A stretch of DNA of 64,000 bases from Haliotis asinina (Eukaryota; Mollusca; Gastropoda; Lepetellida; Haliotidae). The number at the start of each line of letters is the position of its first letter. Within the stretch, counting starts at the first letter, position 1. The stretch lies in assembly GCF_037392515.1 (NCBI RefSeq), contig NC_090281.1, forward strand, positions 45,670,645 to 45,734,644, read 5' to 3'. The notes under the pieces were generated by a model that ran no database searches, had not been told where the DNA came from, and was given only the letters and a program-made list of their open reading frames with translations. This document shows positions 1 through 64,000 of this stretch, piece by piece. The position numbers and the translations under genes are program-made.

Positions 1-97
1 CAAAGCCCATGCAATTTATCACTGGATTGTCTGACCCGGACCCGAATATTTACAGACTGAGGCCATCTAAGTGGAATAAATGCGATGAATCTGAAAG
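1..97 (+). repeat. SINE B, 3' part
   Basis: This is the 3' half of the SINE B family, recognised from the phrases CACTGGATTGTCTG and TTTACAGACTG followed by GTGGAATA. It is cut off by the window start and interrupted on its right by the SINE A copy that follows. Confidence 0.7.
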
Positions 98-110
98 CTC
101 CTGGGTATGA

Positions 111-276
111 GGGGCGGTGGGGTAGCCTAGTGGTTAAAGCGTTCGTTCGTCACGCCGAAGACCCGGGTTCGGTTCCCCACATGGGTACAATGTGTGAAGC
201 CCATTTTCTGGTGTCCCCCGCCGTGATATTGCTGGAATATTGCTAAAAGCGGTGTAAAACTAAACTCACTCCCTCA
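111..276 (+). mobile_element. SINE A, complete copy with 13-bp target duplication
   Basis: A tRNA-derived SINE. The head reads GGGGTAGCCTAGTGGTTAAA (A-box like) and GGGTTCGGTTCCC (B-box like). The body contains ATATTGCTGGAATATTGC and the tail is CACTCCCTCACTC. It is flanked by a perfect 13-bp direct repeat, CTCCTGGGTATGA, at 98-110 and 277-289. It sits inside an older SINE B copy, so it is the younger of the two. Confidence 0.9.
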
Positions 277-289
277 CTCCTGGGTATGA

Positions 290-740
290 ACCTCTCTCTG
301 TACGGTTATCTTAATATCAGAGTTGGCACACCGAATAGAGCCCTTCACTGTGAGGGTGACAGATTATCTGACATACCAACTGTTGTTTCCGAATATCCTT
401 AAGGTGTTGCTACTTAAAGATAAGAGAGTGGGTCTCCCTGTGGACTACACGAATGCAGGCGCTAGGAGATCCTGTGTCCTGAATGCCGATAGATTTGGAA
501 TGTACACGTCTATTCATGTCAGTGTATATATACTTACCATGTTCTTGCTGTCATAGTAACGGAAATACATAGCTGACATAGGTGACAGCGGAGAATGTCG
601 CTTTCATAATTGCTATGGCAACTTACAGGGGTAAGCCAGTCAGTTGTGTATAAAAGTCCATTTCAACAAAATCAGGGATCGAGAACTATAATCAAACTAA
701 TTATAGCCCCAAGTTCCATGTAGTTCCAAAGTCAGAGAGC
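290..740. other. No gene seen
   Basis: AT-rich sequence between two SINE copies. The short open frames here have no recognisable protein similarity. Confidence 0.5.
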
Positions 741-744
741 ACGT

Positions 745-885
745 TTTTCCCGCCGCTTTTAGTAATATTCCAGCAATATTACAGCTGGGTACACTAGAAA
801 TGGGCTTCACACATTGTACCATGCATATGGGGAATCAAAACCAGGTTTTCAGCGAGCTTTAGTCACGAGCCAATCCCTGCAACCC
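745..885 (-). repeat. SINE A copy, minus strand
   Basis: The reverse complement of SINE A. The body phrases CGCTTTTAGTAATATTCC and AAATGGGCTTCACACATTG are clear; the tRNA-like head at the right end is diverged. Just to its right, at about 920-975, another tRNA-like T-arm in reverse (GATTCGAACC) hints at a further SINE fragment. Confidence 0.75.
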
Positions 886-1675
886 CTTTGAAATGTGTAA
901 AAACCTAAAAAACATTATTGTAACGCACCGTGATTCGAACCCCACAACCACACAGAGGCTCCTGTCGTGCCAGTTGGACACACCCATGCACAGCGAAATC
1001 GCGGGGTCTTACACAGGACCACACAGAAAAGGAAACAAAAATAATGAACAAAATTACGAAAAAATAAATAGAGAAGACATTACTATATTTTGTTACATAT
1101 CCGGATTCTTAGAATAACATGGTCCAAGAAATATATTTCTCATATTGTATTGCTACAAATTCGAAATCCATGGTTTATCGTAGTATATTGTCACGACGAT
1201 TTGGTATAAATTTCATTTTAATCTTGTTTGTGAAGCGACACTGTCAAAATGTCTACCGGTTGTATTAAAATGTCAAAGTAGTGAGAAAATCATTGAATGA
1301 TGTTTTAAAGTTTTCATCTTCATCATGGAGTCATGTTAGAAAATTTAATCGAAAACATTATCATGAAAACAATAGACAAATATTCACCAATGAAATATTG
1401 AATTCATCAGTTTGGTCCAAACTTTGCGTTGCAATGCATCATGTAAAACCTGTTTGAATGATTAACCTTTAGAACATTGGTTTAAGAGGAAATTAACTTC
1501 CAAATTTCAGATTAAAAATTAAATTATATGTATCTGTTTGTTATTCATTTTCCTAGCGGAAATTTGATTTTCAAGCACAACAGGCCATATCACAAACTTT
1601 CGTGATACATGGGGCGAGGTTTAGTCTGTGAATATGCTATGTATTGGAGATAGGTGCGACTCTTTTGATGTAATT

Positions 1676-1677
<2 letters not shown>

Positions 1678-1729
<52 letters not shown>

Positions 1730-1762
1730 TGTCTGTGTGCTCGCGCGCGCATGCGCGCGTAC
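1678..1762. repeat. (GT)n microsatellite grading into an alternating CG/CA block
   Basis: About 25 GT dinucleotides are followed by CGCGCGCGCATGCGCGCGTACG. The whole tract is alternating purine-pyrimidine, the sequence type that can adopt Z-DNA. It lies about 0.8 kb upstream of the gene 1 start codon. Confidence 0.9.
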
Positions 1763-2412
1763 GTCGTCATGTGTTAAGTTATATTTTAGAGTTTAGATAA
1801 ACATTTTTCAAAGTTGTTACTTTTTAACAATCTTGCAATAACTTTCTTTTTACCATTGGGCAACCTGAAGTACGCCTATATAAAGGAACAGTTTAAGATG
1901 TCTACATGACTGTAATTGTCAGCTAGTCCATTTGGGCTCTAGATAGATCTTGAGGTTATTGCATTGCGAATATTTCCGCCTTTGGCAACGTAAAATGCAG
2001 TTGGACATTTACGTTATCTGTATGTTACTCATATAACTGTTTCAGAACGGAAAATAAGATCACTACCACTGATTTTTTTCTGGATAGGTTTCACATTTAC
2101 TCTTTGCACTACGAGCCGACTGAAACAATCACATTGACAGGATATCCTCAGCCTCGTTGTCAATCATAGCGTCATCCTTGAATGTGAAATGTACTGTTTG
2201 GTTAACAACTAATATCTATATTGAACGTTATTCGAAAGAAACCCTAACTCATGCTGTTTTAATGACCTAAACATGCTAGTGTTCGGTATAATATTTGCAT
2301 GATTACATAATTCAAATCTACGTATGTATATTGTACTTTATTCTATATATTCATTAAGAGTCATTTTTTTTGTAAATATGATAATAGTTGTTTTACAAAT
2401 AGTTAAAGCTAG
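1763..2412. other. Upstream flank of gene 1, no gene seen
   Basis: AT-rich sequence with no convincing coding potential or repeat family. Probable distal promoter or 5' UTR region of the p67phox-like gene. Confidence 0.4.
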
Positions 2413-2437
2413 CTTCCGGTATTCCTTGGGAATTCCC
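2412..2437 (+). promoter_or_regulatory. Putative ETS site plus palindromic kappaB site
   Basis: GCTTCCGGT at 2412-2420 is the reverse complement of ACCGGAAGC, a good ETS-family site. GGGAATTCCC at 2428-2437 is a perfect palindromic NF-kappaB/Rel consensus. Both lie 99-124 bp before the ATG of a p67phox-like immune oxidase gene. Seen in sequence; the regulatory role is inferred from the motifs and the gene's identity. Confidence 0.5.
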
Positions 2438-2535
2438 ACACGCCCTTTCCAAACTGATGTTTGACGAATTCTCACCTTCCTGAGTCAACAATAGCATGTC
2501 TGGTAAATGTCAACGGGCAGGGAAGAGCGACGAAG

Positions 2536-2715
2536 ATGTCTCTGAAAGAGATATTAACGACGTGGAATGAAGCAATAATTCGATTTGAAAGTGGAAGGTA
2601 TGAAGAAGCCGTTGAAAAATTTCGACAAATCACCGACCCATCAGCTAAAATCCTTTTCAACATCGGCGTGACGTATCTGACAGGGGCAGTAGCCTCGTAC
2701 GACCAGGCTTTGAAG
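2536..2715 (+). CDS. NCF2: Gene 1 exon 1 (start codon, TPR1)
   Basis: Starts at ATG 2536, which gives MSLKE, matching the MSL start of human p67phox. The frame is open upstream but contains no better start. Ends AAG|GTGAGA in phase 0. Encodes the first TPR helix pair. Confidence 0.88.
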
Positions 2716-5700
2716 GTGAGAACAACTGCAGAGTCGTTGTTAGACGTGGGGATTTTAATAAGCATATAATAAGTAAGGTAAGTATCGCAGACATTTAACA
2801 GACCGTCAATGTTGCTCGACTCTCTTAATTATCTGTAGAAATATGACCTAAATTTATCAAATATAATAATTAATATATGTGGGGTGCCAGTCAAATCGCC
2901 CCAGCGACAAAACGCCCCAGCAAATTTGGTCAAATCGCCCCAGATATTTGGTCAAATCGCCCCTGGTTTGGTCAAATCGCCCCAGGGGGGTAGTCAAAAC
3001 GCCCCAGTTTATTCAAAATGGTTTGATATATGCCATAAATGCATGGTTTTGTCAACTTCCATACTATATTCTTCACATAATATTATGTGTTATATTATTA
3101 GTAATATCCCATGACTAGGTAACACCGTAATATCAATTATTTGGTAAAGAATTACAATCTGAATACAGTAAAAGGTTTGTATAAAATATTTATTGTAAAT
3201 GCTGTAAATGCATAGTTGTTTGTTTGGCATTGTGTAATCATAACATCATGCTTTCCACTCGTCCATGAAATGAGTGGTCTATGGGACTGCTTTCCCTCAG
3301 TGTCTCTTTGCAGATGGGGCATGTAAAGGGTATAGGGGAACCTGTCCCGTCCGGAGCATAACTCAGAAACCATTCAATATTTTTAGACCAAACTTGATAG
3401 ATGTAGTTATCTCAGCCTATGGTTGTGCCTTTTGCTATTTACAGATTTTTTTGTATTTATATTTCATTTGTTTTTCTTAGTCTCAAAATGGAGGAATGGG
3501 CTTTGTTTCCGGAGCAGAACTCGAAAACCATTTCATATCTTTCAACAGATCAGCAGATATATGAGACAGATCTTGAAATTGTGACTTTGCTGGTTACAGA
3601 TGTATGGCATTTATAATTTTCATGAATTCCATGGAAACAATTCAAACTTAGTCTAAAACACAATGAGTAACTCTCAGATTATTTGTCCTCTCAAACATGT
3701 GGGGGCCGGGGGGATATGTCATCTTCTGATGACTCTTGTTTTGATAAGTATTATACCATACTTGTTGACCAAACCTATGAATTTACGACCTCACTTTTTG
3801 ACAAGAGTAATTAAAAAAAACCCAGCAAATTGTTTTCATAAGTATTATACTATACTTATTGAGAAAACCTATGCATTTACGGCCGCACTTTTTGACAAGA
3901 GCAGCTGTAGATTGTTTTGATATGTATTAAGTCCCATACTTGCTGACAAAAACTGTACATTTACGACCAAAAAAAACATTCTATACAAGCCTTTCATTTA
4001 ATTCTTGTAATTAACAAAAGCATAGATAACATGCAAGTAATTGGTGTTATAAGTGCTGTCTATCCATGAATATTACTTTTGCTCTTATCAATTTCCTAGT
4101 TAAATATTTATCAGAAACATTACTACGTAGTTTTATGTGAAGGCTGTAACATGGAAGTTTTATACAGATTGTAATTCTTTACCAAATAATTGATATTACG
4201 GTGTTACCTAGGCATGGGATATTACTAATAATATAACACATAATATTATGTGAAGAATATAGTATGAAAGTTGACAAAACCATGCATTTATGGCATATAT
4301 CAAACCATTTTGAATAAACTGGGGTGTTTTGACTACCCCCCTGGGGCGATTTGACCAAATATCTGGGGCGATTTGACCAAATTTGCTGGGGCGTTTTGTC
4401 GCTGGGGCGATTTGACCGGCACCCGTACTTAGGTCATACTTTTAAATATATCAAAGTCGAGCTCCTATGTTGAAAACGCCCCACACTATTTCCTCACTTG
4501 TGATACTATGCTCATAACTATAACTTAAACGTCCTAATTTGTATTGTCACACAAGCGGTCATAACCTGGATATCAGTTTGATGAGAAACGAAGAATTTAC
4601 TCTTGTGTAAACCATAAAATTATTGATGATATCATTAAGACATAACGCTTCCGAATTTTCCCTAGAAATAATTAGTTTTACTCAGCAAACTTCCTATGAT
4701 TGCTGCAGTGGAAGCTATCAACACCAGCATCTGTCCAATCCGGAAAGTTGTAAACACCGACACAAAATTTCAGTCCCATCGGTTGCTTGTACATTTATCA
4801 TCAGCTCTACAATCCAGCACACTGTCTACACAGGATCATTTCTTCAGTCTTTTGGCAGATTGGGAAATACTAAAATTGCAAAATATGATAGAAGAAATGA
4901 TAGTAGTATATTTGACATATCTGGTTGACAGGTTGTATGGCAGTGTGAAGCTACTCTAATTACATAGTTACCTCATGTAAAAATGGATTTTTCAGGATTA
5001 TTGAGAACTGGGTGACATTCAAAACCTTTTCTTCAACAAATGTCAGCATATATTCCAAAACTGAAATGAAAATGTTCCATATTCGGTGAATCAAAGCTTA
5101 GTCATTGATGAATGTTTTTGTATTCATCATCTCTAAAAACTACTACAATAGAGCATTGATAAAACAAACACCATGGGACCGAGAAATTTAGTTGGCTATA
5201 TCCATCATGTCCATTGATTGTTACTAACATTTGACTGCCATCTTGGATTGCAGAGATGTAGAGACATATATATGATTAGGTTATGAAACTGAAGACCTGT
5301 ATACCAGTGAAGCTTTTAAACATGATATGTTTGTTTTGTGACCATCAAACAATGTTGCTGTATACCTCTAAATGGCTGAGGTGACACTGAGTTGTTAATC
5401 GGGTTTTGGTGGTAGTAAATCCGTTCGCTATAGTTGTTAATTTGCTACTCACGAGGTCGTTATTCTTGTATAATTTTAATGATATGATAAAGGACTATTG
5501 ACAAGACTTTTAAATTTGGTCGCTCTATGTTTGTAAGCTGTATCCATTTTCTACTTTGTTCATAAATGTTTTCAAAAGGAGTGTTTTTCCTTGAATTTGG
5601 GTGTTATTTATCAAAACAAGATATACTGAGGGCAAAAAATTAGGCATCACATAACAGGAAAAGTGGTCCTTATGTTTTTACAAGGTAGAAAATAGAGAAT

Positions 5701-8700
5701 GTTTGTCCTTTCATATGGTCCCTTGTTTTTTTTCCCCTCAGAATATATAAAATAGAATATATCCAAGCCAGCCAGGATGGTAACCAACACATACGTATAC
5801 ATTTAATTTGACATAGATGGATTATTGGATTATTATGAGCCTAATGTGAGGTTAGTTTTTAGATATTTGATTACCACTGCTGTTATTCGTTTTTTTATCC
5901 TTACATACAACACATTCTGTCTTGTTTTTCAGTGGTTCTCTGATGCCATCACCAAAGATCCATATTTGGCGGTAGCGCATTTTCAAAGAGGATGCACATA
6001 CTTGAAACTGAAAAGGTGATTTTAGTAGACCAACAAAGTTGGTTCATTTCACTGAAAGCGGTTAATTTAATTAAACTTAAAGTGGTAGACCTATTGCCAG
6101 TTTTAATTTTTCTATGATGACCTTGAAACCCCAAGTCTACAGGGGTTGGCTTAAAAGTTCAGAATTTAGTTATTGTCATGTTAACAATGGCATGGCTTTG
6201 ACCATCACCAGTCAGAGATGTAACGGGTACATGAGAAGTGCTTCCCCCTAATTAAATCAATAACCATGGAACAAACTGGATTGGGTGCGACCGCGATGCA
6301 GGGTAATTAAAGCATCCCGTAAAATGCCCAAGTGTGGTGGGGTACTTGACAGTCGTGAATGAACAGGTTTCTCAATCTCGGATTCCATGATTTGGTCATT
6401 TGCTCTGTATATATTACCATGGATGAACCTGGTATTCAGCAAGTTGTAAAGTTGATTATTATGTCTAACATTAGTTTGATCGCTCGATTGATTCACAATT
6501 GTCCTAAGTTTGATGTGCACTGGGCCTCTAGTTTTGCAGCACATGAAAAATTTAGGGAAAGCAGAAACACGCTGATCAACACCTGCTGGCACAGTGGCCA
6601 AGAAGGTCCAGGTTAGAAGTGGTCCTCATAACCCATGCTTATTCCAAGACGCACCTGCAAGATCAGACTTGTTATGATGGTATCTGGGTTGACACATTTC
6701 ATCATGTTCCAGTTGCATACAATGAGTGAGACTTGACTGTTTACAGATCGCTGCCATGTAGCTAGCAAATTACATTGTGTGCCATTCAACAAGCAAATTT
6801 TCCTTTTTCATCAATGTTATGTTTGTGATGTTATGGGATATTTATTTAGCACACATATCCAGGCAACTAGTGCTTGCTCAAGGCGCTGACATATATTTCA
6901 ATATCTGAACGGCCCATCGTATTATCAGTCTCAACTCCCTGGAAAGTATACTTAGTTATTTGTGGCTCTCTCATCCTATCGAGGTACCCATTCACAGCTC
7001 TGTGGACTGGGACACACAGTCAGAAGACTTTGTCCATGTTTACTCCACTTTGCTTTACCTGCAACTAGGTGTTTGCACGTATTTATGTGGTCACCATGTG
7101 GTCATGTACCAACAGATTCGTGGGTTCTTAAGTGCACAGGGTTGTATACTGTACACTAGGGGTTGTGACAACACGGAAAGACTCTGCACACAAAGTTGAC
7201 TCCACGGTTTCTACACCCGGTCACAGATGGACTCGATCCCAGCACCTCGAACTCGCTTGATCACTAGCTTGGCACTTTAGCCACCTCGCCCAGCCCAGAC
7301 ATTTAGTCACTTTAAGTATTGTACTTATTACATGCAAACTTTACATTGTCTAAGTTATTCCCAGAACGTTTTAGCATCTCCCTCAGTTTATTTTAAACCA
7401 GATGTGATAACTGACATGATTGTTTGGAACATAAATGAAAAAAAAGGGATATTTCAGATTCTGTTTGTGTTTTGAAAGTGTTTTTTTATGTTTGATGTAT
7501 TGAATATGTGCAGTATTAAACAAACCTGACTCATTTTAACCTATTGTAACTCATTGCCTTATAATATAGCCTGTGCACTGGGCACCATCAGTACAGTGTA
7601 CAAAGGGCAAGGGACATAACTCTAGATATATTATCATTATTATGCTAGAAACTTTACTACAGCTTTTCGACTGAATGTGTTTGTGATGTATTATTGTCAC
7701 ATTGAACCACATGAGTCCTTAAATGGTTTGTTTTCATACAATAGGTCATCACAAAATAATTTTGTGTGTATTGTATGACTTGGAATGTGTTAGTTTGTAT
7801 CCTAGCACAACATTTTATGATACTCGATTCTGACTGACTGAGAGCTCATCAAAACCAACTTAACCATGTTCAGTTGTGAAATTACATTTAGCTGTCTTAA
7901 ATCAATGATAAAAGACTGCAAAATTGAAAACAGGGGTAGCTTTATCTTCTAATTCTTTCTTTTTTTTTGAGAATTTTGAAGAAATTAGCTTAGCTGGATC
8001 CATGATCAAAGAAATAAACAGGGATAAAATGACAATGTTAGATGTATAATTTTCAGGACACTCAAAATAAACAAATATTGCTTTTCACATCTTACCTTAC
8101 TTTTAATAGAGGGGAAATTTCTAAATCAGTTGAACTTGAAAAACATTTGCCTCATCTGTCATCACAAGTGACAATGGTTGTTTCAGGTACAGGGAGGCCG
8201 AGACTGACTTTCGGAGTACACTGGACAAAATGAGAGGCAGCAATCTGATTGACTACAGGCAGCTAGGGCTCCCCATCAAACTGTACACAAGCCAGGTGAC
8301 CCTTTGTCAAACCTCTACGTCTCTTCTATTTTGTTTGTCTGTGTGATCAGATCCACTATTCTGCCTTTGTAACCCATTATAGAATTGGCCAACCTGGTCC
8401 TTGTTGTGAAAAACCACTAGATTGGCTGTTGTCCTCAGATGCGACTCGGGTGACTGCGCGTCAGTGTAGCCTGATTGTTCAGATGGTGCTCATAATATTG
8501 ACCATTGGTTTTGTTTTGTCTAGCACAGAATAGTTGGAAGCAATTCTGACCTGGATTGAGTAGCGTCTGAGTGAAATTTTCAGTGTTTTTCCATCGAAGC
8601 TTTTCCACATAGATTCCCTGTGGCTATTTAATCTAATCAGCTGTTGACTTACTTCTGAAAATACTTAAAATGTGGAGCTCATTTTCTTCACTTCTGATAA

Positions 8701-11700
8701 ATATGGAAACATTTATACATGTTTTTGCACCGTTCCTGTCCCACTCCTTTACAACGTGTAACTGTTCCTGTGTGATAGGTGCTGATGAACCTGGCTGTGA
8801 CGTTACAGAGCCAGTCTGACTCACAGGGAGCATGTGAATGTGTTCAGAAAGCGTCTCGACTTGTGAAGGATCCTCAACATGAAAGAACCATCATTGCTGC
8901 CTTGTCCTCCTTGCCGGTTGGTGTTGCCAGAAATACATGCAAACTGATCATTACAAAACTAAATGGTAGCAATAGGAGCAGAAGTAGTTGTACTGGTAGT
9001 AGTACTAGAAGTAGTAAAAGTAGTAGTAGTAGCAGCAGTAGTAGCAGTCATAGCAGTAATAGCAATAGCAGTAGCAGTAGTAGAAGAAGCAGTAGGAGTA
9101 GTAGTAGTGGCAGCAGCAGAAGTATCGGATATTGAGAATTGGGAAGCAGCAGTAGTCGCATCAGAGTTAGAGAATGGGATAGTAGCATAAGGAAGAGTAG
9201 TAGTAGCAGCAGTAGTAGCAGTCACAGCAGCGTTGGTAGCAGTAGCAGCAGTCTTAACAGTAGCAGTAGTAGTAGCACTGGAAGTCGTTCTAGTAGCAGT
9301 AGTCATAGCAGTAGTAGTAGCAAAAGTCGCAGGAGTAGCAGTGGATGTCATTGTAGTAGCAGAAGCAGTCATAGCAGTAGTAGTAGTAACATTAGCAATA
9401 CTAGTAACAGTAGAAGTTGTAGTAGGAGCAGCAGTAGTCATAGCAGCAGTAGTAGCATCCTCGATATCCCCGGGGTACATGTTCTGAAATATCTCCACTG
9501 TGCCCTGGTTGCATCTACAGCTCTGCACAATGATTTTATTACCTCCCAAGGCTAGCCTTTTATGCAATCAGGGAAGTTGAGCATACCAATCACAGCTTAC
9601 TTTTGCTTTTTAAATTATCTAACTGATCGAACTTCACAACGCAAATCATGCAGGTGAACTCTGAAAGAGTATAAAGAGTTCTTCTAAATATTTTTTGAAA
9701 GTTTTGGACATGACTCTTTCAATGATCTCCCCCAAATCTGAGTCACACTGTGAACAAACCTTTGCATTCGCTATCTTGTGTTGTCATTGTCAAGCTCGGT
9801 TGTAACAGCAGCAGAGTTGATTAGCTACTGGGAGAATGAGGAGCTAACAAAGGGAGGTAATAAAATCATGTAGCGGAGCCATAGATGCATCCAGGGTATA
9901 TTGAAAATTTATTGGAACATACACCCTATAGATATTGAGGGTGTAGTAGTAGTAGTAGCAGCAGGAGCAGTAGCAGCAGCAGCAGCAGCAACAATATATA
10001 TATATATATATATACACAAAATTATTATTTCCATAATTTGATAAATATGTCTTAACAAAATCTCATTGACCAAATACTGTGTATGTGAGTAAATACTTCA
10101 TGGGAAAAGAAATTATCTGGAGTTCTAAAGACACGACCACGATTTATTTGTAATGAGGTAAAATGTTACAAAGTCATGACTGACAAAATATTCTGTTGCA
10201 GACCCCAAATCTGTCTATGCTGGAACTCCCAGTAAAGGAGTCAGTATTCCGTCCATCAAAATCACTCGTTGCCAACCTGCAGAAGAAAGACTTCCTTGGC
10301 CAGGCGAAGGTATGACTGATTTGACAGATTTGAGTGAACATGCAAAATTTTTTAAAGCATCTTCTTTCTTTTAGCCAGCATCTGAACAACATTCCATAAT
10401 AAATCTGCCTGAAACAACTCTTCATCAAACCCAGATTTTAACAAAGGCAGCAGGCACCCTGATTCAGTGTGAAGCTTTTAAAACCCTGTGAACATTCGGG
10501 TTAGAATTGGTCTTCAGTAACCCATGCTTGTTGAAAGCGGCGACCATCCTTATCGTGTGGTCAGACTCGCTGACATGGTTGACACATGACATTGTATCCC
10601 ATTTGCATAGATTTATGCTCATGACTTTGATTACTGGATTGTCTAGTCCACTTGATTATTTACAGACTACTGCCATAAAGGTGGAATATTGTGTGGCATA
10701 AAACTAAACTCACTCACTCTTAAATTAAAACAACTGAAACAGATTCTTCATTTGCTTTACTTCATTACTAGAAATGAAACAATATTTTTTACCAGTCAAT
10801 GCTCTGGAGTTTTACACAACTAAGCACTGATGAAAAAGTAAAGAAGACAAACATATAATTATGTATGTGTTGGTGATTTGTTTACAATTGCTTTTTTGAT
10901 AGGTATAATTAGAATCGATCTCAAGGGTTTCTTAGGGTTACATAACTCATGAGGTCACTTTGTAGACATCAGTATACACTAAATCAGGGCCCCCTAAGTA
11001 ATTGAAGGAATTACAGCAAATTTGAAGGAATTGCATCTCAAATGGAAACAAACGCAGCCCACTCGCGAAACAATTGCAGCGATATCGGTAGTTTAGCGGT
11101 AAAAATGGAAACACATCGGCCCTATCGGAAGCAATGTTGGTAATACTGGAAACACGCTCGGCCATCTTCGGAGATTTTTCGGTCGCGAGCGGAAACTCAC
11201 GCAGCAAAACATGGCGTTGTTGGAAGAAACACCCGTCTCGGTGAGTTGTGTTTTTAGTTCCCACTATTACATTTTTATACCTATCCATCTTTGACAACCC
11301 GTGTTGAATGCGTTTGGGTATGAGGTGTTGTCGGGGCAATAGCTTATGTTTTTAGGAAAAGATAGTCACTCTAGAAGAGTGTCACAAGTCATGCCCCTGG
11401 AGGTTGTTTACATCTGAACATCGAAGTCGTGCCGATGATTACGAACGTGCGCTAGATATAACATCATTTTTTTGTAAAATGTGTTTAAATTTGTCAATTG
11501 CACTTCATAGAAAGAAAAATTATGGCTCATAAACTTCTTCATGGTGCACGTTCATGATGTTCGTAATCATCGGCACGACTTCGATGTTCAGGTGTAAACA
11601 ATCTCCAGGGGCATGACTTGTGACACTGTTCTGCAGTGGCAATCTTTTCCTAAAAACATAAGCTATTGTCCCGACAACACCTCATACCTAAACGCATTCA

Positions 11701-12387
11701 ACACGGGTTGTCAAAAATGGATAGGTATAAAAACGTAATAGTAGGAACGAAAAACACAATTCACCGAGACAGGTGTTTCTTCCAACAACGCCATGTTTTG
11801 CTGCATGAGTTTCCGCTCGCGACCGAAAAATCTCCGAAGATGGCCGAGCGTGTTTCCAGTATTACCGACATTGCTTCCGATAGGGCCGATGTGTTTCTGT
11901 TATTACCGCTAAACTACCGATATCGCTGCAATTGTTTCGCGAGTGGGCTGCGTTTGTATCCATTTGAGATGCAATTCCTTCAAATTTGCTGTAATTCCTT
12001 CAATTACTTAGGGGGGCCTGTAAATGATGCCAAATTTCAGTGTTATCTGCAGTATTATGTTTTGAAAAATGTTCAGAAGTGGCTTGAAATGTTACTCACT
12101 CTCCTTGTGTTTTGCATGATTGACAGGTGGTGTCATCGATTTCCCCACATGACAAGTTTGTTGGATTTGAAGGTGCCAGGAAGGTGAGAAAACATCATTT
12201 ACATTGATAAGTACTTCCCACTGAAATCAAACCAGATTTCATACCTCTGTCATAAGTAATTCCTATGAAACCATTTTAGAGTTGTGTTTAGGGTTTAGCT
12301 TGTAATGGAGGAACCAGAATTATAAATTATCAAAATATTTCTCATTTGTGCAGTATGCATCTAGTTGAAAACACCTGTCAAATCTGT

Positions 12388-12428
<41 letters not shown>

Positions 12429-14042
12429 ACTGTATTTTCACCAAGTATTATTCATTCTTGAATTTCTTATTCATAACTCTTGCCAGATTTTTAACTAAGG
12501 GCAGGTAACCCTCTCCTGCTGATACAACACTGCTGATGACACAATGTGTGTTGTGTCTCTACATTTTGTCTGAGTGTTAAAATATGAAGGGGATTTTAAG
12601 TTTTTTAGGCTACCTAGATCATTTCAGTCCAAACATATTTCACTGATAGTCCAATATTGGTTTTGAAATGTTTGATTTCTGAGCGACAAATTTGGCAAGT
12701 TTAGCAAATCACCCTATGATGGTTAAAGAATATACTCCAAAACATCATTTTTCACAAAGTAAAGGTTCAGGTTAGGGCTGCAACAAATCAGTTCAATTCA
12801 TAGAAAATCAATCTGACACCTTAGTTCCGATTTTCGATGGCCATCATCATATTTCATTTCAATATTAGAATACCTATTTAAATTATCTCCACGCAGCCAG
12901 AACATAATTTTGACTCCAACTTAAGCATTTTCACATGCTGAAATAATGTGACTGGTTGGTGCTGGGCTATTTATCACTTTGAAGTGACCGATTTTATTAA
13001 CACAAAGGTTAAAAGATATCCCTATACAGACATGGACTGCATCATTGGCTTTGTGAAGTAAGTGTTTTTATTACAAAATGTATAAATCACAAATACAGTG
13101 GAAGCTGTCAAAACTGGCATCTGTCGAATCTGGCAAGTTGTCAACACTGGCATAAAATCTCAGACCCATCCATGGCGTGTACATTTACCATCATCTCTAC
13201 AATCCATCACTGCTGTTCAAATGTTTTTCATATTGATCGAAAATATATTTGTGTTTGAAATCAAATATGAAAGATAAATGAACATGTTATTGGTAAGGGT
13301 ACTGAGTTCAAACACAATGGGAGAGGCCTCAAGGGGACTTCAGTCTCTCAGTTTCCAAATTCAGTATATCCTGTACTTAGCTGAGTTTATGTATTGAAAA
13401 ATGCAAATATTAATTTCGGTCTTGTTCATTTTTTTCATACAGTGCCATTCCAACCCAGCATCTCCAAATCCATCCAGAAAAAGTGACCATCTCAGTGTCG
13501 ACAATATCAAGGCCATGAAGGGGTCTTTGACCCCTCCACCTCCGACCCGAGCTGCTCCAAACCCATCAAGAAACAGTAACCATATAAGTGTCAAAGATAT
13601 CAAGGCCATGAAGCTGTCCTTGACCCCACCACCTCCAACCCGACGTGTTCCAAATCCATCCTGTAAAAGTGACTATCATAGTGTTGACAATATCAAGGCC
13701 ATGAAGGAATCCACACCTCCACCTCCAACCCGACCTCCTCCAAATCCACCCTCTACAAGTGACCATCATAGTGTTAACAGTGATAAGGCCATGAAGGAAT
13801 CAATCCCTCCACCTCCTTCTCGACCTCCCCCTGCACTGCCACCTGATGCTAACAAGGACTTCAACAGTAAATATCTGAAAACAAGTTCAGGACTGAATGG
13901 CCACATAAGGTCAAGTTCAGATGAAAGGTCAAGGCCAATTCCTCCAAGATGTGCTCCACCAGTTTTGAAAAATGAAACGGTTTCAGTGAAGAGAGACAAA
14001 CCGCCACGGCCACCACCACCAGTACTAAAGCGGAGAGTGTAG
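2536..14042 (+). CDS. NCF2: p67phox-like NADPH oxidase activator (seven exons, introns included in span)
   Basis: Seven exons join in frame into 1275 bp (424 residues). In the NOX2 system p67phox binds active Rac through its TPR domain and switches on the membrane flavocytochrome. The N-terminus MSLKEILTTWNEAI and FNIGVTYL, LAVAHFQRGCTYL, MRGSNLIDYRQLGLP and QKKDFLGQAKVV follow human p67phox step by step through the TPRs and the activation segment. In the Rac-contact loop the Arg and Asp of human RGNQLID are kept, while Asn104 is replaced by Ser. The activation-like stretch VVSSISPHDKFVGF follows. The C-terminus is unusual: no SH3 or PB1 domain, but four roughly 30-residue repeats containing KAMK and PPPPTR or PPPPSR, ending KPPRPPPPVLKRRV. 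Vertebrate p67phox is 526 aa. Exon junctions were chosen from GT/AG signals plus alignment; other isoforms with SH3 exons are not excluded. Confidence 0.88.
2882..4424. mobile_element. Long-TIR DNA element (about 1.54 kb) in gene 1 intron 1
   Basis: The two ends are inverted copies of each other over about 280 bp, left at about 2882-3170 and right at about 4150-4424, beginning GGGTGCC. The outer TIR is built from reiterated TCAAATCGCCCC-type units; the left arm has one unit more than the right. No transposase is recognisable inside. A run of three approximate tandem units of about 110 bp (CATACTTG...TTTACGACC) lies at 3750-3970. I found no clear target duplication, so the superfamily is unknown. 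Confidence 0.8.
4700..4900 (+). repeat. pogo/Tigger-like repeat fragment
   Basis: CAGTGGAAGCTATCAACACC resembles a Tigger-type terminal repeat and is homologous, over about 110 bp, to the sequence at 13096-13205. No transposase is seen. Confidence 0.45.
5933..6015 (+). CDS. NCF2: Gene 1 exon 2 (TPR2)
   Basis: Acceptor TTTTTCAG|TGG, donor AAAAG|GTGATT. 83 bp, phase 0 in and phase 2 out. Encodes WFSDAITKDPYLAVAHFQRG, matching the human segment around LAVAYFQRG. Confidence 0.9.
6597..6800 (+). repeat. SINE B copy in gene 1 intron 2
   Basis: Starts GAAGGTCCAGGTTAGAA and has ACCCATGCTT, GTTGACACAT and TTTACAGATC in family order. Diverged, with a degraded tail. Confidence 0.7.
6990..7297 (-). repeat. 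Third tRNA-headed SINE-like repeat, minus strand
   Basis: Read on the minus strand the head is GGCGAGGTGGCTAAAGTGCC (A-box like), followed by GGGATCGAGTCC (B-box like). The body contains ACAACCCCTAGTGTACAG. Distinct from SINE A and SINE B. Confidence 0.55.
8187..8295 (+). CDS. NCF2: Gene 1 exon 3 (Rac-contact loop)
   Basis: Acceptor TTTCAG|GTAC, donor GCCAG|GTGACC. 109 bp, phase 2 in and phase 0 out. Encodes MRGSNLIDYRQLGLPIKLY, the equivalent of the human TPR3-TPR4 insertion that touches Rac. The Arg and the Asp of RGxxLID are present. Confidence 0.92.
8779..8916 (+). CDS. NCF2: Gene 1 exon 4 (TPR4)
   Basis: Acceptor GTGATAG|GTG, donor CCG|GTTGGT in phase 0. The donor is weak, but the alignment to human HSKIDKAMECV and the frame into exon 5 both demand it. 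If the intron is not removed, the frame stays open to 9135 through the adjacent AGT/AGC repeat and would add a serine-rich tail. Confidence 0.8.
8966..9457. repeat. Imperfect (AGT/AGC)n trinucleotide tract
   Basis: About 490 bp of AGT and AGC triplets with point changes, starting 50 bp after the exon 4 donor. It gives long but meaningless open frames: Ser-rich, Val/Ala-rich and Thr/Ala-rich. Confidence 0.95.
9458..9941. mobile_element. Small TIR element inserted in the trinucleotide tract
   Basis: Arms of about 90 bp at 9458-9547 and 9852-9941 are diverged inverted copies (shared GATTTTATTACCTCCC on the inner side). The trinucleotide repeat resumes immediately to the right (9945-9990), so the element appears to have landed inside it. 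No coding sequence. Confidence 0.6.
9945..10015. repeat. (AGT/AGC)n then (TA)n microsatellite
   Basis: Continuation of the trinucleotide tract followed by about ten TA dinucleotides. Confidence 0.9.
10202..10309 (+). CDS. NCF2: Gene 1 exon 5
   Basis: Acceptor CTGTTGCAG|ACC, donor AAG|GTATGA. 108 bp, phase 0 both ends. Encodes LELPVKESVFRPS and QKKDFLGQAK, matching human VVIPVGKLFRPN and AKKDYLGKA just before the activation domain. Confidence 0.92.
10489..10722 (+). repeat. SINE B copy in gene 1 intron 5
   Basis: A near full-length copy: GGGTTAGAATTGGTCTTCAG at the left, CTGGATTGTCTAGTCC in the middle and AAACTAAACTCACTCACTC at the right. Confidence 0.9.
10985..12020. mobile_element. Foldback element, about 1.04 kb, TAAAT target duplication
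   Basis: Almost the whole element is an inverted repeat: arms of roughly 450 bp (about 10985-11445 and 11545-12020) around a loop of about 100 bp. The ends read CAGGGCCCCCTAAG and its inverse, a hAT-like CAGGG terminus. A 5-bp direct repeat TAAAT flanks both ends. The arms contain matching open frames on opposite strands but no transposase I can name. It lies in gene 1 intron 5. Confidence 0.82.
12127..12183 (+). CDS. NCF2: Gene 1 exon 6 (activation segment)
   Basis: Acceptor TTGACAG|GTG, donor AAG|GTGAGA. 57 bp, phase 0 both ends. VVSSISPHDKFVGF corresponds to human VVASVVDQDSFSGF, the short stretch needed to activate NOX2. Confidence 0.9.
12391..12426. repeat. (ATC)n microsatellite
   Basis: About twelve ATC triplets within gene 1 intron 6. 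Confidence 0.95.
13096..13210 (+). repeat. pogo/Tigger-like repeat fragment
   Basis: Begins CAGTGGAAGCTGTCAAAACT after a TA. Homologous to the copy at about 4703; only the terminal part is seen. Confidence 0.45.
13443..14042 (+). CDS. NCF2: Gene 1 terminal exon (proline-rich repeats, stop)
   Basis: Acceptor TTTTTTCATACAG|TGC in phase 0, stop TAG at 14040-14042. 199 codons. Four tandem units share the plan PNPS..SDHxSVDNIKAMK..PPPPTR. Three carry PPPPTR and the fourth PPPPSR, each fitting the class II SH3-ligand pattern PxxPxR. The end is basic and proline-rich (KPPRPPPPVLKRRV). I know of no p67phox family member with this tail, so linkage to the TPR exons rests on reading frame, splice phase and absence of an intervening stop. 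Confidence 0.78.
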   Translation, partial: CHSNPASPNPSRKSDHLSVDNIKAMKGSLTPPPPTRAAPNPSRNSNHISVKDIKAMKLSLTPPPPTRRVPNPSCKSDYHSVDNIKAMKESTPPPPTRPPPNPPSTSDHHSVNSDKAMKESIPPPPSRPPPALPPDANKDFNSKYLKTSSGLNGHIRSSSDERSRPIPPRCAPPVLKNETVSVKRDKPPRPPPPVLKRRV

Positions 14043-14600
14043 CTGTGTCAATCAATTACATTCTTGTTTCAGCAATCATAACTGTAGATCTTTTGGTTTT
14101 ACTCATAGTCATAAGCATGAGTCAGTTGATAAATAGCTAGTCAGAAACTAACTGTGATGTTATTGCGCTGAATGAATCAGTTCAGGGTTTTCCTGAGTAG
14201 GATATAGTTTTACAAGTTCTGCCCTCAGCAATGAGTTCAGTTCTAAGCTACGTTATGTTCCATTGAATTCAATTTTCAGCCATGTTGTATTCTGCTGAAT
14301 TCAGTTTTAAACCATATTTTTATTCCACTGAATTCATTGTTAAGGTGTCACCCCAAATGTGTGAATTTGAAATTAGACTGTAGAAATGCGGAGAAATGAC
14401 ACACAAGGAGCAACATATTTATGCTACTTTTTTAAGCAAGAACATTAATAGGAAGTGTCTTTGTTTATTTTATTGTCAACCCAACAAGCAGTAATATAAA
14501 AAAATTCTTCAAAGAAAGGCCTCACAGCACTATTCCACTTTGAGCCATACCATAGAACCCCACATTACAGTATTCCATTCTGTATATCCTGAAGGTGCCA
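14043..14600. other. Probable 3' UTR and flank of gene 1
   Basis: AT-rich, no coding signal. No canonical AATAAA was spotted, so the transcript end cannot be placed. Confidence 0.35.
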
Positions 14601-14604
14601 GCCC

Positions 14605-14885
14605 ATGAAGATCCAGTTTTGGATTGGTTTTCAGTGATGCATGCTTGTCATAAGAGGCCACTAATGGGATTGAGTTGTCAGACTCACTGCCTTTGTTGAC
14701 ACATGTCATTATTAACAAACTGTTTCATGCTGCAGTTAGTCCACATTCCTGTATATACAATCTCCACAGAATTCTGATTTGGTTGACACATGACTGATCA
14801 ATGCTTGTGCTGTCTGTCACTCGATTGTCTAGTCCTGAATTGATTAATTACAGACTGCCACCATAAAGCTGGAATATTGGTGTTT
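14605..14885 (+). repeat. SINE B, diverged (possibly two overlapping copies)
   Basis: Contains TCAGTGATGCATGCTTGTCA and later CTCGATTGTCTAGTCC, TTACAGACTG. Longer than one unit because the middle phrase TTGACACATG occurs twice. Confidence 0.6.
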
Positions 14886-15424
14886 TTCACTTTCATCAAG
14901 AAACAAACTAACAATACTAAACATTAACCGTAATATTAAAACCCCATTTTCTGTAATGTTATTGTGTTTATTCAAATGTAATGGATCGTTATGAATATTA
15001 ACTGTTGCAGGAATGAGTCAGTGGTCTCAGAGGCTGCAATTTTTTATTTTCTGTTGTGATTTAATGTTTTTCTTGTTTGCTCAAATTGACAACAGTCCCG
15101 CATACATGTAGACAAGAACCTAGTCTTGAGTCACTCTTGATTGTAATACTCAGTACTAATCACTCAATGATACTTTTAAAACCTGTTTTGTAACCACTGC
15201 TATATTTGTATGTCAACAGGTTGTTGCCTTGCTGTGCAGGGTTGTGTCCCTTTGTTTTAGAGTTATGTCCCATTGTTGTAGAGTTATGTCCCTTTGTTTT
15301 AGAGTTGTGTCCCTTTCAGTAGTATTCAATTGTCATGCCTGAGGTTTGTATGTTAAGGTCAGTGTTAGTTCTGTCTCTGTGGTAATAGTCTTATGGATCA
15401 GTCATGTCTTGTCAGGCCGTGAAC

Positions 15425-15600
15425 GTCCTGGTTGGAATCAGTCATCAGTAATCCATGCTGTCATAGCAGGTGACAAACAGGATCAGATGGACTCTATCGT
15501 TGTGTCTCAGTTGCTCATGATGCCAATCATTAGATTGTCAGGTACTGACTCATATCATATAGGCTTGAAAATGGTTTGTGCAGCATGATACAACAAGCAA
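15425..15600 (+). repeat. SINE B, diverged
   Basis: Phrases GTCCTGGTTGGAATC, ATCAGTAATCCATGCT and ATTAGATTGTCAGGTACTGA follow the family order. Confidence 0.55.
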
Positions 15601-16240
15601 ACGTATATTTCAGGGACAGGTTTCAGAGACCATGCGTTGAACCCAAGTATGTCTTTTATCATAAAGGAAATTTTTTCTGTTGTTGCTGAACTTTTTTTTA
15701 GTTTTAATCATGTTTCATTTTTACACATAGTTGTTAGTGTCTAATGTTTTTTTTTAAATAGTTTTGTGGTCAGTCATGCCCCCTTTTGTTGTTAAAATGT
15801 ATTAAATGTCCACTGGAACTCTCGGTGAAAGTGAACTGTGCAAACTTAAGCCCCCCTACCCCATCCCACGCCTCCTCAGAACCTTACATAGTAACGAAGG
15901 GGGAATGTATTTTCCTTGTTACCACAGATGTTCATTTCATGACACCTACTGAATCATTGGTGATCAACGGAAACACACAAACACAACTCAAGTTAAAGTT
16001 GCTGCAAATAGCTGCAAAATTGCTGATATGGCTTCCAGCAACATTTACTCACTCACAGTTTAATAATGGAATGGGAAGTCAGGCTTTGTAACCTAATTAT
16101 TAGCAGGACATCATACCCCAGTTGTTGCATATATTGATCACTCTCACCATCTTACATGCCTCCTTGTTTCCATTGAAATATTGCAGCTTTATATAGCAAA
16201 ATAGTATTGCAGTGCTAACAACTAAGGGCAGATGTGTGTA
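15601..16240. other. No gene seen
   Basis: Intergenic sequence between the two host genes. A 101-codon open frame at 15786-16091 has no recognisable similarity or exon context. Confidence 0.4.
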
Positions 16241-16485
16241 TAAGTGTGTTTGGGGGAGAGAGGTGAGGGGGAGTCACCCATTTTGTTCTGGGGAGGTTGT
16301 AGGGGTCATCAGTTCTGTACGCATATGGGAAGGGGTAGGGAATTTTATACATAACAATGTTTAAACAATTATTCTTAAAAAATATGGAAAGGGGATTGGA
16401 GGGGTCATTCATTTTCTACATGACATGCAGGGGGGTCACTAATTTTGTGTTAAACTTTTAGCGGGGATCATTCACATTTTGTACA
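16240..16485. repeat. G-rich dispersed repeat
   Basis: Reiterates GGGGTCATTCATTTT and TACATGACATG modules. The same modules recur at about 23420-23530. Runs of four to six G may form quadruplexes. Confidence 0.55.
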
Positions 16486-16571
16486 TGAGGCCATATATTG
16501 TGAATAGTCCCTAAATGGTTCTGTAAGGTACACTGAAAATGTTTTATGATTGTTGCATATGTTCAAAAACA

Positions 16572-16690
16572 GGGTGGTGGAATAGCCCAGTGGTTAAAGC
16601 ATTTACTTGTTAAGCTGAAGACCAAAGTTTGATACTCCCTCAGTGCCTCCCATGCAATGATACTGCAATATTTCTAAAAGCAAGGTAAAG
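16572..16690 (+). repeat. SINE A, short diverged copy
   Basis: GTGGTGGAATAGCCCAGTGG head, TGCAATATTTCTAAAAGC body, no tail. Confidence 0.65.
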
Positions 16691-17299
16691 CATTTTTCCT
16701 TATATAAAACAAATTAGAAAACGTTTGAGAGGATGCAGATTATGAAGGAAGGATATATTTGATCATTCTGATGCTGTGTTCGATTTTGTATACCAGGTTG
16801 GATGTGGAAAAAATTATATTCTTTTTGTTATTTTCACCTGCCCTTACGCACTCCCTGAATATTTCTGAACTGGTTTTGGAAAAAAATTGTTATATGTCTA
16901 TATTTAACCTAACTTATTGTGCTGGTCACATGATATTTATTATTATTACCCATGTTATTCCACGTACTGATACAATAGAAGTATGCCAAACACCATTCCA
17001 TTGTTGACATTTATCCATCTCACTGAAGCTACATTTATATAGTTAATTTATTAAAACATAATCACACACGTGTACACGCTTTGTTTGTTTCTTTAAATGG
17101 CTCTTTTGCAGGTTGCCTCCCTTCCTTTTTGTCAAGATCTGTAGGTCATGGCGTGAAATCCTAGATTAGTCATAGCTGTACCTTGCTATATAAAGTAGTA
17201 CCGCCAAAAACAATGTCCAACAAATCATACACTCGTGCTTTGGTTTTCCTAGTAAAGTAACAAGTAAAAAGAAAATGTGGAAAAGGACCTTACCGGGGA

Positions 17300-17668
17300 A
17301 GGTCTGGGTTAGAACTGATCTTCAGTAAACCAGGCTTATCGGAAGAGGCAGCTAATGAGATCGGGTGGTCAGGGGCCTGTTTCACAAAACTCTCGCAAGC
17401 CTAAGATCTCGGAACTTTTCTCTTAGCTCTTGTACCTGGCATACTGTAACATAGGAGTTGCAAATGCTACGAGAAAAGTTACGAGAGAGATCTTAGGCTT
17501 ACGAGAGATTTGTAAAACGGGCCCCTGGCTCGTTGACACATGTCATCGTATCTCAATTGTGTAAATCGATGTTCATGCTGTTGATCACTGGATTGTCTAG
17601 TTCAGTGTCGATTGCTTAGAAACAGCCACTATATAGGTAGAATTGTGATGTGTGCCGCGTTAAACATC
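17300..17668 (+). repeat. SINE B split by a MITE
   Basis: The left part ends GGGTGGTCAG at 17372 and the family sequence resumes with GCTCGTTGACACATGTCATC at 17528, running to CCGCGTTAAAC. Confidence 0.85.
17373..17524. mobile_element. 152-bp MITE, PIF/Harbinger-like ends
   Basis: Terminal inverted repeats of about 35 bp, beginning GGGCCTGTTTCACAAAACTC and matched at the right by its diverged inverse. The flanks are CAG and CTG, so a 3-bp target duplication with one change is possible. GGGCC-type ends and a 3-bp duplication suggest PIF/Harbinger. Confidence 0.7.
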
Positions 17669-17902
17669 AAACCAATCTAGTTCATATGAATAAACTCGTA
17701 TTCCAGCCAAGGCCTACCACACCTTGGTTTAGTGCGAAGTCGTCTAGTTATATGCTGGACTACAAACCAACCAAATCCTAAAATATTCGACGTGCGATTC
17801 TAGATTCGGCGCAGTTAGAACGAGGCGAAACAGATCCCTGTTGGTAAATGCATTCCAGATTCAACATAATTTGATTCACGAAACTAATATTCTTAGATTA
17901 TA

Positions 17903-18045
17903 AGTGAGTTTACTTTTACATCGCTTTTAGCAACATTCCAGCAATACCCAGCGAAGGACACCAGAAATAAGCTTCACACCTTGCACCCACGTGGCTTTCG
18001 ACGTGACGAGAGAGATTGAGGAAGTGGCTACTCCACCGTCCAGTC
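17903..18045 (-). repeat. SINE A copy, minus strand
   Basis: CATCGCTTTTAGCAACATTC, GACACCAGAAATAAGC and a diverged tRNA-like head. Confidence 0.75.
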
Positions 18046-18584
18046 CGCCGAAAACAATTCCATACGGTGTAAAAGGGAAAATGCATATGAAGCGATCACA
18101 GGTGAAAATCAAATCCTGGGTCTATAATTAGTTTGATTAATGATTAGTTCATAAATCAGTTCTCGATCCCTGATATTGCCATATGTTTGCCAGCAGCATA
18201 CACTCACAAAATTGTCGGTTTCCTGAAAGTCTAAGATCTGTATTACTTCACGTTTTTCATGGGCTTATGACTGCAGCTCCGAACTAATAAAGAACCGAAG
18301 CGTTAACCATGGTCACTCATACAGTCAAGATTCTGTGTAGTTATCTGTCTGAGATAATCAAGAAAGACATGAACGCTGTTGACTTTGACACGACGTACGT
18401 GTATTGTGGTAGCCGCCATACATCGCAAGGGGAGAGCACTCTCGATAAACAACTATCGTCACACGTACATGTTTGCAAATACTTGTCTTCAAAGATTGAA
18501 TATTGTAAATTAGATAAGTTCATTAGAAATAATTCCGTTCAATGTTGAACATGGTCGTTACAGGCCAGAAGAAACTGTGGGGGA

Positions 18585-18690
18585 GTGAGTTTGGGTTTAG
18601 CAACACCCAACCAATATCATGGCGGCTGACCCCAGAAATAGGCTGCGGGGTGACGAGCGAACTCTGGCAAAGCTCAAGGATACACCACCG
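18585..18690 (-). repeat. SINE A, degraded
   Basis: TTTAGCAACACCCAACCAAT and CCCCAGAAATAGGCT, truncated. Confidence 0.5.
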
Positions 18691-19068
18691 CCCCCAAGAG
18701 AAATAGACTTTGGCCCTCAAAAAATGCAACAAAAATGTATTCATTTGTTTTTGTATTCAGACAGTGAAAGTACACTCCGCATGTATTTTTGAATATATAT
18801 CATAGAGGGAAACGTTGAACGATTACAATGACAAAATTTTCTAGATATTTTTTTTCGTAGGAGCAGCCATTTTCTTTGGCACCGACCAAATTGGTGCAAA
18901 ACCGAGAACAGAATGTACATGGATAAAAAATCTGTACCATTTGACTGAATAATGTGCGATTCTCGTGATAAGATTGAATCTTATAAGCTTTGAGTATAAA
19001 AATTCGTAAATGACATTGACCTGTGACATTAAAAGGGAGGCAAGTCTCAAAAGTGGGAACCTCTCATA

Positions 19069-19076
19069 TCACGTGA
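19069..19076. promoter_or_regulatory. Palindromic E-box upstream of gene 2
   Basis: TCACGTGA, a USF/Myc/TFE-type E-box, 140 bp before the gene 2 ATG. Motif seen; function inferred. Confidence 0.35.
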
Positions 19077-19215
19077 TCGAAACACGATGTTCTCATTCGT
19101 TTATAATGCTATGACCTCTCACTGTGTAAGGTCAAGTCGTTACTGTGGATCAACGCTGCCAAGAAGCAGACGTACATTTCAGAAATGATTGCTAGAATCT
19201 TTACCAGTCGCTAAC

Positions 19216-19264
19216 ATGCCGAAGAAGAAACGTAGAAACCGTTGTCTACCAGTGTGCTGCACCG
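19216..19264 (+). CDS. Gene 2 exon 1
   Basis: ATG then a lysine/arginine cluster (MPKKKRRNRCLPVCCT). Donor ACCG|GTAGGT, phase 1. The joined frame and the same phase at the next exon support it. Confidence 0.65.
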
Positions 19265-22200
19265 GTAGGTATTTAACGGTGTCAAAACGATTTATAATTT
19301 CATGACATGGAGATAAATATGATAGTTTTTATGAGTTGATGGTGATGACTGCTTGGCAGTCATTACTCAACTTCTCGAGACAGAAAAGCAACATTTGTTG
19401 TAGTCTACTGTATTAAATCAGGGATACTGTACAACAGCTACAACTCTTGTGGAGTCTCACTGATTAAATACAGGTATTCTGTTAAGAAAAAGATTACGAT
19501 TAAGATAAGGTGATATGGTCATAAAAATGCAGCTGAATAGTACATAACGCAATAGTAATGGGCCCGTGGCCCGGTGTAATCAATTTTTCACTGGACAGTT
19601 TGAACAACAGTTCAGGACTTTGAAAAACACAAACCTGTTTCCATTGATATAAATATTTCCCTGCTTGTAGGCTGTTTAGTCTGTTGAACGATATGAATTC
19701 GAATATTCATTCAAAGATGAACTTCCATTCAAATGTTCCCCTCTTCCAAATCGTTCTGGAAAACGAAAATGTCTGCTGGTTTTTCTTTATTTCAGTAATT
19801 TAGCTGACTGCCTGAATCACCAGATTTCAATAGGACATGAGCTCTAAACTTTGTAGTTTGAAGTGATTCTGGTTATGAGAGCAGACTCTTCTGCATGTCT
19901 GTATCTCAAACAACATCTCGACAACACTGTTTGAAGGAGCAAGGATCTGGGAAATTTAGCAAAATAACATTTTTAGACGAACAACATATATATTGTCTGC
20001 TAGTGATTAATAAATGATTATCCATTTTATTTAATGAAATTGATGATGTATCACATTATGATACAGGTTGAATATTGCTGATGGCGTCCTTGCCTATTTC
20101 CTGTTCCCAATCTCCATCAGATATGAAATAATGAAAGAAGTTCTGTTGTCACAATTTACCAGCCACTGTGAACATTTTTGCCCTCATAAAAACAGTAAAT
20201 TTACCTTTGTATTTTTCTCAGTTTTTTCACTCCATCTGAATTTTCTCTTTGAGGTGGTGGTTGAAAATGAGAAAAACATCATAAACACATGGATACCACG
20301 AGTATGAAACTATACCACATTAAAATGCTCATTACTCCATGCATTTGCTCATTCATATTGTTCTTCATCTTTTCCAGGAGCAGTTTCTCCTCTTAATGAC
20401 TTTGATGGTAAGTCCACTCATTTGTTATTTAGAGAGGCAGCTAAATAGATTGGTAAGTAGGTCTTGTAACCTTGTATTCTTGTATGATGGGGCTTCACCT
20501 GAATGGTTATTGCAGATAAGATCAGTGCTTTTTTCTGTTTTGTCTGGTTGTCATAATATCATAAGCTACGTAAGTACCTGTCCCTAAACTCTTTCTCAAC
20601 TTATGAGTAGTTACTTACTTTTGTATGAGTACTTTTACTTTTGTATGAGAAGTGGTGTGTAGTTGTTGTTTTGAATTCTACGACTTCTATTTACCACACA
20701 GCACAACCAACCAACCCACCCAATGATCTCCAAACAAGGGAGGTAACTGAAGTTAAATCAGGCAACTCAGAGGATCAGTCAGCCTGTCCCAGATCTCCAA
20801 ACATATCATTTTCTGGACTAGATGTTTCTGCTTTAGATCGGATTGGTAAGTGCTACACATATTGTATATCCATTCATGTAATTTTCTTTCAGCCTTGGTC
20901 CTAAGAAGAAAATGGTGCCATTTCACAAGGTTTTATACAAAGACAATCAAGTCATTTAAGTACCTCATGCTTGTCTGAAATGGTGATTGGATTGTTTGCG
21001 TGTGTGACCTGACTCATTGGATGTACGTCATTGTACCACTATGTTTTCGGTCAGGATTTTAGCGTTGACATTTATGCTTAGCCAAGCCCGTAGGGCATAC
21101 AGTGTATCCATAAGAATTATATTCACAAGAAAGAAACTCCTGTTAATGGGTTTGCATATTATCCTTGCCAAACGTATGAAGCATCATAAAATCATTCCAC
21201 TTGCCCCTGCCCTAGTCAGTCAGTTGGCTGAGGTCACAAACAGGATTTCCTCAAGACATTAAGGTACTGAGATGAAGCAATGTCTTTTGAAAAGTGATCT
21301 GTTACAGCCTCTGCTGGTTTTAAGAGACTCCGTCCTGGCCACCCGATTCCATTGCTGGCCTCTTACAACATGCACAAGTTGGTGAAGACCAATTCTTACC
21401 CAGATCTTCATGGGCTCCTTCATTGAATGATTGTTCTAGAGTGACATTCATTTTTAACTTAAAATCAAACGTTTAAATACCTTCCTTGATTTACTCCACA
21501 GCCATAGACAATGAAGATCAACCAAAAGACCACCGTCTTTTGTTGCCTGAGCTTGGAGAGTCAAGCTCTGAAATTGCTAATGAAGGACAGGACACAAACT
21601 TGACATCTGCATCAAAACATTTGGACAACATTGAGACTCCCAGCAAACATGCACAGTCTCAGCTTGGCCCAGGTAATTTCTAGACTTTGTCAGATGAAAT
21701 TACAGTTAAAATCAATCATTACTGTTACTTGAACAGAGACATTTCAGGACTAAATTTAAGCATGTAGAACATGTGGCTGGTACAGCCTGAAAGTGCAAAA
21801 TGCAACCTCATTTTTATATTAACTTAGTATACTGGAAGTGTTCAAGTCATGAAATGTTTTGAAGTAAGATAAAATGATATTATCAGAATAATTTTGTTGA
21901 ATCATGATGTGATGAATCACCGATAACGAAACAAGCATAACTTGATACTGAGCATTAGGTGCAAAGCAACCTATTTTTTCTGGTGCTACAAGGTCATTAC
22001 CCAAGGTGCTGGTGGCAAGTAAGTTTCAATTCCTTGAATTGAGCCCTACTGGAAGGATGGTTCCTAAAGACGGTCTACTTTGATGGTTATATATTTCTGC
22101 CCATGCTTCAAATACAAATGTTGGTATATTATTCTTGTTTAGTTAAGATATGGCAGAGATATACCTGTCATCACTTTCAACTCAGTCACCTAATATCATA

Positions 22201-25200
22201 TGAGTGCCTTTAGTTTTAGTACTTTTACGTTGCTTTTCGCAATATTCCAGCAATATTAAGCCGGGGACACCAGAAATGGGCTTCACACATTGTGGCCATG
22301 TAGGGAATCGAACCGAGGCCTTCAGCATGATGAATGAACGCTTTATCCACAAGGCTACCCCACCACACCCTTGTTGTTAGAGAAATGGACCATGGTGCCT
22401 GTTCATCCTTGAAAAAAATACTGACTTCATCATTTACCAATTGCTGCCTTGAAACAATATTAACTTCTATTTTATTTTAACCAGTTGTTACCATTATTAT
22501 TCTTCAGGATTACCACCTGTCAGTGAGGTTGAGAGGAGGTCACCTGATTCAAGTTTTGATATCTCAGCTGCACCAGAGCCTCACCCTTCTGCCTCAAGGT
22601 CGTCTGACCTAACTGACCAGGACCGTCCTGCATCATCAGCCAGTGACAGCTCATCAGAGGCAAATACTCGCAATAAGTACTGGTTACAACCTGACATCAG
22701 GACTGAAACAGGTAAGTGTTTACCTATTTATTTGTTTCCAGTTCATCTCAACATGTATACCCAGAGGTGTTCCTAAGGCAGAATGACTCCACAGTGGATA
22801 ACATAAACTGAAAGTTGACCACAGACTGGATGGTCAGCCTTAGTGACTAGGTTTCATATCAATAAATTTAAACAATGGAGGCATTCATCTGTCACTTGAT
22901 TGTCTGCTCTAGACGTAGATATTTTACAGGCAGCCTCAAACCATGTACAGTCAAGCATTTCACTGAGTGAGTGAATGTCTATGTTTTCAAGTTGTGAAGT
23001 TAGCTGGGTCTCACAAGCTAAGTGAAATGTAAGTTTGGTTGTCATGTTCTCAGGGTGCAACTTGAGACAGTATACTGAACTGCTGACTGGTACTGTTCTT
23101 TTTGATCTAGTAAGTTCGGCTGTTAACAGTCCACATCGAAACAGTAAATTCTTTCTAAAATTATGCAGTTGAGTAGTCTTAAAACATTTTGGCACATACT
23201 ATGATCTGAAATTGTCTGATTGCAAGACATCATTCCCTTTTGAAGTGGTTGATGCTTGTGAAACATTTGTTTGCCAGGTAAGAACTTTGTTAGTATTGTT
23301 CAGCAAAGTGTTAAGTTTAAGAGGTTAATTGTCTGATGGTGTGTCATCTGATGAGATTATCCTTTAGTTACTTCTTGAAAACCTATCTGACAGTATTTTC
23401 CTTAAAATTTATGTGAAGGATAAGGGTGAGGGGGTGAGACACTGATTTTGTACATGACATGTGAGGGAGGGGTGGGGTGGCACATACTTTGTACATATAT
23501 TTTTGGGGGAGTCATTCACATAGTACATGCTTCTTCATAAATATCATCATCACCCCCTACTAACTATGAAGGCTCCTTAACCTTTCCACCAGACTGTTGT
23601 ATTATACATTTCAGTCATATTATAAAGAGTGCCAGAAACAGATATAAGGGTTATTATTTTGTACAGTTGCAAGAACAAAGGGCAATAAAGCCCTGTCTCA
23701 AGCTTGTCTGTCTATGTATAGACGCAAAGTCGTCTTTTGATTCTTCTGCTTGTGCAGCATCTTTGTATAAAGTGTGAGGTTGGAGTACACATTGAGTACC
23801 AGCACGTTTTTCTATGCCCATAGAAGGGACAGTCTGTACCTAACAGCTTTTAGCTCTACTTTTTGGACTAACAAGGCATTTTTTGTGCAGAAGCCCATTC
23901 TTGTCTTTATATTGAACATTAGGGCAGGGACAACAATCCTTTGACTGTCATTCCTAACATGGATTAAATAATAATAACAACTGATGTACCCATCACAGAA
24001 AGAAGTTCAACACCACGTCGTGTGAATAGAGTTCTTGCCCTGGCACGTGAGAGTCGCCGTACTGGGTTAAAACGTGAACTGTTCCCAAGTCCTCCACCTA
24101 TGAAGAAGGCTGTGAGAAAACCAGTAGAGATGTCTACACAAGACACCTCCAGCAGTGAACTGTCGTCAGATGCAGAACTGTACAGACTTCTTGGATTGGA
24201 GAAACCAAAAGCTGTGAAATACAAGTTAGGTAAGAGTAAAGTGTCCAAAATGTATTGACAACAAAAATGTTCTGAATATACACATGAGCATTAATTAAGC
24301 ACCACCCATTTTCATGCCATAAGTTTGTGTTTGACACAACACACTGGTCAGTGATTCATAATATGGAAACCAAACACATGGTTATAATTTCATTAACTGA
24401 ACCATCTAAAATGTCAGTCCATCAACTACCAACACTGCTGCTACTTTTGGCTGTAATTTATTGACGGTCATATGGGGGTACTAAACACGTTATCAATAGT
24501 TATGTCCGAAACTATGGTCACATAGACAATGTCTATGGTCCAGTGTACACAAAGTTCTCAAAACACGTTAACTGCTGCAACCCTCCTCATGCTTGAAATC
24601 AAACGCCGAATGCGCATCATTGGAATCGTCTGCCATTCCTCATGAAGAGAATGTTCCTGTAGATTTGAACAGGTGGATCCCTTACTTGAACTTAACGCAC
24701 CAGATGGTCCCATGAATGCTAAATTCGATCGAGATGAGGCCACGGTAATCCGTCAACTGCGTTGTTCTGCAAGTATGTGATAACAGCTCTGGAATGATGG
24801 GGCCTATCATTATCGTCCATAAATACTGGCCGACTGGCAAGGGGGTGGTTATCAAAATGTGGGACAACAACAGCTTCTAGTACATCCTGTTGGCATCTCA
24901 GACCATTGAGTGTCCCTTGAATGGTGATAAGATTCAGCTTACAGTCATAGGAGATGACAGTTTGATTGATATTCAGTCTGGACCCAATATTGTGACAGGA
25001 CAAACCAGCTTCATGCATACCAGTAATGTGCCATCTCGTATTTTCAGAAAGCCTACGTTTCGGCATGTCCAAAAAAGTACAATTTCAGCACTGTTCACTT
25101 ATTGATACGTAGATTAAAAGCAATGAGAATACTTCATTCAGCTTTTAATACCCCTCAGTCGCTTGTACCATGACAGAACTTTAGCATGGAAAGCATGCAT

Positions 25201-28200
25201 TTGAGTCAGCATGTGAATTTCATGCTAACTGCATGTGTATTTAGATACACTGGTTGACTTCTGTGTGTTGATCCTTTTTTGTTACAACTGACAATTATTT
25301 TTGGTGGTGCTTAATTAATGCTCATGTGTGTACTTATCCTGTTTCACATGATGTAGCTCTCTTCTTACGCTTCGAGCATATGTGGAAATGTACTATGAGC
25401 TAAGTTGAATCAAAACTTGCTGGCTTTGCTCGCTTCTGACCCGACCTCTGCCCCCACCTTGATATCGGCACCAGTCAGTCATCTCTGTGCACATGTTGCA
25501 TGTTCTCATGATCACATGATGATCCATGCTTGGTATTCTCTTTCTTGTCGCAACGGTATGTGGACATGTTTTCTCTGATAAGTTTGATTATTCTCTCAAG
25601 AAAATGGGTAGATCATTTCGAAGAAATGGAAACATTGCAGCAATTGCAACAGCAATGTTTCTGTGGCTGACCCACACACTGAGTGGATTGTTTGGGACAC
25701 TGCAAGTGGTTGCATTGCTGTAGTTTTTGTATGAACGTGGATGACGACGCCTCATTGAGTATCATCGAGTTGCTAGACAGAGTTTAGCAGACAGAGATTG
25801 TAGGAGGTCGGATACATCGAACGACCAAGACGGAGAGTCGGAAGAAGTTTGAGGCACGTCGATCGCCGTCTAAGTCTCCTAATGAAGAATTTTGGTGGAA
25901 GCCTCCGACATTTATCTTAGTGAGTTCCTTTGGCATTTGTTTAGGCCTTGTGCCTCTAGTTCTGTCACGTAGAGGAAGGTTCGCCTCCACCTTGAGTGGA
26001 AGTTTTGTTGTCGTTTGATGTCCCATCTCATTCTACTTTGGTGGTGACTGGATTGCAGCTTCCCCACATTCATTCTGTAGTAGGGTCCTTATGTGCTGCT
26101 TGGTGTGATGTGCCTGTAAAACTTACCAAGAGGTGTGTTTGCCGCATTCTACTTTGGTGGTTGAGTCCACTTTTACCTCTCATGCGTTGTCAGAGTCTAG
26201 TGTGGCGCTTCTCCAAGGAGAGATGAATGATTTCAGTTTGGCGTTCTCTCATTCTCTCATCCTCTTCTCATGGACCTGTTGAGTCGAGGACAACCTTTTT
26301 CTATCTGGGTGTACCTGCTTTGTTTACGATTTGGCAAGTGCATGATGTCAGATCACCACTGGTTCCCCATGTGATGCTTGCAGTTAGAGCTCCGCTTGCT
26401 CCTGGTTTGGCGCTTTCAGGTAGCACAGCAATCAACCTTGGTTTGGCGCATTCAATCAGTGCGGCACTTGCATTCAGAGCTCCACTTGCTTCCAGTTCAG
26501 CACTTACAGCATTCACCGTTCTCTGCATCATAGTTCTCTGTATCATCATGGATTTGAAGCTTCCTCACACACTGATTCATCATTCATAACATGCCTGGTG
26601 GTTCGGCGCTTCCTCGTAGTACAATTGGTTCGGCGCTCCCTTTCAGCATACCTGGTTCAACGCTTCACCTCTTTATCAGCACGAGATCCTCCCATGTATC
26701 CTTTACATCACTGGTCATTCACAGTGTGTCTGGGGTGACGATTGCTCACGGTGCGTTTGGTTCGGTGCACTCTCATAGTGCATGGACTATGGTGTTATGC
26801 GTTGCTTTCTACTGCCTCTACTGCCTCCCTGTACAACTTTGGCTCCTGGTATTCTGGTACTTTCACTTCACTATCACTACTTCTCAAGTGTTGGCATCAT
26901 CAGTGACAGCGTCACCCTTGTGAGGTCTGCCATTTCTTTACATAATCTTGGGTTAGCTTGTGTTAGCTTACCAGTTATGATGGTTTCTGCGACGACCAGA
27001 CCTATTTTGCTTGTTTCTTGGTATCTGAAGCTTTAACTTCTCAAACTTTGAACTTTGATACGTTTGTGCAAGTGGTTGCTTCTACGTTACGTCACAGATT
27101 CACCCGACTTCAGTTCCGCATCTGCTTTGTCGGCCGTTCCAATTCAGAATTTGGAGAGTGTTTGTTGCTCTTCTATGCCGTCTCCGTCTTCAGATGGAAC
27201 TTTGGCTTCAGATATTAGCATCAATGCGATTGACAGGCATCAGTTGTTGGTATGGATTGCCGACAATCTTCGACTACAACAGAGGACTTTGCGGAATTGT
27301 AGATCTTTGATATGTGATTTTGCCTCCATCACCTTCTCGCCACATCCCTGCATCACTCAACTAGCGGCGCCTTTTGATGCGGCCCTTGATAACTTGAGGA
27401 GGGTGAAGGATGGGTTGGTCACTCCACGCTTCATGAATAGCATTGATGCATGTACATCTCTTTTCAACAATGATTGTGTCTCCTCCGCTGGATGATGGTG
27501 TTGTGCTTTTGGGGTCCAAGCAGAGAGCCTACTCACCATTTCTGATTGAAGATCGTGAACTTCTACATTTGGATGGTGTCATGAGGAAGGTTATGGCCCA
27601 TCTTCATATGATTTTGATGGCATCTGAAGCTGCTGCTATGGCAGTCATACATGCATTTTCACATCAGCAGGCACATATTCGGGCTACTATTGTGATGATA
27701 TAAGAACAGTTCCAGACTATTCTAGACCAGTTAGCACATTTTTGTCTTCTACATCACGGCAATGCTACGTACAGGTCCTCTCCATTTATTCTCATGGGAG
27801 GAGATATTTTGCATCAACTTCTTTTGTCATATTTGGTCAGGTAGATCTCTGTCCAATGGGGCTATTCGGGAAGTGGCCACTCGAGTGGTGCAAGACGCTC
27901 ACCTACAAGTTTCAGTAGAATTGCTGAAATACAGATATAGGGAAAGGAAGGGGCTGTGGGCCATTTTGCATTTTAGAATGGCCCATTAAAATTTTCAGTG
28001 AGTGAGTAAGCTTAATTTTACAACACACTCAGCAATGTTCCAGCTGTATGGCAGCGGTCTGTAAATAATCGAGTCTGGACCAGACAATCCAGTGATTAAC
28101 AACATGAGCATCGATCTGTGCAATTTGTCCAATGACGTGTCAACCAAGTCAGCGAGTCTGACCATCCAATCCTGTTAGTCGCCTCTAGTGACAGTGACAG

Positions 28201-31200
28201 TGTGATATTCCAGCATGACTTGGTCCTTCTGCCCCTGTTGTGCCTATTCAGATTTCTCCAGTAGGCGGAAGACTTAGGACTTATGCATCAAACTGGACTC
28301 TTTTGGACGGCCCTTATGTTCTTGCCACCATGTTAAAGGGATTTCAACTTCCTGTTGTCGCCAAACCTCCTGTAACACTCCTCCTGCATCACAGAACGTA
28401 TCCCACATAGCAATTGGTTGTTCTACTATCCACAATAGAGACATTGCTTCAGAAACTGATGATCGAGTCACTGGGCCAACTCCGACTAAACCAGGTTTCT
28501 ACTCTCCAATCTTTTTGGTTCCAAAGAAAGACTCTGACAAATTGAGACTTATTTTCAACATGAAGGTTTTCAACAAGATGTTTCTTCAGCTGCTCCCTCA
28601 TTTCCGGTTGGTGTCTTGAAGCCAATTGTCAGCTTTCTTCATTGCAGGGAGATGGTGTTCGACGCTTACATCGATGACTGCATTCAAGCTCAAACTGATT
28701 TGTCTTTCCTTTTGTATCACATGGATGTTCATGATGAGGCCACTTCACCAATTAGGTTGGCTGGTCAGTCGGCAGAAATCGGAAGTGATCCCTACTCGCT
28801 GTCTTCAGTTCATTGGTGCGGTGTTCGACACAGAGGTCAACAAACTGTTTGTCCAGGGAGATTGTTTCTGCAAGATGCAATGTCTGATTCTGTTGGCTAT
28901 GTCTCAACCCAGGACAGTTCGTCAGTTGCAAAGACTCTTGGGTCTTCTGTTGTGAGGTCAGGTGTTGACCTTTTGGGGTCAGCTACAACTTTGGTCATTG
29001 CAACTATTTCTAGCTCTTCATATCAGATTGTGTGATCACTCTTTCCATGGACCTACATCCTTATCTCCTATAGTTGATGGACGTTTGCGGAGGAGTTTGT
29101 TTAGAGTTGTTTATCCCATCTCACTACCTGTACGTAGATGCATCTCTACATGGAAGTGGAGCTCACCTACTCAATCAGCAAGTGTCCGGGCAGTGGTCTC
29201 CGGCAGATCATGTTTGTCACATCAAAATTCTAGAGGTCAGGGCAGTGATTCTTTCTGTCATTCATTGGCAAGACCTTGTGTGAGCGGCCTCCATCATGAT
29301 TCGGTCAGGCAACGCGGCAGTGGTGTGGCACATCAATCTCTTCAACTTCTGGAATGGACACTACGGTTCTTCAGCTTAGTGGACTCTCTCAAGATAATGG
29401 TTTGAGCCAACCATATTCCAGTGTGAAGAGGGAAGAAAGTCATTGCGGACTTGCCATTGAGCCATCCTTTTCCAACGGAGTGGAAGCTCCATCCAGAGGT
29501 ATACCGGACCTTTTGCCTTCCATTGACGAATCTGTTTGCCACCAGATTCAATCATCAGCTGCCTCACTTTGTGTATCCACTGCAGGACCCATTGGCTTGA
29601 GGTTGGGATGTTCTAGCTATTTCCGTGGAGGATCTCAATGTCTACGCGTTTCCACCAGTGGCCTTTCTTCCACACATACTATTCAAGCTGTGCTTGGCCC
29701 AGAGGATGACACTGCGTTTGGTCGCGCCCTTCTGGCCTGCCAGGAGTTGGTTCGTAGATCTTCAGACGTTTGTCGAACCTACTCCTGTTCTGCTTCCCAA
29801 TCAGCAAGATCTACTGGTGCATCCACACTGCATTGGTCTCCGCTCATGCTGTATCTTCATGTTTGGCTCATCTTTATCGGTCATTGACAGCTAGAGTATA
29901 TTCTAAGCGTGTGGCTACTGCCATCACTGTGGCGCATTGCACCTCCACTAGGTCACTTTATGATGACTTATGGATGAATTTTTGAATGTATTGTAGGACG
30001 AAGGGCATCTCCCTCTACGGTTTTACCACAGATGGTAGCAGAATACCTTCAACAGCTTAGAATTTCCTAGAAGCTGAAAGGTTTTATGTTATCTGCTTAC
30101 TTGGCTGCCCTTAATATGGTTATTGCGTTGGCGTTGGGTGTGAAGATATCTACTGTCACTGAGCTCCAGTCTCTGAAGTCTTACAAGCTGGTTGACCAGT
30201 CTCAGAAATTCCACCTCCTGCTTGGGATCTTTACGTCATCCTTGCTCACGTAACGTTGGCAAATTCTGAACCTTTGGAAGAGAAAGACTTTGAGACCTTC
30301 TTTTTATTAGCTTTGGCCAGTGCTGCTTGTATCTCTGAATTACATGCCCTTGATGTTTCTTGGGTACGATTTGAAAGGTCTGCACATGCCAAGGTGTTCC
30401 TTGGTTTGAGGTGGGATTTTCTCTCCAAGAACTAATTACCAGGTCAGCCTGACGGTACCTTTATGATCTTGCCGCTGTCTATGATTTGGGGTTCAGAGGA
30501 CACAGAATATTTGTCCTTCGGAAGTCTCCTGTACTACTCGAGGTCTACGCTCATATGCGTGCATATTTGCGAACCTCCCTCCACCGTTGACGATGAAGCC
30601 TCATGAGACCCGAGTGCCTGATAAATCATGGGGCCAAAATGCCAAAATGCGTCCTTTTGTTTATCAAATGTTGTGGCTGAAATCCACATTAATTCGGGAA
30701 CGCTGTGTAAGCCAACCCATCACAAGTGTGGTATATTGGAAGTTGGTGCTTCTCCTGCCCTCTGTGTGTTTGCATACTCAAGTTTGCAGAGTTGTCAGGG
30801 TAATCTGCAGCCCTCCGTCCAACTGTGGGATAACATGAGATGGGATAAGTTTAAAAATTTGTAAATTTTAACCATAAATAGTATGTTATATACTTACCCT
30901 ATCTCACGTGATGGATGCCCATCCAACCTGCCCCTTATCATAGAAATACAGGGTAGCTCCGAGACATGAATGACAAGCACAGATCGTGATGAGCATGGAG
31001 CATGCAGCACAAGCACAGAGATGATTGTCAGGTGCCGATGTCAAGGTCGGGGCCGAGGTCAGGTGGTCAGAGGCCAGTAAAATTTGATTCAACTTGGCTC
31101 ATAGCATGTTTCCACACATGGTCGAAGAGTGAAAAAGAGAGCTGCATAATGTGAGATAGGATAAGTATATAAATATACTTGGTCGAAGAGTGAAAAAGAG

Positions 31201-32958
31201 AGCTGCATAATGTGAGATAGGATAAGTATATAAATATACAATTTATGGTTAAAATTTCCAATTTTCTGTCTGACAAGAACAGCTACTAAAGGTCTATACC
31301 TTCACACAAAATGGTAAAAATTGTTTTGGCACAGACCTGTTGCTCATAGTGTCATCCCCTTTTTTTATTGCAAAGGCTTGATTATAATGAACTGATATTT
31401 CTATGATATTGCTGATGGTCATAAGACACCATTGACTGCAATGACGAGTACACAAAGCAGTCTAAACTGTTAGTCTGCTAGAAGTGTGTGTGTTTTACAT
31501 TACATTGAAAAATGTTGCTAGGTGTAATTACCTTTTCATTCACAGATGGTGTTATTAGCTTGAGACGAGCTTCTGCGGAAACTGATTTGCCCTCAGTTTT
31601 TGTTAACAACTCTGATTCTCTTGTGGATTCCCTCACATCAAATTCAGGCAGTTCTACTGATCCTGAGCTTCGTAAAGTCCTCGGTATGAGCAAGAGCACT
31701 GATGGAGATGATTCAGAACCTTTTGATGCATTTAAGAAAAAGAAGCCACTACCCCCTGTGAAGCGCATGTCAGATCTGGATAGTCCTTCAAAAGTTCTGA
31801 TTGATGATTCTCACAAGGACACCAAATTTGTGAAAGAAGTCATCAATGGGTCATATGGAGCAAAATCCCCTCTTGCACCTATACCTACTATGTTCAAAGA
31901 GCAAGAGATTTCTTGTGATGTATCAGAATCACTTTCCCCCAAAATCATGTCCTCACGTGGAGCATTCGCATCTGCAGGTTCAGCCGTTTTTCAAGAGGAG
32001 CAGAACATTCGTTCTTTGAGAATCAACGGAAAGTCAGATGTTAAAATTAGGTCCGTTAAGACACTTGATCCATGGAAATCAAGAGTACCTGATCCAGAAA
32101 ATACTGTTGGATCTAGCAGGAGGATGGAATCTGTTTGTCCACCAACACCAAACCCAAGGTCATCCTTACATCCTTCTCCACCTGACTCAAAGGCACCAGA
32201 AACAGGAGCAAGGCCTCATGCAAGGTTTCCACACTCAAGGATGCCACACAATAAGGTGTTGGACAAGAATATTGAATTTCCAAATCAGACAATGGATTCA
32301 CAGAGGTCTGGTTGCACCACATCAGGGCTACGACGTCGAAAAGAGCATCAGTTTATGTCCTTTGGTAAGATGTCTGCATCAGTCAAACCAGAGGAGACAT
32401 CAGTGGAATCTGTGATGGTCCTGGATCCTAGATTTGGTCTTGGTTCATCAACGATACAGGATCATCGGTCTGGCAACAGATCAGGTTTTGGATCACATGC
32501 ACCATGTCCACCATTAGGGAAAGCAGCAGACAGATGTATGTCATTCAGCATCGTGGCTCCATTGCCTTCAACATCCACCTCCAAGGATAAATCACCTACA
32601 GCAAGAAAACAGACAGGCCATGAGCAGAGTCAGTCTCACAAATGGCAGTCACCCAGTGGACCAAAATGCACACCTGAAATGCTCACTGGAAATAACACAA
32701 ACGTTGGACTGTCACACTATGTCAGATCCAAGAGAATGACCCCAGGACCACCTAGCACCTGCAGGTTAGAGAGTATGCACACCTCTAGTTCAAGCTCTGA
32801 GAGCGTAGATCTCTCTCCTAGACCAGCATGGAACATGTTGAAAGCTGGTTTAAAACCACAAGCTGAAGTATCTCCCTCTTCCTCTTTTGAAAATGGAAAC
32901 ACAAATCTTCCTTTCAAGCCATCATCGTCTGATTACTCAGCTTACCCCACATCAACAT
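19216..32958 (+). CDS. Unrecognised disordered Ser/Pro-rich protein (gene 2; span to last firm exon)
   Basis: Seven firm exons (49, 30, 144, 171, 204, 231 and 1413 bp) join in one frame; every junction is phase 1. The protein starts MPKKKRRNR (basic, nuclear-signal like) and then is low-complexity, rich in Ser, Pro, Lys and Asp, with no transmembrane segment or globular domain visible. A short motif occurs twice: DAELYRLLGLEK and DPELRKVLGMSK, each preceded by Ser/Asp. The C-terminal exon has many SP/TP sites (FPSPPPMKK, PPTPNPRSS, LSPRPAW), as in scaffold or cell-cycle substrates. It ends on a GTAAGT donor, so more exons follow: a 27-bp exon at 34905 is likely and a terminal exon at 60088 possible. 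I cannot name the family. Confidence 0.75.
20378..20407 (+). CDS. Gene 2 exon 2 (30-bp microexon)
   Basis: Acceptor CTTTTCCAG|GAGCAG, donor GATG|GTAAGT. Phase 1 both ends; encodes GAVSPLNDFD with the junction codon. Confidence 0.65.
20702..20845 (+). CDS. Gene 2 exon 3
   Basis: Acceptor ACCACACAG|CACAAC, donor ATTG|GTAAGT. 144 bp, phase 1 both ends. Encodes AQPTNPPNDLQ ... SFSGLDVSALDRI. Confidence 0.75.
21306..21425 (-). repeat. SINE B 5' part, minus strand
   Basis: The reverse of GAAGATCTGGGTAAGAATTG and the AGGCCAGCAATGG region of the family, in gene 2 intron 3. Confidence 0.65.
21502..21672 (+). CDS. Gene 2 exon 4
   Basis: Acceptor ACTCCACAG|CCATAG, donor CCAG|GTAATT. 171 bp, phase 1 both ends. 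Acidic, Ser-rich (LLPELGESSSEIANEG). Confidence 0.75.
22212..22372 (-). repeat. SINE A copy, minus strand
   Basis: A clear body (CAATATTCCAGCAATATTAA) and head (AACGCTTTATCCACAAGGCT), in gene 2 intron 4. Confidence 0.85.
22508..22711 (+). CDS. Gene 2 exon 5
   Basis: Acceptor TTCTTCAG|GATTAC, donor ACAG|GTAAGT. 204 bp, phase 1 both ends. Ser/Asp-rich (PASSASDSSSEANTRNKYW). Confidence 0.78.
23420..23535. repeat. G-rich dispersed repeat, second copy
   Basis: Shares TTTTGTACATGACATG and G-run modules with 16240-16485; lies in gene 2 intron 5. Confidence 0.45.
23999..24229 (+). CDS. Gene 2 exon 6
   Basis: Acceptor CCATCACAG|AAAGAAG, donor TTAG|GTAAGA. 231 bp, phase 1 both ends. Basic half (RRVNRVLALARESRRTGLKR), SP-rich middle, then the first copy of the DxELxxxLGxxK motif. 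Confidence 0.82.
24279..25330 (-). mobile_element. Tc1-like transposon, internally deleted
   Basis: Ends are inverted copies of about 28 bp (CACATGAGCATTAATTAAGC at the left) flanked by TA at 24277-24278 and 25331-25332. On the minus strand the N-terminus reads MPKRRLSENTRWHITGMHEA (Tc1 helix-turn-helix); this joins directly to the catalytic part with VVPHFDNHPLASRPVFMDDN and HHSRAVITYL, then the C-terminal RRLISSMRR. Roughly 140 residues between HTH and DDE are missing and the tail is out of frame, so it is inactive. Lies in gene 2 intron 6, abutting the DIRS-like fossil. Confidence 0.9.
25333..31262 (+). mobile_element. Decayed DIRS-like tyrosine-recombinase retrotransposon (fossil)
   Basis: Reading left to right there are remnants of a first-ORF region (about 25.7-27.8 kb), reverse transcriptase and RNase H (about 28.2-29.7 kb; LYVDASLHGSGAH is typical of the family) and tyrosine recombinase (about 29.9-30.7 kb). 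The ends are inverted: 25333-25580 matches the reverse of about 30900-31160. A nearby inverted pair (30853-30907 and 31204-31262) and a 61-bp tandem duplication at 31119-31240 mark the right end. The coding parts are broken many times and a SINE B has inserted within it, so it is old. Confidence 0.8.
28000..28195 (-). mobile_element. SINE B inserted in the DIRS-like fossil
   Basis: Reverse of the family: TGAGTGAGTAAG tail at left, CCAGACAATCCAGTGAT in the middle, CCTGTTAGTCGCCTCTAGTG at right. A full-length, well preserved copy. Confidence 0.85.
31546..32958 (+). CDS. Gene 2 exon 7 (large exon)
   Basis: Acceptor CATTCACAG|ATGGTG, donor ACAT|GTAAGT. 1413 bp, phase 1 both ends and no internal stop, a strong coding signal. 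Opens with GVISLRRASAETDLPS, contains the second DPELRKVLGMSK motif and a basic stretch FKKKKPLPPVKRMSD, then long Ser/Pro-rich tracts. Confidence 0.9.
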
Positions 32959-34086
32959 GTAAGTATTCACTATATATTATACTGTACTATTTATAACAGC
33001 CTGTGAAGCAAAAGGCCACTGATATATAACCAGGACATTTTGAGTTAAAAAGTTTATAAAACATTTGATAAAAATATAAGAAAAAATTGAAGTCAAGTTA
33101 GGAAGGGTCAATGTACTGGGAAAGTGCATTGACCAAGTAATCAAATTTTATGGATTCACTTTTCTTAGGGGAAATGGCAATTTCTCTGAAGTAACATAAA
33201 CTAGGACTTTGTAATTTTACATGATTAGGCAGATGGACATTCAGGTACTGGAGGTCAGTTTGTCAATAAAGGGAACACGTAGAGGATCAGAAATAATTTG
33301 TTTAAGTATCTTCTGGCGCCTACCAGTCTGAAATCTTATTTGATGTTTTGTCAGATGTCAATGTTTGGTTGATGAATGGCTGAAAGTTGATTAACAACAA
33401 TATTTTATACTGGAAGAATTTGATGGTACCAATAAAGTCTCGGAAAGGGACTAATGAAAGTAACTAATTATTAAGATTGGGTATGAGTCATTTTTGTGTG
33501 ACGTAGGACATTATTTCGGGGGGAGGAGCCTAAATTGTCATGACTTCTATTTTGTTAGTTGTCCGGTGAGTGGTGCGCGATTCTGGGCCCCACCGTTGAC
33601 TTGAGAGGTTCTCTCTGTATATTGAGAGAATGGCTCAGATGAACTTAGAGTATCAGAAGCTGTGCAAGAAACCAACAAGTTCTTCCAGGACGTTGTAAAC
33701 TAATGTTGTGCTTAGACCAGCCACTAGGAAATATTTGAGGACCTTTGTTTGTGAAAAAACAATACCAAAAATAAAAGGACTTGAACGCCAAATTGGACTT
33801 ATACTTGAGTTTACGGTCTAGCTACATCATCCCCAGACAAAGAGAGGAGGAAATACAGATTGCCTAGGGAGAAGGGTAAAACACCCTGACACCCTCAGGT
33901 AACAGATAATTGAAAATTGTACAAATTCCAACCATTTACTTCAACATTGTACCATAATCTTAGCTGTGGTAAACTTTCGTGTAAAAGCTATTGAGAAATG
34001 TTTTGCAACATCAGATGATAATAGGAAAATGCCACTCTCAGCAATAGCTCAGTTGTGTGGCGGGTACTATGTTTTGAAATAAGAGG
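32959..34086. other. Gene 2 intron sequence, nothing recognised
   Basis: AT-rich; no exon-like segment or known repeat identified. Confidence 0.35.
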
Positions 34087-34095
34087 TAGTATCAC

Positions 34096-34717
34096 CAGTC
34101 TAAGTAAACTTCGTCTCAGTTTATTTCGTTACACTCCACCACTGAGTCTAACAAAACCTAGTAGAAGGTCGCGTCAGGTAACCTTTGAGCAACCAATCAC
34201 AGTCCAATCAAATGAGAGATGGTTAAATAGATTTAACCAATCAGACAACGGCTACTATTTAGGGATCAGAGGGACTTTCAAAATATTCAGGTCACTTGAC
34301 ACAGATCTCTCCACAAACAAAAATCCGCATATAACACAGTTATTTGACCTGCAGTATGTCCACTTTGGGGTTTCTGTTGACATGGTTACCATTAGCTAAT
34401 ATTTCCGCAAGATAACATCCTTGTGTCAAAAACACTATTTTCAGCGACTGTTTACTCACCGTTGTCATGGCAGTACGTACACCGTGTACATCACCCGGAA
34501 GCGATCGTACACTAAATAGCATTCGGAATCGTTCGGGTATGAACCTTTTCAAGATAAAGAGTTCATAAGGGATGTGCGAATATGCACTTTCGCAATTTGG
34601 TAAGCTGTGCTCTGATTGGTCAATCTCAAAGGTCACCTGACGCGACCTCCCATAAGGTCTTGTTAGACTCAGTGGTGGAGTGTAACCAAAGTACTGAGAA
34701 TAGCTTCACTTAGACTG
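34096..34717. mobile_element. 622-bp MULE-like MITE with 9-bp target duplication
   Basis: Terminal inverted repeats of about 130 bp, perfect at the tips (CAGTCTAAGT ... ACTTAGACTG). Perfect 9-bp direct repeats TAGTATCAC flank it at 34087-34095 and 34718-34726. A 9-bp duplication with long TIRs is the Mutator-like signature. No transposase. Confidence 0.9.
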
Positions 34718-34904
34718 TAGTATCACAGAATTATAACAACTCTAAATATATTTTTATAACCGAACATGTTTGTCAATGGTCACAATGCTGACACTGAATT
34801 ATCAAGGTCTGGTGGATTGCATAAATAAGTTATTATACTTGTCCCTGTCAGGTGCCATTTTTACATGCCAGCGTTCTGTCCTTTTCTTCAGTTTCACACT
34901 ACAG

Positions 34905-34931
34905 ACAACATCAGTAAGACTGTGGGGACAG
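34905..34931 (+). CDS. Candidate gene 2 exon 8 (27-bp microexon)
   Basis: Acceptor CACACTACAG|ACAACA, donor GACAG|GTAAGT. 27 bp, phase 1 both ends, so it joins the large exon in frame (YNISKTVGT). The nearer upstream AG at 34890-34891 would bring a stop. Short size makes chance occurrence possible. Confidence 0.45.
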
Positions 34932-35392
34932 GTAAGTATGATGTGCCTTGATCTAAACAGAAAGTCAGAAACATCACTAGGTTTTTTGTTTTGATTTTTT
35001 TTCACGCTTACATAACCATGTGTATACCAGAATCTGTATCCACCATACACGATCAGGCTATTGTCTGTTTAGCACCAGCACCAAATATCAGGACCTCCAC
35101 CAGAGTTTCCATTAACATACTATCGTGTTTGTGTTGACAATAGAAGATAAAAACCCTTGATCACTTGGTAGTTTAGTGGGTGAGTAAGCCTGATGATGTA
35201 ATGATGATGATTTTTAACAGTTCAATCCTTGGGATGTTTTACATTGGGTAAAGCTTGAATTTTCAAAGGCAGTTATTTGCTTGTTAGCTTTTTGTCTACA
35301 ACCTGAATGAAAAAATCAAGAAGCTCAAATTTGTACAAGTGTCATTCATCAATGTTTATTTTCCTTCATCTAGTTCTCAACTGGTATTACTT

Positions 35393-35613
35393 GTGAAGAG
35401 CCAGGTAAGAATTGATCTTCAGTAACCAATGCTTGATGTAAGAGGTGACTAACAGGATTGTGTGGTCAGACTCGGTTGACACGTTATCATATCCCAATGG
35501 CGTAGATTGATGCTCATGCTGTTGATCACTGGATTGTGTAGGCCAGTCTAGATTATTTATAGTCAGAGTGGAATTTGAAAGCTCACTCACTCACTCACTC
35601 ACTCACTCACTCA
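35393..35613 (+). repeat. SINE B copy with long (ACTC)n tail
   Basis: AAGAATTGATCTTCAGTAAC head, CACTGGATTGTGTAGGCC middle, and a tail of eight CACT units. Confidence 0.88.
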
Positions 35614-35934
35614 GTATGTGAGTAGTATGTGACAGACACAGAATGTAGAATGCTCTCTTTTCATCAGAAATTGTCTCCTGTTCTGCCTTTTTGAATGATT
35701 GAATACTATCAACATTCCAGCTTCACTGAGCCACCAACCCAGCAAAAGTGTTTTGTCATGCTGTCATAAAACTTTATTCATTTCGCTACATATGCAGAAC
35801 CACCATTGTTTGAATTATGTCATTCAGGCATGTGCTTCTTGAATGCATTATATTCCACAATGACCTTTAATAATCCTTGAATGGACAGTGAAACCAAGTG
35901 TGTACATTTGCATCTGTCTTATTATGGAAATATG

Positions 35935-36300
35935 ACAGTGCATAATTCAATATTTGTAATGATACCCGGTAATATGGATTCTTATATTGCACTAAACTCC
36001 ACACCAAAGTGTGCTCAAAGCGCTAACTGAGTTCATAAATATCGCATGGTTACAATCAATTTCTATTGAACTGGTAGGTCTTAAGATGCTTCTTGAAAAA
36101 AGATAGAGTTGGAGTTGATTTCAGATCAAATGGGAGAGCATTCCATTCAAAAGCAGTATTATGTGCAATTGATCTTCCACCAGATGTCCTTATGTTGATG
36201 TTGGGGACCTTTACTAGCATTTGATCACTGTTAGGGACATTGTCTTTCACTAGATCACATAGACAACTGATTCACTAATAAGTGAGAGTTAGGATCTTAA
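35935..36300 (-). mobile_element. LINE 3' fragment (C-terminus plus 3' UTR)
   Basis: On the minus strand 36250-36056 encodes GGRSIAHNTAFEWNALPFDL and STPTLSFFKKHLK, the typical end of CR1/L2-type reverse transcriptase proteins (WN.LP..L...F...LK). It is followed by a 3' UTR with GCGCTTTGAGCACAC. The rest is 5'-truncated. Confidence 0.75.
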
Positions 36301-36454
36301 AATGTATCCATTAGCCAGTGGTGATACCTCAGTACTGGAGTAATTTGTGATTAGTGTAAATTCACTATAAGTCTTCTGGGAAGGTTTTAGCAAACAAAAG
36401 CCACAAAACCCTTTCCAATCCATAAGAAATGTCTGCTAAAAGCAGTCAAACTGA

Positions 36455-36710
36455 CGGTGGGCCCTGTCGGAGTGGGATAGGCACTTGTTTTAGTAACAGG
36501 GGGGTGACCGGTTTTGTTCTAAGTGAACTCATCACACCATTCTGCATTAGCTGTGCAGCCCTTTATATACTCTGTGTGTGTGGCTGTTGTGTGATGTCAC
36601 AGTGGGCAAGTGTTGATGATTGACGTTATGACGTCAGCAACCATTGTGTGTGTTTGGCAGTGGTTCAACTGCCGGCAGGGTTCTGCCGGTGTCGCTGTTA
36701 TTTGGTAGCC
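36455..36710 (-). repeat. Penelope-array spacer, type 1
   Basis: Homologous to 45940-46260: shared TGGGATAGGCACT..., GTGCAGCCCTTTATATACTC, and GGCAGTGGTTCAACTGC. Contains TGACGTCA at 36629-36636. Lies downstream (minus strand) of a zinc-finger ORF in both copies. Confidence 0.75.
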
Positions 36711-37039
36711 CTATGTTTTTGAAGGCGGAGTTATGGAAAGCAGGTGGCTTGAATGTGTAAGTATACTCGATGATGCTCGGCACGTGTATTAATATTGTTA
36801 TAAAGACTGGCCGATATATACATCGAAAAAGGGTGTATATTTTGTATGTTAATATGGTATTGTAATAAAGTATTACAGTGGTGCTTTGTTTCGTTGTTTG
36901 TGGGAAGTAAACGAGTGGAGGCCTACCGGTTTGATAGACTCGGGGGCCCCTCCTTAAAGTATAAGGAGGAGCCGAAATCACACAAATGCGGTTAAAATGA
37001 CAGAGTTTAATCATGTATGGTGACTTATGTTTATTTAAG

Positions 37040-37801
37040 TCAGAGTGATATACATACTGTGGACGAGAAATGTCTGGTCAGGCCAAAGTGGACAGCTTGG
37101 AATGATTGGTAATCATTGTTACCAATGCCACAGTTTGTTTTGCCAGCTTGTGTTATTACATAGACGGCTTGGATGTGAGTTTTTTGGCAATTGAGGCTGG
37201 TGGTAGTACTTCCTAGTTTGGTTGTGGGTGGGCGTTCTTCCTGCGTGGGTGACTCCAAAGATCCTCCCGGCATTGTGCTCGGTACACTGGCCATGGCTCC
37301 GTGACTAGATCCTCTATGGTGAGCTGTGGATCCTCCCAGTTGGTGAAGGGTGGAACGGGGTATGGGCCCATAGTAGATGGAGTCAAATGGCTCAAGTTGC
37401 CAGTGACGGTTTGGCGTAAAGTGGGTTACTCTAGGTACTACTATGGTGGGTGTACTGCTGACGGCGGCTGGCTGTGCAGTGGTCGGGGCCCTTTTCACTG
37501 CAGTAGTTCCTCTGTTGTGAGTGGTTGTGACCATGGTTAGATCCACGAAGGTGTTGGTGTTATCCGACGTGTATTGTTGATGCTTTTGGCGAAAATGTTT
37601 CAGCCAATCGTCTTTGCGTTTGTAGACCTTACTACAGATGTGGCATTCAAATCGGTTGTTGCCATGTTTAGACCTCAGATGCCTCATGAGACTGTCTTTT
37701 CTGGAAAATGTTCCTTCACACAGATGGCAGCTGAAGGTAGACATCGTTAGATTGCTTCCAATCGTTGCTGGAAACGTTTTAGACTCGGCGGATGACGTCA
37801 T
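37040..37801 (-). CDS. C2H2 zinc-finger ORF (copy a) of the Penelope-like array
   Basis: An uninterrupted 253-codon frame. Residues about 22-75 form two fingers, both C-x2-C-x12-H-x4-H: CHLCEGTFSRKD...HLRSKH and CHICSKVYKRKDDW...HFRQKH. The rest is Thr/Pro/Ser-rich with no second domain. The start codon is embedded in TGACGTCA (37793-37800), giving MTSSAE. Three related, more damaged ORFs lie at about 42.1, 46.5 and 48.0 kb, always next to Penelope pieces and the same spacers, so I take this as an element gene (possible ORF1, nucleic-acid binding by inference) rather than a host transcription factor. Confidence 0.75.
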   Translation of the reverse strand: MTSSAESKTFPATIGSNLTMSTFSCHLCEGTFSRKDSLMRHLRSKHGNNRFECHICSKVYKRKDDWLKHFRQKHQQYTSDNTNTFVDLTMVTTTHNRGTTAVKRAPTTAQPAAVSSTPTIVVPRVTHFTPNRHWQLEPFDSIYYGPIPRSTLHQLGGSTAHHRGSSHGAMASVPSTMPGGSLESPTQEERPPTTKLGSTTTSLNCQKTHIQAVYVITQAGKTNCGIGNNDYQSFQAVHFGLTRHFSSTVCISL

Positions 37802-37869
37802 GGAGGGGCCACGTCATAGTGACTGTGGGTGCCATGTGTGTCTACTAAATAGTGGCTTAGGTATCAGAA

Positions 37870-37945
37870 CAGATACAAAGATAAATAAGACTAGGGGGAT
37901 ACCTTAGCCGACGATGTTATCATTGAGGCTTTGCGGGGCAAACGT
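37870..37945 (-). mobile_element. 3' end of a Penelope-like element, minus strand
   Basis: Minus-strand reading ends SLNDNIVG then stop, the C-terminus seen in the other copies, followed by GTATCCCCCTAGTCTT. It abuts a plus-strand copy, head to head. Confidence 0.6.
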
Positions 37946-38640
37946 GTTGTTTGCAATTTCAACCCAATGAACATGGAGCTCAATGCCATTATCTGGAAGC
38001 GATGGCATCTGCTATCCGGATCAGAAATATGCCAAAAAGTGTTAAACACTCCCCACATTTGGGCCTACAGGAGGAACAAAACCCTGAAGGATTCTAGCGC
38101 TTCACTAGAATACCCCAAGAACACGCCACAAGTCAGTGGCCGGGTAGTCACATTCCTTGACGACCCATGCAACTAACAAAACTGCAAAATCTGCATCGTA
38201 ATCAGACACTTTTTACAGTACAGTATCTGGTGTCAAATACCGTAAACGACAGTATAAATGCACTAACAAAAATGTGGTCTACCTACTCACCTGCAAAAAA
38301 TGCAACAAACAATATGTAGGGAAAACCAAAAGATGTTTCAAAACGAGACTGAATGAACACTATGCTGTCATCACACACCACACAGATAAACCTGTTGCAA
38401 TTCACTTCATCTCGGAAAAACATGGCAAATCCGATCTCACTTACGAGATCATTGCACAACTCAGAGAGGACCCTGAGCTTGCTAGCACCACTCAAAAGAG
38501 GAGATCACTCGAACTAAAGTGGATATTTAGACTCCACATGTTCACCCCGGAAGGCCTCAGTGATAAGATAGTCGGCTAAGGTATCTCCCTAGTCTTATTT
38601 ATCTCTAAAAGCAGAGTCAATTGTACAATTGTGACTGACT
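37946..38640 (+). mobile_element. Penelope-like element 3' part (linker and GIY-YIG nuclease)
   Basis: Plus-strand copy. It begins in the linker (WHLLSGSEICQK, YRRNKTLKD), runs to FLDDPCN, then in another frame NVVYLLTCKKCNKQYVGKTK, RLNEHY and LELKWIFRLH, ending GLSDKIVG. YLLTC...QYVG is the GIY-YIG core of endonuclease-bearing Penelope elements. Frame changes make it inactive. Its right end (CTAAGGTATCTCCCTAGTC) is the inverse of the left neighbour, giving a 60-bp inverted flank. Confidence 0.85.
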
Positions 38641-38654
38641 TTATTAGTAGAATA

Positions 38655-40134
38655 CAGTAATATTCATTTATAACGGACTCAAAGGGACTGTTGTTTTCAG
38701 TTCGTTGTAAGCAAAGTTCGTTCTAAGCAATTTGGTAATGTTCGTGAATATTCAGAAATTACCAAGAATTGTCACAACGTCACTGGTATCAGACAAGATC
38801 ATGTTCACACAGAAAATAAAATAAGACAAAACCAACAAACATATGATTGTCATGGATCATTCAATTCATCATCAATCTTGTCTTTTATTGTGCATCTTTA
38901 GCAAAATCGGTAATTTTAGTTTGAACACAAGCAGACATTTGAATAGATTCCAGAGTTTGCGTACAATCATTAATATTATCAAAGACAGACAACGGAACAT
39001 TTGGTCTTGACAAGAAAAAGTCTCTGACATGTTTTAAACATGTTGCTGCCTCCGCTGTTGTCTTCACTTCCAGTTCTGTCACTGTCTCACTGTCATCTTC
39101 ATCATTTATCAACTGTTTCATTGTCTTTCTTCACTGCCGTAACTATATCTTCATCTGTAAGTCATTCTGTGGTCACAGTGTTTTCATCTGCATTCAAGAA
39201 ATGTTCGAGTGTCACCTCTGCCGGTACATTAGCAATGTCAGTCACTTCTCCCCACATTCCACACAAGTTTGTAAGGGGTATGTCATATTCATCCAATTCA
39301 GAATCATCCATGTCATTTTCATCTGGTAACTTGAACCCTCCCTTTAGAAAGCAGTTGACAATGCATTGAGAGGTCACATGACACCAGGCTCGGTGGATGT
39401 TAGTGATTGCAGACAGTAATGTCGCTTCGTATTTCTCCTTCTTGTCGTAGGCACTAATCAGATCTGTCATCATCTGTTTTCTATAGTTACTTTTAAGTGA
39501 TGCAGTGATCCCTCGAAACTCGTTAGCTTTTGCAAGAAGTATCGGGCCGCTTGCTGGAATATTCTCACTCCACACAGACCATTCAAACAGAGCTTTCTCG
39601 ACATCTTCAAAATTGGAAACTCGAATTCTCCTCCGACTGCTTCCATATTCGGCTGACTGCAACAGCTTGGATGATCTGGTATTTTGTGTCGAGATCTAGA
39701 GCTTTTTGTTTCCGTGACAAGCCTTCCATGCTGACTTGAAAGAATGACTTCCCAGATCCCTATTTATGCCTTGACAATGTTAACAAGATTAACAAGATTA
39801 AATAAATGATAAAAGTTCACAGGTAAGTTTATTTTATTATCCCCTTGATCCCATGTGAGGAAGCCTGTTTTTTTTCACAAGCAAATTGGTGACATGTGAG
39901 ATGACACGCAAGTGGATTCGGATCAGCTGTTCATTGTAAACAAGTCAATCAATGCGTGAAATTGCACAGAAGGACCTGTCAATTTGTTTGTTGTAACAGA
40001 TAATTCGTACTCTCAGTGTTCGTTGTATACGGTAGTTAATTCATAACAATACTATAGGAAAGCAGTCGGGACTTCTGAATTTGTTGTAACCGTCAATTCG
40101 TTGTAAGCGTGTACGTTATAAGTGAACTTTACTG
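38655..40134 (-). mobile_element. Tigger/pogo transposon, internally deleted
   Basis: Ends CAGTAATATTCATTTATAAC and its inverse near 40110-40134, flanked by TA at both sides. Minus strand: N-terminus MEGLSRKQKALDLDTKYQII (pogo helix-turn-helix), then SNFEDVEKALFEWSVWSENI (CENP-B type DNA-binding helix), then directly ASLKSNYRKQMMTDLISAYD and IHRAWCHVTSQCIVNCFLKG, which belong after the DDE core. The catalytic middle is deleted and there are frame changes. Inserted into the Penelope array. Confidence 0.88.
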
Positions 40135-40204
40135 TATATTTCTTTTAGCAGTATTAGAGCTGTACCATGTTGCTTGTAAACAAATCAAGTCTGGATCAAA
40201 AGTA

Positions 40205-41090
40205 GAGAAGACTAACAGGATACCTTATCCAACTATTTTGTCGTTAAGGCCTTGTGGGGCAAACGTGTGGTGTCTGAATATCCACCTAAGTTCGAGGGAT
40301 CTCCTCTTTTGGGTGGTGCTGGCAAGTTCAGGGTCTTCTCTGAGTTGTGTGATGATCTCATAGGTGAGATCTGATTTTGCCATGCTTTTCTAAATTGAAA
40401 TGAATCGCAACAGATTTGTCTCTGTTGTGAGTGATGTCGGCAAAGTGTTCATTCAGCCTCGTTTTGAAGCATCATTTAGTTTCCCCTACATATTGTTTTT
40501 TGCAATTTTGGCAGGTAAGCAGATAAACCACATTTTTGTTGGTGCATCTGTATTGTCGTTTGTGGTATTTGACACCAGACACTGTATAGTGGAAAGTGTC
40601 TGATTGATTTAATACGATGCAGATTTTGCAGTTGTGTTTATCACACAGATCGCCACCTGGCCACTGATCTGTGGCTTGTTCTAGGTGATCCTTCAGGGTT
40701 TTGTTTCTCCTGTAGGCCACAATGTGGGGTGTTTTGAGCACTTTTTAGCATATTTCAGATCCTGATAGCAAATGTCATCGCTTTATGATAATGGCGTTGA
40801 GCTCCATTGAGCTCCCTATGTTTAAGGGTTAAAGTCGCATACAAAGACCATTGCCTTTTGTTTGGTCTTGGACGGTGTTTTATGGGGTGTCAGGAGGGTG
40901 CTCCTGTCGTTGCCGTCGGCCTTGTGTTTGTTCTGTTGTATTAGTCTCTTAGGATATCCCCGTTTTAGGTAAAAATTTATGAGGTTGAGACTGTCTCTTT
41001 CATACTCCTCAGTGGAGGAGCAGATGCATTTGAGTCTGAGGAACTGACTGTACGCGCCAGGGAAAAAGGTTGAGACCAGAGTAGGCAAGG
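40205..41090 (-). mobile_element. Penelope-like element 3' half (thumb, linker, GIY-YIG)
   Basis: From right to left: RT thumb (AYSQFLRLKCICSSTEEYE, FYLKRGYPKRLIQQNK), then linker (PHIVAYRRNKTLKDHLE), Cys-rich CDKHNCKIC, then VVYLLTCQNCKKQYVGETK and a C-terminal piece with SDLTYEIITQLREDPEL and LNDKIVG. A few frame changes separate the pieces. The palm/finger domains are missing; a zinc-finger-type spacer lies immediately upstream. Confidence 0.85.
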
Positions 41091-41099
41091 TGGGGCTGT

Positions 41100-41900
41100 G
41101 ATGCTAGCATGAGGGTGATTAGTTTTGTCCAGACAGGACTCATCAGACGGAGAAGCTAGCAGTGACTGGGTGTATATACTGTAAGAGAGCTGGAGGTGGT
41201 GGCCGGGGGTCCAGTGGTGGGACCGATGGTGTGGCCATGGGATACTGGAATTGTCTGTGGCTACCGGTGGCGGCCGGTGGTTTTACCGGAGCATTCCGGT
41301 GGTTGCCAGTGGCTGCCATTGGAATGATGATGGAGCCATGGTATGCCGATGAGTGTCGGCAGTGTATCCAGTGGGAGGGATGTGTTCCTAAAGGGGCAAC
41401 TAATACACACTTATGGTAGTATGAAGCCTCTCATTGTTGAGAACAGTGTGCGGGTCTGTATATGTGGAGGGTTACCTAAGGGTAAATGTAGAATTAACAT
41501 TTGGGAAGGAGTAGGTGACTTGGTTTCTGGTACTAATTGTATCAGTATAGAATCTAGAATGTTCCACCTCAGGGTGGCGCATTTCCATGCTGACATGTCT
41601 AAGAGATACTTATACATTGGGTCGACACACCAAGTAGTAACACAAATTATATATGAAACAATATAGAATTTGTATAAGTGATGTGCTTCACCTGCTGGTG
41701 AGGGACCAGACACTCTATGATTTGAGTAGGGGCCTCAGTAAATTATAAACACGTATGATGGTTGGGGTATATATAGTATAATCCGAGTGGAAATAACAAG
41801 TGTAGTCCATATTAGTTGAACCGGGAAGCACGACATGAAGGTGAATATAGGCATAGAATCACTCAGTCACAGCTGGCATCTTAGTTGTCAGGTAGGGTGG
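41100..41900 (-). repeat. Penelope-array spacer, type 2
   Basis: Homologous to 46790-47400: both have GTGATGCTAGCA, a run of CCGGTGG-like repeats and ATATAGAATTTGTAT...CTGGTGAGGGACC or its variant. No protein recognised. Confidence 0.65.
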
Positions 41901-41944
41901 TGAGTCTCATTTAGAAGCATCGCGGTGGATAAGAGGTCCTGATG

Positions 41945-42320
41945 CTATGCCAGTGGATTCATTAAACATCTATACTCGGTGAGGATATCATCCAGGGTAT
42001 TTCTTATTGCCGGGTTGGCATAGGGGTTGCCAGGTACGGTGTTGTATCCTAGAGCAATGGAAGTTATTGTCCGTGTTTGAGACAGGCTTTGTGTTGTAGC
42101 TAAGTCTGCGTCGTGAGGTAGGTCTGATGAACGTGTTTTGTTCACTTGTGAACTTATGTTTGGTGGAAAGATGTTTTTGACAGTCGTCAGGGCGGTGGTA
42201 CGACTTCCTGCATATTGTGCACTCAAAAGCCCTGTTACCATGATTAGCCCAGGTGTGTGTGAGTAATGGGACAAGCTTGCGTCGCAGATGGTGCATGTAT
42301 AGTGTTGTTCTGCCATAGTA
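41945..42320 (-). pseudogene. C2H2 zinc-finger ORF, copy b (broken)
   Basis: The start region reads MAEQHYTCTICDAS; the frame then shifts, and the second finger CTICRKSYHRPDD...HLSTKH (C-x2-C-x12-H-x4-H) is in the next frame. Closely related in layout to copy d at about 48 kb, with which it shares flanks on both sides. Confidence 0.7.
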
Positions 42321-42540
42321 GACGGTGGTTACTGTTGAAGTGACCGGTGTGTCTAGTATAAATAAGTAAGGGTATGATGTCAGTGACTATGATGTCATAA
42401 ACGGGCCGGTGTTGGCGGTGTTAGAGTGACGTGTGGTGACGTCACAATATAGATACCTGACTGGTAGTGAACCTGATATTACTGTGAATGAGTTTTTACA
42501 GTCGCCTGAGATTTGTCCACTAAATTGTGGTTAGGAATTC

Positions 42541-43250
42541 TCAGAAAAAGACAAAACTGGTATGAAAAACTGGGTGAATTTCAACCAACAATTTTATGTT
42601 TGAGACCTTGTTGTCTGAATATGTGGAGCTCAAAAATCCACTAAAGTTCCATGGAGTGGAGGAGTTTGGTGGTGGTCTCCCGCTCAGGGTCTGCCTTGAC
42701 CTGAGTGATGATTGTGTACCGTAGATCACTCTCTTGGTGATTGGGGAGATTAAAATGATGAGTGACAGGTTTGTCTCTCTTTTGTGTAATATCTGCAAAG
42801 TGTTCAGAAAGCCTGATTCTGAAAGCCCTTTTAGTTTCACCTACATATTGTTTGCAAGTTAGCAGGTACACTACATTGCGGCTTTGATGGTGTTCACGGG
42901 TCGGGTATTTGCAGCCCATGTGGGTACTGTAGAAGTACCGTGAGGAGTTGATATTTCTGCATACTTTGCAGGAATGATTATTACATGGATCGTCAATAAA
43001 TTTGACTATCTGCCCGCGACCTGCTGGGGGAGTGGAATCGGGTGGGTGATGGCGGCTCTGACGAGAATGTCTTTCAGAGTTTTGTTGCGTCGGAAGGCAG
43101 TAATAGGTGGTGAAGGGAAAATCTGGTTGCAGATTTCTGAACCACTGAGTAGGTGCCAGTGTTCCTGGATAGTGCGTTTGAGCTCTAGGTTTATGGGGTT
43201 ATATAGAGGATATTTTGTTAATGTTGTCAAATAACATATATATTTCATCG
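42541..43250 (-). mobile_element. Penelope-like linker and GIY-YIG part
   Basis: HWHLLSGSEICNQIF and AFRRNKTLKDILVRAA, then FIDDPCNNHSCKVC, NVVYLLTCKQYVGETKRAF, FADITQKRDKPV and a C-terminal part near 42641. KCxKQYVG lacks three residues compared with the other copies. It shares its 3' flank (GTGACGTCACAAT) with the piece at 48.4 kb. Confidence 0.85.
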
Positions 43251-43355
43251 AGTGGTCTGATAAAGCTGATATGTTCACGCAGCCACTCATGAACATATCA
43301 GCTTTGTCAGACCACTCGATGAAATGTACATGTTATTTGACAACATTAACAAAAC
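43212..43355. repeat. Hairpin-forming inverted repeat, about 65-bp arms
   Basis: Left arm 43212-43277, right arm 43290-43355, nearly identical in inverse orientation (TTTCATCGAGTGGTCTGA / TCAGACCACTCGATGAAA), 12-base loop. The left arm is continuous with the Penelope linker frame. Confidence 0.85.
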
Positions 43356-43985
43356 ATTCTATTTATTATACCTTCATCATAGTTTGTAAATGATCGAGAC
43401 ATCAAGTAAGTCTGCATTTTGTTACGCAACCTAACTACAGTCTAGTCCTTGAGAAATGTGTACCTACACCAAATAGTTTGCTGAAAAGCAATTATGATAG
43501 AATAATTAATGTCATGTTTCCCCTTTTTGTAGTCATATTTTGTGAAAAACAAAGTCACATAAACAGTAAATGTATAACTTTAACAAAAAATACACATCAG
43601 TATTTGTCTGGAGATGCAATCAGTGCGCGTATTAGTATACACAAACTATGATTGAACACGAAGCGAGGAATCAGTCCGACAAAAGCATCAAAATAACAAC
43701 TTTGAAGTAACGAACAGTGAACGTAGCATGTGGAATTCAGGCAGTTATCCACCTAGGTATGTTCATCATGTTTATTGAAGCATGTCACTTTTGTCTGATG
43801 TCATATTGTTCGCACGGGATGCAACGGCCTCTAGCCCAACACGCACTATTCCAAGCAAAAGTGATATTCTACTCAGAGAAATAACATGTTATTCTACTCA
43901 GTGAAAATATCATTTTTATTTTCATCAGTATTTACAGTATTTCACTCTTAAAAATATAATAAAGTTGCAAACCAGCACTTGTTTC
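43356..43985. other. No gene seen
   Basis: AT-rich filler between Penelope pieces; contains two short repeats of ATTCTACTCAGTGAAA. Confidence 0.35.
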
Positions 43986-43989
43986 ACAT

Positions 43990-44200
43990 TTGAGACTGGT
44001 GCTTTAGTCCTGTATTGGAGAAGGTCTCTCCTAGATTTGAAGTCTGACTTTAGTTTGTTTTGCTGTATAATGGATTGGGTGTACCCACGTTTTAGGTAAT
44101 ACCTGATGAAATTGAGGCTGTATTTCTCATATTCCGCCTCGGAACAGATTCTCCTCAGGCGGAGGAACTTGCTATAAGGGCCTTTGGTTTTGACATGAGG
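43990..44200 (-). mobile_element. Penelope-like RT thumb fragment
   Basis: Minus strand reads YSKFLRLRRICSEAEYEKYS and YYLKRGYTQSIIQQNKLK, the same segment as in the 41.0-kb piece. Confidence 0.75.
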
Positions 44201-44535
44201 TGTACAGCAAATTGTAAACCAAAAGTCACTGTGTTCTGTAATCTGATAGGTTGAAAAACATGATCAAATGGTATTAGAGTCCCGGAAACTGCAAGACTAT
44301 TCACTGCCTATTGACCTCGCAAACAATTGTTTTGTTGAGTCATCAACAGTGGTGACGTCATTCAAATCATATTGTGATGTAAAGTCAGAATGACGTCAAA
44401 AATGAGCAACTCCAGACGCTGCCATGGGAACCAGCTGAAACGGCCTGCTGATGACACTTCACTGCTGTACCCGTACTCGATGTAAACGAGTGCAGACAGT
44501 TAAACCCTTTGGTTTACTTTTGTATTTACAATGTC

Positions 44536-44655
44536 GATAAACATCATGTGTGGGCCAATTTCCAGGTGTTATTGAGTATTTGAAGCACGGGAATGTTTCA
44601 TTTTAAACCTCCGTGCTTCAAATACCTGGAAATTGGCAAACACATGATGTTTATC
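44536..44655. repeat. Imperfect hairpin, about 45-bp arms
   Basis: GATAAACATCATGTG, CCAATTTCCAGG and TATTTGAAGCACGG on the left are mirrored at 44611-44655. The left arm carries a 10-base insertion; the loop is 20 bases. Next to the 3' edge of the RT fragment. Confidence 0.75.
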
Positions 44656-45760
44656 CACTAATAGGAGTGTGCATCTGTGGGTTTACAGTAGAGAGAAAAC
44701 TCCAGGGTTTGGAGTTTGTTTTCATTTGAAACCCAGGTGTCTGGAAATGCTGCCTTTCGACGCGAGAATTCCGGGTAAATTTGATGGTAGGGTGTGCAGA
44801 GCTAAGATAGTTGAGAAATTTCTCGAGTCTGTCTGTGCCTAGTGTCCAGATCAAAAAGATGTCGTCAATGAATCTGACATACAAGTCCGGTTGATCTGGA
44901 TAAATGGCAAGAAGTGATTCTTCTAGTTCACCCATGAAAATATTTGCATATGATGGAGCAAGTTTAGTCATCATAGCGGTGTGGCCTACTTGTAGGTAGT
45001 TGGTGCTGTTGAACACGAAATTGTTCCTCAGTAGGACCAGTTTAAGGAGGTTGAGGAGACTGGTTGGCTTAATTAACTGGTTAAGTTTGTGTCTCCTAAT
45101 CGCTTTGGCAACTGCTCTCATACCTTCCCCATTGGGGATGTTGGTGTAAAAGGAGGTGACATCCGTAATTAATTGAGTGTCTTTATTATTGTCGCATGTG
45201 TAGGACTCCAACTTTTGAATAAAGTGAGTCGTGTCTCTAATGTAGCTAAGATATTGGGGAACGAACTCTTTGATATGTTCGTCAATGAAACTGCTAATTT
45301 TTTCAGTGACTGAATTACTACTGCTGAATCCTTTTCTGCTTTTTTAATAATGATTTCATTATTATTTTTGAAGGCAGAGAGTGCAGTCATATCATCATGG
45401 GTGAGGTTGTGATGTTTGTGATGTGTCCTTCAGTCTGAAGAAATCACTGGTGACCGCTTTGAAGAATGATTCCAGACTCTGATCATTACTATATGGCAGG
45501 TTACAGTTGCTTTTTTGTCCAAACATTTTATCTAGGGGTAAGATGGTGGTGGTCTCTTCTACATCACTGAAGTAGTGAGTGAGTTTCAATTTTCTAAAAT
45601 GCTGTAAGGTCAGTGAATGGCTTTTGTTGGAGCATGTGAGACTAAGGCTAAATGTTAAGCCTTTAGATAAGAGGCTTAATTCCAGCTTAGTTAATTGATA
45701 ATCAGGAAGATTAACTCTGTTGGTAAGTTTCTGAGGTATTGTTTGCATCTGAATTATTGT
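44651..45760 (-). mobile_element. Penelope-like reverse transcriptase, N-terminal and palm part
   Basis: From right to left: an N-terminal region (LPDYQLTKLELSLLSKGLTF; HYFSDVEETTT), the conserved NNNEIIIKKAEKDSAVVIQ, then after an internal deletion of about 100 residues the palm: LITDVTSFYTNIPNGEG, MMTKLAPSYANIFMGELEES and the catalytic box VRFIDDIFLIWTLG (IDD, equivalent to xDD). The thumb is missing here but present at 44.0-44.2 kb. The palm frame is open for 186 codons; the whole is inactive. Confidence 0.88.
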
Positions 45761-45939
45761 TTATATTCAGGGTGCTGATTGTATCACAGATTGAGCTGTT
45801 ACTGTGATTCAGACTGCGGGTGAGCAGGGAGATGGCTTGTTTTAGGTTATTCCTGTTGCCAAAGGTTTATGATAATGTTTCCCTGTCGGCGACTTGGTCC
45901 AGGTGGGGGGTGACGTTTCAGTCCGATGGGGAAGAAAGT

Positions 45940-46260
45940 AAAACAGACGGCCCCATCGGAGTTGGATAGGCACTGTATATGAGTAGCAGTGGGGGTGGCC
46001 GGTTTCGTTTGATATGCACTCATCAGACCGTTCTGCAGTGGCTGTGCAGCGCTTTATATATTCTGTATGCACCGGTGGGCAGTGGTTACCAATAAATAAT
46101 GACATCACAGTAAGCAGGTGATGGCAGTCGATGTTTATGATGTCATTAACCATTTGTGCATATTGGCAGTGGTTCAACTGCTGGCGGAGTTGCACTGGTG
46201 CCACTGGCGATCCGTGTTGCCACTGATTATTTGGTGCAAAGTGAATTACCTTGTCCGCTG
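45940..46260 (-). repeat. Penelope-array spacer, type 1, second copy
   Basis: Matches 36455-36710. It lies between zinc-finger copy c (upstream) and the RT N-terminus (downstream), which is the evidence for the order zinc-finger ORF, spacer, RT. Confidence 0.75.
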
Positions 46261-46369
46261 TGGAACTGGTGGGTCAATTGTTATGGGTGACTTGTGAGGA
46301 CTTCACCATGTCCGTAACCTGAATGCAGTCCACAAAGTTATTAGGATTGTCCGTGGTATCTTTTTAGTG

Positions 46370-46590
46370 ATTGTGCCAAAAGTGTTTCAGCCAATCGTCA
46401 TGGTGTTTGTGTGTTTTGGTGCAAACTCAGCACTCATGCTGGCTATTGCCATGCATTGTGCTGATATGCCGAGTGAGGGTATCTTTTCTTGTGAACTTAA
46501 CAGAGCACATTGGACATGTAAGTTTTGACATCTTGAAGATTTGTTCCAACTGTCAATGGAATCGTTAGACTTGGCAGATGACATCATAGG
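46370..46590 (-). pseudogene. C2H2 zinc-finger ORF, copy c (broken)
   Basis: Minus strand starts MMSSAKS, like MTSSAES of copy a. First finger intact in frame: CPMCSVKFTRKDT...HISTMH. In the second finger a TGA replaces the residue after the first Cys, followed by VCTKTHKHHDDWLKHF. Confidence 0.75.
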
Positions 46591-46789
46591 TTATCACGTC
46601 ATAGTGGGGCTGCGTCAAGTCTGGATCAGTTAATCCACTCATTGTCACCATGCGATGTGATGACAGGTGATGTGTTTATAAATCACTCTGAAATTATGAT
46701 GATTCAAGGTGGTAGTAAAAAGGCAAATGTATCGTGCCCCACCAGTTGCAACCAACATGAACATATGCTAAGTCAACAGGAGAAGAGAA

Positions 46790-47400
46790 AGAGACCGGAG
46801 TGGGCGAGGAGGGGCTGTGATGCTAGCACTAAGGTGACTAGTTTCGAGGTGGGTCTGTTGTTTTTGTCAGGGAACAGTGTAAACATCCCTTACTGCTGGT
46901 GAAGTGTGGGTGGCAGTCTGTGGTTCAACAGTGATTCCGGTGGAGACCAGTGTTACCGGTGGTGTGCCTGGTGTTTGGCGGTGGCTATCAGTAGAGTGCC
47001 GGTGGTAGCCGGTGGCATGCCGGCAGGACCTAAAGTGGGCATTAAAAAGGGGGAAAACGGTGACGCTATAGCGGTAACCTCAAGCTAAACATTGTGGTTG
47101 ACAATGTGGCAGCTGAATGTATGGAGTTATAGGCACAAATGTTAGAATAAACATTGGAAGTATAAGGTCTTGTAACAAGACCAAGTGTGTATACAAATTT
47201 ATAAAAAAGGATATAGAATTTGTATTTCGATGTCCCTCACTGGCTAGTGAGGGACCTGGGGCCCCAACATTCTGATTTGAATGTGGGGCCGGGCATAACA
47301 ACATACAGTGAATTTGAGAGTATATAGACTTATATTCAGATAGAATATAAATGATAACCCAAATGAGAGTGAATTCAGATTACAATCTGCAGCTTTGCAG
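46790..47400 (-). repeat. Penelope-array spacer, type 2, second copy
   Basis: Matches 41100-41900 in order: GTGATGCTAGCACTAAGGTG, CCGGTGG-rich tract, ATATAGAATTTGTATTTCG and CTAGTGAGGGACCTGG. Confidence 0.65.
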
Positions 47401-47417
47401 GCTGAATAAATGCGCAT

Positions 47418-48180
47418 TTACTCATTAAGAGTAATGTCAGTTTGGTTTGCTGGGGTGGTGAGAGTTAAAAACATAGACGTAGATAGCAGGTCCTGGTGCT
47501 GTGCATTCGGGTTAACTAGGCATCTGTATTCTTGAAGGATTTCGTCCCAAGTTTTTCCTGATAGCCAGGTTGGTATCGGGATTCCGGTGAACTGTGTTTG
47601 GTTCAATGGGAGACGGCATCCTGTGGGATAGATTGGAGAACTTGCCAGGGTTCTGTGATTAGAAACGATGGATGAGTAGCAGTTGACCAGTTTGATAACG
47701 GTGGGCTTGGCACATTTCCTCGATATAACATAAATGGGCAAGGTTTGTGTCCATAAATGTAGGTAGTTATCTGGTAGGGTAGAGTGTTGGGAGGTGGGGT
47801 CCAGTCGGTAGGAGGATGTTTTCCATGTTCACTTTAATGATGCGTGGGTCCAATGGTGGGTCATTGGCATCACATTCAAGGGGAATGGTAACTGTGGCAA
47901 AGTCAATTAGGCTGTCCGCCACTAAGAAGAAGTCTTCTACAGTGGAAATGGGCGGGTTGTTCCGTTTTTGCCACGTAGTACATTTAATGAATGCTTTGGG
48001 TTGAACAGACAGGTGTTTAGTATAGATGTGCTTCCGGCAGTCTTCCTGACGGTTAGGTATGATCTGTTGCAGATCATACATAGGAAGGCAGTGTCACCAT
48101 GGTTAGTTCTCTGGTGTCTAAGTAAGGCATCTTTACGCTTAAACTTAGTGGCGTTTGTTGGCCATATTGCGGGGTGGATT
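47418..48180 (-). pseudogene. C2H2 zinc-finger ORF, copy d (broken)
   Basis: The first finger has lost its cysteines but keeps KFKRKDALLRHQRTNHG; the second begins CMICNRSYLTV, and after a frame change continues DCRKHIYTKH. Two long frames follow (to 47767 and 47418-47741). Same flanks as copy b. Confidence 0.65.
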
Positions 48181-48412
48181 GTTTTGCCTGACCGTTGTGT
48201 CTAGTGTAGGGGAGTGATAAGTATGACGTCACAAAGGCCAGTGTGGCCGGTGTCAGGGTGGCGTGGCGTGACGTCACAATGTGGATACCTGGCTTGGTAT
48301 GGAAGCTGACATTTAACTAAAATGAGTGTAAGGTCGCCCCAGATTAGTCCACGAAATTGTGGTTATAATTCTCAGAAAGAGACAAAGATAGGTATGAAAA
48401 ACGGGGTGAATT

Positions 48413-48630
48413 TCAACCAACAATTTTATCGTTGAGAGCTTGCAGACTGAATGTGTGGAGCTCGAAAATCCACTTAAGTTCTGTGGAGCATCGGAGGTCA
48501 GTGGTGGTCTCCCGCTCAGGGTGTGCCTTGAGTTGAGTGATGATAGTGTATCTATCGTAAGTCACTCTTGCGGTGATTTGGGAGATTAAAATGGTGAGCA
48601 ACGGGTTTGTCTCTCAGAGTATACTAATAT
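48413..48630 (-). mobile_element. Penelope-like GIY-YIG C-terminal fragment
   Basis: RYTIITQLKAHPERETTTDL, ELKWIFELHTFS and LNDKIVG then stop. 5' part lost where the minisatellite begins. Confidence 0.75.
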
Positions 48631-48639
48631 GCTAAGTCA

Positions 48640-49402
48640 GTTTATGTAAGCTGAACAGTGGGATGATAATATGACATTTCTTTTTGACTGTTGCATCACT
48701 TGGTTGTCCTGATGTTCAATGCAAATAGCTGGATGATGATGGGACAGATTTTATTGGCTGTTTCATCACTTGGTTGTCTAGCAGTTGCATAAGCTGAATA
48801 GTGGGATGATGATTTGCCATTTCTTCTTGACTGTTACATCCCTTGATTGTCTTGAAGATGGTTAAACCGAACAATTTGATGGTGATGTGACTCATTTCTT
48901 GGCAGTAAGAACTGCTGATTTTCTTATGGGTGGACAAGCTGTGGATTTTCAAGATGATGTGACTCATTTTCTTTGCAGTAAAACTGCTGATTATGTTGAA
49001 GTTGGGTAAGCTGAATAATTTGATGATGATGTCACTCATTATGGCAGTGAAACTGCTGGTTTTCTCAGAGTTGGATAAGCTGTGGAATTTGATGATGAAG
49101 TGACTCGTTCTCTTTCAAGTAAAACCACTGATTTTGTTGAAGTTAGATAAGCTGTAGTTTTTTATGATGATGTGACTCATTTCCTTGGCAGTGAAACTGC
49201 TGATTTTCTTGAAGTTGGATAAGCTGAACAATTTGATGATGATGTGACTTATTTTCTTAGCAGTGAAACTACTGATTTTCTTGATGTTGGGTAAGCTGAA
49301 TAATTTGATGATGATGTCACTGATGGCAGTGAAACTGCTCATTTTCTTATAGTTGTATAGGTGATTCATTAAGAACAGGAAACTACTGATTTTGTTGAAG
49401 TT
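48640..49402. repeat. Minisatellite array, left block
   Basis: Monomers of about 65-75 bp built on CTGATTTTCTTGATGTTGG, TAAGCTGAATAATTTGATG and GTGACTCATTTTCTT. Units at the left edge (before about 48.9 kb) are strongly diverged; those near the LINE are close to the core type. Confidence 0.9.
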
Positions 49403-52400
49403 AGGTTAGGTTAGGTAGTGGAGCATGCCTCTGGCGTCGTGGCCCTTGCATGTACCCTCTCGTTTCTCCTCTTGATTATATTGATGAATTGAGCCCATTC
49501 ATTATTTCTGTTTTCAAGGGCTTCTTTAAGATTGTTGTTGGCTGTTGACCTGATTTCATCATATTCGGGGCATCTGAATAAGATGTGCTCAAGATCTTCC
49601 TCTTCTTGATTACAAAATGTGCAAATGGGGTCAGTTGCCAGATGATATTTGGCTAGATAGCTCTGACAGGGAAAGTGGTTCAGTCGGATTCTAGAGATGG
49701 TAACTTGATCCGTTCTTTTGATATTTTTGTAGAAAATTCTGTTGGGTTTTTCCTGCAGTTCAAAGTACTTTCGACCTTTGCTGTTATTGAGCCAGATATT
49801 TGACCATTTATCACTAGAGGTTTCCTTCACTCTGCATTTCAAACTAGGTAGAGATGACATAGGTTTTAGCAGAGGGCCACACTCAGATGCTTGCTTGGCA
49901 AGTTCGTCAGCCTTTTCGTTCCCAATAATCCCTACATGGCTTGGGATCCATTGTAGGCAGATGACAGTTTTCAGGGTTTGTAGCAGACTGTTGATGGCTT
50001 TGGTTTGATGGTAGTACTCAGTAGGTTTGTATGACAACAGAGTGTGCAGGGATGATAAAGAGTCCGTCAGGATGGTGTAAGGACCGGAGTTGGAAAGATC
50101 TTTAATTTCCAGCAAGGCTCTTTCTATTGCTGTAAGTTCTGCACTGAGGATTGAGCAGGGGGTGAGTGGAATGATGACACTACTCTCATCGTCTTGGAGA
50201 TATATGCCTGCCCCAGCTTTTCCATTGTTTGGATCCAGGGAGCCGTCAGTGTAGATCTTTCTGTATTCTGAATATTTAGTCTGGATTAACTCCAAGGCTA
50301 GCATCTTCAACTTGACTGGGTTTTCTGACTTATTGGCTTGTTCTGGAATTGATGTTACTATGGTTGGAGGTTTCCATTGCCATGGTGGTATATCATTCAT
50401 GATTGCTGTTGGAGAGAAGTTGGGGTCTGACCTAGAAGGGAGATAGATGTTTCTTTCCTTGAGTAGCCTGCTGGATCTTGCATAGAAGGAGTTCTTTGCT
50501 TTGTTTTTCTTGAGATGCCCTGGAGAATCTTTTGGAAGGAAGTGATTTTTAATCCTTCTGTTCAGGATAACTGATTCCGAATGGATCTGAAGTGGAGGGA
50601 TGTTTGCTTCTATCTCAAGTGACCCAACTGGCGTGGTTTTCAGAGCACCAACTATGAGACGGAGAGCACAATTTTGTAAGGTTGAAAGTCTTTTCATTCT
50701 CGTTGGGCAGCATGATGACCAGATTTCCATGGCATATGACATCTTACTCCTGATATATGTCAGATAGAATGTTCTTAGGGTGGTAAAATCGGCCCCCCAA
50801 GCTTTTGATGAAATGACCTTCATGAGGTTCAGCCTCTTTAGACAGTCATGATGTAACCGGTCAATATGGGCATTCCATGTGAGTTTAGGGTCGAGTGTTA
50901 GCCCTAGTATTTTCGGATTTTTGTTGTAGCCTATTGACCGACCAGAGATTTGTATACCAAGTTTGTCAAGTGGCAATACATGTTTTCGTTTTCTGGTGAT
51001 GACTGTGTATTCTGTCTTATCTTGGGATATCTTTAATTTCCACTTGGTTGCCCAATTGTTTATTGCTTCCATACATTCATTGGCATGCGTCACAATGTGG
51101 TTGAGATCTTTGTGAGTGATATATATGGAGCCATCATCAGCATATGTGACTTGTCCCAGTGGCTTTGAAACTACAGATGGTAGATCCTGCATCATGATGT
51201 TAAAAAGGATTGGGCTGATTATTGAACCCTGGGGTGTTCCAGTGTTGATGCTGATTAAGTCTGAATACTCATTACCTACTTTGGTTTGGATGTGTCTTTC
51301 GCTGAGGAAGCTTCTGATGAATTTAAGAAGTCTGCCACTTATTCCCAGTTCAGCTGCCTTTAAGGTGACTCCATCCCACCACACCTTATCAAATGCACCT
51401 TCTAGATCGATCAGGATTATAACCGTGTATTCATTCCTGCTTAATCCTTGATGACATTGTTCAGTTAGCTGCATGAGTGCATCTATGGTACCTGATTTTG
51501 GGCGGAAGCCACACTGAGATTTGTGAAAGATCTTTTCTGTCTCCAATTTCCATGTTAATCGTCTGGTGATCATCTTTTCCATGAGTTTACCTAGGCAGGA
51601 GGTGAGGGCAATAGGACGGTATGATTTAATGGCTAGTTTATCTTTGTTTGGTTTTAGAAGAGGAATTACTTGGCTAGTCTTCCATGCTGATGGATAAGTG
51701 CCAGAGTCCCAAATCTCATTAAACAGATTGAGTATGATGTCTTTTGCATTTGGTGGTAGGTCCATCAGCATCTGGTTGTGAATTTTATCAGGACCAGCAG
51801 CTTTTAGTGTCAGTTCTTTTATGGCAAGGTCCATTTCATGTCTCGTGAAAGGTTGGTCCTCCTCAGCCTCAGAAGAATACAGCAAATCTAGGTTGTCAGC
51901 AATATGTTGTTCACTATCAGAAAAGGTACTTTTGTTGAAATCCGTGTCAATGGAGGAACACTTGTTGGCATAGTGATTTCCAAATAACTGCGCCTTTTCT
52001 TTCGTGTCAGTGATCATTACACCATCATGGAATAGGGCTGGTTGACTTGAGTTGGTGTTGCCGTTGATTGCTTTTATTTTCCTCCAGATAGTATGGGAAG
52101 GAGTGTCTCTTGTAAGAGTTGAGATGAAATTTCTCCAACTAGTGGTTTTGGCGATCTTGATATCCCTCTTTACTTTGGCTTCTAGACATTTGTATGCTAT
52201 TTTGTCCCTCAAGTTGCGGGTGCGTTTCCAAGTTCTTCTGGCTCTTCTTCTAGCCTTTCTGTCCTTGCTTATACTTTCATTCCACCAAGGTGCAGGTGGT
52301 CTCTTGTGAAGTTTGGTTGAAGGATAAGTTTCTTCTGCCACATCAACAATACACTTGGTGATTGATTCCACCTTCTGTTCAACAGATGAGTGTGTTATGA

Positions 52401-52431
52401 TGGCTTGTGTTTCCTCAATCTGGTGTGCTAG
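49403..52431 (-). mobile_element. 5'-truncated LINE inserted in the minisatellite
   Basis: Bounded by a short direct repeat GTTGAAGTT (49394-49402 and 52441-52449, plus a second copy at 52432). The 3' tail reads CCTAACCTAACCTAAC on the minus strand. The two flanks together rebuild one minisatellite unit, so insertion was clean and after the array had formed. Confidence 0.88.
49411..52431 (-). CDS. LINE ORF2 fragment: reverse transcriptase and RNase H
   Basis: One open frame of about 1000 codons running to the truncation point, with no true start codon; the endonuclease domain is missing. Counting from 52371: APWWNESISKDRKARRRARR linker (about 27-46), RT with AAGPDKIHNQML (about 190), QVIPLLKPNKDK, LIDLEGAFDKVWWDG, GTPQGSIISPILFN and the catalytic YADDGS (about 409). 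RNase H follows, with IYTDGSLD (about 710), AELTAIERALLEI, ILTDSLSS and WIPSHVGIIGNEKADELAKQ (about 807). A Cys/His knuckle CTFCNQEEEDLEHILFRC lies near 920. RNase H after RT suggests the I/Nimb group. All catalytic residues seen are intact, unlike most elements here, so it is recent. Confidence 0.9.
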   Translation of the reverse strand, partial: LAHQIEETQAIITHSSVEQKVESITKCIVDVAEETYPSTKLHKRPPAPWWNESISKDRKARRRARRTWKRTRNLRDKIAYKCLEAKVKRDIKIAKTTSWRNFISTLTRDTPSHTIWRKIKAINGNTNSSQPALFHDGVMITDTKEKAQLFGNHYANKCSSIDTDFNKSTFSDSEQHIADNLDLLYSSEAEEDQPFTRHEMDLAIKELTLKAAGPDKIHNQMLMDLPPNAKDIILNLFNEIWDSGTYPSAWKTSQVIPLLKPNKDKLAIKSYRPIALTSCLGKLMEKMITRRLTWKLETEKIFHKSQCGFRPKSGTIDALMQLTEQCHQGLSRNEYTVIILIDLEGAFDKVWWDGVTLKAAELGISGRLLKFIRSFLSERHIQTKVGNEYSDLISINTGTPQGSIISPILFNIMMQDLPSVVSKPLGQVTYADDGSIYITHKDLNHIVTHANECMEAINNWATKWKLKISQDKTEYTVITRKRKHVLPLDKLGIQISGRSIGYNKNPKILGLTLDPKLTWNAHIDRLHHDCLKRLNLMKVISSKAWGADFTTLRTFYLTYIRSKMSYAMEIWSSCCPTRMKRLSTLQNCALRLIVGALKTTPVGSLEIEANIPPLQIHSESVILNRRIKNHFLPKDSPGHLKKNKAKNSFYARSSRLLKERNIYLPSRSDPNFSPTAIMNDIPPWQWKPPTIVTSIPEQANKSENPVKLKMLALELIQTKYSEYRKIYTDGSLDPNNGKAGAGIYLQDDESSVIIPLTPCSILSAELTAIERALLEIKDLSNSGPYTILTDSLSSLHTLLSYKPTEYYHQTKAINSLLQTLKTVICLQWIPSHVGIIGNEKADELAKQASECGPLLKPMSSLPSLKCRVKETSSDKWSNIWLNNSKGRKYFELQEKPNRIFYKNIKRTDQVTISRIRLNHFPCQSYLAKYHLATDPICTFCNQEEEDLEHILFRCPEYDEIRSTANNNLKEALENRNNEWAQFINIIKRRNERVHARATTPEACSTT

Positions 52432-55400
52432 TGTTGAAGTGTTGAAGTTGGATAAGCTCTAGTTTTTGATGATGATGTGACTCATTTTCTTGACAGTAAA
52501 ATTTCTGATTTTCTTGACACTGGGTAAGGTGAGCAATTTGATGATGTTGTGACTCATTTTCTTGGCACAAAGACGTGCTGATTGTCTTGATGTTGGGTAA
52601 GCTGAATAATTTGATGGTGATGTCACTCCTTATGGCAGTGAAACTGCTCATTTTCTTATAGTTGGATAAGTGATTCATTTTCTTTGCAGGAAACTACTGA
52701 TTTTGTTGAAGTTGGATAAGCTCTAGTTTTTGATGATGATGTGACTATTTTCTTGGCAGTAAAACTGCTGATTTTGTTGAAGCTGGGTAAGGTGGGCAAT
52801 TTGATGATGATGTCACTCCTTATGGCAGTGAAACTGCTCATTTTCTTATAGTTGGATAAGTGATTCATTTTCTTTGCAGGAAACTACTGATTTTGTTGAA
52901 GTTGGATAAGCTCTAGTTTTTGATGATGATGTGACTCATTTTCTTGGCAGTAAAATATCTGATTTTCTTGACGCTGGGTAAGGTGAGCAATTTGATGATG
53001 TTGTGACTCATTTTCTTGGCACAAAGACGTGCTGAATTTCTTTATGTTGGGTAAGCTGTATAATTTGATGATGATGTGACTCATTTTCTTAATTAGTAGT
53101 GAAACTACTGATTTTCTTGATGTTGGGTAAGCTGAATAATTTGATGATGATGTCACTCCTTATGGCAGTGAAACTGCTCATTTTCTTATAGTTGGATAAG
53201 TGATTCATTTTCTTTGCAGGAAACTACTGATTTTGTTGAAGTTGGATAAGCTCTAGTTTTTGATGATGATGTGACTCATTTTCTTGGCAGTAAAATATCT
53301 GATTTTCTTGACGCTGGGTAAGGTGAGCAATTTGATGATGTTGTGACTCATTTCCTTGGCACAAAGACGTGCTGAATTTCTTTATGTTGGGTAAGCTGTA
53401 TAATTTGATGATGATGTGACTCATTTTCTTAATTAGTAGTGAAACTACTGATTTTCTTGATGTTGGGTAAGCTGAATAATTTGATGATGATGTCACTCCT
53501 TATGGCAGTGAAACTGCTCATTTTCTTATAGTTGGATAAGTGACTCATTTTCTTTGCAGGAAACTACTGATTTTGTTGAAGTTGGATAAGCTCTAGTTTT
53601 TGATGATGATGTGACTCATTTTCTTGACAGTAAAATTTCTGATTTTCTTGACACTGGGTAAGGTGAGCAATTTGATAATGTTGTGACTCATTTTCTTGGC
53701 ACGTCTTTTTTTTCTTGGCACAAAGACGTGCTGATTGTCTTGATGTTGGGTAAGCTGAATAATTTGATGATGATGTGACTCATTTTCTTAATTAGTAGTG
53801 AAACTACTGATTTTCTTGATGTTGGGTAAGCTGAATAATTTGATGATGATGTCACTCCTTATGGCAGTGAAACTGCTCATTTTCTTATAGTTGGATAAGT
53901 GATTCATTTTCTTTGCAGGAAACTACTGATTTTGTTGAAGTTGGATAAGCTCTGGTTTTTGATGATGATGTGACTCATTTTCTTGTCAGTAAAATTTCTG
54001 ATTTTCTTGACACTGGGTAAGGTGAGCAATTTGGTGATGTTGTGACTCATTTTCTTGGCACAAAGACGTGCTGATTGTCTTGATGTTGGGTAAGCTGAAT
54101 AATTTGATGATGATGTGACTCATTTTCTTAGCAGTGAAACTACTGATTTTCTTGATGTTGGGTAAGCTGAATAATTTGATGATGATGTCACTGATGGCAG
54201 TGAAACTGCTCATTTTCTTATAGTTGGATAAGTGACTCATTTTGTTGAAGTTGGATAAGCTCTAGTTTTTTATGATGATGTGACTCATTTTCTTGGCAGT
54301 AAAATTTCTGATTTTCTTGACACTGGGTAAGGTGAGCAATTTGATGATGTTGTGACTCATTTTCTTAATTAGTAGTGAAACTACTGATTTTCTTGATGTT
54401 GGGTAAGCTGAATAATTTGACGATGATGTCACTGATGGCAGTGAAACTGCTCATTTTCTTATAGTTGGATAAGTGACTCATTTTCTTTGCAGGAAACTAC
54501 TGATTTTGTTGAAGTTGGATAAGCTCTAGTTTTTGATGATGATAATGTGACTATTTTCTTGGCAGTAAAACTGCTGATTTTGTTGAAGCTGGGTAAGGTG
54601 GGCAATTTGATGATGATGTCACTCCTTATGGCAGTGAAACTGCTCATTTTCTTATAGTTGGATAAGTGACTCATTTTCTTTGCAGGAAACTACTGATTTT
54701 GTTGAAGTTGGATAAGCTCTAGTTTTTGATGATGATGTGACTCATTTTCTTGACAGTAAAATTTCTGATTTTCTTGACACTGGGTAAGGTGAGCAATTTG
54801 ATGATGTTGTGACTCATTTTCTTGGCACGTCTTTTTTTTTCTTGGCACAAAGACGTGCTGATTGTCTTGATGTTGGGTAAGCTGAATAATTTGATGATGA
54901 TGTGACTCATTTTCTTAGCAGTGAAACTACTGATTTTCTTGATGTTGGATAAGCTGAATAATTTGATGATGATGTCACTCATTATGGCAGTGAAACTGCT
55001 CATTTTCTTATAGTTGGATAAGTGACTCATTTTCTTTGCAGGAAACTACTGATTTTGTTGAAGTTGGATAAGCTCTGGTTTTTGATGATGATGTGACTAT
55101 TTTCTTGGCAGTAAAACTGCTGATTTTGTTGAAGCTGGGTAAGGTGAGCAATTTGATGATGATGTCACTCATTATGGCAGTGAAACTGCTCATTTTCTTA
55201 TAGTTGGATAAGTGATTCATTTTCTTTGCAGGAAACTACTGATTTTGTTGAAGTTGGATAGGCTATAGTATTTGATGATGATGTGACTCATTTTCTTGTC
55301 AGTAAAATTTCTGATTTTCTTGACGCTGGGTAAGGTGAGCAATTTGATGATGTTGTGACTCATTTTCTTGGCACAAAGATGTGCTGATTGTCTTGACGTT

Positions 55401-56100
55401 GGGTAAGCTGAATAATTTGATGATGATGTGACTCATTTTCTTAGCAGTGAAACTACTGATTTTCTTGATGTTGGGTAAGCTGAATAATTTGATGATGATG
55501 TCAATCCTTATGGCAGTGAAACTGCTCATTTTCTTATAGTTGGATAAGTGATTCATTTTCTTTGCAGGAAACTGCTGATTTTGTTGAAGTTGGATAAGCT
55601 CTAGTTTTTGATGATGATGATGTGACTATTTTCTTGGCAGTAAAACTGCTGATTTTGTTGAAGCTGGGTAAGGTGGGCAATTTGATGATGATGTCACTCA
55701 TTATGGCAGTGAAACTGCTCATTTTCTTATAGTTGGATAAGTGATTCATTTTCTTTGCAGGAAACTACTGATTTTGTTGAAGTTGGATAAGCTCTAGTTT
55801 TTGATGATGATGTGACTATTTTCTTGGCAGTAAAACTGCTGATTTTGTTGAAGCTGGGTAAGGTGGGCAATTTGATGATGATGTCACTCATTATGGCAGT
55901 GAAACTGCTCATTTTCTTATAGTTGGATAAGTGATTCATTTTCTTTGCAGGAAACTACTGATTTTGTTGAAGTTGGATAAGCTCTAGTTTTTGATGATGT
56001 TGTGACTCATTTTCTTGGCACAAAGACGTGCTGATTGTCTTGATGTTGGGTAAGCTGAATAATTTGATGATGATGTGACTCATTTTCTTAGCAGTAAGCA
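52432..56100. repeat. Minisatellite array, main block with higher-order repeats
   Basis: About 3.7 kb of monomers of roughly 65-70 bp. The phrase TGATTTTGTTGAAGTTGGAT, unique to one monomer type, recurs about every 190 bp or every 340-350 bp, so monomers are grouped into three-unit and five-unit higher-order repeats. Copies 52881-53220 and 53221-53560 are almost identical. The monomers contain CAG and GGGTAAG motifs 27 bp apart. Confidence 0.93.
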
Positions 56101-56330
56101 TTTTTGCCTTTCTAGGCTGAAAAATGGATCAAGTGACTCATTTTCTTGGTGTAGTCTTGAAGTTTTGTAAGCAATGTTGTGAGATTTGTGTCCAATCTTT
56201 TCTTTGCCAGTTGAAACCCTCAAAGGTTTTGACTGTTCCTTTTGGTAGTTGATACTTTTGCTTGCTTTGAAGTTCAGTAAGCTATAGGGTTGACTGCACT
56301 TTTATTAGTTTACGCAAGGGATTGGCAAGA
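56101..56330. repeat. Decayed right edge of the minisatellite
   Basis: GTGACTCATTTTCTTGGTG, TTGAAGTTTTGTAAGC and TTTGAAGTTCAGTAAGC are recognisable but diverged monomer parts. Confidence 0.55.
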
Positions 56331-56672
56331 TATCTCTGTGTTGGCCCATTCAATAGAACTTGGATACTAATCGATAATCTTTTCTAGCCCTTTGTTCCCC
56401 TTCAACACTGTTTTTAGAATTCGTATTATTTTGGGGAGTTGTCAATTGCAGTTTTGATTCTTTAAGAAGTCACTGACAAAAATAAACCAGTAATGTACTG
56501 TTTTGTTTTAGCCCTTGAAATTCTATGATTATTAGTATTTAATAATTCAACAATGATATATTTTAGGCCTTAGATGCATCGATGTATCAATCTTTTTCCA
56601 TTTTCATTTATAATATAAACAAAAAGGAAAGTTTACCTGATTTCATTATTTGCAAGAATGGTTTTAATATAA

Positions 56673-57520
56673 TCATGCAGGTTTTTTTATGGGGTAAAAG
56701 ACACGGTGGATAAAAAAAAGAAATGTTACAAGAGGATCACCCTGACAACATTGCTTCCTCACAATGCACTGTACAAAGTAACTGCCATACAATCCTTTCG
56801 TAGTTCCATACCTGGGGCAAGGACGCTTCCACCACTTTTTGTGTACTCTCAATATTATTAGTACGCACAACATTTTCATATTCACAAATTCCTTACAATG
56901 ATTCACTGTCACATTCAGTCCCAACAATCAGAATGAAAGACTGATTCCGGTCACACACACTTCCTCAACACACTCAAAGGGTATTCACGTCAACTTCCAA
57001 AAACATTCTGCTACCTTCCTTCTCGATACCTTAAACGCCCATAAACCATCCACTCGCCCTCCTCCGTGAAGCTTGCGCTTACCAAACTTATTCTCACCAA
57101 TCTCCACCTCAATTCCTGGCCCACCTATCGTCTCATTCTCCTCTTCTATCACAAACAAATACACATCTCTGGAATAATTGTACCAGTTAACTGAAGTATG
57201 ATCTGAGACCAGACGCAAATGCACTTTCACAGAATTTTCTCTCACTTGATAACCCAATAAAATGTCAAGTTCATAATTTCAGCTTTCTAACTTACAAAAT
57301 CAAGAATCACACTTTGCAACAAATTTACAATTGCGCTGCATATTAGAACAAGTCCATGCATAACACTCGCTCCAACTCGAATCCTTTCGTTTTCGTATGC
57401 TGCCACAATACTGTGACACTTCTCACACTCTCCACTGAAATCTCCAATCAAACCAAACGCTTCCAACCATTCCATCAATTGAATTTGTTCTCATCTTGAC
57501 TCTACTCATACAAATCATCA
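56673..57520 (-). mobile_element. Merlin-type (ISXO2-like) transposase fossil
   Basis: From right to left: MEWLEAFGLIGDFSGECEKC (N-terminal Cys pair), NWYNYSRDVYLFVIEEENET, IGGPGIEVEIGENKFGKRKL and GRVDGLWAF (the DDE region of Merlin/IS1595-like enzymes, usually EIDESKFGKRK; the catalytic Asp is here Gly), then TVNHCKEFVN, RPCPRYGTTKGLYGSY and FLFFIHRVFYP. Three frames and lost catalytic residue mean it is dead. No terminal repeats located. Confidence 0.85.
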
Positions 57521-58130
57521 TACACCATTCTCCTTACAGCCATAACTACACATGTCAAATAAACAAATTCTGAAATCAGGCCACAGGCTAAAATACTACT
57601 CACCAACTGTGTGCATTCAAATTGTGGCAGTTGTAGTAACCAACTACCTTGCTTGGAACATCCAGAACTTACCAATCAGGGAAAAGGAACATCTGGATTT
57701 CTGTTTGATTATATAATGACTGGTTTGATGTTTTGGAACATTATTAAATTCGTCTTTATAACTATCGTGAATTAAACCTTTGCCAGTAAACACAAAAGTG
57801 ACCACTAATTCCATCTACGATATCCCATGACGGAGATCAGCCCTCTCTTTCCTGCTTCTTTTCTACTTTAGACTTCCTTTTGGACATCTAGGGTGTTTAA
57901 AGCAGACACTGAGATCTGGAGTTGGCAACATGTCTCTCACTTATTAAGTGATCATAATCAATTCCTGCTGGAAATAATGGACCAATCACAAAGGTCAGTA
58001 TAACGTATCCTGGCTGCTTTTCTTGGCATTACATTGTGTATAATTATTGCTCATACATTATGTAGCATATTTATAAATCTCCAGACAAAAGCCACTTTGT
58101 ACACCCACGAAGATGCTATCTACAACTGCA
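57521..58130. other. No gene seen
   Basis: AT-rich sequence without recognised features. Confidence 0.35.
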
Positions 58131-58136
58131 AGTTAG

Positions 58137-58272
58137 TAAGTTTAGTTTTATGTTACTTTTCGGAGTATTCCAGCAATATCACATCTTAACACAGTGTGCC
58201 CAAGTGGGGTTTCGTACCTGGTCTTCGTGTGAGGAGCAAACACCTTAACCACTAGGCTGCCTCACCATCCCT
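58137..58272 (-). repeat. SINE A copy, minus strand
   Basis: TTCGGAGTATTCCAGCAATA body and TTAACCACTAGGCTGCCTCA head, directly abutting a SINE B on the other strand. Confidence 0.8.
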
Positions 58273-58492
58273 AGTCTTTAACAACCCATGTTTGATGTAA
58301 GAGGCAACTTAAGGGATGGGTTGGCCTCCTTCGCTGACTCGGTATGTTTGTCATCCCAAAAAATTCCCAGTTCTTTAGATCAATGCTTGTTATGTCAACT
58401 ACTGGATTGTCTGGCGAATTTCTCAATTATTTACAGATTGTCTTATAGCTTCAATATTGCTGAATGAGGGTTAAACAACCAACAAACATAAA
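58273..58492 (+). repeat. SINE B copy
   Basis: TAACAACCCATGTTTGATGT, CTACTGGATTGTCTGG and ATTTACAGATTGTC in family order. Confidence 0.78.
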
Positions 58493-58530
58493 ACTACTTC
58501 GGGAGAGCTTTAACCATTTTTAATGCATTT

Positions 58531-58616
58531 AGTAGTATATACAATGACAGTTCTGGACCACTTTCAAGAAATGACTTTCTTGAAAGTGGTCCAGAACTGT
58601 CATTGTATATACTACT
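58531..58616. repeat. Perfect 41-bp inverted repeat with 4-base loop
   Basis: Left arm 58531-58571 begins AGTAGTATATACAATGACAG; right arm 58576-58616 is its exact reverse complement; loop TGAC. Confidence 0.97.
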
Positions 58617-59110
58617 CATTGCAGTTTTTTGTGAGGACATAGTTCCAAGTTTTACTACTCAAAACCACTATCAAGACATTGTTAGGATGTGGGGATAATT
58701 CATTTATTGTTTTGTCAAAAAAGGGGGGATTCATAGTGTGACTCCAGTGCATTGAAAATGAAATGTGTGCCATTTGAAATAAAATAGCCCAGTATCATTG
58801 ACTAGAATGCAATACATGTACTTTACAGTTCGATAGGTGTGGGTGATTCAAGTAGCCAAATTTGCATCTCCCTATTTTACAACTTAATATATTACATCTA
58901 GCAATGGTGAAATGGTGAATAATTATACAGAAAAAATTACATAGCCAGATGGTGTGTGTGGATACAGATAGACATTTTTTTGCTGTAAATTTTTAAAATT
59001 CATTTTGTATCTGAATTCCTAAATGTGAGTTGGTTTTTGTTCTTTTTGTTTGTTTCTTAAGAATAAAGCACTGCCCGAAATTATTATTTTTTAAAGTACC
59101 TTTCTTACCG
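58617..59110. other. No gene seen
   Basis: AT-rich, no recognised repeat or exon. Confidence 0.35.
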
Positions 59111-59111
59111 A

Positions 59112-59256
59112 TGACAATTATCCCAACTGCTGGCTGATGATAATGCTGTGGAATTGAAGATGTTGATAGTGGGGTTACTGCTGCTACAGATGATGATGGC
59201 TTTGAAGGTGATGGGGAAGGCAAGTCTTCTTTTGCCTTTGATATATTTTGTTTCAT
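59112..59256 (-). CDS. Weak candidate coding exon, minus strand
   Basis: Minus strand ATG at 59256 opens MKQNISKAKEDLPSPSPSKP and SSSVAAVTPLSTSSIPQHYH, ending ATCG|GTAAGA, a good donor in phase 1. The Ser/Pro composition looks coding and the other strand has stops in all frames. No partner exon was found. Confidence 0.3.
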
Positions 59257-59682
59257 GTATAAATTCTATATAATGTACGAAATAGTTTCTGTATGTGTGT
59301 CACATATCAAACTTTAATGTTCAAGTATGTGAATACAATATTTCTATCCCCCATTAGTTGATCTGTTTTGCTTTTGTTATGATACATTAATCACATATAA
59401 TTTATGAATAGCATCAGAAGGTATCAGACATTGCTAACCATTACAGTTTCAAATTCAGTTCTTTCAGTTTTGAACTTCAGGATACTGTGCATGCAACATG
59501 TAGCCAATTTAGATAATACACATATATTTAATCATGTTTGGGTCTGTTAGAAGTGCTGAAGTGAAAGCTTGAAAAAATTACAACCTTGGAAGCAAACCAC
59601 CTGATGATGCTTTACTTTCGTACACTTTATGGCAATGGATTTTGATGAATGTTATTTTTTTTTCAAATATTAACTGGATCGG

Positions 59683-59795
59683 TGGTCAGGTTTGCTGACT
59701 TGGTTGACACATGTCATTGTATCCCAGATGTGTAGATTGATACTCCCGCTTTTGATCACAGAATTGTCTAGTCAAACCTTATCTGCCAGTCACTG
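59683..59795 (+). repeat. SINE B, central part
   Basis: GGTGGTCAGG, TTGGTTGACACATGTCATTG and ACAGAATTGTCTAGTC. Confidence 0.7.
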
Positions 59796-60087
59796 TAAGC
59801 AGTCCGTAACCTGTACATGCTTGTACAGACACACAGTTTGCTTTTATTATTGTTATCGTTATATAATATTAACTGCGCAATAAATTTTTTGTGTGCTATT
59901 TTTCTTGTTTGGTGTCTTGTTTGATTTAATCTTGACATCAGCTTTCATTTATGTTTTCAGCTCATGTGATGGTCACGTTAACTTGTACTTTTAGGCTCTG
60001 TCTGACTTCTGTTTGCCTTTGACATCCTCCACATCACCCTTACACCAGCAATGCATATAAAGATTGATTTCATAAATATACCCACAG

Positions 60088-60167
60088 AACCCCAGCCCAT
60101 CGTCAATTCAAGTTTGTCCAACATATCTACAGTGCTGAAAAAAACAAGAACAATGACCATGACTTAA
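60088..60167 (+). CDS. Candidate terminal exon of gene 2
   Basis: Acceptor ATATACCCACAG|AACCCC in the phase 1 used by all gene 2 junctions. Encodes EPQPIVNSSLSNISTVL then KKTRTMTMT and stop TAA at 60165-60167. Composition fits gene 2, but it lies 25 kb past the last likely exon and may be chance. Confidence 0.3.
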
Positions 60168-61880
60168 CAGTCATTCGTTGAAAGTGTATTGAAGTGTTTG
60201 GTTGGAAGTGAGGTCTATTGCATGTTTTTCCGATATAAAGAATATTTGTCTTCAGACCTAAACCCTCTCACAACACCCTTAGTTTCTCTGAAAAGGTAAT
60301 TTTGGCATTGTTGACTTGTGAAACTCTTGAAGGAAATGAACTGAAACTTGCTCAGTTATAAAAGCTATAATTCTCCTGTCTTATATTGATCTAGCCTGTT
60401 GACCAAATTCTGACAGTGAGAATACAGTCCCCGGCTCACACATGTTAACTACTGTAACCAAAGCCTCGTATGCAAATAAAAAACTAAGACTGAAACAAAC
60501 AAACTGACAATCCAAACACTATAGTTTATTTTTGAAAGTCAATCACTTCAAAACACCTACCACTGATACATCACCCATCCCTTTCTAAAGGACACGTTTG
60601 CACGAAAATTGACCGTTTCGTCTTCGACTTTTTCATCGTAAGAAATGCTTATCAAGTAGTTTTATGGCCAAAACAAAACAAGTATCAGAGGTAACTAATT
60701 TATTTATTTATTTATTTTTAGCGTTTTATCGATTCAAAGTTTCTACAAGTTCTAATAGTCCACAATGATCGTATCATGGCTTACGTCCCTTGAAAATGAC
60801 GTCACTGGTGCCCAAATGATAAACGTTACACCTTATTAGACCCATTCACGTGGTGCAGGTATAGGTGTGGCTCTTGTGTCTGGATGCTCAGACTACTGTT
60901 TTAATCCACATGTTGCCTGGGCGTCAGCTGGCTCTGTGGTTGGTTCCACAATGTTACATTGTACAAAAAAGAGAACGTAACTAAACCAATCATGAATTTC
61001 AACTTGAGTCGGTCTTCTTGCCGACCACTGGTACCGACTTTCACCCGAACTCAAACGTATCTACACACTTCATCTAGCTTGTCGTCGCTGAATGAGAAGG
61101 CATTCTACGTTTGATACACTGCACATAAATCGTACGATGCGAGTCCCTCTTCAACTTCACTTTGATGTCGAAACCATATATTCTGTTTGAAATTCGTTTT
61201 CTATATCTATGAACAGGCAATCGCTGAGAATGTTTAGGAAACTACACGAACGTCAAAGTGAACTTCCACTCACTGTGTTTACATAAAAATCACGTAACAC
61301 GTATGTCCGTTATAATTCAAAACCATCTTCTTTACACGAATCCTTGTATTCCTCATCAGTAAAAAATAAAATGACAATTGATAAACCAAGAACCTCTGTG
61401 AAATCTAGTAAATTAGTCAGGTGTGAAAGGACTACTCGTTTAAAATGTAAACAAAACCCATCTCGGATTTAATTTAACACTGGTGAACATCGTTTTCTCA
61501 TACTGTGAGCAATCGTTCGCCTACTCGTTGCATACACTTGCTCATACGTCTTGGAAGATGCATCTGAAGAGCAGCGTAGCAAGAGATAGTTAAATAAATC
61601 TAGGTGTATATCATTTCTGATATCAACTTCACACTTTATTATTTCTGCCAGGGACTTGTAACTGTAACATGTATATTTTTTATATCATTTGGCAATACAG
61701 ATGCAGTTCCATGATACGAACATAGCAGTGCTGGATTATATCATATTTAAATGCAAAGAGAACTCAAGGTCCTTGTTTTATGTCATTATAAAACTTTGAA
61801 ACAACCGAGACACGCTTGTAATGTTTTTCATTTTATTTATTTATGTTTTTATTTTTTTGTGAACATAAGAACTTCTTTTC
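60168..61880. other. No gene seen
   Basis: AT-rich sequence. A short (ATTT)n tract lies at about 60695-60720. No convincing exon or repeat. Confidence 0.35.
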
Positions 61881-61884
61881 TTTG

Positions 61885-62020
61885 AATGGGATTCTAGAAG
61901 TTGGATAGATCAAGGAAGAGGGCTGTTCTTTTCTTTATTTTAACGGATATACTGGTTCTTTATTGTGTATAGGCGACGTTTCGACACACTGCTAGACACA
62001 TATTAGATGATTCTGCGCAT
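61885..62020 (-). repeat. Penelope-type terminal remnant, minus strand
   Basis: Minus strand reads CGAAACGTCG followed by CACAATAAAGAACC, an arrangement I associate with ends of Penelope-like elements. The partner in opposite orientation is at about 62480. Confidence 0.4.
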
Positions 62021-62481
62021 TAAACGCATTTGTGACAAGAGAGGCGGTACAACGAGTTGGGCGAGTACAGCTACAGGTAGCTTGACGATTATGCACGTGC
62101 AATACATGCTAACCGTGACATGAAATCAACACCGCATATTCCTTCGAATGATAAGACTGGAATTTCAGGCGTAAGATACTGATATTCCACGCTAACCTTT
62201 AGTTAAGACGAAGACAAATAGATGATTGGGGCATTGACAATCATTTTAGATATTCAACAATTTTGTTAAAAAAAACCTGGAAAATGTCATTTGCTTCGTG
62301 AAATGGACCGGTGGTCCTAAACATATTTGATCAGTATATTGTGTTGATTCAATTCGTTGGGATTGTACCTGTTCCGAAATGGAGTGTGCTATAACAGTTC
62401 ATGCGTGAAACGCACGGGGAAAATGAACTTCTCGATATTTATCAGACAACCTGTCTCCCTCTTTCATGCTTGACAACGGTA

Positions 62482-62560
62482 CAAGAATCTGCACCGAAAC
62501 GTCGCTATCACGCAATAAAGAAGTTGTTATCCATACAATTTGTCCTATTAGAATTTTATT
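62482..62560 (+). repeat. Penelope-type terminal remnant, direct-repeat copy 1
   Basis: GTACAAGAATCTGCACCGAA then ACGTCGC...CAATAAAG, then GAAGTTGTTATCCATACAAT. The outer parts recur at 62777-62826 without the middle. Confidence 0.55.
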
Positions 62561-62667
62561 TATTTACAACACACCGTGTTACTAAAAGGTCTTTGAGTGG
62601 CATTTAGAAGTGATGTACATAAAAAACAACAGAATTATATAAATGTCATGTTCTCTGTTATGAGGAA

Positions 62668-62708
62668 CACAACGTTTCGGTGTATATCTTAATCTTTCAT
62701 CAGGTGAA
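62668..62708 (-). ncRNA. Hammerhead-ribozyme-like motif (degenerate)
   Basis: Minus strand has CTGATGA, 18 bases, then GAAAC: the two conserved hammerhead core boxes at typical spacing. Stem II does not pair well (a C against A next to the core), so it is at best a decayed ribozyme. Penelope-like elements are known to carry hammerhead motifs in their terminal repeats. Confidence 0.3.
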
Positions 62709-62776
62709 TGAATGACATGAAACAAAACATATATTGGTATATATATAACTGGGAACGCCCCACTTGAAACAAGAGG

Positions 62777-62826
62777 GTACAAGAATCTGCACCGAAGAAG
62801 TTGTTATCCATACAATTTGTCCTATT
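62777..62826 (+). repeat. Direct-repeat copy 2 of the terminal remnant
   Basis: Identical to 62482-62546 at both ends but lacking the ACGTCGC...AATAAA segment. Close by, AACTTCTAAAATGCCACTCA (62845) is the near inverse of TGAGTGGCATTTAGAAGT (62593). Confidence 0.6.
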
Positions 62827-63039
62827 TGCACACCTCAACTTCTAAAATGCCACTCAAACAAATAAAATTCTAACTGAACAAATAGTACATCCTATTTCTA
62901 ATTGTCTCCAACAAGAAACTATCCATATTTACAGCATTTGATACAAGGTGAAGGCACCTGAAGTCCCACGATAATACATTCTGTCACAGTACACATTTGA
63001 GAACTGTTTTCCCTTCCATCAGAAAAACATAGGTTAGAT

Positions 63040-63178
63040 TTTACGCCGCTTTTTTAACAATATTCCAGAGATGTCCGGGAGCCACCAGAAATAGGTTTCA
63101 CACATTGCACCCAGTTAGGGAATCGAACCCATTCAGCGTGATGAACGAACGCTTTAACTACTAGGTAACCACACCTCC
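63040..63178 (-). repeat. SINE A copy, minus strand
   Basis: TTACGCCGCTTTTTTAACAA, CACCAGAAATAGGTTTCACA and AACGCTTTAACTACTAGGTA. Confidence 0.88.
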
Positions 63179-64000
63179 GAAGTAAGAAAGCGTGTAAATA
63201 ATACAGACGATGTTATGGTCTAAACAAGTCAGAAAGTCAACGATTATGCCATTTTCATGTGCAAAATATTAATTGTCGCGATTGCATACGCCCTGTTCAA
63301 CACATTCTGCAATTCGTTTACACTTGTAGAAGATGTACATGTAAAAACTGGATGGAGATAAATACAAATTTTGATTATATTCTCTAAAATCAATAGCACT
63401 TTAAAAACCGTGATCGAACCCCATAATAGAAACTGATGCGAAGACTGTAATTTTTATCGCTTGATCACTTCCTGGGATGCAAGTTTAATTGCAATCTGAA
63501 AAATGCGCCTCTAAAATCCCTTATATCCATCACCGTGCTTGAATGCGCCATTTAAAAGGGCCACAACTCAAGAGTCCCGTGAACGTGTATTTCTAAAACT
63601 GTAACCGCTTTCCACACAGTATTGCTGTCAGCGTTTAGGAATGCTGATCAGGAGTAACTTGGGTCTGAAGGATAGGACAACGGGGTATCATAAGGTTGTT
63701 AGTCCAACTTGTCACGCCGTTTCAATTTCAGTAACTTCGGAATGAAAATATTTTTCAAATACAACTTCGAATAATAGTAACATCGTTGAAGTTGAAGCTG
63801 AATATTTCAACGAGCAAAAAAACAAAACAAAACAAAAACAACAACAACAACAACAAACCCAAACAACTCTCTCCCCTCGCAGGCTTTTTACATAGTCATA
63901 ACGTTGAACTTTTGTTGAAAAATTTTGGAGGGTGACCTTAAATCTAATTACAGATCGGTCAGCATTAGTTGAAATGTATTGGAGGGAAACCTGAGTTGAA
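63179..64000. other. No gene seen
   Basis: AT-rich. An (AAAAC)n/(CAA)n simple repeat lies at 63818-63858. No exon recognised before the window end. Confidence 0.4.

Follow-up and report, generated by a model that had tools for sequence, protein, structure and literature searches.

The window (i.e., the whole 64,000-nucleotide stretch of Haliotis asinina DNA that was analysed) contains four C2H2 zinc-finger ORFs, copies a to d, that alternate with RT and GIY-YIG pieces of a Penelope-like element (PLE); when eight queries from the window were searched by tblastn (E≤1e-4), all matches in the window fell within 37.2-48.6 kb. Copies of this family have two fixed ends: T lies approximately 70 nt beyond the ribozyme, and E follows the stop codon of the RT/GIY-YIG ORF by 25 nt. 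The features of the locus are as follows.

36436-36444, no strand: target-site duplication (TSD), T side, CTAAAAGCA
36445-38604, no strand: single PLE insertion, with an inverted T arm (minus strand; ribozyme and C2H2 ORF a) and a plus-strand GIY-YIG arm that ends at E
36445-36511, minus: tail past the ribozyme core, ending at T, with imperfect inverted repeat GACAGGGCCCACCGTC
36496-36545, minus: predicted minimal type I hammerhead ribozyme, copy a, with substitutions in the core
36561-36569, minus: TATA box TATATAAAG, copy a
37213-37744, minus: C2H2 ORF copy a, with two fingers, linker and C-terminal motif; frameshifted
37839-37855, minus: conserved box immediately downstream of E, copy a
38036-38576, plus: GIY-YIG domain, part of the copy a insertion, whose E end is 38604
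38605-38613, no strand: TSD, E side, of the copy a insertion
40200-41058, minus: C-terminal piece of RT with GIY-YIG, as far as approximately E
41122-41146, minus: hammerhead core, copy b (b subfamily), with one core substitution
41945-42386, minus: C2H2 ORF copy b, with one whole finger and the C-terminal motif in a different frame
42514-42530, minus: conserved box immediately downstream of E, copy b
42584-43198, minus: linker and GIY-YIG, b subfamily, continuing beyond E into copy b
43928-45760, minus: RT, with N-terminal part (45398-45760), palm (44654-45343) and C-terminal part (43928-44263)
46002-46026, minus: hammerhead core, copy c, with the conserved core intact and stem II mispaired
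46217-46537, minus: C2H2 ORF copy c, with finger 1 whole and finger 2 interrupted by a stop
46777-46844, minus: b-type hammerhead and tail remnant that follows copy d, recognized by its likeness to the tail of copy b
47421-48143, minus: C2H2 ORF copy d, with finger remnants (47926-48143) and the C-terminal motif within 47421-47828
48416-48614, minus: GIY-YIG C-terminus, upstream of copy d

Frameshifts or stops break all four C2H2 copies of the window, and no intact two-gene unit was seen among the copies examined in detail, all of which are decayed; copy a has two recognizable fingers (Pfam zf-C2H2, E=1.5e-8, in two stretches). The original prediction for this stretch had read the four ORFs, and RT and GIY-YIG pieces on the same strand, as tandem copies of a unit in the order C2H2 ORF, spacer, RT and GIY-YIG. 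The alternation and the cyclic order stand, as does the placement of copies b and d, which begin directly after a GIY-YIG stop (GIY-YIG C-terminus matches adjoin each), and that of copy c, which is separated from an RT N-terminus by the same TATA-hammerhead-tail block that follows copy a. The spacer common to the copies is likewise real, its content being a promoter-like box, a hammerhead and a tail. The pieces do not, however, all share one strand, with the GIY-YIG at 38036-38576 reading in the plus direction; copy a belongs to a two-arm insertion of its own, whose TSD and inverted arms rule out a plain tandem reading of all four copies.

With regard to class assignment, the GIY-YIG domain scored above the Pfam cut-off (PF01541, E=8e-7) and lies C-terminal to RT in many loci, while the RVT_1 core, searched with a decayed RT fragment, gave E=9.9e-6 and 25.8 bits where the cut-off is 29.6, with an FIDD motif recognized by eye; RT and C-terminal GIY-YIG are the domains of endonuclease-bearing PLEs. 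The two fixed ends, inverted arms and short TSDs provide the equivalents of the pLTR, inverted arm, tail and short TSD of PLEs. A single ORF with a short non-coding pLTR was not found here, as there is an extra C2H2 ORF in a 1.4-kb block; the single-ORF layout is typical of described canonical PLEs and is not required of the class, in which accessory ORFs are known. Nor is the layout R2-like (i.e., fingers N-terminal in the RT/endonuclease ORF), as the C2H2 ORF is separate and lies beside the PLE RT/GIY-YIG ORF. The motif MxTKxAPSYANxFMG may resemble one of the Neptune-like PLE clade.

The stretch between the C2H2 ORF and RT holds a TATA box, a putative minimal type I hammerhead ribozyme and the tail. 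The hammerhead core (CTGATGAG..GAAAC) is intact in 14 of 21 aligned copies and carries one or two changes in the rest. In the alignment, 87.9% of cells are paired and covariation is 0.169 versus 0.110 in shuffles; two of the five pair measures were no higher than in shuffles (112 and 145 of 500), and kinship of the sequences alone may, without structure, lift the remaining measures over them. Rfam returned one sub-threshold match and no hammerhead at its threshold, and single-sequence folds of four hammerheads were no better than shuffles, with z-scores that were not notable. We assign a predicted minimal type I hammerhead to the pLTR of this family. Since the spacer consists of promoter-like box, hammerhead and tail, the C2H2 ORF lies inside the pLTR-equivalent block, from E to T; located between E and the TATA box-hammerhead-tail, the gene thus occupies this block of about 1.4 kb.

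Seven insertions, including that at 36445-38604 in the window, enclose the C2H2 ORF together with the RT/GIY-YIG end of the PLE inside one TSD. The longest exact matches between T and E flanks in eight a-type composites were 10, 14, 5, 7, 14, 9, 14 and 13 nt, as compared to at most 6 nt in 56 mismatched pairs (a control from which three segmental copies were left out). One further C2H2-bearing composite showed an 11-nt flank match, and two b-type composites without C2H2 showed 13 and 14 nt. TSDs that enclose C2H2 were found in the a-type only; the C4 family, with its flank match of 5 nt, and one b-type composite gave no clear result, and neither did the single-arm copies C12 and C15_33 show a clear TSD. 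The inverted two-arm form, rather than tandem units, is common among genomic copies, and none of the copies seen in the C2H2-bearing family has two direct pLTRs. Locus L069 was considered as a full-length unit and rejected, as its upstream end is inside the E-T block just after E and a TSD search found none.

These composites bear on the possibility that the E-T block (C2H2-TATA-hammerhead-tail) is a non-autonomous element, mobilized in trans by the PLE and recombined with PLE copies. Many T ends have no nearby RT or GIY-YIG match, and L082, a TSD-bounded insertion of approximately 200 nt (14-nt flank match), has no coding capacity, as this possibility would predict. We nevertheless consider it improbable, because single insertions combine an RT/GIY arm that ends at E with a C2H2 arm that ends at T, because L069 and window copy c continue from hammerhead through tail into the RT ORF, and because T-ending arms pass through E into GIY-YIG (C12 and C15_33) or RT (window copy b). 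By coordinates, 25 of 40 T ends have no C2H2 match upstream; all five of these 25 that were looked at are truncated downstream of the C2H2 ORF.

Across the genome, all 26 C2H2 matches at E≤3.3e-9 (22 loci after merging apparent segmental copies, in a survey that dropped matches overlapping a better match by more than half) have RT/GIY-YIG or a hammerhead within 1.5 kb. The original prediction had proposed that a Penelope-like family carries an additional C2H2 ORF and had named C2H2 ORFs independent of Penelope RT as evidence against it; no such independence was found among these 26 loci, and its central reading, that the C2H2 ORF is part of a PLE, is supported. RT/GIY within 1.5 kb was absent for three of eight b-type C2H2 matches. 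GIY-YIG C-termini continue beyond E, by eye, in 14 of 54 copies (a script using a fuzzy E box counted 20, inspection placed the ends of six of these at or close to E, and the by-eye count was adopted), and all 14 enter the C2H2 ORF or its finger 1. In subfamily a the ORF lies between E and the TATA-hammerhead, and in b and c it follows GIY-YIG. GIY and C2H2 distances are correlated (r=0.59, Mantel p=0.0002, 20 insertions) in an input that included HSPs as weak as E=10 and in which copies b and L080, and partly d, had one finger filling both finger positions.

If the ORF stemmed from a different transposon or from a host zinc-finger gene that happened to insert beside PLE copies, there would be no shortage of sources, as C2H2 genes are abundant, a Ty3/Gypsy-like element of the same genome has its own two-finger 3' ORF, and many weaker C2H2 matches lie in that Gypsy-like element or in long open frames like those of ordinary zinc-finger genes; such an origin is very unlikely given the consistent presence of PLE parts, the shared TSDs, the constant position and the co-divergence described above. 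Homology of the PLE C2H2 protein to the Gypsy 3' ORF is not claimed, because 41% over 45 residues is not clearly above the likeness common to C2H2 fingers.

The predicted C2H2 protein (approximately 200-240 aa) comprises two fingers of the Zif268/CTCF kind (they match chains of both proteins), a linker that varies, and a C-terminus that is conserved in an alignment of three sequences from decayed copies; a Pfam search with two C-terminal pieces gave no match. Of the 15 aligned copies all but C4_42, whose row is cut short upstream of the fingers, were used, 14 in total; median dN/dS of the C2H2 ORF was 0.27, and among the 91 pairs the 66 with a calculable dS all gave values below 1, which are not independent of each other. 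Third codon positions held 48% of differences in the ORF, versus 32-35% per position downstream, and this excess tracks the C2H2 reading frame. For RT, median dN/dS was 0.26 (180 of 406 pairs with usable dS; HSPs below 55% identity and copies below 80 codons excluded) and third positions held 52% of differences. The C2H2 ORF thus shows purifying selection during the divergence of the subfamilies; by the distances above, it diverges in step with GIY-YIG. That it is a relic without a role, carried passively in the pLTR, fits the broken state of all copies seen but is hardly credible against these dN/dS values, the frame-following excess, and a finger 1 helix, R-[KR]-D-x-L-x-R, that is exact by eye in 11 of 18 decayed copies and presumably holds contact positions.

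As far as sequence can establish it, the C2H2 ORF belongs to single insertions with fixed ends E and T and TSDs, has been under purifying selection, and has co-diverged with GIY-YIG. We thus propose, with a probability of roughly 0.86, that an endonuclease-bearing PLE lineage acquired a second gene in its pLTR-equivalent block and that selection preserved it. Transcription would start near the TATA box, and TATA box-hammerhead-tail would be the start of the next unit, up to T. The template may be a multimeric or circular RNA, as suggested by T-ending arms that run upstream through E and an E-ending arm that runs upstream through T; reverse transcription may, like that of the Anolis Poseidon element, begin at T, and the other arm may start or end at E. 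Twin priming on one linear RNA is not favoured, because both arms hold GIY-YIG at C6:50658985 and both hold RT at C7:64280143, both presumed single insertions. The C2H2 protein probably binds DNA, with a possible role in guiding the particle to a target site or in regulating the promoter of the element itself. Rather doubtful, and offered tentatively, is the fuller scheme in which this pLTR-encoded protein is a second sequence-specific DNA-binding module that binds its own E-T block or genomic targets and guides two-ended insertion, with both cleaved strands extended from T and E on multimeric or circular ribozyme-processed RNA.

As a class of eukaryotic retroelements, PLEs are poorly understood, and described canonical members have one ORF. 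According to the portions of the sources consulted, the Anolis PAc element has a hammerhead adjoining the ORF start and internal RT start sites that coincide with insertion ends (PMC11167929), and Adineta Pen has a single ORF, pLTRs of 193-218 bp, a tail, an inverted pLTR arm and 8-10 bp TSDs (PMC3846280). The Haliotis family shares with these canonical PLEs (Penelope/Poseidon, PAc and Adineta Pen, as described there) an RT followed by a C-terminal GIY-YIG, with PAc the hammerhead, and with Adineta Pen a pLTR equivalent, tail, inverted arm and short TSDs; unlike Adineta Pen, it has an E-T block of approximately 1.4 kb that encodes a C2H2 protein, and a second end at E. L084, a canonical PLE of the same Haliotis genome, has identical 164-bp direct repeats (pLTRs) and no C2H2 motif. 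R2-type non-LTR elements have N-terminal C2H2 fingers of the same form, C-x2-C-x12-H-x4-H, used in target recognition; those fingers are fused to a different RT and endonuclease, whereas the Haliotis fingers form a separate ORF in a PLE.

Accessory ORFs as such are known in PLEs: in the portions consulted, Athena/Terminons carry DEDDy, GDSL, coiled-coil, TM and Rep ORFs, and Neptune-like PLEs of fish and molluscs carry a GDSL esterase ORF (PMC5408684, PMC6431247). These are, like the C2H2 ORF, extra PLE-borne ORFs of types also present in LTR elements, but those portions describe no C2H2 ORF; the word "zinc" has 0 occurrences in PMC5408684 and in PMC6431247, and literature searched by zinc-finger terms yielded no C2H2 ORF in a PLE. 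C2H2 would thus join the accessory ORF types common to PLE and LTR elements. The two fixed ends in TSD-bounded insertions make copying of PLE RNA at both strands directly testable, and the conserved gene in the pLTR, for a predicted DNA-binding protein, offers a candidate targeting or self-regulation factor for this lineage. What appears new is a selected zinc-finger gene in a stretch of the PLE where described relatives have no gene.

The original prediction placed four C2H2 zinc-finger ORFs (copies a-d) in the window (bases 45670645-45734644 of contig C2; genome of 1.14 Gb) and linked them to a Penelope-like element (PLE). All four C2H2 stretches were found at the predicted positions; every one lies on the minus strand and is decayed. 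Two fingers survive in copy a (zf-C2H2 E=1.5e-8) and a single whole finger in each of copies b and c; copy d retains remnants. Pfam detected reverse transcriptase (RT) and GIY-YIG pieces in the window, with the RT score under the cut-off, and all tblastn matches of eight window queries in the 64 kb were confined to 37.2-48.6 kb. Other features of the window were as follows.

38.9-39.7 kb, minus strand: fragment of a DDE_1/Tc5-type DNA transposon adjoining the PLE insertion
43185-43382: 93-nt inverted repeat, 85% complementary, within a PLE copy; probably a MITE (Rfam gave a mir-9256 match below threshold)
49411-52458, minus strand: open frame of 1015 codons, in which sequence of non-LTR reverse transcriptase and RNase H-like type was recognised by eye
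48.8-49.4 and 52.5-56.1 kb: 72-nt satellite arrays on both sides of this frame

Genome-wide, the copy a protein gave at least 105 matches (150 of 1328 candidates scored), and the predicted link was borne out: among the matches listed, PLE parts were present at 26 of the 26 loci with E<=3.3e-9, all of which were inspected with flanks of at least 1.5 kb. An RT or GIY-YIG match lay within 1.5 kb at 24 of these 26; the locus at C6:71.74 Mb has RT 1.6 kb away and a predicted hammerhead ribozyme inside the 1.5-kb limit, and that at C7:16.40 Mb has a hammerhead as the sole PLE part within its flanks. Four of the 26 are apparent segmental copies, leaving 22. Among 42 further loci with weaker scores, reaching about E=1e-4, four lay, by coordinates only, near a listed match to RT, GIY-YIG or T, the fixed end about 70 nt past the ribozyme, and two weaker loci that were fetched are parts of a Ty3/Gypsy-like element. 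RT or GIY-YIG was nearby in five of eight fetched matches to the copy b protein. By coordinates, a C2H2 match lies upstream of 15 of 40 matches to the T end of subfamily a; in five inspected among the other 25 (L006, L068, L083 and two in L082), the arm ending at T starts downstream of the C2H2 ORF. Fourteen of 54 distinct GIY-YIG C-termini continue (by eye) past E, the fixed end 25 nt beyond the stop codon, into the E-T block, and all 14 reach the C2H2 ORF; the remaining C-termini include those that diverge at E or close to it. In a near-identical pair at C7:64.3-64.4 Mb the C2H2 ORF is internally deleted, with finger 1 readable. At C4:44.70 Mb (L049 358-1502), PLE RT residues 141-175 occur in about eleven tandem repeats with a 106-nt period.

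On the C2H2 strand, RT and GIY-YIG lead to a stop codon and, 25 nt beyond it, to E; a conserved box and the C2H2 ORF come next, followed by about 0.6 kb, a TATA box, the hammerhead, a tail, T and the RT start. By eye, finger 1 is immediately preceded by the start codon in each of subfamilies a, b and c; 1.28-1.55 kb separate this codon from T in most of 15 copies, internal deletions having shortened this distance in window copy c (598 nt) and C2_49 (839 nt). The TATA box starts 34-36 nt upstream of the ribozyme core, which reads CTGATGAG, stem II, GAAAC, 2 nt and GTC, with a helix III of two pairs; in PLEs, hammerheads have been reported as minimal type I variants (PMC7229834, partial text). 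Both CTGATGAG and GAAAC are kept in 14 of 21 aligned copies, over which standard pairing accounts for 87.9% of named pairs, and both-sided changes affect two stem I pairs and one stem II pair. Three of five pair measures were above all 500 shuffles; the numbers of pairs with both-sided changes and of pair types, over the same 21 copies, were not, and Rfam detected the ribozyme only below threshold. The conserved box just 3' of E (CCACWATTTMGTRGACA or a near form in subfamilies a and b, with a small hairpin; diverged, by eye, in subfamily c) may serve as a signal for recognition by RT or for RNA processing. CRE-like palindromes (TGACGTCA) are expected by base composition about 0.8 times per 64 kb, and seven of the eight in the window fall in the PLE region; copy a has one immediately ahead of the C2H2 start and another about 60 nt upstream of the TATA box, with similar placement in some other copies.

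37839-37855 and 42514-42530, minus strand: copies of the conserved box
36629, 37793, 42437, 44353, 44391, 48224 and 48269: TGACGTCA palindromes in the PLE region

In 14 copies of the C2H2 frame, median dN/dS was 0.27, dN was below dS in 66 of 66 pairs with calculable dS (25 of 91 pairs being saturated), and differences were distributed over codon positions as 28, 24 and 48%, compared with 32-35% per position in a control downstream of the ORF. RT, over 29 copies, gave a dN/dS of 0.26 and 28/21/52% (180 of 406 pairs usable). Protein distances among copies of GIY-YIG were correlated with those among the C2H2 proteins of the same insertions (r=0.59, Mantel p=0.0002; 20 insertions, 185 pairs, weak HSPs admitted). 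Together, dN/dS, codon-position bias and this correlation therefore indicate that the C2H2 gene functioned and moved with the element while the subfamilies split. The fingers belong to the DNA-binding class, with CTCF and Zif268 as best solved relatives; by eye, 11 of 18 copies retain the finger 1 helix R-[KR]-D-x-L-x-R without change. DNA binding is the most likely role of the protein, whether at target sites or within the element's E-T block. The C-terminal motifs of the protein are PPFxNW...TEPWxV in a and c and ILxEYR...NPxA in b and d, with a near form in c; Pfam gave no match on the C-terminal pieces scanned.

Copies of subfamily a share about 70 nt after the ribozyme, ending in CAGTTTTAC or a near form before diverging at T, and b-type copies have in common a separate T-side end of their own. 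Many copies are head-to-head, with a minus-strand T arm (tail, ribozyme, C2H2) and a plus-strand RT-GIY-YIG arm ending at E, or have these arms in the mirrored arrangement. Exact matches between the T and E flanks of eight independent a-type composites spanned 10, 14, 5, 7, 14, 9, 14 and 13 nt, compared with at most 6 nt when these flanks were mispaired in 56 combinations; the 7-nt case matches at 13 of 14 by eye, and the 5 nt of the C4 composite is shorter than the control maximum. A ninth, at C7:16.40 Mb, has an 11-nt match; by eye, its E arm extends over only a few dozen bases. In L082, 14-nt repeats enclose an insertion of about 200 nt that consists of a T arm of 150 nt and about 50 nt that end at E. 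Two b-type composites have matches of 13 and 14 nt, and a third has no clear match. C2H2 sequence is present in seven clear cases of target-site duplication (TSD; window copy a and C2:49.7, C7:46.9, C8:66.9, C14:39.8, C1:12.0 and C7:16.4 Mb); the insertions at C6:55.7 Mb, in L082 and of b type are truncated before it. The sequence itself shows single insertions whose two ends are fixed, and an element that has maintained a second gene and carries a promoter-like box and a ribozyme with a conserved core.

L069 and window copy c do not stop at T and continue into the RT ORF. The L069 arm ending at E extends upstream via T and the ribozyme into C2H2, and in window copy b, C12 and C15_33 the arm ending at T extends upstream via E into GIY-YIG; the template was therefore likely repeated or circular, in the order RT-GIY-YIG-E-C2H2-T. 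By analogy with Anolis Poseidon, reverse transcription would start internally near T, and the other arm would start or end at E, which may mark another start site, the end of an RNA or a point of processing. For Anolis Poseidon, the available part of PMC11167929 reports an internal start in vitro, genomic insertion ends that are RT start sites, and a protein that cuts and extends both strands; insertion in vitro did not need ribozyme cleavage, and a ribozyme role in the abalone family is therefore one that we only infer. The C2H2 ORF is absent from the canonical PLE of the same genome (one copy inspected), which suggests that the protein is inessential for PLE transposition in general.

Compared with the E-T block, Adineta Pen has pseudo-LTRs of 193-218 bp, with TATA box, tail, an inverted pseudo-LTR and TSDs of 8-10 bp (PMC3846280, in part). 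Accessory ORFs in PLEs are already known: the consulted portions of PMC5408684 and PMC6431247 describe DEDDy, GDSL, coiled-coil and transmembrane types in Athena/Terminons and report that Neptune-like PLEs from fish and molluscs encode esterases. Zinc-finger and C2H2 terms retrieved no C2H2 ORF in a PLE from the literature searched (many subscription papers being outside its scope). The Ty3/Gypsy-like element also has, downstream of pol, an open frame of 242-252 aa with two C2H2 fingers, and six more matches to the copy a protein are open frames of equal lengths.

L072 3743-4498, minus strand (C5:42.34 Mb): Ty3/Gypsy-like C2H2 frame
L073 2536-3261, plus strand (C3:86.60 Mb): Ty3/Gypsy-like C2H2 frame

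The occurrence of a C2H2 ORF in a PLE as well as 3' of pol in an LTR element resembles the situation in rotifers, where both kinds of element have ORF3 types in common.
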